Assembly (NCBI GenBank): GCA_022819855.1
Contig: JAJEGN010000014.1
Span: 126,501-190,500, forward strand
Direction of reading: 5' to 3'
DNA: 64,000 nt
From: Gammaproteobacteria bacterium
GTDB lineage: Bacteria > Pseudomonadota > Gammaproteobacteria > Steroidobacterales > Rariloculaceae
A model generated the notes under the pieces. The model saw nothing but the letters and a program-made list of their open reading frames with translations, was not told the origin of the DNA and did no database searches. A program made the position numbers and the translations under genes. Positions within the stretch are counted from its first letter, which is position 1. Each line of letters begins with the position of its first letter. Positions 1-64,000 of this stretch are shown here, in pieces.

Positions 1-549
1 ATACTCGACGGCCCCGACCCGCAGCCCGCAACGGAGCCCGTGGTGGAGTTGCCGACGGACGCAGACGAGTCCGTCCCGATCAGAACGCGCACCATCGACC
101 TCGACCGTCGTCCCGGCGGCGCGGGCGCTACGCCCGAGGCAGCAGCGGCGCCCGATGAAATTTTCGATGATCCGGCCACTGTTGCCGGCATCGAGCAGGC
201 ACCGCCGCAAGTCGCCGAGGCGATTGCGGAACGTCCGCGCGAAACACGGGCCGCCGGTGCTGACGCGGAGCCCGCACCGCCGGTACAGGCCGCAGCCGCC
301 GGCGACGCCCGCAATGACACCGGCGGCTGGGTCGTGCAGCTTGGCAGTTTCCGCGACAGGGACAACGCCGACCGGCAGGCGGCTCGGGTGGCGACCCACG
401 GCTTCGAGCCCGCTGTTTCCGTATTCACAGCCGGAGGGCAGTCCCTGTACCGAGTGCGCGTCGGGCCCTACGATTCGCGTGGCCGTGCCGACGAGACTGT
501 GTCGACACTCGCCGCGAACGGGTTTGTGGCGCAGGTCGTTGCAAACTGA
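1..549 (+). CDS. SPOR-domain protein (DedD-like), 5' end outside window
   Basis: The reading frame is open from the first base, so the N-terminus, where DedD-type proteins have their membrane anchor, lies outside the window. The visible 182 codons hold an Ala/Pro/acid-rich linker, then a C-terminal SPOR domain over about the last 75 residues (GGWVVQLGSF at its start, LYRVRVGPY near its end). SPOR domains bind denuded septal peptidoglycan, so a role in the periplasm at the division site is expected. The gene lies 21 nt upstream of cvpA-purF, the same order as dedD-cvpA-purF in many gammaproteobacteria. The domain is clear; equivalence to DedD rests on context. Confidence 0.85.
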   Translation: MLDGPDPQPATEPVVELPTDADESVPIRTRTIDLDRRPGGAGATPEAAAAPDEIFDDPATVAGIEQAPPQVAEAIAERPRETRAAGADAEPAPPVQAAAAGDARNDTGGWVVQLGSFRDRDNADRQAARVATHGFEPAVSVFTAGGQSLYRVRVGPYDSRGRADETVSTLAANGFVAQVVAN

Positions 550-570
550 TTCGCCGATGGACGAGAGATC

Positions 571-1176
571 ATGTCCTGGGCCGACTGGTTGATCATCGGC
601 GTTTGCCTGGCGTCGGGGGCATTCGGGTTCTGGCGCGGATTCGCCAAGGAGATCGTTTCGCTCGCGACCTGGCTCGCCGCGATCTGGCTCGCCTGGCGCT
701 TCGGCTCGATCGTGGAACCGCTGCTCGGTGTCTGGGAGGCGGCGCCGGAGCTCCGGGTCTGGGCCGCCCGCCTCGTGGTTTTCATCGCGGTGCTCGTGGC
801 CGGCGGCCTGCTGGCCTGGCTGGTCCGGGGCTTCGTCAGACACAGCTTCCTGACTGGCACCGACAGAAGCCTCGGGGCACTCTTCGGCGTGGCGCGCGGC
901 GTCATAATCGTCGGCCTCGGGGTCATCGGCATGCAGTTCGCGGGACTCGATCAGGATCCCTGGTGGCAGGGTTCGAAGCTGCGACCGACAGGCAACCAGG
1001 TCGCCGATGCGATCCGCTACTACGCCGAACTCGGCGGGAGCTACCTGGCGGCGCGGGACGAAGACCCCACCGCGTTGGGCGAAACGCCTGGCCGAGGACG
1101 GCCAATCGGCAGGCAGCATGGCGTGTTGCCGACGGCTGCCGAAGAAGCCGTTGCTCATCTCAATACTGGCGGGTAG
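571..1176 (+). CDS. cvpA: CvpA family inner-membrane protein
   Basis: A 201-residue protein with four hydrophobic stretches in its first 130 residues, matching the CvpA (colicin V production) family. It begins MSWADWLIIGVCLASGAFGF, and the G-F-x-R-G-F segment after the first helix is typical of CvpA. The biochemical role is unclear; in E. coli the gene is needed for colicin V production and sits upstream of purF, as here. A GAGAG-like ribosome site precedes the ATG. The stop is 6 nt before purF, so the two are almost certainly co-transcribed. The polar tail after about residue 150 is typical of proteobacterial members. Confidence 0.9.
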   Translation: MSWADWLIIGVCLASGAFGFWRGFAKEIVSLATWLAAIWLAWRFGSIVEPLLGVWEAAPELRVWAARLVVFIAVLVAGGLLAWLVRGFVRHSFLTGTDRSLGALFGVARGVIIVGLGVIGMQFAGLDQDPWWQGSKLRPTGNQVADAIRYYAELGGSYLAARDEDPTALGETPGRGRPIGRQHGVLPTAAEEAVAHLNTGG

Positions 1177-1182
1177 GCAACG

Positions 1183-2715
1183 ATGTGCGGAATAGTCGGA
1201 ATCGTCGGACGCGAAGCGGTCAACCAGCCGCTGTATGACGCGCTCACCGTCCTTCAGCACCGCGGGCAGGACGCCGCCGGGATCATCACCGAGGCCGACG
1301 GCTTGCTGCAGATCAGGAAGGGCAACGGGCTCGTGCGCGACGTGTTCGAGGAACGCCACATGCTCAGACTGCGGGGCAACGTGGGAATCGGGCACGTGCG
1401 CTACCCGACGGCCGGCAGCGCGAGCCAGTACGAAGCCCAGCCGTTCTACGTCAATTCACCCTATGGCGTCTGTCTCGCCCACAACGGCAATCTCGTCAAC
1501 GCCGACGACCTCAAGCAGCTCGTCGAGGCGCAGGATCGTCGGCACCTGAACACCAACTCCGACTCCGAGATCCTGCTCAATGTGCTCGCCCACGAGCTTG
1601 GCCAAAGATCGGGCAACGGTCTGCGTCCCGACCAGATTCTCGATGCCGCGCAGGCTCTGCACGGCCGCTGTTCGGGCGGCTACGCCGTCGTCGCGATGAT
1701 TTGCGGTCATGGCATCGTCGCATTCCGTGACCCGTACGGTATCCGGCCGATCATCCTTGGTGTTCGGGAAACGCCGTTCGGCAAGGAGCGGATGGTGGCG
1801 TCGGAAAGCGTCGCGCTCGATGCCCTGGGCTTCGAGATCGACCGCGACATCCTGCCGGGCGAAGCGGTGTTCATCGACAAGGACGGAACGCTGCACAGCA
1901 GGAAATACGACGGCGCCCCGGTCTATTCGCCGTGCATCTTCGAATTTGTCTATTTCGCGCGTCCCGACTCGATCATCGACAATCTTTCGGTCTACAAGGC
2001 GCGTCTGCGCATGGGCGAAACCCTCGCTGCCAAGATCCAGCGGACCCGGCCGCATCACGACATCGACGTTGTCATTCCCATCCCTGACACGTCGAGGACC
2101 GCCGCCATGCAGGTCGCGTACCGGCTCGGGCTCAAGTATCGCGAAGGCTTCATCAAGAACCGCTACATCGGGCGGACCTTCATCATGCCCGAACAGGCGG
2201 CGCGGCAGGCCTCGGTGCGGCGCAAGCTCAATGCGATCGATCTCGAGTTCGGAGGCAAGAACGTGCTGCTCGTCGACGACTCCATCGTCCGCGGCACGAC
2301 TTCGAAGCAGATCGTCGAGATGGCCAGAGAGGCGGGTGCGAACAAGGTCTATTTCGCCTCGGCCTCACCGCCCGTACGCTATCCGAACGTGTACGGAATC
2401 GACATGCCCGCCGCCCACGAACTCATCGCCGCAGGCCGCAGCGAGGAACAGATACAGCAGTTCATTGGCGCCGACTGGCTCGTGTACCAGGATCTTGAGG
2501 ATCTCGTCGACGCCGTCGATCACGAGGAGTCCGATATCGTCTCGTTCGATACCTCATGTTTCTCCGGCGAATACGTTACCGGGGACGTGAGCCGCGAGTA
2601 TCTCAACGAGCTCGAGGTCGCCAGATCCAATCTGGCCAAGGCCAGGCGCGACGAACGCGTACGGCGGGAAGAACTCGGCGAGGACGATACGATCCAGGCC
2701 GCAGCAGGGCTATAG
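1183..2715 (+). CDS. purF: amidophosphoribosyltransferase
   Basis: PurF makes 5-phosphoribosylamine from PRPP and glutamine, the first committed step of de novo purine synthesis, in the cytoplasm. The protein starts MCGIVGIVG, so Cys2 becomes the N-terminal glutaminase nucleophile after Met removal. HRGQDAAG and the GHVRYPTAG loop belong to the Ntn-hydrolase domain. The C-terminal phosphoribosyltransferase domain carries the PRPP loop [14 protein letters not shown]. At 510 residues it is close to E. coli PurF. It is the last gene of the SPOR-cvpA-purF unit and converges on lpxH with about 80 nt between the stops. Confidence 0.97.
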
Positions 2716-2794
2716 CAGCCCTTGACAGAATCCCGCGTCGCACCCGTGCAGTGAGAGGGGGTTCTTCCCCGTAGTTGCCGGACGCTGCCGCCGC

Positions 2795-3511
2795 TCAGAC
2801 TTCAACGAGCTCGAAACCCTGCTCGTCCCAGCGCACGATACTCGCGCGGTCATGCCACGCACCGAGCACGATGCGCAGAGCCGGCTCTTCATCCAGCTCG
2901 AACTCGTGCACGGCCGGCCGGTGCGTGTGCCCGTGCAGCAGCACGCTGACTCCGAAGCGGCGCATCGTGTCTTCGACGCTGGACTGGTTCACGTCCATGA
3001 TGTCCTCGGGTTTGGCGGCGATCTCCGTGCGGCTGAGCTGCCGCAGGCCGTCAGCGATCGTACGCCGCTCCGCCAGCGGCTTCGCGAGGAAATCGGCCTG
3101 CCAGGCCGGATCGCGCACCGTCCCGCGCAAGGTCATGTAGCGCTTGTCGTCGGTGCACAGCAGGTCGCCGTGGGTGAGCAGAACCGTCGTGCCGTGGACC
3201 TCGATGGTTTCGTAGTCGCCGAGCAGCGTGCAGCCGGTTTCCGCAGCGAATCGCTCGCCGATCAGGAAATCCCGGTTGCCGTGCATGAAATGGCACGGTG
3301 TGCCGGACCGGGTCAGCCGCCTCAGTGCCGAGCGCACCGGTCGAAGCCCCGGGTCAGGGTCGTCGTCGCCGATCCACGCCTCGAACAGATCGCCGAGAAT
3401 GTACAGGCGATCCGCCACAGGGCCTTCGCTTCCGGCGAAGTCGACAAAGCGCTCGACGCCCTCGGGCTGCGCCGACTCCAGGTGAAGGTCGGAAATGAAA
3501 AAAACCGCCAC
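2795..3511 (-). CDS. lpxH: UDP-2,3-diacylglucosamine diphosphatase
   Basis: LpxH hydrolyses UDP-2,3-diacylglucosamine to lipid X and UMP on the inner face of the inner membrane, the fourth step of lipid A synthesis. The calcineurin-like phosphoesterase metal motifs are all present: ISDLHL at the N-terminus, GDLFEAWIGDDD, GNRDFL, LTHGD and GHTHRP. The length of 238 residues is normal. It starts 7 nt after the cyclophilin gene stops on the same strand, so it looks like the last gene of a folD-cyclophilin-lpxH operon. Its presence marks the host as making lipid A by the LpxH route common in Beta- and Gammaproteobacteria. Confidence 0.96.
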   Translation of the reverse strand: MAVFFISDLHLESAQPEGVERFVDFAGSEGPVADRLYILGDLFEAWIGDDDPDPGLRPVRSALRRLTRSGTPCHFMHGNRDFLIGERFAAETGCTLLGDYETIEVHGTTVLLTHGDLLCTDDKRYMTLRGTVRDPAWQADFLAKPLAERRTIADGLRQLSRTEIAAKPEDIMDVNQSSVEDTMRRFGVSVLLHGHTHRPAVHEFELDEEPALRIVLGAWHDRASIVRWDEQGFELVEV

Positions 3512-3518
3512 TCAGCGG

Positions 3519-4097
3519 TTACTCGATCAGCAGGGTGACGTTCTCGATGACGATCGGATTCACGGGGACGCTGCGGTCGAACTCGCCGCCCGCACCGGTC
3601 GGTGCGTGGCCGATCTCGTCCACGACATCCATCCCTTCGGCGATCGTGCCGAAAACCGTGTATCCCCAGCGCGTCGGCCGCGGGTTCAGATCGAGGTTGT
3701 CGGCGAGATTGACATAAAACTGCGTCGTCGCCGAATGCGGCTCGGCAGTGCGCGCCATGCCGACGGTGCCGCGCAGATTGCTGAGTCCGTTGCCCGACTC
3801 GTTGATGACCGAGTTCTCGGTCGGTTTGAGCTGCAGATCGGGCGTATAGCCTCCGCCCTGGGCGATGAAGCCGCTGACGACGCGGTGGAACACGGTGCCC
3901 GCATAGAAGCCGGTTGTGACGTTCGTCAGGAAAGCTTCGGTGGTCAGCGGCGCCCGGCCGGGGTCCAGTTCGATCACGAAATCGCCGACGCTGGTTTCGA
4001 CGCGAACGCGGGGGTCCGTCGAAATCGTTGAGAGTTCCTGGGCAATAACCTGCGCCGCAGGCAACACCAGGCTAAGCAATGCGATCGCTGACCTCAT
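3519..4097 (-). CDS. exported cyclophilin-type peptidyl-prolyl isomerase
   Basis: A 192-residue protein with an N-terminal signal peptide (MRSAIALLSLVLPAAQ, cleavage likely near VIAQ) followed by a cyclophilin domain. The catalytic Arg lies in FHRV, with QGG and TTQFYVNLADN as further family signatures. It should catalyse cis-trans isomerisation of X-Pro bonds in the periplasm, like PpiA. An upstream in-frame ATG would add 22 residues, but it would bury the signal peptide, so the ATG at 4097 is preferred. It lies between folD and lpxH on the same strand. Confidence 0.92.
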   Translation of the reverse strand: MRSAIALLSLVLPAAQVIAQELSTISTDPRVRVETSVGDFVIELDPGRAPLTTEAFLTNVTTGFYAGTVFHRVVSGFIAQGGGYTPDLQLKPTENSVINESGNGLSNLRGTVGMARTAEPHSATTQFYVNLADNLDLNPRPTRWGYTVFGTIAEGMDVVDEIGHAPTGAGGEFDRSVPVNPIVIENVTLLIE

Positions 4098-4182
4098 GAT
4101 TCGGTACCGTGCCTTGTTCGATGAGGAGTCCCGATAATAGCCAAGTCGACGCTGCGGTTGCACTGCCGCGCGTCGGAGAGCC

Positions 4183-5112
4183 CTATCCGCTCAGGCGAAG
4201 TTCCGCGGCTCTGACCGTATTCGCCATGAGCATCGCGATCGTGAGCGGCCCGACGCCGCCCGGCACGGGCGTGAGTGCGCCGGCCGTCTCGGCGACGTTC
4301 GGATGCACGTCGCCGACGAGCACCGAACCACGGCGTTCGAAGAGTTTGAGCCGCTTCGGCTGCGAGGCGAGAAGTTGGCGGGCTTCGTCAGCATCGGTGA
4401 CCCGGTTCATGCCGACGTCGATCACGACGGCGCCGGGCTTGACGAAGTCCTGCGTGACGAGGCCGGCGCGGCCGATCGCCGCGACGAGAATGTCCGCCTC
4501 CCGGGCGACGCCCGGCAGGTCTCGAGTCCTCGAGTGGCACACCGTCACGGTTGCATTGCGGTGCATCAACAGCATCGCCATCGGTTTGCCGACGATGTCG
4601 GACCGGCCGATGACGACGGCGCGCGCGCCCTCGATGGCCAGGCGTTCGCGATCGAGCATCTCGATGATCCCGGCGGGCGTGCACGGTGCGAAGCCGGAAC
4701 GCTTCTGCGAGAGGTGACCGGCCGAGATCGGACTGAAGCCGTCGACGTCCTTGCCGGGATCGATGGTGTCGAAGACCCGCTGCGCGGCGTTGCGGCCCAT
4801 CCCGGCGGGCAAGGGCGACTGCACGAGGATGCCGTCGATTTGAGCGCTCATGTTGAACCGTTCGACGACGGCGAGCGTCTCGTCGAGCGTCGAGTCGCCC
4901 GGCAGCGTCTCGAGCGTGACTCCCATACCGGAGTCTTCGGCAGTCCTGAGCTTGTTTCGGACATAAACGTGTGAAGCGGGATCGTCGCCGACGATCGCGA
5001 TCGCCAGGTGCGGCGAACGCCCGAGCCCTTCGCGCACGGCGGCGATACGTGCTGCGAGGTCATCCCTGATTTGCTGCGCGATGGCCTTCCCGTCGATAAT
5101 TCTGGCCGGCAT
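4183..5112 (-). CDS. folD: methylenetetrahydrofolate dehydrogenase / cyclohydrolase
   Basis: FolD interconverts 5,10-methylene-THF, methenyl-THF and 10-formyl-THF using NADP in the cytoplasm. The protein of 309 residues starts MPARIIDGKAIAQQIRDDLA. The frame stays open further upstream, but those codons run into the tRNA-Pro gene, so the start at 5112 is taken. Family signatures seen are PGMGR-like and KDVDGFSP segments, the nucleotide-binding GRSDIVGKPMAMLL, and VIDVGMNRV near the C-terminus, closing with GGVGPLTIAMLM. It heads the opposite-strand unit with the cyclophilin and lpxH. It also supplies the folate C1 pool that the LigM-like enzymes further along would draw on. Confidence 0.97.
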   Translation of the reverse strand: MPARIIDGKAIAQQIRDDLAARIAAVREGLGRSPHLAIAIVGDDPASHVYVRNKLRTAEDSGMGVTLETLPGDSTLDETLAVVERFNMSAQIDGILVQSPLPAGMGRNAAQRVFDTIDPGKDVDGFSPISAGHLSQKRSGFAPCTPAGIIEMLDRERLAIEGARAVVIGRSDIVGKPMAMLLMHRNATVTVCHSRTRDLPGVAREADILVAAIGRAGLVTQDFVKPGAVVIDVGMNRVTDADEARQLLASQPKRLKLFERRGSVLVGDVHPNVAETAGALTPVPGGVGPLTIAMLMANTVRAAELRLSG

Positions 5113-5185
5113 TTGCTTGATCCCGTGGGCGAAGAAGCGCGGATTCTCGCACGGCGTTTCGGCGAGTCTCAAGCGCCGCTCTCGA

Positions 5186-5214
5186 TTGATTCGGGGCTTC
5201 GCGGCCCCTACCAT
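5186..5214 (+). promoter_or_regulatory. probable sigma70 promoter of the tRNA cluster
   Basis: TTGATT at 5186-5191 and TACCAT at 5209-5214 are separated by 17 nt and sit 30 nt upstream of tRNA-Pro. The -10 element is weak, so this is a plausible but unproven promoter for the Pro-Arg-His-Lys cluster. Confidence 0.4.
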
Positions 5215-5243
5215 CCTTGGTTGCGCCGCTCGGCGGTGCGAGT

Positions 5244-5320
5244 CGGGGCATGGCGCAGTCTGGTAGCGCATCTGCTTTGGGAGCAGAGGGTCGGCGGTTC
5301 AAATCCGTCTGCCCCGACCA
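5244..5320 (+). tRNA. tRNA-Pro(UGG)
   Basis: A 77-nt cloverleaf. The acceptor stem CGGGGCA pairs with TGCCCCG, followed by discriminator A and an encoded CCA. The anticodon loop TTTGGGA gives UGG. It is the first gene of a four-tRNA cluster. Confidence 0.97.
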
Positions 5321-5360
5321 GTTTCAATGAATTCGACAGGAGGTAATCACCACTACGAGA

Positions 5361-5674
5361 GCGCCCGTAGCTCAACCGGATAGAGCATCGGCCTTTGAGT
5401 GAGGAGCCTGTATCGGGAAACCGAACCGATGCAGTGGACCGCACTGTAACGGGGAACCCTTAACAGATCACGCTGATGGCAACCCCGTGGAAACCTTCGG
5501 TCGGCCCGCATGGCGCCGACGGTTTGTTGGAAGGGATCCGTAGAGACTATACGTGCGGCGCCTGAGACGGCGAAGAGATAGTCCAGACCACAAACCCGCC
5601 AATGTGGGGCCGCGAAAGCGGTAGTTGGTAAGCTAAGCCGAGGGTTGCAGGTTCGAGTCCTGCCGGGCGCGCCA
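5361..5674 (+). tRNA. tRNA-Arg(UCU), interrupted by a group I intron
   Basis: The exons are 5361-5395 and 5633-5674. Joined, they give a normal 77-nt tRNA: acceptor GCGCCCG/CGGGCGC, D-arm GCTC...GAGC, anticodon stem TCGGC/GCCGA, loop CTTCTAA with anticodon TCT, T-arm GCAGG-TTCGAGT-CCTGC, and encoded CCA. Only this junction gives a 7-nt loop and an intron ending in G. The intron therefore falls after the first anticodon base (U^CU), equivalent to the 34/35 position of the cyanobacterial tRNA-Leu(UAA) intron. Without splicing the tRNA cannot fold. Confidence 0.93.
5396..5632 (+). ncRNA. group I intron (IC3-like), 237 nt, no ORF
   Basis: P1 can form between exon CCTT and the internal guide GAGG at 5401-5404, giving the required U-G pair at the 5' splice site. 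P7 is a 6-bp pairing of GACTAT (5545-5550) with ATAGTC (5578-5583). The flanking AGAGACTATACG and AAGAGATAGTCC are the hallmark core of short bacterial tRNA introns such as those of Azoarcus and Agrobacterium. P8-like CGCC/GGCG lies between them. GNRA-capped hairpins occur at 5413-5424 (TCGG-GAAA-CCGA) and 5610-5621 (CCGC-GAAA-GCGG, probably P9). The last base is G (omega-G). No homing endonuclease is encoded. Self-splicing is inferred. Confidence 0.92.
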
Positions 5675-5706
5675 CAAATTGATTACAATTTCATCCGCAC
5701 AACGAT

Positions 5707-5783
5707 GGTGGGCGTAGCTCAGTTGGTAGAGCCCCGGATTGTGGATCCGGTCGTCGTGGGTTCGAATCCCATCGTCCACCCCA
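5707..5783 (+). tRNA. tRNA-His(GUG)
   Basis: The cloverleaf has acceptor GTGGGCG/CGTCCAC, anticodon loop TTGTGGA (GUG), discriminator C and encoded CCA. The extra 5' G (G-1) typical of tRNA-His is present and included. Confidence 0.97.
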
Positions 5784-5803
5784 CTTCACACGCAGCAGCG
5801 CAC

Positions 5804-5880
5804 GGGCCGTTAGCTCAATCAGGCAGAGCAGTGGACTCTTAATCCATTGGTTGTAGGTTCGATTCCTACACGGCCCACCA
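5804..5880 (+). tRNA. tRNA-Lys(CUU)
   Basis: The 77-nt cloverleaf has acceptor GGGCCGT/ACGGCCC, anticodon stem GTGGA/TCCAT, loop CTCTTAA (CUU), discriminator A and encoded CCA. It is the last gene of the cluster and borders the accessory region. Confidence 0.96.
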
Positions 5881-5905
5881 ATCTTCACCAGGTTACGATT
5901 TCTTC

Positions 5906-6106
5906 GTGCCACCGCCTCCGTTCTTCGAGGTCTCCGAGGATACGGCCCGCGAGACCGCAGGGGCGATGGCGGGGAGAATCGCGGGGCGGTGGCGAGAACT
6001 CCTGCTGGCGAACGGCGTCACCGAGACGCAGTGTTCGGAATACGCCCAGGCGTTCGAGCATGAGCGGATGGAAGCCGCGTTACGGATGGGGCGCGGCGGG
6101 GTCTGA
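5906..6106 (+). CDS. small ORF, possible C-terminal remnant of a HipA-like toxin
   Basis: A 66-codon frame with a GTG start, 25 nt after tRNA-Lys. It reads as a soluble helical protein, not a shadow of another gene. The pattern WRELLLANGVTETQC followed by AFEHERMEAAL resembles the C-terminal tail that I recall from HipA-family kinases (a WR-x-GLS segment, then an AFEH-type end). No kinase domain is present upstream, because the frame runs straight back into the tRNA. If the resemblance is real this is a relic left at a tRNA-flanked insertion site; otherwise it is an unknown small protein. The identification is tentative. Confidence 0.35.
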   Translation: MPPPPFFEVSEDTARETAGAMAGRIAGRWRELLLANGVTETQCSEYAQAFEHERMEAALRMGRGGV

Positions 6107-6160
6107 ACCGTCGCCGCCGGCGCGCACATTGTCAGAGTCCCTGCTGCCGTCGCAGTCCGT

Positions 6161-6739
6161 TCATTCGCCAGCCGGTCCGTCCGTCCGTGCGTGTTCGGTT
6201 CTGCGCAGGAACGCCTTGATATGCGATGTCTCGAACTCCTGATAGTAGGCCGTAATCATGAAGACCGGTTCGAAGTGCTGCAGATGGACTGCGATGAAGG
6301 CGTCGAGGGACTCCTGGACAGTCTCCAGCACGGCCTGATGCGCCGGCACGCTCCAGTGCCCGGGCTGCTCCATGATGACCCGGCACGAGGCTGCCCGGCA
6401 TTCGACAAAGACGTCGGAGAACTCGGGACCGGCGTGTTTGACGTGCGCCTCGATCTCGGGCTGCATCGACCGCGCCCAATCGGGGTCGGGCGGCTCTTCC
6501 GCGAACAGCAGATCGGCGCGCAGGCGATCGTGAACCATGACCGAGAACTCGGCGTTGACGATCTCCTCGAACTGTGACGCGTCGAGGCCGGTGGCGCCGG
6601 TGCCTGCGAAGCTGATCAGCAGATGCCCGTCATCGTCCCTGAAGACGAAGTTCCGGTCTGTCTGGGTTTGGCCGTATTGCGGCCACATCAGCAGGACCCA
6701 TCCCAGCGCGATGACGGCGGATGAAACGGTGACTCGCAT
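6161..6739 (-). CDS. exported protein of unknown function
   Basis: A 192-residue protein with a clear N-terminal signal sequence (MRVTVSSAVIALGWVLLMW, cleavage likely near the QTQ). I do not recognise the family. The mature part is acidic and contains a Cys pair in VECRAASCRV that could form a disulfide in the periplasm, plus an aromatic-rich C-terminal segment (HFEPVFMITAYYQEFE). It runs divergently from the downstream DUF6152 gene with a 214-nt gap. Codon use matches its neighbours, which supports it as a real gene. Confidence 0.7.
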   Translation of the reverse strand: MRVTVSSAVIALGWVLLMWPQYGQTQTDRNFVFRDDDGHLLISFAGTGATGLDASQFEEIVNAEFSVMVHDRLRADLLFAEEPPDPDWARSMQPEIEAHVKHAGPEFSDVFVECRAASCRVIMEQPGHWSVPAHQAVLETVQESLDAFIAVHLQHFEPVFMITAYYQEFETSHIKAFLRRTEHARTDGPAGE

Positions 6740-6953
6740 GACCGATTACCGGCCCCGATGGCTTCGATGCCGGCAATTCTGCCTGTCTGCGGTCCCGCGT
6801 TGTCAAGTGATCTGTGGCCGTGGCATATCGGTCCCGAACCGATTGTGATGAAATGGGGGGTGGTGTTAGTCTGATACGAAGAAGAAATTGTCTGAACATC
6901 AGGCAGAACGGGCTTACGGTTGTCGATCACTGACTCCTTTGGAGGCAAATGAA

Positions 6954-7346
6954 ATGCTAAAGCGGACTTTGGGAACAATCATTTTTTCCGGGTGGTTTCT
7001 GGCCAGCGGCGCATTGTTGGCGCATCACTCCCTGTCAGCGGTTTACGACATCCGCGGCCAGGGGGAAGTGACGGGCGTCGTCAAGAAGGTCGAGTTCGTC
7101 AACCCTCACGGGGTGATGACGATCGAGGTGCCGAATGACGACGGCGAATCGACCGAATGGGAATTGACGACGGGTTCGGCCAACACGCTGTCGAGCCTCG
7201 GCTTCGGCGGCGACGGCCCGAACAACGTCATTGCCGGCGATGTCGTCACCATCACGTTCTACCCGGCCCGCAACGGCACGCCCCTGGGCTTCATCCGCTC
7301 GATCACACTGGCGGACGAGCGCACGATCGAGTTCGAGATCGAATAG
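6954..7346 (+). CDS. DUF6152 family exported protein (locus A)
   Basis: The start at 6954 follows a GGAGG ribosome site (spacing about 8 nt) and gives a signal peptide ending ALLAHHS. An upstream in-frame start would add 22 non-signal residues and was rejected. The mature protein of about 105 residues shows the family layout: AHHS start, G-x-V-x-x-V-x-F-x-NPH strand pattern (VEFVNPHGVM), a short W-E-L core, then GDVVTITFYPARNGTPLG. DUF6152 has no known function; a small beta-rich periplasmic domain is expected. The gene lies 34 nt upstream of the large WDGDTL protein and is probably co-transcribed with it. Confidence 0.85.
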   Translation: MLKRTLGTIIFSGWFLASGALLAHHSLSAVYDIRGQGEVTGVVKKVEFVNPHGVMTIEVPNDDGESTEWELTTGSANTLSSLGFGGDGPNNVIAGDVVTITFYPARNGTPLGFIRSITLADERTIEFEIE

Positions 7347-7380
7347 GGCCTGATTCCAACAATTCACGGGGGAAACGATC

Positions 7381-9153
7381 ATGTTCCTTGACAATGGAAT
7401 CGTCAGGAAAGCGGGCGCCGCTGCGGTGGCGCTTGCCATCGGTTTGTCGTTCTCGGCGCGCGCCCAGTTTGGCCAGCCGCCGCAGCTATACACGCCGGAG
7501 CCCGACGCCAGCGACCTGAAGTCGGTGCTGTTCAACTGGACCTGGTACATGGGAATGTTGCGCGGCATCGAGGAGCACGAGCTCATCGTCTCGCTCGAGT
7601 ATCGGGGCGAAGGCACCATCCAGGTCGACGGTCAGGCCTGCGCGATCGCGCCGTACGAGGACGCGGCGCGGCGGGGCGAACTCGGCACGTCGGGATACCG
7701 CATCAGCGCCAGCTACCAGACGCCCGGCTACCGCACACACATCGATTGCACTCTGCCGAACGGCCAGACGTATGCCAACATCGAGGTCGTCAGCGGCGAA
7801 TACGCCTGGGACGAAGACATCCCGGGCGCCGGCCTCGTGCCGGGCGAAGGTACGGCCACGCCGAACCCCGATGCCCTTGAAGAGCGTCGGATTCGTCTGT
7901 GGGCCAGCCCGTTCGGCGCGCCCAAGGCCGCTTTGGCGGGCGCCGGAATCCCCTTGAGGAGAGTCTGGCGCGATCCCGGCGGGTTGCTCGAGGACGGTCC
8001 CGCGACGATCGGCGAAACGTCGCTGAGCTGGGACGGCGAGACGCCCGTCATCTCGTTCCCGATTCCCGGCGTCGACGGCGCCACGGGCGTTGCGCGGCTC
8101 GACGATCGCTTCATGGCCGAATCCGTGGTCGTGACCCACGGCGGGGATACTTACGAGTTCGCCTACGGCGACTACGACGACTACAACAATCCGCTGCACA
8201 AGATCGAGGTCTACCTGCCCGGCAGAATGACGGAGACCAAGAACGGCGAGGTCCAGCGCGATCTGGACACGATCGTGACGGAAACGGGCAGCGTCTACGT
8301 CGTCATACCCGTGCCGTCGAGCATTGGCCCCGCCACCGAGGCGGTGGCGATGTACGGGACCGACCAGCAGGCGCCGGTGCTCGACTCCACCGCGCCGACG
8401 CCGAGGCTCGCTGACGGCAGGCCCGACCTGACCGGGAGCTGGAGCAATCCCGGCAAGTTCTTCATCTGGCGCTACGGCAGCCGCCGCTGCGGGCCGACCC
8501 AGCTCGAAGGCTGCAGCACGCAGTGGAATCAGACGGTCGATTTCGTGTTCGAAGCCGCGTCGCGATTCGGGCCGAATCGCCCGATCTACCGGCCCGAGCA
8601 ATGGGACGAGGTCATTTATATGGATATGTGGACCAACCTCTACGATCCGATCATGACCTGCCAGCCGATGGGGATTCCGCGCCAGGGCGCACCCGGGCGT
8701 ATCTTTCATACCGAACGCGACATCACCCTGCTCTATGGTCGCGGCGGCGATGGCGGCGGCGGTTATCCGGACTTCCGCGTGATCGCGACCGACGGCCGCG
8801 AGGTGGACGAAAGGCAGGTCAGACAGACCAAGTACACCGGGCATTCCTCCGGCCACTGGGACGGCGACACGCTCGTGATCGAGTCGATCGGCTTTACGCC
8901 GCTGACCTGGCTCGCGCGCGGCGGCTTCTTTCACTCCGAGGACATGAAGGTCACCGAACGCTTCACGCGGCAGGGCGACCAGATGCTCTACGAAGTGACC
9001 GTAGAGGATCCCCAGGTGCTGCTCCATCCCTGGGTCCAGAACCCGATGCTCATGACCGCCGGCCAGGGCGACCGGAACAGTCTGGTCGGCGCCGAGCGCG
9101 GCAACTGCCAGCAGATCGTACTCGACGACATCGAGACGCAGTACCGTCACTAG
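7381..9153 (+). CDS. large exported protein with WDGDTL domain (locus A)
   Basis: 590 residues with a signal peptide (cleavage near SARAQ). The N-terminal two thirds are beta-rich and unrecognised. The C-terminal quarter has the signature shared by several exported proteins of this window: SGHWDGDTLVIES with Trp at residue 493, then a HSEDMKVTERF segment, then VEDPQVLLHPW. The preceding segment RLADGRPDLTGSWS is also shared with the 11920-12981 protein. A ribosome site (GGGGGAAA) lies just before the ATG. It follows the DUF6152 gene by 34 nt. No enzyme motif was recognised, so the function is unknown; a periplasmic location is likely. Confidence 0.8.
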   Translation: MFLDNGIVRKAGAAAVALAIGLSFSARAQFGQPPQLYTPEPDASDLKSVLFNWTWYMGMLRGIEEHELIVSLEYRGEGTIQVDGQACAIAPYEDAARRGELGTSGYRISASYQTPGYRTHIDCTLPNGQTYANIEVVSGEYAWDEDIPGAGLVPGEGTATPNPDALEERRIRLWASPFGAPKAALAGAGIPLRRVWRDPGGLLEDGPATIGETSLSWDGETPVISFPIPGVDGATGVARLDDRFMAESVVVTHGGDTYEFAYGDYDDYNNPLHKIEVYLPGRMTETKNGEVQRDLDTIVTETGSVYVVIPVPSSIGPATEAVAMYGTDQQAPVLDSTAPTPRLADGRPDLTGSWSNPGKFFIWRYGSRRCGPTQLEGCSTQWNQTVDFVFEAASRFGPNRPIYRPEQWDEVIYMDMWTNLYDPIMTCQPMGIPRQGAPGRIFHTERDITLLYGRGGDGGGGYPDFRVIATDGREVDERQVRQTKYTGHSSGHWDGDTLVIESIGFTPLTWLARGGFFHSEDMKVTERFTRQGDQMLYEVTVEDPQVLLHPWVQNPMLMTAGQGDRNSLVGAERGNCQQIVLDDIETQYRH

Positions 9154-9532
9154 AATCTGCGCGGTCTGCGGGCGCCGGGCGTTGACGAGACGGCCGGCGC
9201 CCGCCTCGTCTCGCGACGCGAATATCGGACTTGCGAATCCGATACCGATTCCAGCCATCCCCAAGCGCCCTACGGGCGGGGCTTCGAATCCGGTTCAGGC
9301 TGCGGTGGTCACGACCTTCCTGCCGCCCGACCGGAGCATGGCAAAGACAACGCCCTTTTCCATGCGCTGCGCCTGGGTCTATCCGCTCCGGCACGGTTTC
9401 CGCGACAGGCAGGCACAAGTCCCGCTTCCGCCGATTCCGGTCGAATCGACCGGATTTCGGTGGTTGGTGGGCAGCGTGCGGTCGCGCGCGCTAATATTGG
9501 CATATCATATGTATATCTAATAGGCACTTCAT
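9154..9532. other. 379-nt gap without a supported gene
   Basis: Open frames here are short and do not read as proteins. A GC-rich inverted repeat, GGGCGCCGG (9170-9178) with CCGGCGCCC (9194-9202), lies 17 nt after the stop of the large exported protein. It could end transcription although no T tract follows. The right end is AT-rich and holds the control region of the toxin-antitoxin pair. Confidence 0.5.
9500..9517 (+). promoter_or_regulatory. AT-rich imperfect palindrome, possible VapB operator
   Basis: An ATAT-CATATG-TATAT arrangement centred on CATATG (9506-9511) sits 22-33 nt upstream of the antitoxin start, in strong contrast to the GC-rich surroundings. Ribbon-helix-helix antitoxins usually bind such sites to repress their own operon. 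Confidence 0.35.
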
Positions 9533-9787
9533 ATGGCTACCAGGACAACTCTCTTGTTGGATGACGAAGTGCGCACGGCGGCCAGGGAACTGGCTCTCCA
9601 ATACGGCTGTTCGGTGTCCGAAGCCATTCGCCGTGCCGTGCTGCGCCACCGCGACGCGACACTTGGCATTTCTCCGGGGCGGCGCAGAGCGAGGATGCGG
9701 GTCCTTGAGGAGTTGTTCGATCTTTTCGAGGGTCACGATGCCGAAGAGGAAATCCGTCGGCTCAAGGAACAGGATGAGGACTTCTGA
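9533..9787 (+). CDS. ribbon-helix-helix antitoxin (VapB-like)
   Basis: An 84-residue protein. The N-terminal MATRTTLLLDDEV strand followed by two helices (RTAARELALQYGCSVSEAIRRAV) matches a ribbon-helix-helix DNA-binding domain. The acidic C-terminus (EEEIRRLKEQDEDF) would wrap around the toxin. Its TGA stop abuts the ATG of the PIN-domain gene, so translation is coupled, as is typical of antitoxin-toxin pairs. It should neutralise the toxin and repress the operon with it. Confidence 0.85.
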   Translation: MATRTTLLLDDEVRTAARELALQYGCSVSEAIRRAVLRHRDATLGISPGRRRARMRVLEELFDLFEGHDAEEEIRRLKEQDEDF

Positions 9788-10183
9788 ATGCCGATACATC
9801 TGGATACCGATTTTCTGGTATACGCGTTGTCGGTAGCCGGGCCAGAGAGGCGGAAGCTGATAGAGATCTCGAATTCGGGCCAGTCGATCGAGATGAGCGC
9901 GATCGCGTGGTACGAATTCATGCGAGGGCCTCGTACTCCCCAGCAGATGGGCCGAGCGCGAGCTTTTTTTCAGCAAGACGGCATCATTCCTTTCTCGGAG
10001 TCCATCGCGGCGGAGGCAGCGGAGATGTTTCGACAGCTTGGGTCGCCTCGCCGGCGGGCTGCCGATGTGGCGATCGGCGTCACGGCCGTCGCCCGTGGAG
10101 CGACTCTACTCACCCGCAACGTCAGGGATTTCGCGGGAATCGCAGGGCTCGACGTCGCGGATCCGGAGGGGCGCTTGCGTTGA
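9788..10183 (+). CDS. PIN-domain ribonuclease toxin (VapC-like)
   Basis: A 131-residue PIN-domain protein that would cut RNA using Mg2+ or Mn2+. Acidic active-site residues are visible: Asp in HLDTDFLVYAL near the N-terminus, Glu in SAIAWYEFMRG, Asp in RRAADVAIGVTA, and the C-terminal TRNVRDFAGI. It starts directly after the stop of the antitoxin gene. All four acidic positions are present, so it looks intact. Confidence 0.88.
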   Translation: MPIHLDTDFLVYALSVAGPERRKLIEISNSGQSIEMSAIAWYEFMRGPRTPQQMGRARAFFQQDGIIPFSESIAAEAAEMFRQLGSPRRRAADVAIGVTAVARGATLLTRNVRDFAGIAGLDVADPEGRLR

Positions 10184-10230
10184 AGCGCCGACTCCCACTC
10201 AGACGCGCGTTCGACGCACTGCAGGAACCG

Positions 10231-10611
10231 TCAGATACTCAGATGCAGCCGCATCGCCGCGTCGATCTCGTTCATGGTCCTTCGCGGCACGCGGCCCAAG
10301 CGACTCTTCAAGCGCTCAACGGCAATGGCGCGGATTTGTTCCGCCTGTGCTTTGGAGTCTTGCCGCAGACCGCACGGTCGGGCCGCGAGCCTGACCTGGA
10401 AGGGATACACGCGTCGAACGTTGCCGGTGACCGGCACGATCGTGACCACGCCCCGCCTTATCGCCCAAGCGCTCTCGTTGGCCGCGTTATTGCTGACGAC
10501 CACCGCCGGCCGCTCGAAAGCGGCCTCGGCGCCAATCGGATGAGCCAAATCGACCATCCATATGTCGCCCCGCCGAGGGCCACCGGGGAGTTCACTCCAC
10601 GATGCCGTCAT
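10231..10611 (-). CDS. MazF/PemK-family endoribonuclease toxin
   Basis: A 126-residue protein with the MazF signatures RRGDIWMVDL near the N-terminus, RPAVVVSNN, VTIVPVTGNV and the C-terminal LGRVPRRTMNEIDAAMRLHL. MazF toxins cut mRNA at short sequence motifs. The ATG at 10611 overlaps the antitoxin end by 20 nt. A longer frame upstream is open but is covered by the antitoxin gene, so it was not used. This pair converges on the VapBC-like pair, with only 47 nt between the two toxin stops. Confidence 0.88.
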   Translation of the reverse strand: MTASWSELPGGPRRGDIWMVDLAHPIGAEAAFERPAVVVSNNAANESAWAIRRGVVTIVPVTGNVRRVYPFQVRLAARPCGLRQDSKAQAEQIRAIAVERLKSRLGRVPRRTMNEIDAAMRLHLSI

Positions 10612-10810
10612 CTGCTGTCGCGTCCCAGTTCCTGGCGTCTTCTTCGGTCCATTCGGTCCAGGCCGACGCGTAGTCGTCGGCAAGTTGCGATGTGCGCAGT
10701 AGACGAAGCGCTGCCTGTATGACGCCTGATCGCGACTTGATGCCTTGCGAGCGCGCATAGGCGTCCACGAATCCGACTTCCTCGGACGGGAGGCTGATGC
10801 TGAGTTTCAT
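10592..10810 (-). CDS. antitoxin of the MazF-like toxin (ribbon-helix-helix)
   Basis: A 72-residue protein starting MKLSISLPSEEVGFVDAYAR. The layout of one strand plus two helices matches RHH antitoxins that partner MazF-like toxins. The acidic, Trp-rich tail (WTEWTEEDARNWDA) would contact the toxin. The gene overlaps the toxin start by 20 nt. The ATG at 10810 gives the classic RHH start; an alternative start 16 codons upstream would run into the probable operator. Confidence 0.8.
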   Translation of the reverse strand: MKLSISLPSEEVGFVDAYARSQGIKSRSGVIQAALRLLRTSQLADDYASAWTEWTEEDARNWDATADDGIVE

Positions 10811-10842
10811 AAGCGGGTGGTCGACGGTCTTAATTTGAATGC

Positions 10843-10855
10843 TACTAGGGTAGTA
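10843..10855 (-). promoter_or_regulatory. perfect inverted repeat upstream of the MazEF-like pair
   Basis: TACTA-GGG-TAGTA is a perfect palindrome with a 3-nt centre, 33 nt upstream of the antitoxin start. The position and symmetry fit autoregulation by the RHH antitoxin. Confidence 0.5.
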
Positions 10856-11017
10856 CATTTCCGGCTCTACGCCAACCGGCTCCGGGGCTTTGTCGGCCGT
10901 CCCGTTGCTCCTTCCTGCTGTGTCACCCTGAATTAAAGCTGGGCCAAGCTACCTGGAGTCAGCGCTGCCAGAATTTTGCATGGGACAATGGAGCGCCTTT
11001 GCAAACGGAATCTACGG

Positions 11018-11422
11018 ATGCCAACCAACAGCTACATTGAGGCGAGCGGCAGTTGTCTGTGCGGCGGCGTGCGTTACCGTCTCACGGCACCGCCGCGCCC
11101 GGTTGTGTATTGCCACTGCAGTCAGTGCCGGCGGACGAGCGGCCATTTCGTCGCGGCCACGGCCGTGGCGCAGGATGCGCTCGTAATCGTCGCCGCCGAG
11201 AGCCTCGAATGGTTCGCCTCTTCGGAGTTCGCCTCGCGCGGATTCTGCAGGCGTTGCGGGTCGAGCCTGTTCTGGCGTCGGGTGGCCGGGGACCATGTCA
11301 GCATCATGGCCGGGACGCTGGACGACCCCGACGGACTGCAGGCTCGCGAACACATCTACGTCGCCGACAAGGGCAGCTACTACGACTTGACCGATGGCTT
11401 GCCGAAGCGGCTGCAGGGATGA
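11018..11422 (+). CDS. GFA/CENP-V-domain protein
   Basis: 134 residues with the zinc-binding layout of the glutathione-dependent formaldehyde-activating (GFA) family: GSCLCGGVRYRL, then CHCSQCRRTSG, then FCRRCGSSLFW. Most members are not true formaldehyde enzymes, so only a zinc-binding fold can be claimed. An upstream ATG at 10988 is possible. The one at 11018 gives the usual short lead before the first Cys pair and is preferred. It is a single gene between the toxin-antitoxin pairs and locus B, with no clear operon partner. Confidence 0.82.
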   Translation: MPTNSYIEASGSCLCGGVRYRLTAPPRPVVYCHCSQCRRTSGHFVAATAVAQDALVIVAAESLEWFASSEFASRGFCRRCGSSLFWRRVAGDHVSIMAGTLDDPDGLQAREHIYVADKGSYYDLTDGLPKRLQG

Positions 11423-11491
11423 GTGCGACTCCAGTCGTTCCATCCGGCATGGCCATACTGCGACGGCCGGCTTCCGCTGCCGCCCAACGAT

Positions 11492-11899
11492 CTATCGCGT
11501 GCTTCTCAAGTCCGACGACGAGCCCGCGTTCACGACCCGACCGTCCGGAAACGTAACGGTCTTCGCGTTGGCGAGATTCGATCCATCTCTTGCGAGATAG
11601 CCCTCGACGGTGATCCGGTCGCCGATCTTCATCGTATCGCGGCCCCATCGATACCGGATCAGCGTGTTCGGGCTTCCCAGTTCGAACGCCCAGTTGCTGA
11701 CGGTGTCGCCGCCATCGGCGACGTCGAGATAGAAAAACGCGTGCGGATTGGTCCATTCGATATTCGTCACGGTGCCGGTCATGCGGACGAGTTTCTCCGG
11801 ATCGAACTGGGCGACGAACGAGTGGTGCGCCGACGCCATCCCCATGGCTCCGCCAAAAGCGAACAGGACAACACCGAGCTTCAGCGTTGCTCCGGTCAT
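11492..11899 (-). CDS. DUF6152 family exported protein (locus B)
   Basis: A 135-residue protein starting MTGATLKLGVVLFAFGGAM, with a signal peptide ending ASAHHSF. Family hallmarks are visible: G-T-V-T-x-I-E-W-T-NPH, a W-A-F-E-L-G core, GDRITVEGYLARDG. A GGGAG site precedes the start. It lies 20 nt downstream of the WDGDTL gene on the same strand, so this locus has the reverse gene order to locus A. The function is unknown. Confidence 0.85.
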   Translation of the reverse strand: MTGATLKLGVVLFAFGGAMGMASAHHSFVAQFDPEKLVRMTGTVTNIEWTNPHAFFYLDVADGGDTVSNWAFELGSPNTLIRYRWGRDTMKIGDRITVEGYLARDGSNLANAKTVTFPDGRVVNAGSSSDLRSTR

Positions 11900-11919
11900 C
11901 GTATCGACTCTCCCGACTA

Positions 11920-12981
11920 TCATGGCCTGCCCCGCCACGGCAGCCCTTCGATGTTCATTTCCCGGTCGTTGTTTTCCATGCACACGAACTCGAGAATCTC
12001 CTGATCGGCGGCAGCGATGCCCGCCGTGCGGCGTATCGTGAACGGCTCCGTCCACGCATCGGGGTCCTCGGCCGTGACTTCAAGCTCGAGCGTACCGAAA
12101 CTCGTTCGCCGGTAGCGCTCGACGATCCGCAGGCTCTCGCTGTGTATCCCGAAGCCGGGCGTGATCTCGTTGTAGCCGATCGTCTCGACGACGAGCGTAT
12201 CGCCGTCCCAGTGACCGAGCGAGTGACCGTACCAGGACGGATTCCAGAACTCCGGGCGGTCGCGGCCGTCCAGGAAAATCTGCCGATACGCCGGTGTGAC
12301 GAATTCCGATATCTGCACGATCAGATCCGGCGTCTGCACGATCTTGTACGGAAAATTCAGCGTCGTCGGGACGGCGCTATAGGGCAGACAGTAGGCGCCG
12401 GCGATCGGATCGACGTTCATCTCGCGTAACTGGCGCGCAATGTCCTGCGCCCAGGGCTGCATTGCCGGCTGCCGACCCGGACCGGTGGCAGCGATGTTGT
12501 ACCAGATGCCGGACAGATCCGGCGTCCCGTCAGCGAACCGGGGTGGCGGGTCGGACACCTCGCTCGACTTCGACCGCATGTCGTTGCCGAGCATCGCCGG
12601 ATCGTCACCGATCGTGCCGAGGTTGATATGCCACTGCAGATTCAGGTCATGGACGAGTTGCTCGCCGGCCGCAATGGCGACGCTGTCCTCGCTGTAGCTC
12701 GAATACATGCAACAGGACGTCGGAAAGCTCAGTCGGTAGCTGCCTGCCGGCAGCCCGTCGACCGCATACGATCCCTCGACGGAAACATCCGCGGAATAGA
12801 CGACTTCCGTATCGTTGTGGGTGAGATGGATCGGTGTATCGAGTCCCGTCACGATCGAGCCGTTCGGATCGATGAGCTTGCCGCCGATCGATCCGGATTC
12901 GCCCTGAGAAAAGCCCGGCCGGGGCACGAGCATGAAAATGCTCAACGCGCCGGTGGCCGCTGCGGTCATGGCCGGGTTCAT
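11920..12981 (-). CDS. exported WDGDTL protein with carboxypeptidase-regulatory-like N-domain (locus B)
   Basis: 353 residues, with a signal peptide ending GFSQ. Residues about 30-100 look like a carboxypeptidase-regulatory-like beta sandwich (GSIGGKLIDPNGSIV, then GSYAVDGLPAGSYRLSF), a fold common in surface and transport proteins. The C-terminal half has RFADGTPDLSGIWYN and GHWDGDTLVVETIGY with Trp at residue 258, a HSESLRIVERYRR segment and AEDPDAWTEPF. It overlaps the preceding MBL-type frame by 4 nt (ATGA), indicating translational coupling, and is followed by DUF6152. The function is unknown. Confidence 0.8.
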   Translation of the reverse strand: MNPAMTAAATGALSIFMLVPRPGFSQGESGSIGGKLIDPNGSIVTGLDTPIHLTHNDTEVVYSADVSVEGSYAVDGLPAGSYRLSFPTSCCMYSSYSEDSVAIAAGEQLVHDLNLQWHINLGTIGDDPAMLGNDMRSKSSEVSDPPPRFADGTPDLSGIWYNIAATGPGRQPAMQPWAQDIARQLREMNVDPIAGAYCLPYSAVPTTLNFPYKIVQTPDLIVQISEFVTPAYRQIFLDGRDRPEFWNPSWYGHSLGHWDGDTLVVETIGYNEITPGFGIHSESLRIVERYRRTSFGTLELEVTAEDPDAWTEPFTIRRTAGIAAADQEILEFVCMENNDREMNIEGLPWRGRP

Positions 12982-13475
12982 TGTCCGGTCTCCACCCGAC
13001 GGATCACGGGCATCGTGTGTCCGGATGTGTCGACAGGATGAGCGGCGAACCCCGAACCATGACCGCCCGCGTGCTTCTCGACATCGATTCCGTGCCACTC
13101 GATTGCGCTCATGAGGTCGTCGAACCACAGGCTGAATTGCAGCGGGCGGTTTGGGGAGAAGAGGTCTGCATTGAAGAGCAGCTTCTCGTCGGGTACGTAT
13201 GCGGCGATCATTCCTTCGGCATGTTCGGTGTAAACGTCGTAAATGTGAATCTCCCGTCCGAGTTCGTCAAGGGACAGGAACTGGCCCACTTCAATGAGGT
13301 TCACGCTCCGTGCCATGGTCGTTTCGAAGATCGCCCGAAAGTAATCGGTGTTCTTCTCGCTCGTGACGACGCTTGCGCCCGCCTCGACCACGGGCCTCAT
13401 GCCGCCCGTGTGGTCGATGTGGTGATGGGTGAGGATCAGGTAGCCGATCGGTTTTTCGGGCCACCGCTCGGCCAT
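12978..13475 (-). pseudogene. N-terminally truncated metallo-beta-lactamase-fold protein (locus B)
   Basis: From residue 1 at 13475 the frame reads MAERWPEKPIGYLILTHHH, reaching the first zinc motif (HHHIDHTGG) almost at once. Full-length relatives have a long stretch before this motif, so that part is missing here. The remainder continues normally (GMIAAYVPDEKLLFNADLF) to the stop, which overlaps the WDGDTL gene by 4 nt. Further upstream the frame stays open for 32 codons but no longer resembles an MBL protein, and the opposite strand carries a different gene relic. It is probably a decayed gene, although a short product could still be translated and couple the next gene. Confidence 0.6.
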
Positions 13476-13497
13476 CAGGGCAAGCCGAGTACGCCGA

Positions 13498-13581
13498 CTG
13501 CCGCCGTTTCGGCTTACGGAGATCGGTGAGGAAGACATGCGGGCGCTTGCCGCATACCTGACGCGCAACAATCCCGAGTGA
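13498..13581 (+). pseudogene. possible C-terminal relic of a c-type cytochrome
   Basis: The plus strand encodes 28 codons including the stop. The peptide LPPFRLTEIGEEDMRALAAY then continues LTRNNPE. The pattern P-P-F, then an acidic turn, then a helix ending in A-Y-L is typical of the end of small cytochrome c domains (compare LSDDETYALTAYL in the SoxD-like protein at 35100). No upstream coding continues: the preceding bases belong to the truncated MBL gene on the other strand. The identification is tentative because the piece is short. Confidence 0.25.
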
Positions 13582-13631
13582 TCGCCGCCTGGCCGGACGT
13601 CCAGCGCCCTTGAGGCTTCAAGCCCGCGTTG

Positions 13632-15080
13632 TCATTCCGATGCGAGCGCCCGAAGCCGTTCGGTCAGCGTTTCGTATGAGGTCCGTGCGGCGCCGGTGAG
13701 ATCCGGTACGGCGAGCGGCCTGAGCTCATAGGGGTCGTCGACGAGATCGTAGAACTCCTCGCGCTCGTTGATGACCACGAGCTTGTAGCGTTCGTCGCGG
13801 ATCGCCGTCCCGACCTCGCTGCCCAGGGTCCCCTCGCTGAGCACCCAGGACCGCCGGCCCGGCAGGTTCTCCTCGAACAGGTGATCGGCGATGCTGACGG
13901 AGTCGATCGCGAGCTCGTCGGGAAGCACTTCTTCCGGATCGACCTCCGCAAGTTGCAATATCGTCGCGAAGAGATCGACCACGTGCGCCAGCGGGCGCTC
14001 TACCCTTCCCGCCGCGATATCCGGGCCCGTGACGATCAGCGGCACTTCGATCCCGCCCTGGTAGACCGTTCCCTTGACGCGGTCCCGGTCCCTGGGCGGC
14101 GGCGGATCGTGCCATTCCACCGTGCCGTTGTCGCCGAAGAAGATCACGTAGGTGTCCTGCATGATTTCTTCGGGGATGCTGTCGAGCAGCCGGCCGATCA
14201 GCGTGTCCATGGCTTCGACCTGCGCGAAGAAATAGGCCCGGTTGTTCTCTTCGGTGTCAAAGTTCGGCGGCAAGTCGCGGGCTTCGCTATTGAGCAGCTC
14301 GCGCGGCGGCAGGTGGACCGGCGTGTGGGGATTGGAGTAGGACATCCACAGGAACCAGGGATTGCCGCCCTGTTCACCGATCCAGCGGATGGCATCTTCC
14401 GTGATGTGCGTGTCGTAATAGCCCGACTCGGCGGAGAGCCGGCCGTTCTCCAGGTGCTGCCACGCAAAATAGCTCGACGGTCCGCCGGAGAACACGCCCG
14501 AGAAGTAGTCGAAGCCGGAATCGTTCGGATGATCCAGTTGGCCGTTCAGGAGGTCGGCCAGATGCCACTTGCCGACGGCCGCGGTCGCGTAGGGTTCTGT
14601 CGCGGTCTTGAGCAGTTGCGGCAACATGACTTCGTCTGGCGAGGGTCCGTGCGGGCGTTGGTCGGGCGGCAGCGGCCGTCTCGCGGACGGCGACGGGTTG
14701 CCGGGTCGGACGAGACCGGCGGGCGTATAGACGAGTTCCGTGGTCGCGTGCTCGGGCGGCGTCGGGGTCGGCGCATCCGCCCCCGTCCATCGCGCCTGAA
14801 TTGCCGAGCGCACGCCCGTACGAAACGCGTAGCGCCCCGTCAGCACCGCCGCGCGCGTCGGCGAGCAAACGTGCTGCGACCAGAAGCGTTCGAAACGCAC
14901 GCCCGCCGAGGCCAGCCGATCGAGCGTCGGAGTCACTGCCGTGGCTTCTCCGATCCCGTAACTTGCCACGGATTCCGTGCCGAGATCGTCGGCGATGATC
15001 ACCAGGATGTTGGGCGCGGCCGAAACTGCCGCCGGCAGCAGCGTCCAGACGAGCGCGAGCGCGAACACGAGTCGTTGCAT
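13632..15080 (-). CDS. exported sulfatase (formylglycine type)
   Basis: 482 residues with a signal peptide (MQRLVFALALVWTLLPAAVS). NILVIIADDLG carries the metal-binding Asp pair (31-32), and C72-S-P-T-R76 in the sulfatase signature HVCSPTRAAVLTGRY would have its Cys converted to formylglycine. Further signatures are GKWHLAD and FFGDNGT. It should hydrolyse sulfate esters, perhaps from sulfated polysaccharides or other exported substrates, in the periplasm or outside the cell. No sulfatase-maturase is seen in the window, so activation depends on genes elsewhere. It stands alone on the minus strand, upstream of locus B. Confidence 0.92.
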   Translation of the reverse strand: MQRLVFALALVWTLLPAAVSAAPNILVIIADDLGTESVASYGIGEATAVTPTLDRLASAGVRFERFWSQHVCSPTRAAVLTGRYAFRTGVRSAIQARWTGADAPTPTPPEHATTELVYTPAGLVRPGNPSPSARRPLPPDQRPHGPSPDEVMLPQLLKTATEPYATAAVGKWHLADLLNGQLDHPNDSGFDYFSGVFSGGPSSYFAWQHLENGRLSAESGYYDTHITEDAIRWIGEQGGNPWFLWMSYSNPHTPVHLPPRELLNSEARDLPPNFDTEENNRAYFFAQVEAMDTLIGRLLDSIPEEIMQDTYVIFFGDNGTVEWHDPPPPRDRDRVKGTVYQGGIEVPLIVTGPDIAAGRVERPLAHVVDLFATILQLAEVDPEEVLPDELAIDSVSIADHLFEENLPGRRSWVLSEGTLGSEVGTAIRDERYKLVVINEREEFYDLVDDPYELRPLAVPDLTGAARTSYETLTERLRALASE

Positions 15081-15183
15081 GGAAATGCCCGGGGTCTGCG
15101 AGTCGATGTCGATTCTGGCTCTCGGGTTCGAAGGCTGTCAATTTGCGCCGCGTTCAGGGCGCGGGAGCTCGGCACGACTCCGC

Positions 15184-15189
15184 TATAAT
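15184..15189 (+). promoter_or_regulatory. -10 element upstream of tRNA-Leu
   Basis: A perfect TATAAT lies 23 nt before the tRNA. No good -35 hexamer is visible at the proper spacing, but an isolated consensus -10 in GC-rich DNA in front of a tRNA is convincing. Confidence 0.6.
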
Positions 15190-15212
15190 GGCGCGGCTCG
15201 CAGGGGCCCAGC

Positions 15213-15297
<85 letters not shown>

Positions 15298-15350
15298 GTA
15301 CAATGGCTCGCCCGGTGCATGGGCGCGGCGGCGCCGGAGAACGGAGGCAG

Positions 15351-16679
15351 ATGGCAAGCACGGCAAACCTCGACGTTTCGGTCGAGTCATCCGGAACGTT
15401 GCAGCGCAGCATGACGGTGCATGTGCCGACCGACGAAATCGAGCGCGAGGTCGACTCGCGCCTGAAGACCGTGGGCAAGACCGCTCGGCTCAAGGGCTTT
15501 CGGCCCGGCAAGGTCCCGGCCAAGGTCGTGCGCAAGCGTTATGGCGGGCAGGTACGCCGGGAAGTGATGTCCGATGTCATCCGCACGAGCTTCACGCGCG
15601 CGATCACGCAGGAGCAGCTCAACCCGGCCGGCAGTCCCTCGATCGAACCTCTGACGAGTCAGCAGGACGGCCGTTTCGGCTACCGGGCCGTGTTCGAGGT
15701 CTATCCGGAAATCGAGCTCAAGGGTGTCGAGGGGCTCGCGGTCAAGCGTCCGGAGGTCGAGATCGAGGACGGCGATGTCGACGCCATGATCGACAAGCTT
15801 CGCGCCGGAATTGCGACCTGGGAACCCGCGGAACGCGCCGCGGCGCCGGGGGATCGCGTGACCGTCGACTTCGTCGGCAAGATCCGCAAGGAGACGTTCG
15901 AAGGCGGCGAGGGCAAGGATGTCCCGATCGTCATCGGTGCGGGGCAGGTCATCGACGACTTCGACAAGGCGCTCAAGGGCGTCAGGGCGGGAGACGAGAA
16001 GCGCGCGAGGGTCAAGTTTCCGAAGGATTACCCGGTCGACGAACTCGCAGGGAAGAGGGCGACGTTCGAGATCAGCGTGCATGGGGTCGAAGCTCAGGTG
16101 CTGCCGGAGATCGACGAGGAATTCCTTGCCGGGTTCGGCATCGAGGACGGCGGCGTGGAGCAGCTCAGGACGCAGGTCCGCGAAAACATGCAGCGCGAGC
16201 TCGACGAGCGGCTGAGGTCGACGATGAACAGCACCGTGCTCGAGGCGTTTCTCGCGGCGAACGATATCGAGGTGCCCAACGCGCTCGTCGCGCAGGAAAT
16301 CAGTTTCCTGCAAGAGGAAACGATGCGCAGGCTCGGCACCGACGATCCCGCGCAGGCCCCCGCACGAGACGCCTTTGCGGCCGGGGCGGCCAGGCGCGTC
16401 AAGATCTCGCTGCTCGTGCAGGAGTTCATCGCCCGGCAGGGGCTCGCGCTCGATCGCTCACGCGTGGACGAGCGCATCGAGAGTCTCACCGCGCCGTACG
16501 AGGACCCGCAGGAAGCCGCGCAGATCTACCGGAGCAACAGCGAGCTCATGGCGCAGGTGGAGTCGGCGGTGGTCCAGGACCAGGTTGTGGAACTTCTCAC
16601 CGAGCGCGCCAAGGTCTCCGGAAAGAAGATGAGTTTCGACGAGTTCATGGGCACAGCCGATGCCGCGGAATCCGCATAG
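15351..16679 (+). CDS. tig: trigger factor
   Basis: Trigger factor is a ribosome-bound chaperone that meets nascent chains at the exit tunnel. The 442 residues show the three family parts. The N-terminal ribosome-binding domain has GFRPGKVP (canonical GFRxGxxP). The FKBP-type PPIase domain runs about 160-245 (PGDRVTVDFVGKI, FEGGEGKDVPIVIGAG). A long helical C-terminal domain follows. The ATG at 15351 follows GGAGG with good spacing; the upstream extension of the frame lies in tRNA-Leu and was rejected. It is followed within 27 nt by clpP, the standard tig-clpP-clpX-lon order. Confidence 0.97.
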   Translation: MASTANLDVSVESSGTLQRSMTVHVPTDEIEREVDSRLKTVGKTARLKGFRPGKVPAKVVRKRYGGQVRREVMSDVIRTSFTRAITQEQLNPAGSPSIEPLTSQQDGRFGYRAVFEVYPEIELKGVEGLAVKRPEVEIEDGDVDAMIDKLRAGIATWEPAERAAAPGDRVTVDFVGKIRKETFEGGEGKDVPIVIGAGQVIDDFDKALKGVRAGDEKRARVKFPKDYPVDELAGKRATFEISVHGVEAQVLPEIDEEFLAGFGIEDGGVEQLRTQVRENMQRELDERLRSTMNSTVLEAFLAANDIEVPNALVAQEISFLQEETMRRLGTDDPAQAPARDAFAAGAARRVKISLLVQEFIARQGLALDRSRVDERIESLTAPYEDPQEAAQIYRSNSELMAQVESAVVQDQVVELLTERAKVSGKKMSFDEFMGTADAAESA

Positions 16680-16706
16680 CGTCGGCAGGCACCGCTTGAG
16701 GAAGGA

Positions 16707-17327
16707 ATGGTGAGCACGAAAGGGCTGAATCTCGTCCCCATGGTCGTGGAGCAGACGGCCCGCGGGGAGCGCGCGTACGATATCTACTCGCGGCTGCTCA
16801 AGGATCGGATCGTTTTCGTCGTCGGCGGGGTCGACGATCATGTCGCCAACGTCGTCGTGGCGCAGTTGCTGTTCCTGGAGTCGGAGAATTCCGACAAGGA
16901 CATTCATCTGTACATCAATTCGCCGGGCGGCATCGTCAGCGCGGGCCTGTCCATCTACGACACGATGCAGTTCATCAAGTGCGACGTCAGCACGATCTGC
17001 GTCGGCCAGGCCGCGAGCATGGGCGCACTGCTATTGGCCGGCGGCGAGAAGGGCAAGCGCTTCTGTCTGCCGCATTCGCGCGTCATGATCCACCAGCCGA
17101 GCGGCGGGTTTCAGGGGCAGGCGTCGGACATCGACATCCATGCCCGCGAAGTCCTGAAGTTGCGCGAGCAACTCAACGTCATCCTGGCAAGGCACACCGG
17201 TCAGACGGTCGAGCAGATCGCCGAGGACAGCGATCGGGACAACTTCATGGACGCAGCGACCGCCGTCGAGTACGGCCTGATCGACGCCGTTCTCGAAACG
17301 CGAACGGACGAGGGCAGTAATCGCTGA
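16707..17327 (+). CDS. clpP: ATP-dependent Clp protease proteolytic subunit
   Basis: ClpP forms the double-heptamer serine protease chamber used with ClpX in the cytoplasm. The protein of 206 residues has Ser104 in [14 protein letters not shown] and His129 in MIHQPSGG as catalytic residues, and ends with the [15 protein letters not shown] stretch carrying the Asp. The start ATG follows a GAGGAAGG ribosome site. The N-terminal leader before LVPMVVEQ is short and is probably processed. Co-transcription with tig is likely; clpX has its own promoter-like sequence downstream. Confidence 0.98.
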
Positions 17328-17381
17328 CAAGTCAATGGCTTAGGATTCGGTTTTCGTGCCGATCAGGCGCGAATCCCGGCT

Positions 17382-17410
17382 TTGCAGACGTTCGGCACTA
17401 ATGCTATAAC
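17382..17410 (+). promoter_or_regulatory. sigma70-like promoter of clpX
   Basis: TTGCAG (17382-17387) and TATAAC (17405-17410) are 17 nt apart and lie 38 nt before the clpX start, in the 121-nt clpP-clpX gap. Confidence 0.55.
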
Positions 17411-17448
17411 GCCAGAACACGCTTCCGGCACGGGCGTAAGGACTGCAC

Positions 17449-18729
<1,281 letters not shown>

Positions 18730-18743
18730 CAGCCGGCCAGCCG

Positions 18744-18768
18744 TTGAATTCGGGGCAATCTGCCCCAA
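18744..18768 (+). promoter_or_regulatory. probable heat-shock (sigma32) promoter of lon
   Basis: TTGAAT (18744-18749), a 13-nt spacer and CCCCAA (18763-18768) fit the sigma32 consensus TTGAAA-N13/14-CCCCAT with one mismatch in each box. It lies 60 nt upstream of lon, a gene under sigma32 in E. coli. The spacer also contains a small GGGGCA/TGCCCC inverted repeat, so part of the signal could instead be a clpX terminator. Confidence 0.5.
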
Positions 18769-18827
18769 GCTGTAGTCTGAGCGCCTGCAGGCGTCCTTTC
18801 GCGCGGGCAGGCATTCTGGAATAACGC

Positions 18828-21248
18828 ATGGAAACTGTCAGTTCCGAACTCGCAAACCCCGGGCGTGTGCCGATACTGCCCCTCAGGGATGTCGTCGTCT
18901 ATCCGCACATGGTGATTCCGCTCTTCGTGGGGAGGGCCAGGTCCATTGTCGCGCTCGATCAGGCCATGGCGGCCGGCAAGGATATCTTCCTCGTCGCCCA
19001 GACTCAGGCAGATGTCGACGAGCCTGCCGAGTCCGACCTCTATCGGATCGGGACGCTGGCCAAGATCCTGCAGCTTCTCAAGTTGCCCGACGGTACGGTC
19101 AAGGTGCTCGTCGAGGGCGCTGAACGCGCCCGGATGCACGATCTTCAGATCGACGAGTGCTTTTCGGCCGAGGCGGAGACGCTGGTCGAGGACGAGGAAG
19201 GCGACGAACGCGAGATGGACGTCCTGTCCCGCTCGGTCGTGACGCGATTCGAGCACTACGTGAAGCTCAACAAGAAGATTCCGCCGGAGATTCTCACTTC
19301 GCTGGCCGGCATCGATTCCAACAGCCGGCTGGCCGATACCGTGGCCGCTCACATGGCGCTGAAGCTGTCCGAGAAGCAGAAGATTCTCGAACTCGTCTCC
19401 ATCCGCCCGCGCCTGGAGCACGTGCTCGGTCTGATCGACAGCGAGATCGACATGCTCGGGATCGAGAAGCGGATTCGCGGCCGCGTCAAGCAGCAGATGG
19501 AGAAGAGCCAGCGCGAGTACTACCTGAACGAGCAGATGAAGGCCATTCAGAAGGAACTCGGCGACATGGACGAGGCGCCGAACGAACTCGCCGAACTCGA
19601 GCAGAAGATCAAGTCCGCGGGCATGTCGAAGGAAGGCCGGGAGAAGGCCACCTCCGAACTCAACAAGCTCAAGCTCATGTCGCCGATGTCCGCGGAAGCC
19701 ACGGTCGTCAGGAACTATGTCGATTGGCTCGTCAAGGTTCCATGGAAGAAACGCACCAGGGTGCACGACGACCTCCTGAAGGCCGAACAGGTGCTCGAGG
19801 AAGATCACTACGGTCTGGAGAAGGTCAAGGAACGGATTCTCGAGTTCCTGGCGGTCCAGCAACGCGTCAGGGAGCTCAAGGGCCCCATCCTGTGCCTGGT
19901 CGGCCCTCCGGGCGTCGGCAAGACCTCGCTCGGCCAGAGCATCGCTCGGGCCACGAACCGCAAGTTCGTGCGCATGTCGCTCGGCGGCGTCCGGGACGAA
20001 GCCGAAATCCGCGGTCACCGCCGCACCTACATCGGCTCGATGCCCGGCAAGATCGTCCAGAACCTCGGCAAGGCCAAGGTGCGCAATCCCCTGTTCCTGC
20101 TCGATGAAGTCGACAAGATGTCGATGGACTTCCGCGGCGATCCGTCCTCGGCCCTGCTCGAGGTCCTGGACCCCGAGCAGAACTCGACTTTCAACGATCA
20201 CTACCTCGAAGTCGACTTCGATCTCTCCGAAGTGATGTTTGTCTGCACGGCCAACAGCCTGAACATCCCCCCGCCGCTGCTCGATCGCATGGAAGTCATC
20301 CGCCTGCCCGGCTACACCGAGGACGAGAAGCTCAATATCGCCAAGCGTTACCTGAATCCGAAGCAGATGAGCCAGAACGGCCTTCAGAAGAGCGAGATCG
20401 CGATCTCCGATACGGCGATCATCGACATCATCCGCTATTACACGCGTGAAGCCGGCGTCAGGAATCTCGAGCGCGAGGTCGCGAAAATCTGCCGCAAGGT
20501 GGTCAAGCAACTGCTGCTCAGACCGCGCAAGAAGGCCCTGCGCGTCAATCACCGCAATGTCGGCAAGTATCTGGGCGTGCGCCGCTTCCGGTACGGGCGC
20601 GCCGAGGAGAACGATCAGATCGGCCAGGTCACGGGGCTTGCATGGACGGAGGTTGGCGGCGAGTTGCTGACCATCGAGGCTGCGACCGTGTCGGGCAAGG
20701 GCAAGCTCATTCTGACCGGACAACTCGGCAACGTGATGCAGGAATCCGTCCAGGCCGCGATGACGGTCGTTCGCAGCCGGGCGGGCGTGCTCGGCATCGA
20801 CGATGAGTTTCCGCAGAAGCTCGACGTCCACGTCCATGTCCCGGAGGGCGCAACGCCGAAGGACGGACCGTCGGCGGGCATCGGAATGTGCGTGGCGCTC
20901 GTGTCGTCGCTGACGAAGATCCCCGCACGCTCCAATTACGCAATGACCGGGGAAATCACGCTGCGCGGCGAAGTGCTGCCGATCGGCGGCTTGAAGGAGA
21001 AGCTGCTTGCGGCCAACCGCGGCGGCATCGACATGGTGCTGATCCCCGCCGACAACGAGAAGGATCTCGTGGAAATTCCCAAGAATATCAAGGACAAACT
21101 GGAGATCATTCCGGTCAAGTGGATCGACGAGGTGTTCGATCTCGCGCTGCAGCATCAGCCACGTCCGCAGGCGGCCGAGCCGACCGCCGCGGAGCGGGAA
21201 TCCAAACCGCAGGAAGGCGATCCGAGCGAGGCCCATTTGCCTCACTAG
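18828..21248 (+). CDS. lon: ATP-dependent protease La
   Basis: Lon is a soluble AAA+ serine protease that degrades misfolded and regulatory proteins. The 806 residues have the N-terminal substrate domain ([18 protein letters not shown]), Walker [10 protein letters not shown], Walker [11 protein letters not shown] and a C-terminal protease domain. The catalytic dyad is Ser682 in PKDGPSAGI and Lys725 in GGLKEKLL, 43 residues apart as in E. coli. It follows clpX after about 100 nt and is followed by hupB, as in most gammaproteobacteria. Confidence 0.98.
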
Positions 21249-21267
21249 CGCGGCGCTCTCCGGCCGG

Positions 21268-21297
21268 TTGACACGTCAAAATCCGCCTTGGTATAAG
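21268..21297 (+). promoter_or_regulatory. sigma70 promoter of hupB
   Basis: TTGACA (21268-21273) matches consensus perfectly and TATAAG (21292-21297) follows after 18 nt. It is placed in the 188-nt lon-hupB gap with a leader of about 130 nt before the hupB start. Confidence 0.75.
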
Positions 21298-21436
21298 ATC
21301 AGCTCTCTTGAAGTCCCCGCACGCGCAATCGGCCAGGCGGAGTCCGCTTCCGGAGGACAACGAGAAGTAACTTTGGGAGACGCCGTTTGGCGTTTTGGGG
21401 TAATTAACGAGTCGCGAGAGCGCGTAAGGGATTGGA

Positions 21437-21709
21437 ATGAACAAAGCCAAGTTGATTGATGCCGTAGCAAGTGCCGCAAACCTGTCCAGGGCTGATGCCG
21501 GTCGTGCGGTGGATGCCGTCGTAGCCAGCGTTACGTCGGCATTGAGTGATGGAGACCAGGTTTCGGTGGTGGGTTTCGGCACGTTCAGCGTCAAGCACAG
21601 GGCTGCCAGAACAGGGCGCAATCCGAGAACGGGGGAGACGATTCAGATCGCGGCCAGTAACGTACCGGGGTTCAAGGCTGGCAAGGCATTGAGGGATGCC
21701 GTAAATTAA
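21437..21709 (+). CDS. hupB: HU family DNA-binding protein, beta type
   Basis: A 90-residue histone-like protein that bends DNA as a dimer and compacts the nucleoid. The start [20 protein letters not shown], the [21 protein letters not shown] arm carrying the DNA-intercalating Pro, and the end [12 protein letters not shown] are all typical of HU. The gene directly follows lon under a strong promoter and is followed by two tRNA genes. Confidence 0.97.
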
Positions 21710-21724
21710 CCAGTTCGATCCCGG

Positions 21725-21800
21725 GGGTGCTTAGCTCAGCTGGGAGAGCGTCGCCCTTACAAGGCGAAGGTCGGGGGTTCGATCCCCTCAGCACCCACCA
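21725..21800 (+). tRNA. tRNA-Val(UAC)
   Basis: A 76-nt cloverleaf: acceptor GGGTGCT/AGCACCC, anticodon stem TCGCC/GGCGA with loop CTTACAA (UAC), T-arm GGGGG-TTCGATC-CCCTC, and encoded ACCA. It lies 15 nt after hupB and may be read from the same promoter. Confidence 0.97.
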
Positions 21801-21811
21801 CAGCAAGTGCC

Positions 21812-21888
21812 GGAGTGGTAGTTCAGCTGGTTAGAATACCGGCCTGTCACGCCGGGGGTCGCGGGTTCGAGTCCCGTCCACTCCGCCA
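21812..21888 (+). tRNA. tRNA-Asp(GUC)
   Basis: A 77-nt cloverleaf: acceptor GGAGTGG/CCACTCC, anticodon stem CCGGC/GCCGG with loop CTGTCAC (GUC), discriminator G and encoded CCA. It is followed by a rho-independent terminator. Confidence 0.97.
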
Positions 21889-21900
21889 GATCGACTGATT

Positions 21901-21955
21901 GGGACAGATTTGCTGCTCCGTGAGAGCGGGCGCGAATCTGTCCCTTCAGTTTTTT
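21901..21955 (+). terminator. rho-independent terminator after tRNA-Asp
   Basis: GGGACAGATT (21901-21910) pairs perfectly with AATCTGTCCC (21935-21944). A run of six T follows at 21950-21955. It ends the hupB-tRNA unit just 10 nt before the ppiD start, so the ppiD promoter must lie in or before this stem-loop. Confidence 0.85.
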
Positions 21956-21965
21956 CGAGCGAATC

Positions 21966-23870
21966 ATGTTGCAGAGCTTTCGGGAATCGATCGGCCGCTG
22001 GGTAGCTATCGCGATACTTGCCCTGATCGCGGTCACGTTCGTCTTCTTCGGAATCGACTTCTCCCTGACCGGCACGACGTTCGCCGCGAAGGTCAACGGG
22101 ACCGACATCCCGCTGTTCGAGTTCGAGCAGGAACTGCAGCGCCAGCAGAGCGAATACCAGCAGTTGTTCCGCGTCGATCTCAATGACGAGCTCAGGCGCG
22201 AATTCAGGCGCAATGTCATAGATCAGCTCGTGCGCACCGAGGCCCTGACGCAGCGCGCGACCGATGCCGGCTACCGCGTATCCGACCAGCGCGTCGGCGA
22301 AAGCATCCGCGGCCTGACCGCGTTCCAGGTCGGCGGCGTGTTCTCGATAGAGGTGTACCGGGCCGTGCTGAGCAGCCAGGGTCTGACGCCGGCCGGCTTC
22401 GAAGCGCTGCAGCGCAGGCAGCTCGGGCTCGAGGAACTGCAGGACGCCATCGTCGACACGACCTTCCTGACGCCTGCAGAGTTTCGCCGCTACATCGGTC
22501 TCGTCAACGAACGGCGCGAACTGGCCTATGCGCTGTTCTCGGTTGACGATTTCCTCGATCAGGTCGAAATCGACGACGCAGCCGTCGCCGCGCACCATGC
22601 GGCCAACGGCGCCTTGTACATGAGCGAGGAGACCGTCGACCTCGAATACATCGAGCTCAGCCGCGCGACCGTAGCCGCGGAAATCGACACGAGCGACGAG
22701 GCGCTCCGGAGCTACTACGAGCAGCAGCAGGAACTGTTCGCGACAAACGAGGAACGGCGCCCCCGGCACATTCTGATGACCGTCGGCGAAGGCGGTCCCG
22801 ACGAGGCCCTGGCGAGAGCCAGCGCGGCGCTCGAACGCGCGCGGGCCGGCGAGGACTTCGCGGCGCTGGCAGCGGAACTTTCCGACGATGCGGGAACGAG
22901 CGGGCAGGGCGGCGATCTCGGCTGGATCGCGCGCGGCACGATCGGCGGCGCATTCGAGGATGCGCTCTTCGCCATGCAGGTCGACGAGATTTCCGATGTC
23001 GTCGAATCCGACTTCGGTTACCACGTGCTGCGTCTCGATGAAGTCAGGGCGGGCGACGTGCAGACCTTCGAAGAGGTTCAGGACGAGTTGCGCGCCCAGT
23101 TCCAGGACGAGGGCGCAGAAGCGCTGTTTTTCGATCGCGCCAATCAGCTTGCCGACCTGGCGTTCGACGCTTTCGACGAACTTGCAACGGTGGCCGGGGA
23201 GACCGGCTTGCCGCTGCAGACGGCGTCAGCTTTCTCGCGCAGCGGCGCCCCGTCGCTGTTTGCGAACAGTGCGCCGGTCGTGCAGGCCGCATTCAACCCG
23301 GATACGCTGAACAGCGGCACGAACAGCGAACTGATCGAGCTTGCCGACGACCACGTCGTCGTGCTGCGTGTGACGGGGCACGAGCTTCCCGCGCCGCAAG
23401 CGCTTGAAGCCGTGGCCGACGAAATCCGCGACGAACTTGCGCGCCGGGCTGCCGAAGGTCTCGTGACGGAAGCCGCGGACGCCTTCCTTGCAGCGGTTGC
23501 GCCGGGCGCTGAGGACCAGACCGTCGCCGAAGAACACGGCGGCCGCTGGAACGCGCCGTTGTGGACGGAGCGCGCGAACCCCGAGCTGCCGACGGAGGTG
23601 CTCGCTGTCGCGTTTGGACTCGGCAGGCCCGAGGCCGGCAACCCGACCCGGGAACTCGTGCCGCTGGTCAACGGCGACCGCGCCGTGTTGCTGCTGTCAG
23701 GCGTGCAGTCGGGCGACCCGGAGGACGTTCCGCGCGAGTTGCGCGACGAGCGGCAACGCGAGCTGGCCGAACAGGCGGCGGCGATCGAGCTTGCGGGCTA
23801 CGTCGAGGGCGTCGTCGACAGCGCGACCGTGCGCATTCCCGACGAAGTCCTGAATCCCCAGTTCTTCTAG
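21966..23870 (+). CDS. ppiD: membrane-anchored periplasmic chaperone PpiD
   Basis: PpiD is an inner-membrane protein whose periplasmic part helps fold secreted proteins near the Sec translocon. The 634 residues have an N-terminal transmembrane helix (about 12-33, VAIAILALIAVTFVFFGIDF), a SurA-N-like region with the FEQELQRQQSEYQ helix, and a parvulin-type PPIC domain around 255-355 (RHILMTVGE, GGDLGWIARG, SDFGYHVLRLDEV). A long C-terminal region follows. It stands in the expected place after hupB and the Val-Asp tRNAs. Confidence 0.95.
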   Translation: MLQSFRESIGRWVAIAILALIAVTFVFFGIDFSLTGTTFAAKVNGTDIPLFEFEQELQRQQSEYQQLFRVDLNDELRREFRRNVIDQLVRTEALTQRATDAGYRVSDQRVGESIRGLTAFQVGGVFSIEVYRAVLSSQGLTPAGFEALQRRQLGLEELQDAIVDTTFLTPAEFRRYIGLVNERRELAYALFSVDDFLDQVEIDDAAVAAHHAANGALYMSEETVDLEYIELSRATVAAEIDTSDEALRSYYEQQQELFATNEERRPRHILMTVGEGGPDEALARASAALERARAGEDFAALAAELSDDAGTSGQGGDLGWIARGTIGGAFEDALFAMQVDEISDVVESDFGYHVLRLDEVRAGDVQTFEEVQDELRAQFQDEGAEALFFDRANQLADLAFDAFDELATVAGETGLPLQTASAFSRSGAPSLFANSAPVVQAAFNPDTLNSGTNSELIELADDHVVVLRVTGHELPAPQALEAVADEIRDELARRAAEGLVTEAADAFLAAVAPGAEDQTVAEEHGGRWNAPLWTERANPELPTEVLAVAFGLGRPEAGNPTRELVPLVNGDRAVLLLSGVQSGDPEDVPRELRDERQRELAEQAAAIELAGYVEGVVDSATVRIPDEVLNPQFF

Positions 23871-23926
23871 GAGCCCGCGGCGCAGGCTCCCCAGGCCGCG
23901 TTATCGGCGGGATCGAGCGTCGCGCG

Positions 23927-24721
23927 TTACGCTCCGTCGCTTCCCGAGCTCAATCCGACGATGCTGTAGCCGGCATCGACGTAGACCACCTGGCCGGTGA
24001 TCCCCGCGGCGAGATCCGAACACAGGAACGCGGCGGCGTTGCCGACATCGTCGATGCCGACGTTTCTCCCGAGCGGCGCGGCGGCGCCGACGCGCGCCAG
24101 CATGCTCCTGAAACCCTTGATCCCCGATGCGGCGAGCGTGCGGATCGGCCCCGCCGAAATGGCGTTGACGCGAATGTCCTGTGCGCCGAGGTCGAGCGCG
24201 AGAAAGCGGACGTTGGCTTCGAGGCTGGCCTTGGCCAGACCCATGACGTTGTAGTTCGGCAGCGCGCGCATCGCGCCGAGGTAACTCAGCGTCAGCAACG
24301 CGCCCGCGCGGCCCGCCATCATCGGTTCCGCTCGCCGGGCAAGCGCCGCGAAGCTGTAGCTGGAGATGTCGTGAGCGATCCGAAAGCCCTCGCGGCTGAC
24401 CGAGTCGATGTAGCGGCCGTCAAGCTGGTCGGCCGGAGCGTAGGCGACGGAGTGCACGAGGATGTCGAAGCCGTCCCAGTGCGCCGCGAGCTGCTCGAAG
24501 AACCCGTCGATCTGGCGATCCTCGCTCACGTCGAGCGGCAGCGCGATGTCGCTGCCGAGTTGTGCCGCGAACTTGCCGACGCGCCCGGCAAGCTTGTCGG
24601 TCTGGTAGTTGAACGCGAGTTCCGCGCCCTCGCGATGCAAGGCTTGCGCGATACCCCACGCGATCGAGCGGTTGCTTGCGAGCCCGATCACGACAGCCCG
24701 CTTGCCTGCGAGAAAACCCAT
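23927..24721 (-). CDS. fabI: enoyl-[acyl-carrier-protein] reductase (NADH)
   Basis: FabI reduces the trans-2-enoyl bond in the last step of each fatty acid elongation cycle. The 264-residue SDR protein has the FabI-type start [20 protein letters not shown], with the I/A-x-G-x-A-x-N-x-S-I nucleotide pattern. Tyr and Lys of the active site are spaced as in FabI ([12 protein letters not shown]). [15 protein letters not shown] is another strong signature. It converges on ppiD and runs divergently from the methyltransferase gene. Confidence 0.97.
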
Positions 24722-25049
24722 GTGCCTGCTCCGTGGATGCCCTGTTGTCCTGTGCGGGACCGAATCCGCTTCCGGCGAAGCCGTGGGCGGATCCTGGCGC
24801 CCTCAAGCGGGCGCTAGCTTAGGCGCTGGGCGCGGGGGCGTCCACAGCCCGTCGCGCATCGGATGGAAACGAAAGAGCCGCCCATATGCGCAGCGCCGCG
24901 ATCCGGAGCGTCGCGGCCGTGCCGCGGCACCGTTGCGCTCGCACCTGATTTGGCCGATATTTGCCTGGTACTTCGCCCGATTGCAGGGCGTTTCGCAAGC
25001 TTCGATCAGGACACTGAAATGTGCGACGAATCGTGGGACGGAGCGATAG
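24722..25049. other. 328-nt divergent intergenic region
   Basis: This gap separates fabI (leftward) from the methyltransferase-rnhA-dnaQ genes (rightward) and should hold both promoters. No clear -35/-10 pair was found. Short open frames here do not read as proteins. The position is where gloB often lies in related genomes, but no gloB is present. Confidence 0.4.
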
Positions 25050-25802
25050 GTGCCTGCACCTGACGCCGGCACCGCCTGGCTTGAGACGGCGCTCGGGCGG
25101 CGCTGTCTTGCCAACGAGCAACGGCTTGTCCGGCAGGCGCTCGACCGCGTGTTCGGGGAACAGTTGCTTCAGATTGGTAGCTGGGGCGGGCGCGAGAGCT
25201 TTCTGCGTTACGCGAGGACCCAGCACGTGGCCCTGGCGGGTGTGCGCAGCGATGACCGTGACGCCGACCTGGTCGCGGCGGCGGAGGAGCTTCCGGTGTC
25301 GACGGATTCGATCGATGCCGTGCTGCTGCCGCATATTCTGGAACTCACCCCGTCGCCGCATGCCTTGCTCCGTGAAGTCGACCGCGTCCTGCGTGCCGAT
25401 GGGCACCTGGTCGTGCTCGGTTTTGTTCCGAGCGGTCCCTGGGGGCTGCGTCACCTGCTCGCGCGTGACGGTTATCCGCCCGGCCATCGGCGCATGATCC
25501 GCGAGGGGCGCCTCAGGGACTGGCTCACGCTGCTGAGCTTCGAGGTCGAGTCCGTGACGCCGTGTTGCCACACACTCCCGTTGGAGCGGATCAGGCGACT
25601 CGGGACTCTGCCGCGCGAGCGCTGGGCGGGGCGCTGGTTGCCGTTTCTGGCCGGCAGCTACATGCTGTGCGCCCGGAAACGCGTCCAGGGATTGACCCCG
25701 ATACGGCCGGCCTGGAGGCGGCCGCGGCTCAAGGCCGTCGGCGGTCTGGTCGAGCCCACGACGCGAGCGTCACGGGCTCCCGGGGTCGCGTCCGGCAAGT
25801 GA
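25050..25802 (+). CDS. SAM-dependent methyltransferase-fold protein upstream of rnhA
   Basis: 250 residues with a GTG start. The first motif region reads [14 protein letters not shown], a weakened SAM-binding loop, followed by [16 protein letters not shown] and [19 protein letters not shown], both typical of class I methyltransferases. This matches the unnamed methyltransferase found beside gloB-rnhA-dnaQ in many gammaproteobacteria; its substrate is unknown. The C-terminal tail from about residue 215 is basic and low-complexity. The stop lies 40 nt before rnhA. Confidence 0.82.
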
Positions 25803-25842
25803 TGTCCTGTTCCGGATACGCGGCGCAGGACGCGAGTCACGC

Positions 25843-26286
25843 ATGAAGGAAGTGGAGGTCTACACCGACGGCGCCTGCCGCGGCAATCCGGGTCCGGGCG
25901 GCTGGGGCGTCGTGCTGAGCTACAACGGCCGCGTCAGGGAGCTGTGCGGCGGCGAGGCGGACACGACCAACAACCGCATGGAGATCACGGCCGCGATCCG
26001 TGCATTGGAAGCGCTCACCGAACGTTGCCGGGTCCGCGTCCATACCGATTCGACCTACGTCAGAAACGGGATCACGGAATGGTTGCCGAACTGGCGCCGG
26101 CGGGGCTGGCGCACTGCCGGCCGCAAGCCCGTCAAGAACCGGGATCTGTGGCAGAGTCTCGCGGCGCTGACCGAGCAGCACGAGGTCTCGTGGCACTGGG
26201 TCAAGGGGCACGCCGGGCACCCGGGCAACGAGCGGGCCGACCGGCTCGCGAATCAGGGGCTGGACGATGCGGCAGATCGTACTTGA
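25843..26286 (+). CDS. rnhA: ribonuclease HI
   Basis: RNase HI cuts the RNA strand of RNA-DNA hybrids. The protein of 147 residues keeps all catalytic acids: Asp in [16 protein letters not shown], Glu in [14 protein letters not shown], Asp in [12 protein letters not shown] and Asp in NERADRLAN, with the basic handle region [13 protein letters not shown]. Its 3' end overlaps dnaQ by 20 nt, so the two are translationally linked. Confidence 0.97.
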
Positions 26287-26995
26287 TACCGAAACGACCG
26301 GGCTGGAACCTGCGGCCGGTCACCGGATCATAGAACTCGGCTGCGTCGAACTCGTCAACCGCCGCGTCACGAGCAGCAGCTTTCACCGTTACGTCAACCC
26401 GGGCCGGACCGTCGATGCCGGAGCGCTTGAAGTGCATGGCATAGACGACGAGTTCCTGGCGACGCAGCCGTCCTTCGCTGACGTTGCAGAGGAGTTTCTC
26501 GAATTCGTCCACGATGCCGAACTCGTCATCCACAACGCCGAGTTCGACGTCGAGTTCATCAACCATGAACTCAGGCGGGTGCCCGATGCGCCCCGCGACA
26601 TCCGCGAGCTATGCCAGGTTCTCGACACGCTTGCGCTCGCCAGGCGCATGCATCCGGGCAAGGCCAACGACCTCGACTCGCTGGCCCGCCGCCACGGCGT
26701 GGACGCGTCCAGGCGCGAATACCACGGGGCCCTGCTCGACGCGCAGATCCTCGCCGAGATCTACCTGATCATGACGGGCGCTCAGGTCAGTCTGTCGCTC
26801 GAAACCGACGACGCGGCGGCAGACGCTCACGCAGGAGAGTACGTGCCTGTCGAGCGCGCGGGACTCGCGCTCACGGTGCCCGGCGCGTCGCCGGAGGAGG
26901 ACGCCGCGCACGAGGCGCTGCTCGAATTCATACGCAGTCAGAGCGGCGGATCTGCGCTCTGGGACACGTTACCGGACCGCCGCGACGAGTCCTGA
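26267..26995 (+). CDS. dnaQ: DNA polymerase III epsilon subunit (3'-5' exonuclease)
   Basis: DnaQ proofreads for DNA polymerase III. The 242 residues show the three DEDDh exonuclease motifs: ExoI LDTETTGL, Exo[11 protein letters not shown] and ExoIII with [16 protein letters not shown]. The C-terminal part beyond residue 180 would bind the alpha subunit. The start lies inside the end of rnhA, giving an rnhA-dnaQ overlap on the same strand; in E. coli these two genes are divergent. Confidence 0.96.
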
Positions 26996-27096
26996 CCGAA
27001 ATCCTTTGCAGCGGCGCGCCGTAGTCGCTAAGCTTGCCCCCGCAGCGGAAATCGCCGTCCGCTGACAACACCAAGTCGAACCTGGGGAACCCGCAC

Positions 27097-28434
27097 ATGG
27101 AAGACCTCGTATTCAACGATGCAATGCTCGCGTCCGCGATCGTGCTCACCGTCACCTTCGTCGGTATCTTCACCGAGTACCTGCATGGCTTCGAGCGGTC
27201 GAAGGTCGCTGCGGCGGGCGCCGTTGCGATGGTCGTCGTCGGGCAGGTCTACGGGTTCTATTCGCCGGAGGAGGCCGTCGAGGCCGTCGACTGGAACGTG
27301 ATCTTCCTGCTCGCGGCCATGATGACGATCGTCTCGATCATGATCCCGACGGGCGGGTTCAATGCGCTCGCCTACAGGCTCGCCCGGATGAGCAAGGGCC
27401 GGCTTTATCTCATGCTCGTGCTGATCGGCAGCGCGGTGACCTTCCTGTCGCTCCTGCTCGACAACGTCACGACCGTCGTGATCTTCGGTCCGCTCATCAT
27501 CCTCATTGCCCGGGCGCAGAAGATCAACCCGATCCCCTATCTGCTCGCGGCGGCGCTCCTGTCGGACACGGGCGGCATCGGCACGCTCGTCGGCGATCCG
27601 CCGAACATCATGATCGGCTCGGCGGCCGACATCGACTTCAACACCTTCGTGATCCGCATGGGCTGGCCGGTCCTCATCTGCTGGATCGGCGTGCTCATCA
27701 TGCTGAGGTTCCTGTTCGCCAAACAGTTGGCCGAGAAGCCCGAAGGCGAGTTCACCGAGGTCGTCGAGATCAAGGACAAGTGGACCTGGAACGCGGCGCT
27801 GATCATTCTCGGCGCCATGGTCGTGCTCTTCATGCTGCACAGGGCCCTGCACTGGGAGGCCTGGTTCGTCGCCGTGCTCGGCATGGCGGCGCTCGTGCTG
27901 ACGTCGCGCAAGATGATCATGGACATCGCGGTCGAACATGTCGAGATCCCGCTGCTGATGTTCTTCATTGGGCTCTTCATGATCGTCGGCGGCGTCGAGC
28001 ACAGCCAGTTCCTGATCTGGGTCGGCACCTTCATCACGCCTTTCGTCGAGTCCGACCTGCTCATGGCGACGATCGTGCTCATGTGGGTCGGCGCGGTGCT
28101 CTCCGCCGCGATCGACAACATCCCGTTCACGGCGGCCATGATCCCGATCCTCCTCGGCATGGACGCGCAGGGCATCAACGTGACGCCGCTGTGGTGGGGG
28201 CTCGCGATGGGTGTCGGGCTCGGCGGCAACGGCACGCACATCGGCTCGACGGCCAACGTCTTCATCGTGACGATCTCCGAACGCCTCGCCCGCGAAGAGA
28301 ACGATCCGAGCTTCCTGATCACCCCGGGGCTCTGGTTCCGCAAGGGCTCGCCCGTGATGTTCGGCACGCTCGTGATCGCGACGATCCTGTTTTACCTGTT
28401 CTTCGGCTGGTTCGAGGCGCCGCTGCCGAACTAG
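27097..28434 (+). CDS. ion transporter superfamily membrane protein (ArsB/NhaD type)
   Basis: A polytopic protein of 445 residues with about ten or eleven hydrophobic segments. Signatures of the ArsB/NhaD ion transporter superfamily are seen twice: LLDNVTTVVIFGPL in the first half and AAIDNIPFTAAMIPILLG in the second, plus GTLVGDPPNIMIGSAADI. The likely role is anion or Na+/H+ exchange at the inner membrane; the ion cannot be told from sequence. The ATG at 27097 gives a membrane-ready N-terminus, so the longer frame upstream was not used. It converges on a second transporter of the same superfamily. Confidence 0.85.
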   Translation: MEDLVFNDAMLASAIVLTVTFVGIFTEYLHGFERSKVAAAGAVAMVVVGQVYGFYSPEEAVEAVDWNVIFLLAAMMTIVSIMIPTGGFNALAYRLARMSKGRLYLMLVLIGSAVTFLSLLLDNVTTVVIFGPLIILIARAQKINPIPYLLAAALLSDTGGIGTLVGDPPNIMIGSAADIDFNTFVIRMGWPVLICWIGVLIMLRFLFAKQLAEKPEGEFTEVVEIKDKWTWNAALIILGAMVVLFMLHRALHWEAWFVAVLGMAALVLTSRKMIMDIAVEHVEIPLLMFFIGLFMIVGGVEHSQFLIWVGTFITPFVESDLLMATIVLMWVGAVLSAAIDNIPFTAAMIPILLGMDAQGINVTPLWWGLAMGVGLGGNGTHIGSTANVFIVTISERLAREENDPSFLITPGLWFRKGSPVMFGTLVIATILFYLFFGWFEAPLPN

Positions 28435-28486
28435 GCGCGACGGCTCCGCTGCCGAACCAGGCGTTACGAACCGAACGATCCCGCCG

Positions 28487-28518
28487 GCAGTGCGTCAGCT
28501 TCGAGGCTGACGCACTGC
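28487..28518. terminator. perfect hairpin between convergent transporter genes
   Basis: GCAGTGCGTCAGC (28487-28499) and GCTGACGCACTGC (28506-28518) form a perfect 13-bp stem with a 6-nt loop. It lies between the two convergent stops and probably acts as a bidirectional terminator, although no long T run flanks it. Confidence 0.65.
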
Positions 28519-28554
28519 TTCGCGCCGGCTACCGCGCGGCGGGCTCCGGCAGGC

Positions 28555-30006
28555 TCAGAAGCCGATGCCGCTCATGGCGAGATGCGTGGCGATACTCGCC
28601 GCATAACCGATCGCGATCGCCCACGCCCACTTGAAGTGCGCGAAGAACGTATAGATGCCGCGCGCCTGACCCATGACCGCGACGCCGGCGGCTGACCCGA
28701 CGGAGAGCATCGAGCCGCCGACGCCCGCCGTCAGCGTGACGAGCAGCCACTGGTCGAGGTTCATTTCAGGCGCCATCTCGAGCACGGCGAACATGACCGG
28801 GATGTTGTCGAGGATCGCAGAAAGCACGCCGACCCAGATGTTGGCTGTCGTGGCGCCGAGTTCGCCGTACATGAAGTCCGATACGATCGCGAGATAGCCG
28901 AAGGTCCCGAGCCCGGCGACGCACAGCATGATGCCGTAGAAGAACATCAGCGTATCCCACTCCGCACGTTGCAGGTTGCGGTAGATGTCGTATTGACCGG
29001 CGGCTGAAGAGTGCCGGTCGTGCTCGAGCGCATAGGCGGCGCTGTCTTCCGCGGCCGGATCCCCGGCATCGACGAACCGCGTGCCGCTTTTCTGCAGGTA
29101 ATAGCCGTAGAGCTTGAGCAGGCCAAGCCCGGTCATCATGCCGACCACCGGGGGAAGGTGCAGCACGCTGTGGCCGAGCACGGCCATCGTGATCGTGAGC
29201 CCGAACAGGCCCATCACGACGAAAGCGCCTTCCCTGAGTTCGGCCTCCTCGCTGACTTCGGCGGGCTGACCGGCCGGGAGCGCGAAGTTGAGGATGCCCG
29301 CGGTCACGAGCCAATTGACGAGCGACGGGATGACGAGCGCGAAAAACTGCTGAAACTCGACGAATCCGCGTTGCCAGACCATGAGCGTCGTGATGTCGCC
29401 AAATGGGCTGAACGCGCCGCCGGCATTGGCCGCAACGACGACATTGATGCACGCCAGAACCACGAAGCGGCGATTCTTGCCGCCGATGGCCATGACGACC
29501 GTCGCCATGAGCAGCGCCGTAGTCAGGTTGTCGGCCACGGGGGACATCACGAAGGAAATCGCTCCGGTGATCCAGAAGATCTGCCGCAGCGAGTAGCCCT
29601 GCGATATCAGTCTCGCGCGGAGCACGTCGAAAACGCCGCGCTCGTCGAGCGTATTGATGTAGGTCATTGCGGCAAGCAGGAACAGGAAGAGTTCGACGAA
29701 CTCGAGGAGCCCGTGGCGGACCGCTTCCTCGGCGGATTCGGGTACGCCGGCCTGCGAAAGCGCCACCGCAGCCAGCAGCCAGATCACGCCGGCAGCGACC
29801 ATGACGGGCTTGGACTTCCTCAGATGGATCGTCTCTTCGAAAATCACGAGGGCATAGGCGCAGACGAAGATCGCGACGGCCGTCAGGCCCGCCCAATGCT
29901 GTGCGAGCATCGTTGCGGCTTCAGCCTGTGCAAATGCGCTGCTGCTGAAGCAGCCGGCGACCGCGGCCGTTGTGAACCGGCCAGCAAACCTTTTCCATGT
30001 CTTCAT
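28555..30006 (-). CDS. nhaD: NhaD-type Na+/H+ antiporter
   Basis: 483 residues with an N-terminal hydrophobic leader (ending SSSAFAQ) and about twelve membrane segments. The NhaD hallmarks are MSPVADNLTTALLMATVVMAI, NAGGAFSPFGDITTLMVWQ and SAILDNIPVMFAVLEMAPEM. NhaD exports Na+ or Li+ in exchange for protons, which fits a marine or saline habitat. It faces the related transporter at 27097, with a perfect hairpin between them. Confidence 0.92.
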   Translation of the reverse strand: MKTWKRFAGRFTTAAVAGCFSSSAFAQAEAATMLAQHWAGLTAVAIFVCAYALVIFEETIHLRKSKPVMVAAGVIWLLAAVALSQAGVPESAEEAVRHGLLEFVELFLFLLAAMTYINTLDERGVFDVLRARLISQGYSLRQIFWITGAISFVMSPVADNLTTALLMATVVMAIGGKNRRFVVLACINVVVAANAGGAFSPFGDITTLMVWQRGFVEFQQFFALVIPSLVNWLVTAGILNFALPAGQPAEVSEEAELREGAFVVMGLFGLTITMAVLGHSVLHLPPVVGMMTGLGLLKLYGYYLQKSGTRFVDAGDPAAEDSAAYALEHDRHSSAAGQYDIYRNLQRAEWDTLMFFYGIMLCVAGLGTFGYLAIVSDFMYGELGATTANIWVGVLSAILDNIPVMFAVLEMAPEMNLDQWLLVTLTAGVGGSMLSVGSAAGVAVMGQARGIYTFFAHFKWAWAIAIGYAASIATHLAMSGIGF

Positions 30007-30319
30007 GAGCGGGCTCCCGGGTGTTGCGGATCCATGCGATCTCGTGCCGCCCTTTTCGTGGCTGCACGGAAGTCGGGCAGTGTCTCACCGGGCGGTTCGA
30101 CGGTCCGCGACTCTGGCAGATTTCAGATGGATCGTCCAGGACACAACGGGTCCGCCGCTCAGGTCGGCCCGGGATCGCACGGCAGCCAAAATTATGGGGA
30201 CGTTTCCTGCGCCTTCAAGACGTCAAGGCGGTTGCCGCCTTGCCGCCACGCGCCGCATTGTGGCGCTGCAGACGGCGTTATAGTATCCGCCCGGCGCGAC
30301 AGGGTGCGGAGCAACTGCG
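30007..30319. other. 313-nt divergent intergenic region
   Basis: This gap lies between nhaD (leftward) and the epimerase gene (rightward). It contains a strong small hairpin, CAAGGCGG (30224-30231) with CCGCCTTG (30235-30242) and a 3-nt loop. No reading frame here resembles a protein and no consensus promoter stood out. Confidence 0.45.
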
Positions 30320-31333
30320 ATGAAGGTTCTGGTCACGGGCGCCGCGGGCTTTATCGGCTTTCACACGGCTGACGCATTGGCACGGCGCGGCGACGTCGTC
30401 GTCGGACTCGATAATCTGAGCGAGTACTACGACGTCGCCCTGAAGCGCGCGCGCCTGGCACTGCTGGAACCCCACGACGCATTTCGCTTCGTCAAGCTCG
30501 ATCTTGCCGACCGCGACGGCATGGCAAGGCTCTTCGCGGCCGAGGATTTCGACCGCGTCATTCACCTCGGCGCCCAGCCGGGCGTGCGTTACGGCCTCGA
30601 GAACCCGTTCGCCTACGTCGACAGCAACCTCCACGGAACCATGACCGTACTCGAGGGATGCCGGCACGGCGGCGTCGAACACCTGGTCTTCGCCTCGACG
30701 AGTTCCGTATACGGTGCGAACACGAAACTGCCGTTCTCGACTCACGACAACGTCGACCACCCCCTGTCGTTGTATGCAGCGACCAAGAAGTCCAACGAGC
30801 TCATGGCCCATGCCTATGCGAGCCTCTTCGGACTGCCGGTGACGGGCCTGCGGTTCTTTACGGTGTACGGGCCGTTCGGCCGGCCGGACATGGCGCTGTT
30901 CAGGTTCACGAAGCGCATTTTGGCCGGAGAGCCGATTGACGTATTCAACTTCGGCAGGCATCGGCGCGATTTCACTTATATCGACGACATCGTCGATGCG
31001 GTCCTTCGTGTCGTGGACCGGGTTCCGGAGCCTGACGCCGGCTGGAGCGGCGATGCCCCCGATCCCGGCGCGAGCGCGGCGCCGTACCGGCTCTACAACA
31101 TCGGCAACCAGCAGCCCGTGGAACTCATCGAGTTCATCGAGACCCTTGAACAGTGCCTCGGCCGCAAGGCCGACAAGCGTCTGCTGCCCCGGCAGCCCGG
31201 CGACCTCGAGGAGACCTGGGCCGACGTCGAGAGCCTTGCGGCCGACTTCGACTTTCGGCCAGGCACTTCGCTCGAGGAAGGGGTCCGGCGCTTCGTCGAC
31301 TGGTATGTCGATTTCTACGATGTCGAGCTGTAG
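30320..31333 (+). CDS. NAD-dependent sugar-nucleotide epimerase (UDP-glucuronate 4-epimerase type)
   Basis: An extended SDR protein of 337 residues. The Rossmann motif is GAAGFIGF at residues 7-14. The active-site triad is seen as SSSVYG and YAATKKSNE (Tyr and Lys), and HLGAQPGVRYGLENP is characteristic of the UDP-glucuronate 4-epimerase branch, as is RDFTYIDDIV. It would make UDP-galacturonate for surface polysaccharide or LPS. No glycosyltransferase cluster surrounds it; pgi follows 120 nt downstream and could supply the sugar-phosphate precursor. Confidence 0.88.
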   Translation: MKVLVTGAAGFIGFHTADALARRGDVVVGLDNLSEYYDVALKRARLALLEPHDAFRFVKLDLADRDGMARLFAAEDFDRVIHLGAQPGVRYGLENPFAYVDSNLHGTMTVLEGCRHGGVEHLVFASTSSVYGANTKLPFSTHDNVDHPLSLYAATKKSNELMAHAYASLFGLPVTGLRFFTVYGPFGRPDMALFRFTKRILAGEPIDVFNFGRHRRDFTYIDDIVDAVLRVVDRVPEPDAGWSGDAPDPGASAAPYRLYNIGNQQPVELIEFIETLEQCLGRKADKRLLPRQPGDLEETWADVESLAADFDFRPGTSLEEGVRRFVDWYVDFYDVEL

Positions 31334-31453
31334 CTGCGTCCGGCAAACGTGGTGTTGCGTTGGTACTTGCCGCGCCCGGCCGTCCGCGCCGGCTGCACGG
31401 CGGCAAGCCCGGGCGCGTCCTTGGGCCATCGGACGTTCTGCAATAATCCGGCC

Positions 31454-33070
31454 ATGAGCGACGTGAGTTACGCACCGCGCACGGCCGCCTGGCGGGCGCT
31501 CGGCGAGCGTGCCGGCGCATTGTCCGACATGACCATCGAAGCGCTGTTCGAAGCCGATCCGGAGCGGTTCGGCGCGTTTTCGCTCGACGGTCCCGGGCTG
31601 CTGCTCGATTTCAGCAGACAGCGCCTCGATCGGCGGGCGGTGTCCTCCTTGCTCGACCTTGCGGCAGAGACCGGCGTCGCCGAGCGGATCGGGCAGATGT
31701 TCGGCGGCGAGCCCATCAACAACACCGAAAACCGCGCCGCGCTGCACGTCGCCCTGCGCCGTCCCGCCAACCGGCCGCTGACGGTGGCAGGCAAGGACGT
31801 GATGCCGCTCGTCGAAACGGAGCGCACGAGGATGCGCAAGTTGGCAGACGAACTTGCGGCCGGGACGCTGTGCGGCTACACGGGAGAGCGGATCACGGAC
31901 GTCGTCAATATCGGCATCGGCGGATCCGACCTCGGCATCGTCATGGCCGCCAAGGCGCTCGGCGAATACCGCAACCCGGAGATCGGCATCCACTTCGTCT
32001 CCAACGTTGACGGCGTGGAACTTTCCCATGTGCTCGAGCGCGTGGCGCCTGAAACGACGCTGTTCGTGATCTGCTCGAAGAGTTTCACGACGCTTGAGAC
32101 CCTGACGAACGCACGCGAGCTGCGGGCCTGGCTCCTTGCGCGCGGCGGTGAACCCGCCGTCGCCGCGCAGTGCGTCGCCGTCTCGACGAATCACGAAGCC
32201 ATGGATGCCTTCGGTATCGCGCCCGAACGACGCCTTGCGATCTGGGACTGGGTCGGTGGTCGATTCTCCCTGTGGTCGGCCGTCGGTCTCGCGCTTGCTC
32301 TCGCGATCGGCTGGCGGAACTTCGAAGCCATGCTTGCCGGCGGCCAGGCCATGGACGAGCACTTCCGCGACACGCCGTTCGAGCGGAACCTGCCCGTCAT
32401 GCTCGCGCTCATCGGCATCTGGAACCGAAACTTTCTCGGCGCCGGCAGCCATGCCGTGCTGCCCTACGACGATCACCTGGGCCGCCTGCCGGCCTTCCTG
32501 CAGCAACTCGAAATGGAGAGCAACGGCAAGTCGGTGCGGCGCAACGGCGAGCCCGTCGAGTGCCGAACCTGCCCGGTCGTCTGGGGCGAGCCCGGCTCCA
32601 ACGCCCAGCACTCGTTCTACCAGTTGTTGCACCAGGGCACCGACCCGATCTCGATCGACTTCCTGCTGCCGGCCTCGAGCGGCGTCGGACGACAGGCGCA
32701 ACAGGATCTCGCCGCGGCGAACTGTCTGGCACAGACCCTGGCCCTGGCCGTGGGCGATCGGGAGGCATCCAGGGACAGTCCCCACCTCGAATACCCGGGC
32801 AGCCGGCCGAGTTCGCTGCTGCTGTTCGAGCGGCTCGATCCCGCAACGCTCGGCAGCCTCATCGCGCTCTACGAGCACAAGACCTTCGTGCAGGGCGTGA
32901 TCTGGGACGTGAACTCGTTCGACCAGTGGGGCGTGGAGCTTGGCAAGCGGCTGGCGTCGGGCCTGTCCGAAGCCGTCAGCGGCGAGAACCCGCGCGACAA
33001 TCCCCTGCCGATTGCCGGCGCGCTCGACCGGCTGCGAGCGGCGCGGCCGCGCCGGCAGAACGGCGAGTGA
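31454..33070 (+). CDS. pgi: glucose-6-phosphate isomerase
   Basis: Pgi interconverts glucose-6-phosphate and fructose-6-phosphate. The 538 residues carry NIGIGGSDLG, the PGI signature region GGRFSLWSAVGLALA, EMESNGKSV, and GEPGSNAQHSFYQLLHQGT with the active-site His. The C-terminal signature with Lys is seen in DQWGVELGKRLA. The start at 31454 gives the usual N-terminus; the open frame upstream is not conserved in character. No strong ribosome site is seen. Confidence 0.96.
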   Translation: MSDVSYAPRTAAWRALGERAGALSDMTIEALFEADPERFGAFSLDGPGLLLDFSRQRLDRRAVSSLLDLAAETGVAERIGQMFGGEPINNTENRAALHVALRRPANRPLTVAGKDVMPLVETERTRMRKLADELAAGTLCGYTGERITDVVNIGIGGSDLGIVMAAKALGEYRNPEIGIHFVSNVDGVELSHVLERVAPETTLFVICSKSFTTLETLTNARELRAWLLARGGEPAVAAQCVAVSTNHEAMDAFGIAPERRLAIWDWVGGRFSLWSAVGLALALAIGWRNFEAMLAGGQAMDEHFRDTPFERNLPVMLALIGIWNRNFLGAGSHAVLPYDDHLGRLPAFLQQLEMESNGKSVRRNGEPVECRTCPVVWGEPGSNAQHSFYQLLHQGTDPISIDFLLPASSGVGRQAQQDLAAANCLAQTLALAVGDREASRDSPHLEYPGSRPSSLLLFERLDPATLGSLIALYEHKTFVQGVIWDVNSFDQWGVELGKRLASGLSEAVSGENPRDNPLPIAGALDRLRAARPRRQNGE

Positions 33071-33322
33071 ACCACGCGGCCCTGTTGGCGCTGCCCGAGG
33101 TCACGACTGGAACAGTTCCTGGTGGACGGTGCGGTTACAGGAGGTTCGCCCGCCAGGCCCGGAGTCGCCACATGCGTGTCGTCGAGCGACATCCCGTTCG
33201 GTCCTGAACGCTCCCGGAGCGCCTTGCCTCGACGCGGCAATGGCGTTAGGTTCTTGGTTGGCTTGTCGCCGTCGAACACGGCGCGCTGGCGTGTTCGCGG
33301 CTCCGCTGCGGAGGAACATGCA

Positions 33323-33766
33323 ATGAAGCGATTTCGATTGGGTTGGCTGATCCTTGCACTGGTGCCCGTCACGTTAGTGGTTTTCGGCCAGGCGGACGAG
33401 GAGGGCTTCATCCGGCTTGCGCCGGATGCGCTCGATTGGCCCGAATCCGACGGCAACAGCATCAGTTTCGTGGTGCTTGCCGGCGACCCGCAGGAGGAAG
33501 GCTTCTACATGATTCGCGCCAAGTTCCCTCCTGGAGTCATGTCGCCGCCGCATTATCATCCTTCGGACCGCCACGTCACCGTCATTTCCGGTACCTGGCA
33601 CACGGGGACGGGCCCGGAGTTCGACACCGACGCCATGATTCCGCTCGAGCCCGGCAGCTACATGATGCATCCGGCCGGCGCCGTGCATTACGACGGAGCG
33701 AAGGACGAGGAAGCCATCGTCGAGATCAAGGGCATCGGCCCGGCTCCGACCATCCGTGTCGAGTAA
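33323..33766 (+). CDS. exported cupin-domain protein
   Basis: 147 residues, with a signal-like N-terminus (MKRFRLGWLILALVPVTLVV) preceded by a GGAGG ribosome site. The mature part is a single cupin: PPHYHPSDRHVTVISGTWH supplies the metal-binding His set and PGSYMMHPAGAVHYDGA the second motif. A small metal-binding beta barrel in the periplasm is expected; the substrate is unknown. It lies 51 nt before the soxC-like gene and may serve the same pathway, but that is inference. Confidence 0.8.
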   Translation: MKRFRLGWLILALVPVTLVVFGQADEEGFIRLAPDALDWPESDGNSISFVVLAGDPQEEGFYMIRAKFPPGVMSPPHYHPSDRHVTVISGTWHTGTGPEFDTDAMIPLEPGSYMMHPAGAVHYDGAKDEEAIVEIKGIGPAPTIRVE

Positions 33767-33817
33767 CCCGGCCCCGATGATCTCAGGGTCTCGCAAGCCA
33801 CGGACGGGGACGCGCAA

Positions 33818-35107
33818 ATGACCGGATCACGATGCTCCGGCCGAGGGTTTGAGCAGGTCGCCGGCAACGGCCTGTTGCACCGTCGCCTTTTCCTGACGAA
33901 GACTGCCTCGTTGGCCGGCGCCGCCGGACTCGGCTTCATGACGGCCCGACCCGCGGCGGCACAGGCACAGCTTGACGTGCCGGAGTGGACGAAAGTCCCG
34001 GGTGCGCCCATGAGCGGCTACGGGTCCCCTTCGCCGCACGAGGCGCACGTCCAGCGGGCGTTCTTCTCCCGGCCCGGCACTGTCGGGTCCGGCGCCTCGC
34101 AGACGCCGCTCGAACAGCTCGAAGGCATCATCACGCCGAGCGGGCTGCACTTCGAGCGCCACCACAACGGCATTCCCGCCATCGACCCCGGTCGCCACCG
34201 GCTCGTGATCCACGGGCTCGTCGCGCGGCCGTTGATGTTCGACCTCGAAAGCCTGGCGCGCTACCCGCTCATATCGCGAATCCAGTTTCTCGAGTGCTCG
34301 GGCAACGGCAGGGCGAACGACGCGCCGGAGCCGCCGCAGGTCCCGGTCAGCCAGATTCATGGGCTCGTGTCCTGCAGCGACTGGACGGGCGTGCCCCTGT
34401 CGGTGCTCCTCGACGAAGCAGGGGTCGAGCCCGAGGCCCGCTGGATTGTCGCCGAGGGCGCTGACTCGGCCGCGATGAACCGAAGCGTGCCGATGGCCAA
34501 GGCGCTCGACGACGCGATGATCGCGCTTTACCAGAACGGCGAGCGGCTGCGACCGGACAACGGCTACCCGATGCGGCTTTTCCTGCCCGGCTACGAAGGC
34601 AACATGAGCATCAAGTGGCTCCGGCGCATCGAAGTCACGGCCGAGCCGATGATGACACGGGAGGAAACTTCGAAGTACACGGACCTGCTGCCTGACGGCC
34701 GGGCGCTTCAGTTCACTTTCCAGATGGGCGTGAAGTCCGTGATCACGTCGCCGTCAGGCGGCCTTGAAATGCAGGGTCCCGGCCTCTACCAGATATCGGG
34801 CATCGCCTGGACGGGCGCCGGCCGGATCCGCCGCGTGGAAGTCTCTGCCGACGGTGGTCAGACCTGGGCGGAAGCTGCGCTGACGGACCCCTTGCTGCCG
34901 ATTTCGCTGACGCGCTTTCGCATGCCGTGGCGCTGGGATGGCGGTCCCGCGGTGCTCCAGAGCCGGGCGATCGACGAGACAGGCGCCGTGCAGCCGACTC
35001 GCGCGGCACTGCACGCTCGACTCGGCACGCGTTTCGACTACCACCACAACGCGATTCAAAGCTGGCTCGTTGCCGCCGACGGCGCGGTCAGCAACATCTA
35101 TGCCTAG
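33818..35107 (+). CDS. soxC: SoxC-like molybdopterin sulfite/sulfane dehydrogenase subunit
   Basis: 429 residues with a Tat signal (HRRLFLTKTASLAGAAGLG), indicating folded export with its molybdenum cofactor. The Mo-ligating Cys160 lies in FLECSGNGRAN. The dimerisation domain follows with SADGGQTWAEAAL and FRMPWRWDGGPAVL, where SoxC proteins end near YHHNAIQSW. SoxC with its cytochrome partner SoxD oxidises protein-bound sulfane sulfur in the periplasm. No other sox genes are visible, so the pair may instead act as a stand-alone sulfite-oxidising unit. Its end overlaps the next gene by 8 nt. Confidence 0.9.
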   Translation: MTGSRCSGRGFEQVAGNGLLHRRLFLTKTASLAGAAGLGFMTARPAAAQAQLDVPEWTKVPGAPMSGYGSPSPHEAHVQRAFFSRPGTVGSGASQTPLEQLEGIITPSGLHFERHHNGIPAIDPGRHRLVIHGLVARPLMFDLESLARYPLISRIQFLECSGNGRANDAPEPPQVPVSQIHGLVSCSDWTGVPLSVLLDEAGVEPEARWIVAEGADSAAMNRSVPMAKALDDAMIALYQNGERLRPDNGYPMRLFLPGYEGNMSIKWLRRIEVTAEPMMTREETSKYTDLLPDGRALQFTFQMGVKSVITSPSGGLEMQGPGLYQISGIAWTGAGRIRRVEVSADGGQTWAEAALTDPLLPISLTRFRMPWRWDGGPAVLQSRAIDETGAVQPTRAALHARLGTRFDYHHNAIQSWLVAADGAVSNIYA

Positions 35108-35705
35108 CGGTCCGGGGCGAAAGGGGCGCCGCAGCTCGCGGCGCGAAACGAGACCTGCGCTACGCTCAGCCGCACTCGCCATTGCGCTTGGGATTCCCGC
35201 AGCGGGCGCCGCATGGCCGGGCGCGCTCAACGCTCAGGAAGGTCCCGGTCTCGGCGTCGAGCTCACGCCGGAGCAGATCGCGGCCTGGGACATCAACATC
35301 GCACCCGACGGGTCGGGTCTGCCGCCGGGCTCGGGCGACGCGCGCGAGGGTGCCGAAGTGTTCGCCGTCCAGTGCATCGCCTGTCATACCACTGACGGGT
35401 CGGAAGGGCTCAACGATCGCCTCGTCGGCGGCCACGGTACGCTCGCGAGCGCCGCGCCAGTAAGGACCGTCGGCAGCTTCTGGCCGTACGCGACGACGAT
35501 ATTCGACTACATCAGGCGCGCCATGCCGTACGCGCTGCCGCAGTCGCTGAGCGATGACGAGACGTACGCCCTTACGGCCTACCTGCTGCACCTGAACGGC
35601 ATCATCGGCGAGGACGAGGTCATGGACGCCGAGTCGCTGCCGCTTGTCGAGATGCCGAACCGCGACGGCTTCATCGTCGTGTGGCCGCCGACCGAAGAGC
35701 GATAG
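35100..35705 (+). CDS. c-type cytochrome, SoxD-like
   Basis: 201 residues with a signal peptide ending GALNAQ and one haem site, C92-I-A-C-H96. AMPYALPQSLSDDETYALTAYLL supplies the distal-ligand Met region. The ATG lies within the last codons of the soxC-like gene (8-nt overlap), so the two products are made together and should form the electron-accepting pair. Classical SoxD has two haems and is longer, so this is the single-haem form found with SorA- or SoxC-like enzymes. Confidence 0.85.
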   Translation: MPSGPGRKGRRSSRRETRPALRSAALAIALGIPAAGAAWPGALNAQEGPGLGVELTPEQIAAWDINIAPDGSGLPPGSGDAREGAEVFAVQCIACHTTDGSEGLNDRLVGGHGTLASAAPVRTVGSFWPYATTIFDYIRRAMPYALPQSLSDDETYALTAYLLHLNGIIGEDEVMDAESLPLVEMPNRDGFIVVWPPTEER

Positions 35706-35738
35706 CGCGGGTGATGCCGGGTGCTGCGCTACCGGCGG

Positions 35739-36062
35739 CTTGAGACGCGCGGCGAATACTATCTTGTACGCTCCGCACGCGCCTCGTCTCAATGTTGCGG
35801 GGAGGCGCACTACGGGCTGCTTGAAACGCGCGGTGAATGCATACAAGCGGGGTCGGCGTGGGCGTTGTCGCGGTGATGCGGGGAGCCGCACTGCGGGCCT
35901 CTTGAAACGCGCGGTGAATGCATACAAGCGGGGTCGGCGTGGGCGTTGTCGCGGTGATGCGGGGAGCCGCACTGCGGGCCGCTTGAAACACGCCGTGAAT
36001 CCATCCATGGAGGCTCCGCGCGCGCATCCCTGCGCGCGAGGGTTTCAAGCGGCCCGCAGTGC
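35739..36062. repeat. 81-bp tandem repeat array closed by a 21-bp inverted repeat
   Basis: Units start at 35739, 35820, 35901 and 35982, all beginning CTTGA(A/G)AC. Units two and three (35820-35900 and 35901-35981) differ only at the last base. Unit one is degenerate. Unit four breaks off and ends in GTTTCAAGCGGCCCGCAGTGC (36042-36062 is exactly 21 nt), the perfect inverse of 35969-35989. The outer units can each fold into hairpins (for example TTGAGACG 35740-35747 with CGTCTCAA 35785-35792). It fills the gap between soxD-like and the 602-residue gene. The function is unknown; a dispersed structured repeat is likely. Confidence 0.85.
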
Positions 36063-36122
36063 ACCTCCCCTTGCGTTATCGCGAGATGGGCGAGTGTGCA
36101 CTACAAGCGTCGTGAGTGCGGG

Positions 36123-37931
36123 TCAGAGCGTCTCAAGCTCCCATTCCGCTTCCCAGGGCTCGAGTTCGTATCTGTCCGTAGTTGGGAAGCTGGGGGGCCG
36201 CACGGTCCTGAGTCTCGGGTCGTAGCGGATCTGCATCGCGAAGCGCGGTTCGCTGGCTGAAACGGAACCGGCCGCGAGGCTGCCGTGGATCAATAGCGTC
36301 GCATCCTGTCGTGTCCGGTAGCGGCTCACGATGAATCGGCGCTTGGCGTAGATCGATGCGTTGACGGTCAGGTTTCCGGGGCCGGTGATGTCCGGCGGCG
36401 CGATCTCGACGGACTTCTCGGAGACGAGTCCGAGAAAATCGGCTGGATCGGGGGTCATGTCCGCGTTGAGTGCGTAGATGAGGTCGCCTTCGATGACGAT
36501 CCTTTCCGGCGAATAGACGAGCACGGCCCCGTTCACGACGCCCTTCACGTGCAGTTGCGCCTTGCGCTCCGCAATGAGATACGCGGAACCTTGCGGGAAG
36601 GAACGCCGTTGCTCGGGCTCGTCAGAATCGACCGCCGTGAAGCCGTAGCTGCCGTCGGCATAGAACGTGATCCGCGTGTCTTCTTCGAATCGGTGGGCGC
36701 GGTCGCTCAAGGCCGCGTCTTCGAGCATTTCTTCAAATCCTTTCGCAAGCGCGATTCGGCCGACGCCCGTTTCGAGCCCGCCGAGGAACACTTCGTTACG
36801 CCGGACGCGGCGCCTTGAGTTGCTCGTGTTGATGCTGCGCGAGGCGGTCGTGACCTTGCCGAGAAACCGGGGGGTGGCATTGCCGCTCGAGCTCACGGCG
36901 ATTTCCGAATTCGAATGGAAGCGGCCGTCGATCACGTCGTCGTGCATCTGCACGTTGGGGTCCCAGCGGTCGATGAAATGCGCGAAACTGGAGAAGGCCA
37001 TCCGCATCATGCGCAGTTCCGTCGAGAAACGGTCGCCGTCGACTTCCGTGCTGACCTTGATCGCGACGCGCTCGATGCCCATGTCGCCCTCGACCGGCAG
37101 TTGCGTGACCTCGGCCGTGTACACGAGGCCGTCGTGCTCCCAGCTTTGCGACGATTCGACCTGCGCCGCGCGATCGAAGTTCCGCGCCAGGCGCTCGAGC
37201 CGGTTCTCGAGCATGCGCTGCTCCGCTTCCGGGACGGGGATGCGTTGCGCGACGGGTGTTTCCGATTCAGGGCCGTCCTCGGAAACCTGCGGTTGGCCGC
37301 TCTCGGCGACTGTCACGGCTTCGGGAAGGGTCGCAGCAACAGGCTCCGCGGTGGTGACGGTGCCGGTGTTGCCCTGATCCTCGTTGTCCTCGACTGAAAC
37401 GACGTCGACGCTGCTCGACGGCGGGCGCTCTTCGGCGACGACAGGCGGCGCGGTGGGTTCGACCGGCGCTTCCTCCGTGCCCTGGAAGCTCACTTCGTCC
37501 TGCTCGTCCTCGACCGGCACCGACTCGGGCTCGCTCTGCGAGGCCACCGATGCCTCGGCCCTGGGCTCCGGAGCGATGGTCTCCGCCTCGACGGGCCGGG
37601 TGTCGGGATCGGGAAGTTCCGTAATCTCGTTCGCTCCGGAGGTTTGCGGCGCTTCGCCGCCGGAGTCGACGCTGGCCTCCCTGGATTCGAAGTCGAGGCC
37701 ATCGGCGAGTTGCCAGAGTTCGACGTTGATCACCGACGGAGTGATGACCGGCACGGCCGGATCGAGCCTGACCGTAAGCAATGCTGCGATCAGCACGCAA
37801 TGTAGCGCGACCGAGAGCACGCCTGCCCAGAAACTCCAACGTTTCGGCTGGACTCGATCGTGCACGCTGTCCGGAACTTGCGGCTGGTCGACGGACGCGC
37901 GTTTCGCTTTGCGGTTGTTCGCGCTTGTCAT
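36123..37931 (-). CDS. membrane-anchored protein with long acidic linker, unknown function
   Basis: 602 residues. A cytoplasmic basic N-terminus is followed by one transmembrane helix (about residues 33-55, FWAGVLSVALHCVLIAALLT), then a Pro/Glu/Val-rich linker to about residue 230, much like TonB-type proteins. A folded C-terminal domain of about 370 residues follows. It contains VYTAEVTQLPVEGDMG, DDVIDGRFHSNSEIAVSS and FIVSRYRTRQD. The segment DGRFHSNSEI resembles surface or pilus-assembly proteins of unknown function. No catalytic motif was recognised. The domain probably sits in the periplasm. It ends the minus-strand side of the repeat array. Confidence 0.75.
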   Translation of the reverse strand: MTSANNRKAKRASVDQPQVPDSVHDRVQPKRWSFWAGVLSVALHCVLIAALLTVRLDPAVPVITPSVINVELWQLADGLDFESREASVDSGGEAPQTSGANEITELPDPDTRPVEAETIAPEPRAEASVASQSEPESVPVEDEQDEVSFQGTEEAPVEPTAPPVVAEERPPSSSVDVVSVEDNEDQGNTGTVTTAEPVAATLPEAVTVAESGQPQVSEDGPESETPVAQRIPVPEAEQRMLENRLERLARNFDRAAQVESSQSWEHDGLVYTAEVTQLPVEGDMGIERVAIKVSTEVDGDRFSTELRMMRMAFSSFAHFIDRWDPNVQMHDDVIDGRFHSNSEIAVSSSGNATPRFLGKVTTASRSINTSNSRRRVRRNEVFLGGLETGVGRIALAKGFEEMLEDAALSDRAHRFEEDTRITFYADGSYGFTAVDSDEPEQRRSFPQGSAYLIAERKAQLHVKGVVNGAVLVYSPERIVIEGDLIYALNADMTPDPADFLGLVSEKSVEIAPPDITGPGNLTVNASIYAKRRFIVSRYRTRQDATLLIHGSLAAGSVSASEPRFAMQIRYDPRLRTVRPPSFPTTDRYELEPWEAEWELETL

Positions 37932-38066
37932 GGGTCGTCCCCCAGGATCCGGACAGGATCACGCAATTGCGCGGCGAGGGCAACTGCGAGGCCGCTGCAT
38001 CCGGTGCAGCCCGCGTGCCGTGCGTATAATCGCGCTGGATTCGATGGGGCGACGAGAGGGGGGTTC

Positions 38067-38492
38067 GTGAACGGTTTCAACCAGTTCCTCGTTGGCGTGT
38101 TCGAGGGCGCCTTCGTTGCAAGCCAGTTTCTCGTCGGCGCATTCGGCATCCTCATCGCCGGGCTCGCGATCTGGGGAATCGTCGTTCCTCGCCGGCTCAT
38201 CGACTTCGTCAAGGGCGCCATGGCTCAGCCCTGGGGAATGCGCGTCGCTGTCGGCGTCAGGTTTCTGCTCGGATTCGCCTTGCTCATCGCGGCGTCCGCA
38301 TCGATGTTCCCCACCGTGTTCCGCGTACTGGGCTGGATCGCAATTGCCGCGGCGATCGCCCTGCCCGTAATTGGCAGGGCCTACATCAACCGTCTGCTTG
38401 ATTCGGTGGAGGCCTGGCCGCGACTGGCGATTCGGGCCTGGTTGCTCGCCGGCGTCGCGTTCGGCGGATTTCTGCTCCACGCCGTGGCGTAG
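38067..38492 (+). CDS. small integral membrane protein of unknown function
   Basis: 141 residues from a GTG start, preceded by a GAGAGGGGGG ribosome site. Four hydrophobic segments are visible (about 17-35, 53-75, 78-98 and 115-135), so it is an inner-membrane protein. The frame is open further upstream, but that part reads as intergenic DNA and lacks membrane character. It is divergent from the 602-residue gene. No family was recognised. Confidence 0.7.
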   Translation: MNGFNQFLVGVFEGAFVASQFLVGAFGILIAGLAIWGIVVPRRLIDFVKGAMAQPWGMRVAVGVRFLLGFALLIAASASMFPTVFRVLGWIAIAAAIALPVIGRAYINRLLDSVEAWPRLAIRAWLLAGVAFGGFLLHAVA

Positions 38493-38504
38493 TCCGGCTT
38501 CGGG

Positions 38505-39269
38505 TCAGGGGCGGCAGGGCGTCGGGCGCCACTTCGAGTCGTCGAGCTCGCGCCTGAAGTTCGAACTCGTGATGAAGGGTTCCGTCAGAAACGCCGGATC
38601 CTCGACGATCATGGTGACCGTGAACCACTCGTCCTCGCCGTCGGAGAACCGGTCGAAGTACTCGGTCAGGACTGCATTCTCGCTGTAGGGCACGCCGTTT
38701 CTCCTGAGCCAGCCGCCGCTCATGCCCGTCGTCACGACCTTGAGCGACGCCCACGGCGGTGCGTCGAGCTGCCTTGTCAGGACGCCTGCCGTCGCGCCGC
38801 TCGCGACGACTTCGGTCTCGACCTGCCATTCGGCCCCCGAACGGCCCTGCAGGGTCCGCGCGCCCGCTGCGCCGGTATCCGCCCCGAACCTCAATAGCCG
38901 CGCCTGCTCTCCGTTGTCCGACTCGAGCTTGAGCGTTTGCTCATCCTCCCAAGCGATCCGGAGCCTTGTCGGCATGCGCAACAGCGCCGCGGCGCCGAAC
39001 GCCAGACAGGAGCCATCCTCGGCTTCGTTCCAGTTGTCGGTGGCACGGATGCCTTCCGGATTGAGCGGGACGCTTGCGTAGTCGCCCCTGGGCGGCGTTC
39101 GCATCCGCCAGGCCCAGTCCTCGGTGACGACCGAAACCCAGTAACCCGTGAGATCGACCGGCGCCGACGCCTGCGGAGACGGGAGGGATTGGGCGCCGGC
39201 GGTCCAGGCGGCGACGGCGGCCCACGTGGTCCAGGTGGCGACAGCGCTGAGGCGAACGAGGCGCATCAT
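38505..39269 (-). CDS. exported protein related to the WDGDTL family (locus C)
   Basis: 254 residues with a signal peptide ending TAGAQ. It carries the start DLTGYWVSVVTEDW and the late segment LRRNGVPYSENAVLTEYFDR followed by VEDPAFLTEPF. These match the tail of the family (a WHRRNGVP-type segment and a DP-x-x-L-x-EP segment are also in the neighbouring gene), but the W-D-G-D motif itself is missing. ATGA overlap with the upstream gene shows coupling. It is a possible partner of that gene's WDGDTL-type domain. The function is unknown. Confidence 0.72.
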   Translation of the reverse strand: MMRLVRLSAVATWTTWAAVAAWTAGAQSLPSPQASAPVDLTGYWVSVVTEDWAWRMRTPPRGDYASVPLNPEGIRATDNWNEAEDGSCLAFGAAALLRMPTRLRIAWEDEQTLKLESDNGEQARLLRFGADTGAAGARTLQGRSGAEWQVETEVVASGATAGVLTRQLDAPPWASLKVVTTGMSGGWLRRNGVPYSENAVLTEYFDRFSDGEDEWFTVTMIVEDPAFLTEPFITSSNFRRELDDSKWRPTPCRP

Positions 39270-41093
39270 TGCGCGGCCGCCCTCAGGCTTTCGTACACGG
39301 CATCGACGAAGTCCGTGGTCGTCCACGGCCCCTCGTCGGCTCCGTAGCGGGCGTCGAAGTCGTATGTCGGCCTCGCGGCGCGAACGTCCTGCAGCGACAG
39401 GCCCGAATCGATCATGTGCCTGATCCTGTCGCGGACGATCGTGACCATGTTGCGGTACTCGACGATGTCGATCTCGTCGCTGAGCCGGCCGTGCCCCGGC
39501 ACGATCATGGTCCCGCCTTGCTCGTCGCTGCCCGGAATCGCGATCTCTATGATCGTGTTCAGCGCGTCGAGCGTGCCCTGGATCGACCCCCCGCGTTCGA
39601 TATCGATGATGGGGTAGCCCGTCGTTCGGTAGACGTCGCCCGCGGCGATGACGTCGGAGCGGCGAAAGAACGCGAGGATGTCGCCGTCGGTGTGCGCGGC
39701 AGGCTGGTGCAGCAGCACGATGCCCTCGTCGTTGAACGGGAAGTCGCGCCGCTCGTTGAAGAAGGTTTCCGTCGGCCAGGCGGCATAGGGTAGTGGCGAG
39801 GACTCGCCAGTCGGCGCGCTGACCCGGATCAGCACGTTCTCGTGTGCGACGATGGCGGCCGTGTCGACGATGTCCTCGCCGATCGTGTTGACCACGACGC
39901 CGCCTGTACGCGTGGAGCCTGCCCGCGCCAGCGTCTCGTTGCCGCCCATGTGCGCGTTGTCCGCATGGGTGTTGACCACGTAGCGGATCGGCCGGTCGGT
40001 CAGCGATTCGATGGCCGCCAGCAGCGCATCAACGTACTCGGCCGGCATCGTGTCGACGACGAGCACGCCGTCCTCGCCGAGCTGCACGGTCGCGTTGCCG
40101 GCGTTGCTCACGAGCATGTAGACGTCGTTGCGCACGGGCCAGATCCGCACCTCTCCGTCCGCGAGGCTCGACGGAATCTCGACAGCGGTCTCGACGGGAC
40201 CGCCGCGCGGCGCGGTGCGCGGCGGCCCGTCCGTGTCCCATTCCGGGTAGGTGGTTTCCGCGCCGCCCTCGGCGCCCGCGATCAGCAGTGCGGCCTCGGC
40301 ACGCGTCGGTTCGATATGGGGGTTCGTACCCGGCAGATGGTGGGGCACGTCGCCCGGGTCGCGCGTCGCGACCTCGACGACCGGTGTGCAGGGCCACAGC
40401 CAGTTGTCCGACGGCAGCGCTCTCGGAACGAGCTCGAAGTGCTGGCTCTTGACCATGGGCTCGGACAGGAAGACGGGGTCGCGGATCACCTCGATGTGCG
40501 TGAAGCGGTTGTCGTGGCGCACGTAATGCTCGGTCATCGTCGTGAGATCGCTGGCCGGGACGCCGTTGCGCCGGTGCCAGCCCTGCTTGATGTGCGTCGT
40601 CTCGACGATGAGCCGGTCACCGCTCCAGCGGCCGGTCGAGAAGCCCATCCAGGTATGCGGCGCGTATTCGGGCGGGTGAGGCCGGCCGTCCATCCAGATC
40701 GTGCGTCTGCTCGTAGGTGCTGATGTAGTGCTTGATCGCGATGACTTCCTGGGTGCGCGGGTCCTTCTCCTCCCAGATGCGCAGGTTCATCGGGCCTCGG
40801 TAGATGTAATGTGCGACGTGGACGCGGCACTGTTCCTCGGGAACGCTCAGGCGTGCGGCGCTCCAGCTTTCGGCCCACTGCCGCGCGGCATCGGTCAGCG
40901 GGATGCCCGTGTAGTCGCCGAGGCCGACGCCCGGACCGCGGTCGGGCAGGTCCTCGTGGCGGATGGAGCGCCAGGTTCCGGACAGATCGACCTGGGCCGT
41001 GGCGGGTGTGGCAGCAAGTGCGGCAAGCGCCGCGACGACAAGTACAATGGCCGGCGGCGCCGGCAGAACTGCGCGGATCGGTTTCTTGCTCAT
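39266..41093 (-). pseudogene. exported WDGDTL-MBL fusion protein, disrupted by one frameshift (locus C)
   Basis: The first part (signal peptide MSKKPIRAVLPAPPAIVLVV, then DLSGTWRSIRHEDLPDRG) ends in frame at 40617. The second part continues in the next frame from MDGRPHPPEYAPHTWMGF. The join becomes perfect (EQ-RTIW-MDGRP) if one A at 40706 is removed. The intact product of about 605 residues would have a WSGDRLIVET domain, then a metallo-beta-lactamase-fold domain (THADNAHMGGNE, HTDGDILAFF, GHGRLSDEID). It is either a recent frameshift or a sequencing error. An alternative start lies 6 codons upstream at 41111. It is coupled to the next gene by an ATGA overlap. Confidence 0.78.
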
Positions 41094-41303
41094 GCGCTCG
41101 TGCAACGGCATCTTCCCGGATTCATCGCGGCATTGTCGCCCTGGCGGCTTCGACCATGTGTCGCTGTGCCTAATTTAGTGAGTCCGGCCGGGGTTGGCCA
41201 GTGATTTGGGAGCGTGTCGATGCGCCTGATCCAGTGACTCGGAGCGGGGTTGGCAGCGACCGAAAACAGTGGACGAATCCAGGCCGCACCGTTCGGCGAA
41301 CTC

Positions 41304-44060
41304 CTAGCGCGCAGTTTCCTCGCCGGCTGGGAAGGCTTCGCCGCCGGCTGAGGCCAGCGCGTTCGCCCTGAACAGGGGATCGGCCGCCTGCAGGATCTTC
41401 GCCCTGAGCTGCGCGTTGTAGTCGGGCCGCGAGGCGAGAAAACCGTTGACGGTCGCGACCGCGCTGGAGGAACGGTGGTTGCCGAGCGTGGCATCGAGCC
41501 AACGCGAGGGGAAGAAGATGTCGCCCGTGGACTGGATCTCCTCGAGGAGTTCGAGGCTCGGGAGCAGATACTTCTCGGATTGGAAGATCCTGAGCGGATG
41601 GTGGAGGTTTTCGAGCGCCTCGACTACCCACGGCTCCACTTCGCGTTGCCCAACGTCCGCGAGCGAGGCGAAGAACGCGTCCCTGACAGCTTCGTCTGCG
41701 GACATGGAGGGGGCGATGAACTGGAGCTTGCGGCGATTGTCCGGATTCTCCGTTCGCGCGAGCTGGGTGTCGAAGATCATCTGTCCTTCTGCCGGCAGGC
41801 GTACCGCGAGCGATTGCGCCAGTGCGATGAGGTCGTTCTCCGACAGCGGTAGTCCCTCGATCGACAGGCTTCCCGACCAGACGTTGCGCAGATTGCGCAG
41901 CGCTTCGGGCGTGGTCGCGATCTCGGCGAACGCATCGAAGCGGACCTTTCTCGAGCTCTCGTCCGCCTGGTCGAGCATCGTTTGCCACAGCATGCTTTCA
42001 AGTGCTTCGGCCGCTTCCGGGCGTGCCTCCTCCGGAAGCAATTTCCAGTAGATCGTGGTGATGTGGAAGAGCTCGAGACCCAGCAGCAACTGGTTCGTTT
42101 CGTGCTCGGCGATGCCGAGCAACGCGGCAAGGTAGTCGGCGGGCCGCGGTTCGCCGCCGTTGAGCATGTTCTCGTACAGGTTGATGAGTTCGGAAGCCCT
42201 GGCGACCTGGCCCAGCGCGTCCCAGCCCGAGAGATTGTCCGCATCCGCCGGAAACAGGCCGTAGCCGCGCCCGTCGGAATTGAAGACGAACCGTTCGTCT
42301 CCGTTGCCCACAAGCTCGTCGAGCGATGTCGCGCGTGACGAGGACAGGACCGATGCGGCACGCGCCATGGGTGAGCGGGGCGTGTTGAGGTCGTTCGCCG
42401 ACAAGTCGAGGTCCGTCCCGGGCGCGGTGGTATCGGCCACCACCGCTATTCCGAATCGTTGCGGCCAGACCCGCCCGGCGCCGGCGGAGTCGTGTTGAAC
42501 CAGCACATTGCGGGCATCGCCGCCCGGCGCCTGTTCGCCCTGTCGCTGCAGGACCGGGCGCCCCGGCGTATTGACCCATGTCTCGCTCCATGCGCCGAGA
42601 TCGTCGCCGGTCGCCGCGTCGAGGATGTCGATGAGGTCCGACCAGGAGGCGTTCCCGAACGCGTAGCGGCCAAGGTACTCGCGTAACCCCGCCTGAAACT
42701 GCACTTCGCCGACGAGCGACTCTAGCTGGCGCATCATGATCGGCGCCTTGTTATAGATGATCGGCCCGTAGAGTTGCCCGGCCTCGTTGAGGTTACGCAG
42801 CGGCTGGCGGATCGGGTTGGCGCCGGCCGTGCGGTCGACCGAATAGGCTGCGGGCGCGTGCCGAACGAGGAAATCGAGGTCGTGGTTGATCGCCGGAAAG
42901 CTCGGGTTGACGATCTTCGCGGCCATGAAGTTCGCGAACACCTCCTTGAGCCAGACGTCGTCGAACCACTCCATCGTTACGAGATTCCCGAACCACATGT
43001 GCGCGGTCTCGTGCGCGATGAGGCTCGCGCGGCCGAGCAGATCCATGTCCGACGGCGCTTCGTCGAGCAGCAGATTGCGGGCGCGGTACAGGATCGCACC
43101 GGCATGTTCCATGCCGCCGTACTGAAACGCAGGGATCAGTGCGAAGTCGAGTTTCGCGAACGGGTGGTCGATGCCGGTGTAGTCCTCGAGCCAGTCGATC
43201 GCGGCGGCATGCAGGTCGAATATGGCCTCGACGTTGCGTTCGACGGTCGCAGCGTCCGTTTCCCGGTGCAGCATCGTCATCGAACGGCCGTTTCGCTCGC
43301 GCGTGACCGACTCGAACTCGCCGGCAACGAAGGCAAAGACATACGAGCTGATCAGGGCAGACCGCCCGAAACGATGAGTCGTGCGCGAACCGTTCGGCGA
43401 AACGGACTCGACGGATGCGTTCGACAGCGCACGCCATCGGGAGGGCACGGTCAGCGTCAGCTCGAATGTGGCCTTGAGATCGGGCTGATCGAAGAGGGGA
43501 AACGCCGTGCGGGCCCGGTCCGGGACGAAGAGGCTGTAGAGGTAGTCCGGGTTGCGGTTCAGCGCCTGGGATCCCGCGACGAATTCGATCTCGACTTCGT
43601 TGCGTCCGGGCACAAGCGCCGCCGCCGGGATGACGATGTGCTCGCGCTCGAAGCGCCACGCGGCGGGTTCGCCGTTGCTCGTGACATGGCGGATCCGCTC
43701 GGGGCCGCCGGTGAAGTCGATCTGAAGGGGCGTTGCGGCGTCGGACAGGTCGAACTCGATGACGACGCGCCCGTCGATATCCGCGTCCGCCTGCGCGGGA
43801 ATATCGAGCTCAAGCACATAGTTGAGTCCCGAGATCGTCGCGGCGCGCTGCCCGGCGAGTTCCCTGGAAACGCCCGGGACGATCTCCGGTTCAGGCACGC
43901 TGCAGGCCATCAATCCGATGACTGCGGCGGCGGAAACGAGCCATCCTGCTCGGAACCCGCTCGGCGGTGAAGCCGTTCGATGCAAGCGCCGTCCAAAGGT
44001 GTGCCTCGACGCCGGCGACCGTCGGCTGAAATTGCTTGCGGGCGAAGCCGTTCGATGCAA
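41304..44060 (-). CDS. M1-family aminopeptidase, probable lipoprotein
   Basis: 918 residues. A signal with lipobox L-M-A-C53 indicates export and lipid anchoring. The M1 zinc site is H350-E-T-A-H354 with E373, and the substrate-binding GxMEN-type loop is GGMEH (315-319), an unusual N to H change. It resembles PepN/ERAP-type enzymes that trim N-terminal residues from peptides. The chosen start is a TTG with a GGAGCAGGAG ribosome site. A second identical TTG context lies 25 codons downstream with no such site. It lies 42 nt after the first LigM-like gene on the same strand. Confidence 0.88.
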   Translation of the reverse strand: MHRTASPASNFSRRSPASRHTFGRRLHRTASPPSGFRAGWLVSAAAVIGLMACSVPEPEIVPGVSRELAGQRAATISGLNYVLELDIPAQADADIDGRVVIEFDLSDAATPLQIDFTGGPERIRHVTSNGEPAAWRFEREHIVIPAAALVPGRNEVEIEFVAGSQALNRNPDYLYSLFVPDRARTAFPLFDQPDLKATFELTLTVPSRWRALSNASVESVSPNGSRTTHRFGRSALISSYVFAFVAGEFESVTRERNGRSMTMLHRETDAATVERNVEAIFDLHAAAIDWLEDYTGIDHPFAKLDFALIPAFQYGGMEHAGAILYRARNLLLDEAPSDMDLLGRASLIAHETAHMWFGNLVTMEWFDDVWLKEVFANFMAAKIVNPSFPAINHDLDFLVRHAPAAYSVDRTAGANPIRQPLRNLNEAGQLYGPIIYNKAPIMMRQLESLVGEVQFQAGLREYLGRYAFGNASWSDLIDILDAATGDDLGAWSETWVNTPGRPVLQRQGEQAPGGDARNVLVQHDSAGAGRVWPQRFGIAVVADTTAPGTDLDLSANDLNTPRSPMARAASVLSSSRATSLDELVGNGDERFVFNSDGRGYGLFPADADNLSGWDALGQVARASELINLYENMLNGGEPRPADYLAALLGIAEHETNQLLLGLELFHITTIYWKLLPEEARPEAAEALESMLWQTMLDQADESSRKVRFDAFAEIATTPEALRNLRNVWSGSLSIEGLPLSENDLIALAQSLAVRLPAEGQMIFDTQLARTENPDNRRKLQFIAPSMSADEAVRDAFFASLADVGQREVEPWVVEALENLHHPLRIFQSEKYLLPSLELLEEIQSTGDIFFPSRWLDATLGNHRSSSAVATVNGFLASRPDYNAQLRAKILQAADPLFRANALASAGGEAFPAGEETAR
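43969..44060. repeat. 17-bp direct repeat at the start of the aminopeptidase gene
   Basis: GAAGCCGTTCGATGCAA occurs at 43969-43985 and again at 44044-44060, 75 bp apart (25 codons, in frame). Both copies encode the same L-H-R-T-A-S start on the minus strand. It suggests a small duplication at the 5' end of the gene. Confidence 0.75.
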
Positions 44061-44102
44061 GGACTCCTGCTCCTTCGCGCTGCCTGAGAGCCCCGGCCGC
44101 GG

Positions 44103-47010
<2,908 letters not shown>

Positions 47011-47221
47011 GGGGCAATAAACTCCAGCCTGAGGCCGCGCCAAGGCGCGGCATTCTACCATTAGGAATCATGAATTCGACCATGGCATCTCAAGCTGGCA
47101 GGAGCCTTGCTGAAAGGGTCGAAGGACCGACTCGTCGAGGTCGGGCAATCAACCGGCTTGCGTGTTTCTGCCGCGTGCTGCCCGTAGCGCGATTGGCGGT
47201 CTTCCGGGCCTTGTCAAGACC

Positions 47222-48145
47222 ATGAGGCTGATCCGCGCCGTCAATGCGGGCGAGTGGCTCGCGCCGCGTCACTGGCTGACCTGGGCCATCCTGGCCGTGA
47301 TGCGCCTCGTGGCCCTGCTGCCCCTGTCCGCAATCGTCGTGTTCGGCTCGGCGCTCGGAGAATCGGCCCGTCTACTGTCGTCACGGCGCCGACGCGTCGC
47401 TGAAATCAATCTCCGGATCGCTTTTCCGGGCGCGTCCGGGCGCGAGATTCGCCGGATGACGAGAATCTGCTTTCGCAATCTCGGCGTCGCCGCGTTCGAA
47501 CTCGGGCTCTCCTGGTGGGAAAAGGAGAGAATCCGGGCGATGTGCGAGTTCGAGGGGCTCGAGCAGCTGCGCCGCGCGCTCGACCAGGGCAGGGGCGCGG
47601 TCCTGCTCACGGCCCATTTCTCCTGCCTTGAGATCGGGGGTCCGGCGCTCGGCCAGCACGTTCCGTTCCAGGTCATGTACAAGCGCGCGCACAATGAACT
47701 CTTCGATGCGTTCATGCGCCACCACCGTTCCGAGTACGGGGGCGCCGCCGTCGACCATAACCGGCCGATCGCTCTGATCCGGGGGCTCGGGAAGGGCTAC
47801 GCGGCATGGTACGCGCCCGATCACGACTTCGGCAGCAAGGACACGGTCTTCGTGCCGTTCTTCGGCGTCGAGGCCACGGCGCTCACGGCGCCGGCCCGGA
47901 TCGCCCAGATCTCGGGCGCGCCGGTCGTGCCGTATTTCATTCGCCGCAAGCCGCGCGGGCGCGGCTACACGCTCACGATCCTGCCGCCGTTGGAGGGTTT
48001 TCCGACGGGTGACGCGCTGAGCGATGCGAGAGCCGTCAACGACGTTCTCGAAGCCATGATCATGCAGAATCCGGAGCAATACCTTTGGTCGCACCGGCGT
48101 TACAAGAATCGTCCGGACGGTCAACCGCCCGTATACCCGGCGTGA
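47222..48145 (+). CDS. LpxL/HtrB-type lipid A acyltransferase
   Basis: 307 residues with an N-terminal membrane segment (TWAILAVMRLVALLPLSAIV) and the LPLAT motif HFSCLE (H-x4-E, about residue 125). Signature blocks are VMYKRAHN and KDTVFVPFFGVEATALTAPARIAQ. These enzymes add the secondary acyl chain to Kdo2-lipid IVA on the inner membrane. The start at 47222 leaves a short basic N-terminus before the membrane segment; the frame continues upstream but without membrane character. It is divergent from the LigM-like genes and followed 125 nt later by locus D. Confidence 0.88.
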   Translation: MRLIRAVNAGEWLAPRHWLTWAILAVMRLVALLPLSAIVVFGSALGESARLLSSRRRRVAEINLRIAFPGASGREIRRMTRICFRNLGVAAFELGLSWWEKERIRAMCEFEGLEQLRRALDQGRGAVLLTAHFSCLEIGGPALGQHVPFQVMYKRAHNELFDAFMRHHRSEYGGAAVDHNRPIALIRGLGKGYAAWYAPDHDFGSKDTVFVPFFGVEATALTAPARIAQISGAPVVPYFIRRKPRGRGYTLTILPPLEGFPTGDALSDARAVNDVLEAMIMQNPEQYLWSHRRYKNRPDGQPPVYPA

Positions 48146-48269
48146 AGTCCGATCCGTCCGGGAAACGCCACGGCGGGAGCGCTCCGCTCACGATTGACTG
48201 GCAATCTGCATGCAGTTATACCTACGGCCTGACATGGGCTGGAGAGTCACAGGAAACGAGGTCCAAGGC

Positions 48270-48665
48270 ATGCACAAACGATTGGCGGTTCTCGCGGCGC
48301 TGGCCATCCTCGCCGTCCCGGCGCTTCCCGCGCTGGCGCATCACAGCAATTCTTCCTACCAGGTCGATGAGATCATCACGCTGGTCGGCACGGTGACGGA
48401 GTGGCGCTGGTCCAATCCGCACACCTGGTTGTTCATGACCGTGGAGGACGAGGACGGCAACGAGCTCGAATGGGCCGTCGAAGGTCGTGCGCCAGGCATA
48501 CTCGGACGCGCCGGCTGGCATCCCACCGTGCTGCAACCGGGCGAGACCGTAACCGTCCACGCAAGCCCGTCCAAGGATGGCAGTGCCGTCGGCATCATTT
48601 CCCGTGTGACCAAGGCCGACGGCACGATTCTCGGTAACAGGCCGGACTTTTTCGGCGGGGAGTAG
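48270..48665 (+). CDS. DUF6152 family exported protein (locus D)
   Basis: 131 residues, starting MHKRLAVLAALAILAVPALP with a signal peptide ending ALAHHSN. The family layout is kept: G-T-V-T-E-W-R-W-S-NPHTW, W-A-V-E-G core, PGETVTVHASPSKDG. The ATG at 48270 was chosen because it directly precedes the signal peptide. It lies 69 nt upstream of a WDGDTL gene and is probably co-transcribed. The function is unknown. Confidence 0.85.
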   Translation: MHKRLAVLAALAILAVPALPALAHHSNSSYQVDEIITLVGTVTEWRWSNPHTWLFMTVEDEDGNELEWAVEGRAPGILGRAGWHPTVLQPGETVTVHASPSKDGSAVGIISRVTKADGTILGNRPDFFGGE

Positions 48666-48734
48666 GCACCGCGCCGGCTCACGTTTTCATTTCCCGGACC
48701 GGCGGCGATCGAGGCTGTCGAAGGAAGCAAAGTC

Positions 48735-49526
48735 ATGAACAAGGTTCAAACGGCTTCAGCGGTAGTCACGCTCACCATGGGCGTGTTCCTAGCAGGACTC
48801 GCGGGCGCGCAGGAATCGGCAGGCGTCGACTCCGTCGAGCGCCCGGATTTCTCGGGCGTCTACTATCCATGGAATCCCAACGCGGCCCCGCGGCCGCCGC
48901 AGCCCCAGTCCGGCCCCCTGCCGCCGCCGACGCGTACGGGCCCGACCAGCGACGGCTCGACGGGGCGCAGTCCCAACGCGCCGAAGCTCACGCCCGAATA
49001 CCTGGCGCAATGGGACATCATTGCCGCGTCGCGCACGGCCGGATCTTACGAATACGACAACATCGCCAATTGCCTGCCGCCGGGGATGCCGGCAATGATG
49101 GGTATGGCGTACGGCATGGAGATCATGCAGACCGAAGACAAGATCACGTTCTTCAGCGAGCACCAGGATGCCTTGCGGCGCGTCTACCTCGACGGCCGCG
49201 AGCCGACCGAACGCCACCTCAACGATCCGACCTATGCTGGCTATTCGACCGGCTACTGGGACGGCGACACGCTCGTCGTCGACACCGTTGCGCTGACGAC
49301 GAAGTCCTTCATCGACAGTTCGTCGCCGCACAGCGACCAGATGACGATCCACGAACGCATCCGCTTCATCGCACCGGGTGTTCTTGAGGACCGGATCACC
49401 GTGAACGACCCGGTCGCCCTGCTCGAGCCCTGGGAGATCGTGCGGACCTACAGGAGGGCGGCGTACCCGAACGACGAACTGCGCGAATTCGCTTGCGCGG
49501 AGGGACTGCGCGATGCGCCGCACTAG
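48735..49526 (+). CDS. exported WDGDTL protein (locus D)
   Basis: 263 residues with a signal peptide (MNKVQTASAVVTLTMGVFL, cleavage near AGAQ). A Pro-rich linker (about 50-75) follows the short DFSGVYYPWN start. The core carries GYWDGDTLVVDTVALTT with Trp at residue 175, then HSDQMTIHERIRF, then VNDPVALLEPWEIV. This is the compact, apparently complete form of the family. It lies 69 nt after its DUF6152 partner. No catalytic motif was recognised. Confidence 0.82.
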   Translation: MNKVQTASAVVTLTMGVFLAGLAGAQESAGVDSVERPDFSGVYYPWNPNAAPRPPQPQSGPLPPPTRTGPTSDGSTGRSPNAPKLTPEYLAQWDIIAASRTAGSYEYDNIANCLPPGMPAMMGMAYGMEIMQTEDKITFFSEHQDALRRVYLDGREPTERHLNDPTYAGYSTGYWDGDTLVVDTVALTTKSFIDSSSPHSDQMTIHERIRFIAPGVLEDRITVNDPVALLEPWEIVRTYRRAAYPNDELREFACAEGLRDAPH

Positions 49527-49982
49527 ACGGTCCGGCTAAGTGGTGGTGATGGATAGTATCGATCGGATACCTACCCGGTAACTCGCACCCGTCGCGGCGC
49601 TTTCCGCGAAATCTGCGCTGAGTCGGGCGTGGTAGTCGTCATCGATGCAATTCCGACCTCGCGATCGCCGGTGATTCGGACCTCGGTCGACGTACCAACG
49701 CCGCGCAGCGCCAACAGCAGAACTGGCGCAATATGCACCTTGTTCGTGCTGTGTCCCCCTGGGGCAACGGCCGCAACGCCACTCAACCGGTACCAGCAAG
49801 GAAAAATGGGTCGAATTCGGCATCGACCGAGAAGCTGCAGAATGGGTGCACGTTCGCCGATACGCAAACGATTCGCTGCCACGGTCAGGCGGCAGTGGCG
49901 CAAGAACCGAGAATTTGCTTATCCTTGTTGTACCATTTGGTACATTGCGGATTGTGTTATTCGGGCGCTCAAGTAGCCAGCG
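49527..49982. other. 456-nt gap without a supported gene
   Basis: Several overlapping frames are open on both strands, but they are Arg/Ser-rich and none resembles a protein. The only strong signal is the palindrome at 49929-49944 just before the TetR-type gene. Confidence 0.5.
49929..49944 (+). promoter_or_regulatory. palindromic operator upstream of the TetR-type gene
   Basis: TGTACCA-TT-TGGTACA has perfect 7-bp arms and a 2-bp centre, 39 nt before the regulator start. The size and symmetry are typical of TetR-family operators, so autoregulation is likely. The same site could be sought upstream of the quinate-type operon. Confidence 0.6.
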
Positions 49983-50660
49983 ATGCGGGACCCCGACAAT
50001 TTTTCAGATACCCCGGCGCCGCCAGCCAGGAAGCGCACGACCCGGGCCAAGAACGCGGAAGCCACGCGCCAGAACATCCTCGAGGCGGCTCTCAGCGAAT
50101 TCGCGCGTAGCGGTTTCAGCGGCGCACGCGTCGATACGATCGCGGATATGACGCAGACCAGCAAGCGCATGATTTACTACTATTTTTCCAACAAGGAAGA
50201 ACTGTACCTGGCGGTTCTCGAGGAAAGTTACAAAAAGATACGAGCGTTCGAAACCGAAGTCAGCCTGGACGAGCTTTCGCCCGTCAATGCGCTCAGGAAA
50301 CTGGTCGAGGCAACCGTAGATTACCAGGCCGGCCACCCGGATTTCATCCGCATCATCATGAACGAAAACATCCTGCAGGGCAGCAACATCGAGCGCCTGC
50401 CGGAGTTGAGGTCGGTCAATTCCGGCGCGATCGATCTTTTGCGGCGGCTGTGTGCGCGCGGCGTCGACGATGGCTCGTTTCGCGAGGACATCAATCCGGT
50501 CGATTTGCACATGAATATCAGCGCGTTGTCGTTTTTTAACGTGTCGAACCGATACACCTTCGGTTTCATATTCGACCGCAATTTTTCCGATCCCGAGGTG
50601 CATGCTGCCCGGCGCGAACAGATCGTGGAATCGATCCTGCGCTACGTGCGCGCTGCCTGA
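49983..50660 (+). CDS. TetR-family transcriptional regulator
   Basis: 225 residues with an N-terminal extension (PAPPARKRTTRAKNAE), then a TetR helix-turn-helix (about 30-75: ILEAALSEFARSGFSGARVD, MTQTSKRMIYYYFSNKEELY). The larger C-terminal ligand domain matches no specific family that I can name. Its neighbours suggest it senses quinate, shikimate or a related ring acid. It converges on the shikimate dehydrogenase gene with 21 nt between them and has a palindrome in its own leader. Confidence 0.88.
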   Translation: MRDPDNFSDTPAPPARKRTTRAKNAEATRQNILEAALSEFARSGFSGARVDTIADMTQTSKRMIYYYFSNKEELYLAVLEESYKKIRAFETEVSLDELSPVNALRKLVEATVDYQAGHPDFIRIIMNENILQGSNIERLPELRSVNSGAIDLLRRLCARGVDDGSFREDINPVDLHMNISALSFFNVSNRYTFGFIFDRNFSDPEVHAARREQIVESILRYVRAA

Positions 50661-50681
50661 ACGACGCGTATTGTCCGCAAC

Positions 50682-51536
50682 CTACTCGCCGGGAAATGCC
50701 AGAAACGTTGCGCGCATTCGTTCGACATCGGCCTCGTGGCCGGTGAAGATTTCGAATGCGGCGGCGGCCTGGGCAACCGCCATACCGCTGCCGTCCAACG
50801 TGCGGCAGCCGGTTTCTCGTGCCGCTTTCAGCAGCGCCGTCTCGAGCGGAAAATAAACGATATCCGCAACCCAAACGCCTTCTCGTAACCACTCGACCGG
50901 GAACGGCGTACCTGGATGTTCGGCCATGCCCATTGGCGTTGCATTGACGACGCCGTCCACCGCGCGCAATTCTCTTTCGATGTCGGTGCAATGGGCCAAC
51001 CGGCCGCGATCGTAATGCCGACCGAGATTTTGCAGCAACGACTCCACGCGATCGGAGCCGAGATCGTGCACGACGAGCCGTTTTACGCCGAGGCCCATCA
51101 TCGCGTTAGCCACGGCTAAGCCGGCGCCTCCGGCGCCGAACAGCAAGACCGTGTCGGCCCGGATATCACCGAGCCCGCGACGGAAACTGTCCGCGAAACC
51201 GGAGGCGTCCGTGTTGTGTCCGATCAGGCCTCTTTCGCCGATCTCGACCGTGTTGACCGCGCCAATCCGGCGCGCCCCGTCAGACAAGCCGTCCAGCGAT
51301 TCAATGACAGCCTGCTTATAGGGATGCGTGACATTGACGCCCGAAAATCCTGCCGCTCGTACCGCATCGAGTGTTGCCGCAAGGCCGCCTTCGCCGCGCC
51401 CCGGCACCGCAAAGTCGAACAGTTCATACGTTAGCTTGAGACCTTGTGCCCGCGCCTCGCTCTCGTGCATCCACGGCGAACGCGAACCGCCGATGCCGCG
51501 GCCGATCAGTCCTGTCCTGTACACGCCGTTCTTCAT
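50682..51536 (-). CDS. shikimate/quinate dehydrogenase family protein (AroE-like)
   Basis: 284 residues. The AroE signatures are GRGIGGSRSPWMHESEA at the N-terminus, GVNVTHPYKQAV with the catalytic Lys, GHNTDASGF with the catalytic Asp, and the nucleotide loop LLFGAGGAGLAVANAM. It interconverts shikimate (or quinate) and the 3-dehydro acid. The context of a MFS transporter, a dehydroshikimate dehydratase relic and a TonB receptor suggests a catabolic isoenzyme (QsuD/QuiA-like), not the biosynthetic AroE. It overlaps the transporter stop by 1 nt and is the last gene of the operon. Confidence 0.85.
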   Translation of the reverse strand: MKNGVYRTGLIGRGIGGSRSPWMHESEARAQGLKLTYELFDFAVPGRGEGGLAATLDAVRAAGFSGVNVTHPYKQAVIESLDGLSDGARRIGAVNTVEIGERGLIGHNTDASGFADSFRRGLGDIRADTVLLFGAGGAGLAVANAMMGLGVKRLVVHDLGSDRVESLLQNLGRHYDRGRLAHCTDIERELRAVDGVVNATPMGMAEHPGTPFPVEWLREGVWVADIVYFPLETALLKAARETGCRTLDGSGMAVAQAAAAFEIFTGHEADVERMRATFLAFPGE

Positions 51537-52819
51537 TAGATCTCGACCCGTTTGACTTCGCCGACGATGAAGATGTAGGCCGCTGCACCGACCAGCGCCA
51601 GCACACCGATGTACGCGAGCGCACCATAGAACGAACCCGTCGCGCCGACGACGACGCCCACGACGATCGGCGTAATGATTCCGGCCAGGTTGGCGCAGAA
51701 GTTGAACACGCCACCGGTCAGCCCGATCATCGGTTTCGGTGCGACGTCCGAGATCAGCGTCCAGCCAAGATTGACCATGCCCTGTCCGAAGAACGCGATC
51801 GACAAAATCAGGATAACAAGGCGATTCTCGTCTACATAGTTCGCGAGAATGATCGTCGATGCCAGCAACAACCCGCCGACGATCGGCAATTTTCGACCGA
51901 TGTTCGCCGAGCCGGTCTTCTCGATGAGCTTGTCGGAGAGCGCGCCGCCGAGTAGTACGCCGACAGAAGCCGCAATGTAGGGCATTACGGCAAACACGCC
52001 GGAACTCAGCCAGTCCATGCCACGTTCAGTCGTGAGATAGGTGGGGAACCAGGTAAGGAAAAACACCAGCGTCGAGTTGCCGCAGAACTGGCCGATCGAC
52101 GCGCCCAGAATTTGTCGTTGCGAGAACAATTTGCCGACATTGGCCCAGGAAAACGACACGGAATTGCCGCTGTGCTCGAGTCCGCCGCCAGCCTCGATGT
52201 AGTCCAGCTCGGCCTGGTTGACCCGGGGGCTCTGCCCGGGTTCTCGATAGGCCGCGTGCCAACCGAACGCAAACAGGATGCCGGCGATACCGAAGATGAA
52301 AAACAAAGCCCGCCAACCGAATGAGCTAACGATCCAGAACAGCACGGGACTGAAGAAGGCCAGGCCGACGTATTGACCGACAGCGTATACGCTGTTGGCG
52401 CGCGCGCGTTCCGTTTGCGGAAACCAGGTACTGAGGACGCGGCTGTTGGTCGGGAAACACGGCGCTTCCGCAATGCCGAGCCCGAGCCGGCAACCGAACA
52501 GTGCCGCGACATTGGTCGCAAGACCGTGGAACAGGGTGAACAGCGACCAGAAGCCAAGCGACAGGGCGTAGGTCAGACGCGTTCCGAGCTTGTCGAGAAC
52601 GACGCCGCCGGGTACCTGTGCAAGCGCGTAGGTCCAGGAGAAGGCCGAGAACAATAGCCCCATCATTTCCGGCGAGACGGCGAGTTCCTTTGTAATGGCA
52701 GGCGCGGCGACACCCATGACGGCGCGATCCACATAGTTCAGCATCGTTGCGAAGCTGATCAGGCCAAGGACTCCGATGCGTACGCGGGTGCGCTTTTTCG
52801 CCACGGAATCAACGTTCAT
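51536..52819 (-). CDS. MFS transporter, anion:cation symporter type
   Basis: 427 residues with twelve membrane segments. The N-terminal signature LNYVDRAVMGVAAPAITKEL and the loop VPGGVVLDKLGTRLTY fit the ACS branch of the major facilitator superfamily, which takes up organic acids with protons. Given the neighbours, quinate or shikimate is the likely substrate (inference). The start overlaps the preceding dehydratase remnant by 4 nt (ATGA), and its end overlaps the dehydrogenase start. Confidence 0.85.
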   Translation of the reverse strand: MNVDSVAKKRTRVRIGVLGLISFATMLNYVDRAVMGVAAPAITKELAVSPEMMGLLFSAFSWTYALAQVPGGVVLDKLGTRLTYALSLGFWSLFTLFHGLATNVAALFGCRLGLGIAEAPCFPTNSRVLSTWFPQTERARANSVYAVGQYVGLAFFSPVLFWIVSSFGWRALFFIFGIAGILFAFGWHAAYREPGQSPRVNQAELDYIEAGGGLEHSGNSVSFSWANVGKLFSQRQILGASIGQFCGNSTLVFFLTWFPTYLTTERGMDWLSSGVFAVMPYIAASVGVLLGGALSDKLIEKTGSANIGRKLPIVGGLLLASTIILANYVDENRLVILILSIAFFGQGMVNLGWTLISDVAPKPMIGLTGGVFNFCANLAGIITPIVVGVVVGATGSFYGALAYIGVLALVGAAAYIFIVGEVKRVEI

Positions 52820-53290
52820 TTGACCGCGCCCTCTTCACCCTTGAACCGGGCCTGCGCGGCCAGGCGTATGAGGGCATTCGTTGCGCCGATTGCGTCGTAG
52901 TCCTTGCGCTGCACGACCTCGACAAACACGCGCTTCGCGAACGCGCGACTGCAGAACTGGTAGTACTCGGCCTGGTCATCACGGTCATACAGAATGTTCA
53001 GCGATCGCATGCGGTCGGCGAGTTCTCCGTCGAGACCGAAGCGCGCCTCGAGATCGTCGTAGTAATTTTCCGGAATCTCGAGCACCGGCAAATCGGTCTG
53101 CCGGGCGGCCTTGGCAGCGGCAACAACATCGGCCGTGCCGGCGGCGAACAATTCGAGCACAGCAGAATCAGGTCGGCGCCGAGTACCTGCATGATGTCGA
53201 ACTTTCGTTCGATCCGGTCGAAGACTCGCGGCCGCAGCTCGTCGGCAATCGAGTCACCGCAAACGAACAAGCCGAGCAGGAAGAGCCCTA
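52816..53290 (-). pseudogene. remnant of a 3-dehydroshikimate dehydratase (QuiC-type), internally deleted
   Basis: Two pieces of one family remain. About 53150-53290 keeps the N-terminal stretch (IADELRPRVFDRIERKFDIM, then LGADLILLCSN). In another frame 52816-53160 keeps the very C-terminus (ENYYDDLEARF, AEYYQFCSRAFAKRVFVEVV, IRLAAQARF). Full-length bifunctional sugar-phosphate isomerase/HPPD-like dehydratases are about 600 residues, so most of the enzyme is deleted and the ends are joined out of frame. The C-terminal piece has a GTG start and could still be translated, coupled to the transporter by an ATGA overlap. The enzyme would convert dehydroshikimate to protocatechuate; it cannot do so in this state. 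Confidence 0.75.
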
Positions 53291-53380
53291 CGGGAATGGT
53301 GCGCGCGTATCTCCTCACAATCACAGGCGATGGCGGCATGCGCCGTCGAGCGGGACATGCCCTGCACCGATCGGTCCACC

Positions 53381-56257
53381 TCAGAAGTCCACGCTGAGTC
53401 GCAGGTAGAACGCCCTGCCGACGGCATTCTGGCCCCACGCAATGTAGTTTCCGGGCGGCAACACTTCCGGCTGCTCGTCAGCCAAATTGGTAATACCGCC
53501 GTTCAACAGCACGCTGTCCGTAATCTGGAAGCTGCCAATCAGGTCGAACAGGTCGTAGGTGCTCGGACCCGGGTCATTGGCGCCAGGATTCGTAATCGAC
53601 GTGCGGTTGTCCATACTGCTCAGGCGACGCCAACGCAGTCCAGCGCTGTAGCGGTCCGCGATATAGTCGACAGTCGTCAATGCCTTGAACTCCGGCAACG
53701 GCGACAACGGCGGGAACTCCGTAATGTCGATCGTATTGGCGTAGTCGATGAATGGATCGACATCGCTGTCCGCAATCTCGAAGCTGCCGAGGAAGTTCAT
53801 CGACGAACCGACGGCGAGAATGCCCGGCATGGCGTCGAAGTGAAATTCTCCTTCGATCGCAACATCGACACCGTCCGTCTTGAAACCGCCGGAATTGATG
53901 AAGGTCGAACGAATGTCGTCGATGCCGCCGGTCACCTGCTCACGAGCGATCAACTGGCAGTTGACGTTGTTCGGGTCCAGCGTCGGGTTGGACCCGTCGC
54001 GGTTGAAACACCCGCTGAGAATGGACGGACCGGAGCGACTGTTGATCGCATCCTCGATTTCGATGGAGTAGTAGTCGACCGAGACGTTCACGTTCTGCAG
54101 CGTCTCGCCGCCGAACTCGGGAGAGAACACAAAGCCTGTGGTAAACGTATCGGCCGCTTCCGGATCCAGGTTGACATTACCGGACGAGGTTCCGGCGATC
54201 GAGACAATGTCTTCCTGAAACGTATCGTACAGGTTGTCCGGCAGCCCCTGCGCAACGCAAAGATCGCGCAGTGCCGTGGCGATACTCGCGTCCATCCGCT
54301 CGGAACTTCTGACGTCACAGGGATCGCCCGCGTTCGGCGGCGCACCGATCGACGCGATCGAGGTCGTGATCGGCGAAAACGCCTCGAAGAAGTTCGGCGC
54401 GCGAACGGCGCGCTCGTAGCTGGCCCGGAGCAACAGGGTATTCAGCGGCTGGAAATCGAGATTCATCTTGTAGGTGTCGATATTTCCGGCGTGGCTGTAG
54501 TCCGAGAATCGATAGCCGAGACCGAGGTTCAGGTTATCCACCAGAGGAACCAGGACTTCCCCGGCCAGCTCGGTCACGTCGATCGACTGTTCCGGTTGCG
54601 ACTGAATGGGCGTTGCAGCGTAAATGGCTCCGCTCGAAAACAGCGGATCCGCCGTACGGGCAAAGCTGTCTTCCCGATACGTGCCGGTCAGAGCAAACTG
54701 AACATCGCCGGCCGGCATCGAGAACAACGTACCCTGGAACGTTCCCTCGAGAATGTCCTGGGACAGGTCGTACAAATTGGTGGCGCCCACCGAGATGTAA
54801 TCCAGGCACTCCTGGGAATTATTGGCCCGGCCGAAGATGTTGTAGCCGCCACTGCAAATGGAGGCGCCGCCATCCGGCGCGTTCAGCAATTCCTGTACGC
54901 GCGAACCCAGCACGCTGTTCGGGTGATCCTCGGTGACGTCGGTCCCGCCATTTGCGTAATAGACGTCCCAGCTATAGCCACCGCCGAGTTCGCCCCTGAG
55001 ACCGACAACAACCTGGTGGCTCTCGTAGTCGGTGTCGTACACGCGCCGGCCGGTTTCGGTAAAGCGCTTGAAGAACAAGGTTGGTACATGGGGGTTCGGC
55101 CGACCTGCCAGCCAGGCCTGAAATCCGGCGGAGATGAAGGGATTGGTCACCGGTACAACAGGGATCCCCGGCTGACCGACGCCCAGGGGGTAACCGATCG
55201 AGGTGACGACGTTGGAGTTGGAGAACAATGCACTCGCGTACAGCGTTGCACCGTCGGAAACGTCGAAATCGAGTTTGCTGTAAACGGTCGTGCGTTCCAT
55301 CGGCTGGATAATGGTGCGATCGTCCTGGATGGTCTCCGAAACCGATCCGTTGGGCAGCACGAACAGCCGGCCGGTCGGATCGATGAGGTTGGCGCCGCCC
55401 GTAACCGCGAACAGGGTGCCGTCGTCGTTGAATCCGACTTGTGACCTCGCATTCACAGTTCCAGGCGCGACGCCGTATTGCAGGAAGATCGCATCGACGA
55501 CTGCCTGGCTCGGCGCACCGCCGCCAATCACGTTCAGGGTCCGTCCGGGCGTCAGGAATCCGGATATGCCGGTGCCGGCATAGTAGTCACGTTCCGCTCC
55601 GACCAGTTCGGCGCGATCCGTGTAGTTGATTGCGGCGAGAAAACTGCCGCGCCCGTCAGCGAAGCCGTCGCCGAACATGAAGGACGCGTCGATGTTCTCG
55701 GCATCGCCTTCGGCTGACGCGCCGAATTGTACGTTGGCCTGCGTACCTTCGAAGCCCTGCTTCGTACGAAAGTTGACGACGCCGGAAATGGCGTCGGAGC
55801 CGTACACCGCCGATGCACCGCCCGAGATGACCTCGACATTCTCGAGGATGATGTGCGGAATCAGGTTGATGTCGGTTACGGCGCGGTGACTCGAATTCGG
55901 CAAACGCCGGCCATCGAGCAGCACGAGATTGCGATGATCGCCGAGGCCTCGCAAATTGACCGAGGCGCGGCCGCCGCCGCCGAATTCGTTCGTCTGCTGG
56001 CCTTCTCCAAGCCCGAATTGCGGTGCCTGGATCAGCGCGTTCTCGAGATTTACCTCACCGCTTGCCAACAGGTCTTCCGAGACGAGCGTCGCAATCGGGC
56101 TGGGCGACACGTAGTCGCGCCTCGCGATACGAGACCCGGTAACGATGATTTCCTCGACCTGTTCCCCGGCCTGTGTTTGCGCCATCGACGTTTGGCCCGG
56201 AAACTGGAATGCAGCACAAGCAGTGGCCAGCGAGAGCCGGCCCAACGACAATTTCAT
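53381..56257 (-). CDS. TonB-dependent outer-membrane receptor
   Basis: 958 residues from MKLSLGRLSLATACAAFQF (an in-frame ATG five codons upstream is less likely). A signal peptide is followed by a plug domain (IIVTGSRIARRDYVSPSPIA, LDGRRLPNSS, GGASAVYGSDAISGVVNFRT) and a long beta-barrel ending in Phe (YLRLSVDF), as outer-membrane proteins need. It should import a large or scarce substrate with energy from TonB. The operon context suggests a quinate-containing compound such as chlorogenate (inference). It lies upstream of the dehydratase remnant, transporter and dehydrogenase, and downstream of an esterase-like lipoprotein. Confidence 0.92.
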   Translation of the reverse strand: MKLSLGRLSLATACAAFQFPGQTSMAQTQAGEQVEEIIVTGSRIARRDYVSPSPIATLVSEDLLASGEVNLENALIQAPQFGLGEGQQTNEFGGGGRASVNLRGLGDHRNLVLLDGRRLPNSSHRAVTDINLIPHIILENVEVISGGASAVYGSDAISGVVNFRTKQGFEGTQANVQFGASAEGDAENIDASFMFGDGFADGRGSFLAAINYTDRAELVGAERDYYAGTGISGFLTPGRTLNVIGGGAPSQAVVDAIFLQYGVAPGTVNARSQVGFNDDGTLFAVTGGANLIDPTGRLFVLPNGSVSETIQDDRTIIQPMERTTVYSKLDFDVSDGATLYASALFSNSNVVTSIGYPLGVGQPGIPVVPVTNPFISAGFQAWLAGRPNPHVPTLFFKRFTETGRRVYDTDYESHQVVVGLRGELGGGYSWDVYYANGGTDVTEDHPNSVLGSRVQELLNAPDGGASICSGGYNIFGRANNSQECLDYISVGATNLYDLSQDILEGTFQGTLFSMPAGDVQFALTGTYREDSFARTADPLFSSGAIYAATPIQSQPEQSIDVTELAGEVLVPLVDNLNLGLGYRFSDYSHAGNIDTYKMNLDFQPLNTLLLRASYERAVRAPNFFEAFSPITTSIASIGAPPNAGDPCDVRSSERMDASIATALRDLCVAQGLPDNLYDTFQEDIVSIAGTSSGNVNLDPEAADTFTTGFVFSPEFGGETLQNVNVSVDYYSIEIEDAINSRSGPSILSGCFNRDGSNPTLDPNNVNCQLIAREQVTGGIDDIRSTFINSGGFKTDGVDVAIEGEFHFDAMPGILAVGSSMNFLGSFEIADSDVDPFIDYANTIDITEFPPLSPLPEFKALTTVDYIADRYSAGLRWRRLSSMDNRTSITNPGANDPGPSTYDLFDLIGSFQITDSVLLNGGITNLADEQPEVLPPGNYIAWGQNAVGRAFYLRLSVDF

Positions 56258-56327
56258 TTCAGTATCCCCCAACGTAGCCAGCAGGCTGACAATGGCTAAT
56301 CTTGAATCTCAGGCCGAGTCTGGCCAG

Positions 56328-57452
56328 CTAGTCTGCGCCCGCCGGATCGCCGATAGTCGACGCGAAAAAGTCGATCGTCAGTTGCAGCGCCTCGCGGCTC
56401 ACCGCACCGGTCGTCGCCGCATTGGCGCCGATCCAGCTGTGCCCGACGTCGGGAATCAGCGTCAGTGACGCGGCAACGTCGTTCGCGAGCAGCGCATCGT
56501 AGAACCTCTGCGATTGCGACGCGGGAACGACCGTGTCGTCCGTGCCGTGAATCAGCAGCGTGGCCGGATCGCTGGGATCGATGTAGGAAAGCGGTGATGC
56601 ATCGCGGTATGCCGCGTCTTTACACGGCGCGTCCTCGCAACCGAGAAATGCGAGCGGCGCGGCGAAGCCGGCCGTCGGGCGTTCGTAGTGCTCGAGTTGG
56701 GTCTTGAAGTCGTAGACACCGTACCACCCCGCCACGGCCTGGACGCAGCTCGACAGATCCTGCGACGAGGCGCCTTCTGCCCGTAGCGCTTCGGCCTCGG
56801 GGTTGATGGGCGCGGCGAGCGAATCAGCCGGCGGTTGCAGCGCCTCGGCGCCGCAACTGGTTGCCGCCAGCGCGGCGAGATGCCCGCCGGCCGACTGGCC
56901 CCAGATAGCGAATCTCGACGGGTCGATGCGGTAATGGCCCGCATTGGCACGCAACCATTGGAGCGACGATTTCACGTCATGGATCGCCGCCGGAAACGGC
57001 GACTCCAGAGAAAAACGATAACCCACGGACGCGACGACATAGCCCTCGCTGGCGATCGCGGCGAGCACCTGCGGCCAGTCCGAATACGCGCCACTCCGGC
57101 GCGGACCGCCCCAGGCCCAGCCGCCGCCATGCACATACACGACGACAGGACGTAATTCTGACGCCGTGTCGCCGTCGGGCGGCAGGAACAGGTCGAGCTT
57201 CAATGGCCGAAAACCGGTGACTACCGCGTAGGTCAGATCCGGGTATGCGAGCACACCATTGTCGAATTCGACGGCGCGACCGCTTAACGAATCGGCCCCG
57301 ACCGCCTGTACGGATGCGCCGACATCGACGTTGCCGGCAATCCTGTCGCCGACGGACTGGTTTTCCGATGCCGAACTGCAGCCGACCACGAGCCAACCCG
57401 CGAGCGCGAGCATTCGTACGCCGATACGCCAGCCGATTCTGACTATACCCAC
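56328..57452 (-). CDS. alpha/beta-hydrolase lipoprotein (BD-FAE-like)
   Basis: 374 residues with a lipoprotein signal (lipobox V-V-G-C25). The oxyanion loop is YVHGGGWAWGG, the nucleophile elbow is IWGQSAGGHLAAL, the acid lies in HGTDDTVVPASQ and the His in DVGHSWIGA. The layout is that of the BD-FAE (bacterial feruloyl-esterase-like) branch, which cleaves aromatic or sugar esters. With the TonB receptor and quinate-type genes next door, a quinate-ester such as chlorogenate is a reasonable but unproven substrate. It lies 70 nt upstream of the receptor gene on the same strand. Confidence 0.85.
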   Translation of the reverse strand: MGIVRIGWRIGVRMLALAGWLVVGCSSASENQSVGDRIAGNVDVGASVQAVGADSLSGRAVEFDNGVLAYPDLTYAVVTGFRPLKLDLFLPPDGDTASELRPVVVYVHGGGWAWGGPRRSGAYSDWPQVLAAIASEGYVVASVGYRFSLESPFPAAIHDVKSSLQWLRANAGHYRIDPSRFAIWGQSAGGHLAALAATSCGAEALQPPADSLAAPINPEAEALRAEGASSQDLSSCVQAVAGWYGVYDFKTQLEHYERPTAGFAAPLAFLGCEDAPCKDAAYRDASPLSYIDPSDPATLLIHGTDDTVVPASQSQRFYDALLANDVAASLTLIPDVGHSWIGANAATTGAVSREALQLTIDFFASTIGDPAGAD

Positions 57453-57526
57453 AACTCACCCCTTTATTTGGCCTGCAGCCAGGCGAACTGTCCTGTCTGA
57501 ACCTTCAAGTGTACCCACTGGTTAGT

Positions 57527-57790
57527 TCAAGTCAACCGGAGGCTGTATTGTGGTGCCAAGGGGAAATTCGTCGGAAACACCGCCTCGCCGAAATCGTCGC
57601 CGTCACGGGTGGCGACGAGTTGGTCGATAAAGGCTTCGAAACCGGCGTGGGCGGCAGGCGCGTTGAATCGCGGGTCACCGTGCCGGTAGCCGTCAAGGAG
57701 CTCCAGGGTGACTGGCGCTGACATGGCTTCGAGCGCTGCGGCTAGGTCCACCGATTGCCGGAACGGGACCAGATCCTCATCCGGGCGATG
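57527..57790 (-). pseudogene. C-terminal fragment of a second alpha/beta hydrolase
   Basis: The frame reads HRPDEDLVPFRQSVDLAAAL, then VTLELLDGYRHGDPRFN, which is the acid-loop-to-His tail of an alpha/beta hydrolase (HG-x-x-D-x-x-VP and GxxHGD patterns). The nucleophile half is absent; upstream lies noncoding DNA and a tRNA gene. It is probably the remainder of a hydrolase related to the one at 56328, cut off near the tRNA. A GTG at 57751 could still start a 74-residue peptide. Confidence 0.6.
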
Positions 57791-57936
57791 CCTGAAGCCC
57801 GCTTTGATCGATGGGGACTGGTATCGGTACTGGACACCGTACTGCGGCTGCAGCGTGTGTCGTGAACCGCCGTATGCGAATCCGTACGTACGGTGGTGTG
57901 GGAAGACGACTGGGGGGACCCAGCCTCCTACCCTGC

Positions 57937-58013
57937 TGGTGGTGATGGGTGGACTTGAACCACCGACCTGCGGGTTATGAATCCGCCGCTCTAACCACCT
58001 GAGCTACATCACC
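57937..58013 (-). tRNA. tRNA with CAU anticodon (Met, or Ile2 after lysidine modification)
   Basis: A 77-nt cloverleaf read on the minus strand: acceptor GGTGATG/CATCACC, anticodon loop TTCATAA (CAU), T-arm GGTGG-TTCAAGT-CCACC, discriminator A, encoded CCA. The innermost anticodon-stem pair is A31-C39, a mismatch. It lacks the three G-C stem pairs of initiator tRNA in a standard form, so elongator Met or Ile2 is more likely. It borders the hydrolase fragment. Confidence 0.88.
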
Positions 58014-58088
58014 ACCGGATGCGCGATTATAATCGAGTGCACGGGCCGTGACGCGGTCGGCGCTCGGAAGAACGAAGGAGGATACGCG

Positions 58089-59081
58089 ATGACTTCAAGC
58101 AGACGCCGGACAGCGTTCGGCACCTGCGCGCTGCTGCTTGGCGCCGTGCCGCTTGCGGCCAGCGCGCAGTTCGGCGCCGGTTACGGGCCGCCGCTCGTGA
58201 CGGTCCCGCCGCCCATGGAGTTCGAGACTTCGGCCGAGCACTACGCCTGGCTGCTCGAACAGGCCGACGGCGGCACCACGCACACTTTCGAAACCCTGCC
58301 GCGCTGGGACGGGCTGTGGCAAACCGCCGGCAATACGGCCATGGACAGTTTCGTCGATGCGCCGCGTTTCGAGGGTCAGGTTCGCGAAGGCGTGCTGACG
58401 CCCGAATACGAGGCCGCCTACAAGGAACGCTGGCGCGAGCAGATCGAACTCGGCGAGGTCCAGTACGACCGGCTCACGCACTGCGAGCCGCAGGGCTATC
58501 CGCGCATCCTGCTCGAACCCTATACGCACGAGTTCATCAACCTGCCGGACCAGTCGTATTTCATTAACGATTTTGCAAGTTCGATACGGCGGATCTACAT
58601 CGGCAAGGAACACGCGAACATCATGGGCACGCACTCATGGTACGGCGACATCATCGGCTTCTGGGACGGCGACCGGCTCGTCACGCATACCGTCGATCTG
58701 CTGCCGGCAGACTTCACGCGCTGGGCGCCGATGACGAGCAACCAGTTCGAGTCGGTCGAAGTCTGGGAGCTCAAGTCCTACGAGGACGGTACGGAACGGC
58801 TCGAGGTCCAGGTGACGTTCTACGATTCCTTCGCGTTCGAGAAGCCCGTTCACGCCGTCTACGCCTACCGGCGTGCCGGTGATCTCGAGGACGCCGGTTA
58901 CCGCGTGGTGCACTGGGAGTGCGAGCTGACCAACAACGCGCTCATGGATGCCCAGGGGTCGACGACCTACCGCCTGCCCGGCGAGGAAGGCTTCGTGGAT
59001 CCGCGCGGGTATACCCTGTTCCCGGAACTGCCCGGTCAGTCGCGAGACCCCATCTACAACACGACGCTGCCGGTCGAATAA
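58089..59081 (+). CDS. exported WDGDTL-family protein (locus E)
   Basis: 330 residues with a signal peptide ending ASAQ. The family motif is GFWDGDRLVTHTVDLLPADF with Trp at residue 192 (D-R in place of D-T). NQFESVEVWELKSYEDG and YDSFAFEKPVHAVY take the place of the usual HSE and DPxxxxEP segments. The N-terminal half is rich in acidic and aromatic residues and contains one conserved-looking Cys (LTHCEPQGYP). It is followed after 12 nt by DUF6152, so the pair is again co-transcribed but in the reverse order to loci A and D. The function is unknown. Confidence 0.8.
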   Translation: MTSSRRRTAFGTCALLLGAVPLAASAQFGAGYGPPLVTVPPPMEFETSAEHYAWLLEQADGGTTHTFETLPRWDGLWQTAGNTAMDSFVDAPRFEGQVREGVLTPEYEAAYKERWREQIELGEVQYDRLTHCEPQGYPRILLEPYTHEFINLPDQSYFINDFASSIRRIYIGKEHANIMGTHSWYGDIIGFWDGDRLVTHTVDLLPADFTRWAPMTSNQFESVEVWELKSYEDGTERLEVQVTFYDSFAFEKPVHAVYAYRRAGDLEDAGYRVVHWECELTNNALMDAQGSTTYRLPGEEGFVDPRGYTLFPELPGQSRDPIYNTTLPVE

Positions 59082-59093
59082 GAGGAAAGCACG

Positions 59094-59573
59094 ATGAGAC
59101 GACTGCAAGACTCACTGCCGCTTGCGCTGGCCGCCGGTCTCCTGACGATGACCGCCGCGGTCGATGCGCACCATTCGTTCACCCAGTTCGACCGCACGCG
59201 CGAGTACCTGCAAACGGGCACGGTCGTTCGCTGGGCGTTCAACAACCCGCACTCCTGGCTCTATCTCAACATCGCCGACGAGGACGGCAACGAGACGCTC
59301 TGGAGCTTTGAGGGCTCAGGTCCCGTCTCGCTGATCAACCGCGGCATCACGGGCAGCACGTTCGAGCCCGGCGACACGCTGACGTTCATGTACTGCCCGA
59401 TGGTTGACGGGCGCAACGGCGGTCACCTGGGGTGGGTTCAGCTTGCGGACGGCAGCTTCATCAATCCGAGCGACGGCGGCTGCAACGGCAACGACGCCAA
59501 CATCGAGCGCTGGAAGGGCTGGCTCGAGCAGGGCTTCACGTCGAACGTCGACGCTGAGGCCGCCGGCCAGTAG
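59094..59573 (+). CDS. DUF6152 family exported protein (locus E)
   Basis: 159 residues with a signal peptide ending VDAHHSF. Core segments: G-T-V-V-R-W-A-F-N-NPHSW, W-S-F-E-G-S-G, GDTLTFMYCPMVDGRNGG. It carries a C-terminal extension of about 35 residues (GCNGNDANIERWKGWLEQGF) not seen in the other copies, and a Cys pair that could be disulfide-bonded. It lies 12 nt after its WDGDTL partner. The function is unknown. Confidence 0.85.
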   Translation: MRRLQDSLPLALAAGLLTMTAAVDAHHSFTQFDRTREYLQTGTVVRWAFNNPHSWLYLNIADEDGNETLWSFEGSGPVSLINRGITGSTFEPGDTLTFMYCPMVDGRNGGHLGWVQLADGSFINPSDGGCNGNDANIERWKGWLEQGFTSNVDAEAAGQ

Positions 59574-59588
59574 GCGAAGCTGCGGCTA

Positions 59589-60155
59589 TTACAGTCCCTG
59601 CACGCTCGCGAGCGATAGCTGGACGTTTTCGATCGGGGAGACGCCGCCGATGGTTTCGGCGATCCGGCCGTCGGACGTCACGATGAACGTCGTGCGCTCG
59701 GCAAAGCCGTGATCGATCTCGACGCCGCGCGTATCGGTCATTCCCGGGCGGCCTTCGCGGACCATGAGGTCGTATGAGCGGGCGATGTCGCCCGTTGCGT
59801 CGGAGGCGACCGGAAGCTTGCCGGCGCAGTATTCGGGATCGGCGGAGAAGTCGTTGAGCCGCTCGATGCTGTCGAGCGAAACGCCGATGACGCTTGCGCC
59901 CGCGGCCTGGAACTCTTCGATGTTCTCGGCGAACTCGCGAGCCTGGATGTTGCAGCCTTGCGTGTAGGCGGAGGGATAGAAGTAGACGACGACCGGACCT
60001 TCGTCGAGCGCTTCGCGCAGCGAGAAATCGAAGGCCTCGCCGGCCAGTGAGGCCCTGGCCTCGAATAGCGGCGCCTCGTCGCCCGCATTGAGCGCGGCGA
60101 GTGCGGGAACGGCAAGTGCGGCAGAGCCAAGTACGGCAAATAGCGTTTTCTTCAT
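59589..60155 (-). CDS. exported peroxiredoxin (AhpC/TSA family)
   Basis: 188 residues with a signal peptide (MKKTLFAVLGSAALAVPAL). The thioredoxin-fold active site is FYPSAYTQGCNIQAREF, keeping the P-x3-T-x2-C arrangement of peroxiredoxins with a Gln in place of the usual Pro before Gly-Cys. A second Cys in DPEYCAGKLPVASD may be the resolving one. It should reduce peroxides in the periplasm. It converges on DUF6152 of locus E with 15 nt between the stops. Confidence 0.85.
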   Translation of the reverse strand: MKKTLFAVLGSAALAVPALAALNAGDEAPLFEARASLAGEAFDFSLREALDEGPVVVYFYPSAYTQGCNIQAREFAENIEEFQAAGASVIGVSLDSIERLNDFSADPEYCAGKLPVASDATGDIARSYDLMVREGRPGMTDTRGVEIDHGFAERTTFIVTSDGRIAETIGGVSPIENVQLSLASVQGL

Positions 60156-60180
60156 GGTTTTGCCCGTTGTTTGAGTGGTT

Positions 60181-60193
60181 GTTTCAAGCGGCC
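60181..60193. repeat. 13-bp copy of the 36-kb repeat motif
   Basis: GTTTCAAGCGGCC is identical to the start of the inverted copy at 36042-36054, and its complement is the junction of the tandem units. It sits 25 nt upstream of the peroxiredoxin start. A chance 13-bp match in this window is unlikely but possible. Confidence 0.4.
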
Positions 60194-60354
60194 TCAAGGC
60201 CAGCGTGCATCCTGACGCTTGCGACGCCTCTGTGCAAGTGCCCGGACGGGGGGAGTGTCCGCGGGACGACCGGCAGGGGCGACTGCTCGCCGCCCCGTCG
60301 GAGGCCGGGGCGGGCGTGCCGGCTCGATTGCTAAGGTCAACCGGTAGCCGGGTA

Positions 60355-61548
60355 TTATCCGCGCGGCCCGAGTTCGACGTCGTCGTCGAGCGTCAGGTCT
60401 TCGCAAAGCTCCGGGTTATAGCCGAGTGTCGAGACGTCGAGCGCATCGCTGCCCGTCTGGGGCTCGGTCCAGAACAGCGGGTCCTCGGCCGTGTATTCGC
60501 GCCGCAGTTGCGTCGTTTCGGGATCGAAGCGGAACCGTTCGACGACGTGCAGTTGCTCGCTGTGCGGCGCCCGCCGCCGGAATAGTCCGGCTTCGAATCC
60601 GACCGTGTCGACGACGAGCACGTCGTCTTCCCAGTGGCCGATCGAGTGGCCGGCCCGGCTCGGCTCGATGTCGGCCGGGTGTTCGGCCATGTCCATATGG
60701 ATCGTGCGTTCGATCCCGAGGCGGCCGTACTGCACCAGGATCGTGTCGACGCGCTGGGTCACGCGATTGATCGGTTCGCCGGACCACTCCGAGACGATGC
60801 TCGAAAAGACGCACGAGCGCGCGTACCGTTCCTCGTCGGCCAGGGCCGCGAGCGCTTCCTGGCCTGCTTCGGTCAGCCAGTCGGGCGGTGGGAAGTTGAA
60901 GCCCGTGCGTTCTCCTTCGGTGCCCTCGGCACGCGCTCGCGCCTGCTCCGTGCCGCGCGCACCCGGGATCGCCTGCTGCCCCTCGGGCAGGCCGCCGACG
61001 CCGAAGTCGTTCGCCTGGCTCAACGGCACGAGCGTGCCCAGTTGGCCGCGCGGATCGGTCATCACGCGCTGCTCGGTCGCCCAGTCGCCGGAAATGTTGG
61101 GCTCGCCGTTTGCGAGCCGGAGCGGCCGCTCGCCTTCTTCGGCCGGCGCCGGCGGAATGATCTGGCCGTAGCGGTCCAGGCTGCTGCCGTCGTCGAAGAT
61201 CACCGTGCCGACGTAGCAGGAGTACGGGTCGTCGCGATCCGGAGAGCCGGTGATCGTGACTTCCTCGCCGACCGGGAAGAGGTCCGGAGTCCAGCCCGAA
61301 CGCCGCAGCGTATTGGCCGAGCGCATCTCGCAGCGGAACGCCACGACCTGCCCGTCGTCCTGCACGACATCGAGATAGAGCCAGGAGTGCGGATTTACGA
61401 AGCTGAGGTCCGTGACCGTGCCCGTGAGTTCAATGTCCCGGTCCATCACGAACGTGCCGAAGCCGTGATGCGCGAGCGCGTACGGCGCGCCTGCGCCGAT
61501 CAGGACAGGCGCCGCCAGAACGGCAGCGACGATTTGATTCATACGCAT
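60355..61548 (-). CDS. natural fusion of DUF6152 and WDGDTL-type domains (locus F)
   Basis: 397 residues with a signal peptide ending ALAHHGF and an AGGAG ribosome site. Residues about 26-130 are a DUF6152 domain: AHHGFGTF, G-T-V-T-D-L-S-F-V-NPHSW, GEEVTITGSPDRDD, with Cys pairs. The rest is the WDGDTL-type domain: LANGEPNISGDWATEQ, GHSIGHWEDDVLVVDTVGFE with Trp at residue 306, HSEQLHVVERFRF, AEDPLFWTEPQ. A single polypeptide joining two families that are otherwise neighbours at four loci is strong evidence that they work together. The biochemical role is unknown. Confidence 0.85.
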   Translation of the reverse strand: MRMNQIVAAVLAAPVLIGAGAPYALAHHGFGTFVMDRDIELTGTVTDLSFVNPHSWLYLDVVQDDGQVVAFRCEMRSANTLRRSGWTPDLFPVGEEVTITGSPDRDDPYSCYVGTVIFDDGSSLDRYGQIIPPAPAEEGERPLRLANGEPNISGDWATEQRVMTDPRGQLGTLVPLSQANDFGVGGLPEGQQAIPGARGTEQARARAEGTEGERTGFNFPPPDWLTEAGQEALAALADEERYARSCVFSSIVSEWSGEPINRVTQRVDTILVQYGRLGIERTIHMDMAEHPADIEPSRAGHSIGHWEDDVLVVDTVGFEAGLFRRRAPHSEQLHVVERFRFDPETTQLRREYTAEDPLFWTEPQTGSDALDVSTLGYNPELCEDLTLDDDVELGPRG

Positions 61549-61675
61549 CGTGTTTTCTCCTGTGCGGGTCCCCCGTTCCGCGATGGTAGTCCCTTACGGG
61601 CGCCGAATCGAGTGCGCGGTCGCGGACTGCTAAACTTGCGCGCCAATCAGCGCCGCAACAGGGAGGACGGGATCG

Positions 61676-62596
61676 ATGCGATTGATCGTGAACGGCCAGC
61701 AGGCTTTCGGCAAGAGCGTGCTCGACGGGCTGCTCGCTCGCTCCGAGGAGGTGGTCGGCGTCTATTGCGCGCCCGACAAGACCGGGGGGCGCCCGGACCC
61801 GCTCAAGGAGACGGCGCTCGAACACGGCTTGCCCGTGTTCCAGCCGGCGTCCTACCGCCGCGAGGAAGTCTGGGAGCAGATGGCTTCGCTCGAACCGGAT
61901 CTCTGCGTCATGGCCTACGTGACGCTCTTCGTGCCGCAGCAGGCGCTCGACATCCCGACTCACGGCACGATCCAGTACCACCCGTCGCTGCTGCCAAGGC
62001 ACCGCGGCCCGAGCTCGATCAACTGGCCGATCATCTGGGGCGAGACCGAGACGGGGCTCTCGATCTTCTGGCCCGATGACGGTCTCGACGAGGGTCCGAT
62101 CCTGCTGCAGAAGACCATCGCGATCGGCGACGACGACACGCTCGGCTCGCTCTACTTCAATCACCTGTACCCGATGGGGGTTGCAGCGATGCTCGAGGGC
62201 GTCGACCTCGTCCGTGACGGCAATGCGCCGCGCATCGAGCAGGACCACAGTCAGGCCACCTACGAAGGCTGGTGCCGCCGCGATCTCGTCAGGATCAACT
62301 GGCACATGCCGCAGCAGGCGGTCTGGAACCTCTTGCGCGGAGCGAACCCGCAGCCCGGCGCCTGGTCGACGTTCGAAGGTGAACCCGTCAGCATCTACGA
62401 TGCAGTCAAGGTGCCCGAGGCGCTGAGCGTCCAGCCCGGCCAGGTGACGGCCGTGGACGATGACTCGGTGACGGTTGCGACGGCCGACGGCCAGCTTCGC
62501 TTGCTCAAGGTCCGGCCGGCCGGCAGCGGCAAGATCGGCGCCGGCGAATGGGCCGCCGCTGCCGGCATCAGGAAGGGGGCGCGACTCGGCGTGTGA
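61676..62596 (+). CDS. 10-formyltetrahydrofolate hydrolase/formyltransferase-like protein
   Basis: 306 residues. It resembles the N-terminal hydrolase domain of 10-formyl-THF dehydrogenase (ALDH1L type), with start MRLIVNGQQAFGKSVLDGLL, PDKTGGRPDPLKETA, YHPSLLPRHRGPSSINWP (catalytic His) and FWPDDGLDEGPILLQK (catalytic Asp). The C-terminal FMT-C-like part is also present. It may hydrolyse or transfer the formyl group of 10-formyl-THF, returning free THF, which would suit the THF-dependent LigM-like demethylases and FolD in this window. The aldehyde dehydrogenase half is absent. Confidence 0.8.
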   Translation: MRLIVNGQQAFGKSVLDGLLARSEEVVGVYCAPDKTGGRPDPLKETALEHGLPVFQPASYRREEVWEQMASLEPDLCVMAYVTLFVPQQALDIPTHGTIQYHPSLLPRHRGPSSINWPIIWGETETGLSIFWPDDGLDEGPILLQKTIAIGDDDTLGSLYFNHLYPMGVAAMLEGVDLVRDGNAPRIEQDHSQATYEGWCRRDLVRINWHMPQQAVWNLLRGANPQPGAWSTFEGEPVSIYDAVKVPEALSVQPGQVTAVDDDSVTVATADGQLRLLKVRPAGSGKIGAGEWAAAAGIRKGARLGV

Positions 62597-62769
62597 GGGT
62601 CCCTGGACGATAGCGTCGCGATATTTCGCGGCGGACGGCCATGTAACGGCGCTGTCTCCGGAGCACGCACACAACGGCCATGTCCATGGGCGGGTAGGGC
62701 GCCTTGGGAGTGCGTGCGGCAGAACCCTTCGACATTAAACGGTTCGACAAGCGCCGAACGTCGCGCCGC

Positions 62770-64000
62770 TTACGCGCCGCCGTTCTCGGCCCGCATGAGA
62801 ATCTCCACGACCGCGTCCGACACTTCGTCGACCCGCCCGTCGATCCCTTCAAGCGCGGTGTCGAGCGGCGACCTGCCGAGTGCGTCGACGATGTCGACTT
62901 CGGCGCCTTGCTCGATCAGGTACTCGACGACGCGTGGCCAGCCGAAGCGAATGGCGCCGTAGAGCGCCGTCTGCGCTTCGCGGTCCGTCATCGAGTTTCT
63001 GCGGGCGATGCGCGCGGTACGGCTATGGATGTCGGTGACCCTCGAGTTGATGTCTGCGCCTGCGGCGAGCAGGACCTCGAGTGTTGCGATCACGCGCGAT
63101 TCGACGTCACCGCGAAAATTGATCCGCCGGTCACTGCGCGAGACGCCCATGCCCGCGGCGGCCATGAGCGGCGTGACGCCCATCACGTTCGGCAGGTCCA
63201 CGAGCGCGCCGTGATCGAGCAGCGCGCGCACGGTTTCGGTGTCGTGGCCGCTCGCGGCGCGCAGCAGCGGCGTCGCCCCCGTCGTCAGGAGGTTGTCCCT
63301 GAAGCGGCTGCTGTTGCCGCCGCGGCCCGGGCGCAGCATGTTGAGCTGGGGATTGGGATCGACGCCCGCCTCGAGCAACATGCGGACGATGTCCCGGGGC
63401 GTCGTCTCGCCGGTGATCACGGGCATGGCAGGGCCCGTGTTCGCACCGCTATACGAACTCATGTCGACGGCCGCGTAGAGCGGTGTGCGTCCCCACCAGT
63501 CCCAGACATTGGGGTTCGCGCCGTTCTCGAGCAGGAGCCTCGCCGTGTCGTAGCTGAAGTTGTCGAAGGCCACGAGCACGGGCGTCACCCCGTCAGGGTT
63601 CGGCTGGTTCACGTCGGCGCCCGCCGCGACGATGGCCGCGGCGCAGGCCGTGCAGCGCGACCGTGCCGCATACAGCAACGCTGTGAGCCCGCCGGTCGGC
63701 CGGTACTGCGCGCGCGGTTCGGAGGTGATCTGCGTAGACCAGTCGTGCGCCAGCGCCTGTACGTTGACGTCCGCGCCGTGGTTGACGAGGAACTCGACGA
63801 TGTCCGGTGCGGGCGTATCCGCGGCCCACATGAGCGCCGTCTGGCCGCGCCACGTTTCGCGCGCGCTGACGTCGGCGCCGTGCCGGACGAGCAACTCGGC
63901 GATCTCGAGCGAGCCCGCGCGCGCGCTCAGCATCAGCGCCGTCTGCCCCTCCTGGTTGGGCGCCTCGACGTCGGCGCCGGCGTCCAGCAGCATTTCGACG
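62770..64000 (-). CDS. ankyrin-repeat protein, 5' end outside window
   Basis: The frame is open to the window edge, so the N-terminus is missing. At least 409 residues are visible with about eight ankyrin repeats of the form ADVNxxxxxGxTPLxxAxxxGxxxIVxxLLxxG (examples: QEGQTALMLSARAGSLEIAE, GVTPLMAAAGMG, ALGRSPLDTALEG). Longer inserts between repeats (about 40 residues) occur twice. Ankyrin proteins bind other proteins; the partner is unknown. The repeats are regular, so the gene looks intact over the visible part. Confidence 0.88.
   Translation of the reverse strand, partial: VEMLLDAGADVEAPNQEGQTALMLSARAGSLEIAELLVRHGADVSARETWRGQTALMWAADTPAPDIVEFLVNHGADVNVQALAHDWSTQITSEPRAQYRPTGGLTALLYAARSRCTACAAAIVAAGADVNQPNPDGVTPVLVAFDNFSYDTARLLLENGANPNVWDWWGRTPLYAAVDMSSYSGANTGPAMPVITGETTPRDIVRMLLEAGVDPNPQLNMLRPGRGGNSSRFRDNLLTTGATPLLRAASGHDTETVRALLDHGALVDLPNVMGVTPLMAAAGMGVSRSDRRINFRGDVESRVIATLEVLLAAGADINSRVTDIHSRTARIARRNSMTDREAQTALYGAIRFGWPRVVEYLIEQGAEVDIVDALGRSPLDTALEGIDGRVDEVSDAVVEILMRAENGGA

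Follow-up and report, generated by a model that had tools for sequence, protein, structure and literature searches.

A short group I intron between U34 and C35 of the only tRNA-Arg(UCU) found in a bacterial genome, and its family at that site

The window (the whole stretch of DNA that was analysed, 64,000 nucleotides in length) contains a cluster of four tRNA genes adjoining folD, and the same cluster is kept around both occupied and empty versions of the site described here. A default tRNA scan calls the Pro(UGG), His(GUG) and Lys(CUU) genes of the cluster and misses the Arg gene that lies between the first two. When introns are allowed, ARAGORN reads a tRNA-Arg(UCU) with a mature length of 77 nt and an intron of 237 nt after U34. 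The split gene runs from 5361 to 5674 in window coordinates, and the intron from 5396 to 5632, located exactly between U34 and C35. The same gene limits, insert length and insertion after the first anticodon base had been read from the sequence in the initial annotation, and ARAGORN returned all three. The features of the locus, all on the forward strand, are as follows.

5244–5880 (+): tRNA cluster Pro(UGG)-Arg(UCU)-His(GUG)-Lys(CUU), adjoining folD
5361–5395 (+): 5′ exon of tRNA-Arg(UCU), positions 1–34, ending U33 U34 (ARAGORN -i; identical to the intronless same-genus gene L054)
5396–5632 (+): group I intron, 237 nt, no notable ORF (longest stop-free stretch 46 aa), ending with omega-G at 5632
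5403–5408 (+): internal guide sequence GGAGCC, nearly invariant in the 19-sequence alignment
5408–5434 (+): P2 hairpin, 5408–5416 with 5426–5434; 9/9 pairs changed on both sides among relatives
5439–5444 (+): P3 5′ strand CCGCAC, partner GUGCGG at 5553–5558; 100% paired, double changes in 5/6 pairs
5449–5487 (+): P4/P5 domain (alignment and covariance-model fit)
5489–5539 (+): P6/P6a, with a loop of roughly 31 nt that is the site of a homing endonuclease gene in the relatives L038 and L040
5545–5550 (+): P7 5′ strand GACUAU (guanosine-binding helix), partner AUAGUC at 5578–5583; 6 bp, 100% paired
5553–5558 (+): P3 3′ strand GUGCGG (alignment and covariance-model fit)
5559–5572 (+): P8 hairpin, 100% paired, double changes in 2 pairs
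5578–5583 (+): P7 3′ strand AUAGUC (alignment and covariance-model fit)
5609–5622 (+): P9 hairpin with a GAAA cap; double changes in 4/4 tested pairs
5633–5674 (+): 3′ exon of tRNA-Arg(UCU), from C35 to the encoded CCA (ARAGORN -i and coordinates)

The core of the intron is a pseudoknot in which P7 crosses P3, accompanied by P4–P6 and P8; it is supported by covariation, by the fit of the window copy and by the two strands of P7, in which one UA-to-CG double change is seen among relatives. At the 5′ splice site the GAG of the guide sequence pairs with C32, U33 and U34, with C31 bulged and a U34·G wobble at the point of cleavage; this wobble is present in the window and invariant in 19/19 relatives. 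The first G of the guide is able to pair with C35, forming P10. The intron ends with G5632. The corresponding omega-G of the relatives provides no independent support, because the search pattern demanded it. The 6-bp P7, the P8, the GNRA-capped P9 and the terminal G originally noted are thus all present in the window.

The secondary structure was examined in an alignment of 19 diverse cores of the same type, each <80% identical to the window copy. Over P1–P9, 95.9% of the cells contain standard pairs, compared with 80.9% on shuffling. Double changes are found in 32 of the 53 pairs, with 150 double-change cells compared with 38 in shuffled alignments, and none of 500 shuffles scored as high; these pair counts exceed the number of independent events, since the relatives share ancestry. 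When the 3′ partners were slid by 1–3 columns as a control, pairing fell to 35–41%. A covariance model was built from the same 19 sequences, with the P7 pairs omitted and the window sequence not in the training set. It matches the window at 5388–5641 with 209.6 bits (E = 1.5e-62) and zero non-standard pairs, and this is its sole match on both strands of the 64 kb. A chance match is ruled out by this score. The minimum-energy fold of the intron has z = −2.4, which is weak evidence taken alone. The insert is a group I intron, and its assignment as such within tRNA-Arg(UCU) at U34/C35, first made from the letters, is borne out by the covariance model and the covariation.

The check originally suggested for that assignment, a match to the Rfam model Intron_gpI (RF00028), failed; nothing in the window is matched even at E ≤ 10, and the gathering cut-off of 50 bits is not reached. 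The same model also misses the relatives L033, L034, L036, L039, L040, L077, L102, L109 and L132, so that it finds 0/10 introns of the window type, the window's own being one of the ten. At the same tRNA site it finds the canonical introns of L115, L134, L184 and L201, and misses that of L088. The Rfam miss is therefore a limit of the model, given that nine relatives of the window type are missed and most canonical introns at the same site are found, and we rejected Intron_gpI as a decisive arbiter. The core probably differs from this model to a degree that hides the intron, and its tRNA with it, from standard annotation. A group I intron database of 2025 took Rfam's model as its starting point (PMC11835236), and would therefore tend to miss the window type.

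Two types of intron occupy the U34/C35 site, separated by motifs in the P4–P7 region. By motif, the window type is found at at least 118 loci, and a canonical type resembling group IC3 at at least 51, at least 41 of which are viral. The window-type model scores 106–121 bits on the canonical introns at this site. The group IC3 intron in the tRNA-Leu(UAA) of cyanobacteria and gammaproteobacteria shares the U34/35 position and the small size, and is matched by the window-type model at a lower score; it differs in its host tRNA, and the window intron, carried by tRNA-Arg(UCU), is not a member of that family. In P3–P6 the window type departs from the canonical IC3 core motifs (AAAUUCGG, GAGCCAAGC), as judged by an informal motif comparison only. 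The Azoarcus-type intron of tRNA-Ile(CAU) is likewise a group I intron in the anticodon loop, inserted after U36. The genome analysed here has a second group I intron of its own in tRNA-Ile(CAU) (L001 1453–1763, G000:C15, minus strand), in a gene that ARAGORN misnames Gln(CUG); it scores 29.6 bits with the window-type model vs 65.9 bits with Intron_gpI. The Agrobacterium-type intron of tRNA-Arg(CCU) also lies in an arginine tRNA and is also group I, but in the copies examined its insertion point is after position 36 (CCU^AA).

The site was searched at the DNA level in 58 related genomes. The intron is present at the same position in 13 of them (one broken by a contig end), and the exons are contiguous in about 38. 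Genome and viral collections were then scanned with the 3′-junction pattern GGTAMG^CTAA plus tRNA positions. At least 175 stretches matched, at least 164 of which can be read as split tRNA-Arg(UCU)-like genes with a 5′ half ending U33 U34. The site is occupied in at least eight bacterial phyla, Bacillota and Bacteroidota included, with hosts of 33–68% GC, and on phage contigs. The window-type model was also applied to 274 evenly drawn gammaproteobacterial genomes and matches in 47, ten of which (the window's genome included) exceed 150 bits; the twenty weaker match regions that were read include introns of tRNA-Leu(UAA) and tRNA-Arg(CCU), and tRNA-Arg(UCU) introns split by an endonuclease. Plasmids gave just tRNA exon matches and one 74-base match of 78% in Bradyrhizobium, and no close copy of the phage tRNA-Arg(UCU) intron was found in phage records.

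This range of hosts bears on the choice of tRNA. It had been proposed that the rarity of AGA relaxes selection against the intron. AGA is indeed rare here, the long ORFs of the window using it 39 times in 15,601 codons (2.5 per 1000, and 2.8% of Arg codons), but hosts spanning 33–68% GC, together with phages, argue that AGA need not be rare for the intron to be present. The site would be better accounted for by a site-specific endonuclease that acts on the conserved anticodon loop.

A candidate for such an endonuclease is encoded by relatives of the window intron. The P6 loop of L038 and L040 contains an ORF of about 139 aa that matches PF11645 (PDDEXK_5) with E = 8e-40, and with 35 other loci the ORF is found, whole or partial, at at least 37. 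A profile of nine of the P6-loop endonucleases has a sole match in the PDB, 2OST (E = 5.7e-6), the structure of I-Ssp6803I, and the D...QVK residues are invariant in 9/9 aligned endonucleases. Pairs of intact genes have dN/dS of 0.07–0.21 by a simple method (2/12 pairs were saturated and the estimates come from the rest), as would be expected for a functional protein; introns of Exiguobacterium and Lysinibacillus are among those with an intact gene. Introns of 365–690 nt with broken or missing frames (L067, L073, L076, L097, L171, L177 and L178) look like stages of decay. In the endonuclease tree most sequences group with others of their phylum, with 5 changes where the minimum possible is 4, and transfer thus looks mostly local. 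The tRNA-fMet intron of Synechocystis with I-Ssp6803I carries a PD-(D/E)XK enzyme of the same Pfam family, but lies in another tRNA, and its endonuclease is only distantly similar. One viral intron of the window type at the same site (L235 8832–9558) has an HNH endonuclease (PF13392) in the P2 region, not a PD-(D/E)XK gene in P6. In genome bin G029 an endonuclease-bearing tRNA-Arg(UCU) (C28:32677–33396) and an intronless one (C32:4250–4325) occur together, as either two gene copies or mixed strains.

The window copy has no PD-(D/E)XK gene, unlike an intron of the mobile I-Ssp6803I type, and its genome contains none. A search for a free-standing endonuclease of the same family in this genome found none, with G019 and G029 as positive controls; nothing at E ≤ 1e-10 came up when 299 genomes from the phylum were searched for the endonuclease, a result that carries little weight. 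The closest relative of the window intron is in G019, a genome of another genus; the identity is 96% on one side of its PF11645 endonuclease gene and 92% on the other. The intron of G020, which lacks the endonuclease gene as does that of the window, is 90% identical to the window intron. The genomes G001 and G002 belong to the same genus as the window; their folD proteins are 94% and 88% identical and the flanking DNA is 85–88% identical, yet their tRNA-Arg(UCU) genes are contiguous. The intronless gene of G001 is identical to the window at 77/77 exon bases, and its empty site is scar-free. The simplest reading is that the window intron is a recent horizontal arrival and belongs to the G019/G020 intron lineage. 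Since the nearest relative, in another genus, carries PF11645, the window copy probably came from a different genus by transfer, with the endonuclease lost later or already absent.

The same distribution might be explained by multiple losses within the genus, in G001 and G002, instead of a gain in the window lineage. More broadly, the intron might have descended vertically from an ancestor of the family or order with many losses, its likeness to G019 and G020 reflecting slow evolution. Most relatives do have the intron within this tRNA cluster, and its distribution within the order is patchy, with the 13 occupied and about 38 unoccupied genomes given above. We nevertheless consider vertical descent unlikely. 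The intron is 90–96% identical to those of G019 and G020 even though the folD protein of G020 is only 41% identical and most of the flanking DNA cannot be aligned, and the closer genomes G001 and G002 have no intron.

The genome is 97.7% complete, and just one of the 53 tRNAs read from it is a tRNA-Arg(UCU); the other arginine tRNAs have the anticodons ACG, CCG, CCU and UCG. As this is the sole tRNA-Arg(UCU) found, and AGA is rare but used, splicing is probably needed. Group I introns splice by two transesterification steps, the first of which is started by guanosine. After transcription the window intron would fold into its P3/P7 core, and the guide sequence would pair with C32–U33–U34. An exogenous guanosine held in P7 would then cleave after U34, and U34 would attack after G5632, so that U34 is ligated to C35 and the product is an ordinary AGA-reading tRNA. 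The intron is one member of a family specific to U34/C35, the mobile members of which have a PD-(D/E)XK gene in the P6 loop.

It might be argued that the intron has decayed, that the split tRNA is a pseudogene and that another tRNA reads AGA. The endonuclease has gone from the intron, and the support for splicing is drawn from sequence. However, both halves of the tRNA are intact and identical to the intronless gene of the sister genome, every pair of the ribozyme core is unbroken, and there is no second UCU tRNA among the 53 in the assembly; decay is thus highly improbable, and the intron is real and probably functional. Excision by a protein endonuclease in the bulge-helix-bulge manner of archaea and eukarya, to which the position of the insert in the anticodon loop might point, can be set aside, given the 34/35 site in place of the usual 37/38, a host that looks gammaproteobacterial from its relatives, and a complete group I core that covaries and includes the P3/P7 pseudoknot, a splice-site U·G and a terminal G. 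We are confident that the insert is a short, tRNA-type group I ribozyme, predicted to splice itself out of the sole tRNA-Arg(UCU); it is a member of a site-specific family, and this copy has no endonuclease and was probably transferred. The anatomy, the covariation, the family, the empty sites and the endonuclease-bearing relatives come directly from the computations, and from these we infer splicing in the cell, endonuclease specificity and the direction of transfer.

The host tRNA is not new. Flood et al. (2016, PMC4853749) reported a putative group I intron in the tRNA-Arg-TCT of Thiomargarita nelsonii Bud S10 and cite another in BOGUAY (MacGregor et al. 2013); both hosts are Beggiatoaceae. 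The length of the Bud S10 gene, 324 bases, implies an intron of about 247 nt, the secondary structure of which was left undetermined in that paper (PMC4853749). These introns have the same host tRNA and are of the same kind as that of the window, a likeness based on their description and not on splice position or structure. The papers found, in a search that most subscription papers lay outside, do not describe the structure, endonuclease or breadth of the tRNA-Arg(UCU) introns, and the breadth of the family, the endonuclease cycle and the invisibility to Rfam seem little described. On balance we lean towards an undescribed mobile group I family that crosses phyla and homes to U34/C35 of tRNA-Arg(UCU), carried by a PD-(D/E)XK gene in P6 with repeated loss of the endonuclease, missed by Rfam and shared with phages.

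The only AGA-reading tRNA found here looks essential, yet its gene escapes both default tRNA scans and Rfam, with the consequence that a tRNA-Arg(UCU) may be reported missing when it is merely split. The authors of tRNAscan-SE 2.0 describe the same problem for the fMet and Ile2 tRNAs (PMC8450103). With empty, endonuclease-bearing, decaying and endonuclease-free states, the site provides a natural series on which the homing cycle could be tested, in bacteria as well as in phages.

Group I introns are present on phage contigs in tRNA-Arg(UCU), tRNA-Leu(UAA) and apparently other tRNAs, in some cases several per contig. A review of 2014 described phage introns as known in protein genes only (PMC3984707), and the phage tRNA-gene introns extend beyond that picture. 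The examples are as follows.

L187, 3803–4106: tRNA intron on a 4.9-kb phage contig that also bears a terminase gene
L184, 12957–13868: phage contig tRNA intron
L198, 3526–5058: phage contig tRNA intron
L197, 848–2797: phage contig tRNA intron
L205: phage contig tRNA intron
L274, 720–1010 (LR756501.1): tRNA-Leu(UAA) split after U34 in a 735-kb phage
L276, 553–914: tRNA-Leu(UAA) split after U34 in Agrobacterium phage Atu_ph07
L275, 602–887: tRNA-Arg(CCU) of Microcoleus phage My-WqHQDG, split near position 36

Among the last three, tRNA annotation exists only for that of the Microcoleus phage. A match to abiF RNA (RF03085) lies immediately beside an intron-bearing phage tRNA-Arg (L201 779–815). 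Elsewhere in the window, two toxin–antitoxin-like gene pairs are located at 9533–10183 and 10231–10858; one comprises a PIN-domain protein and a small upstream ORF, the other a PemK/MazF-like protein and a marginal ribbon-helix-helix match.
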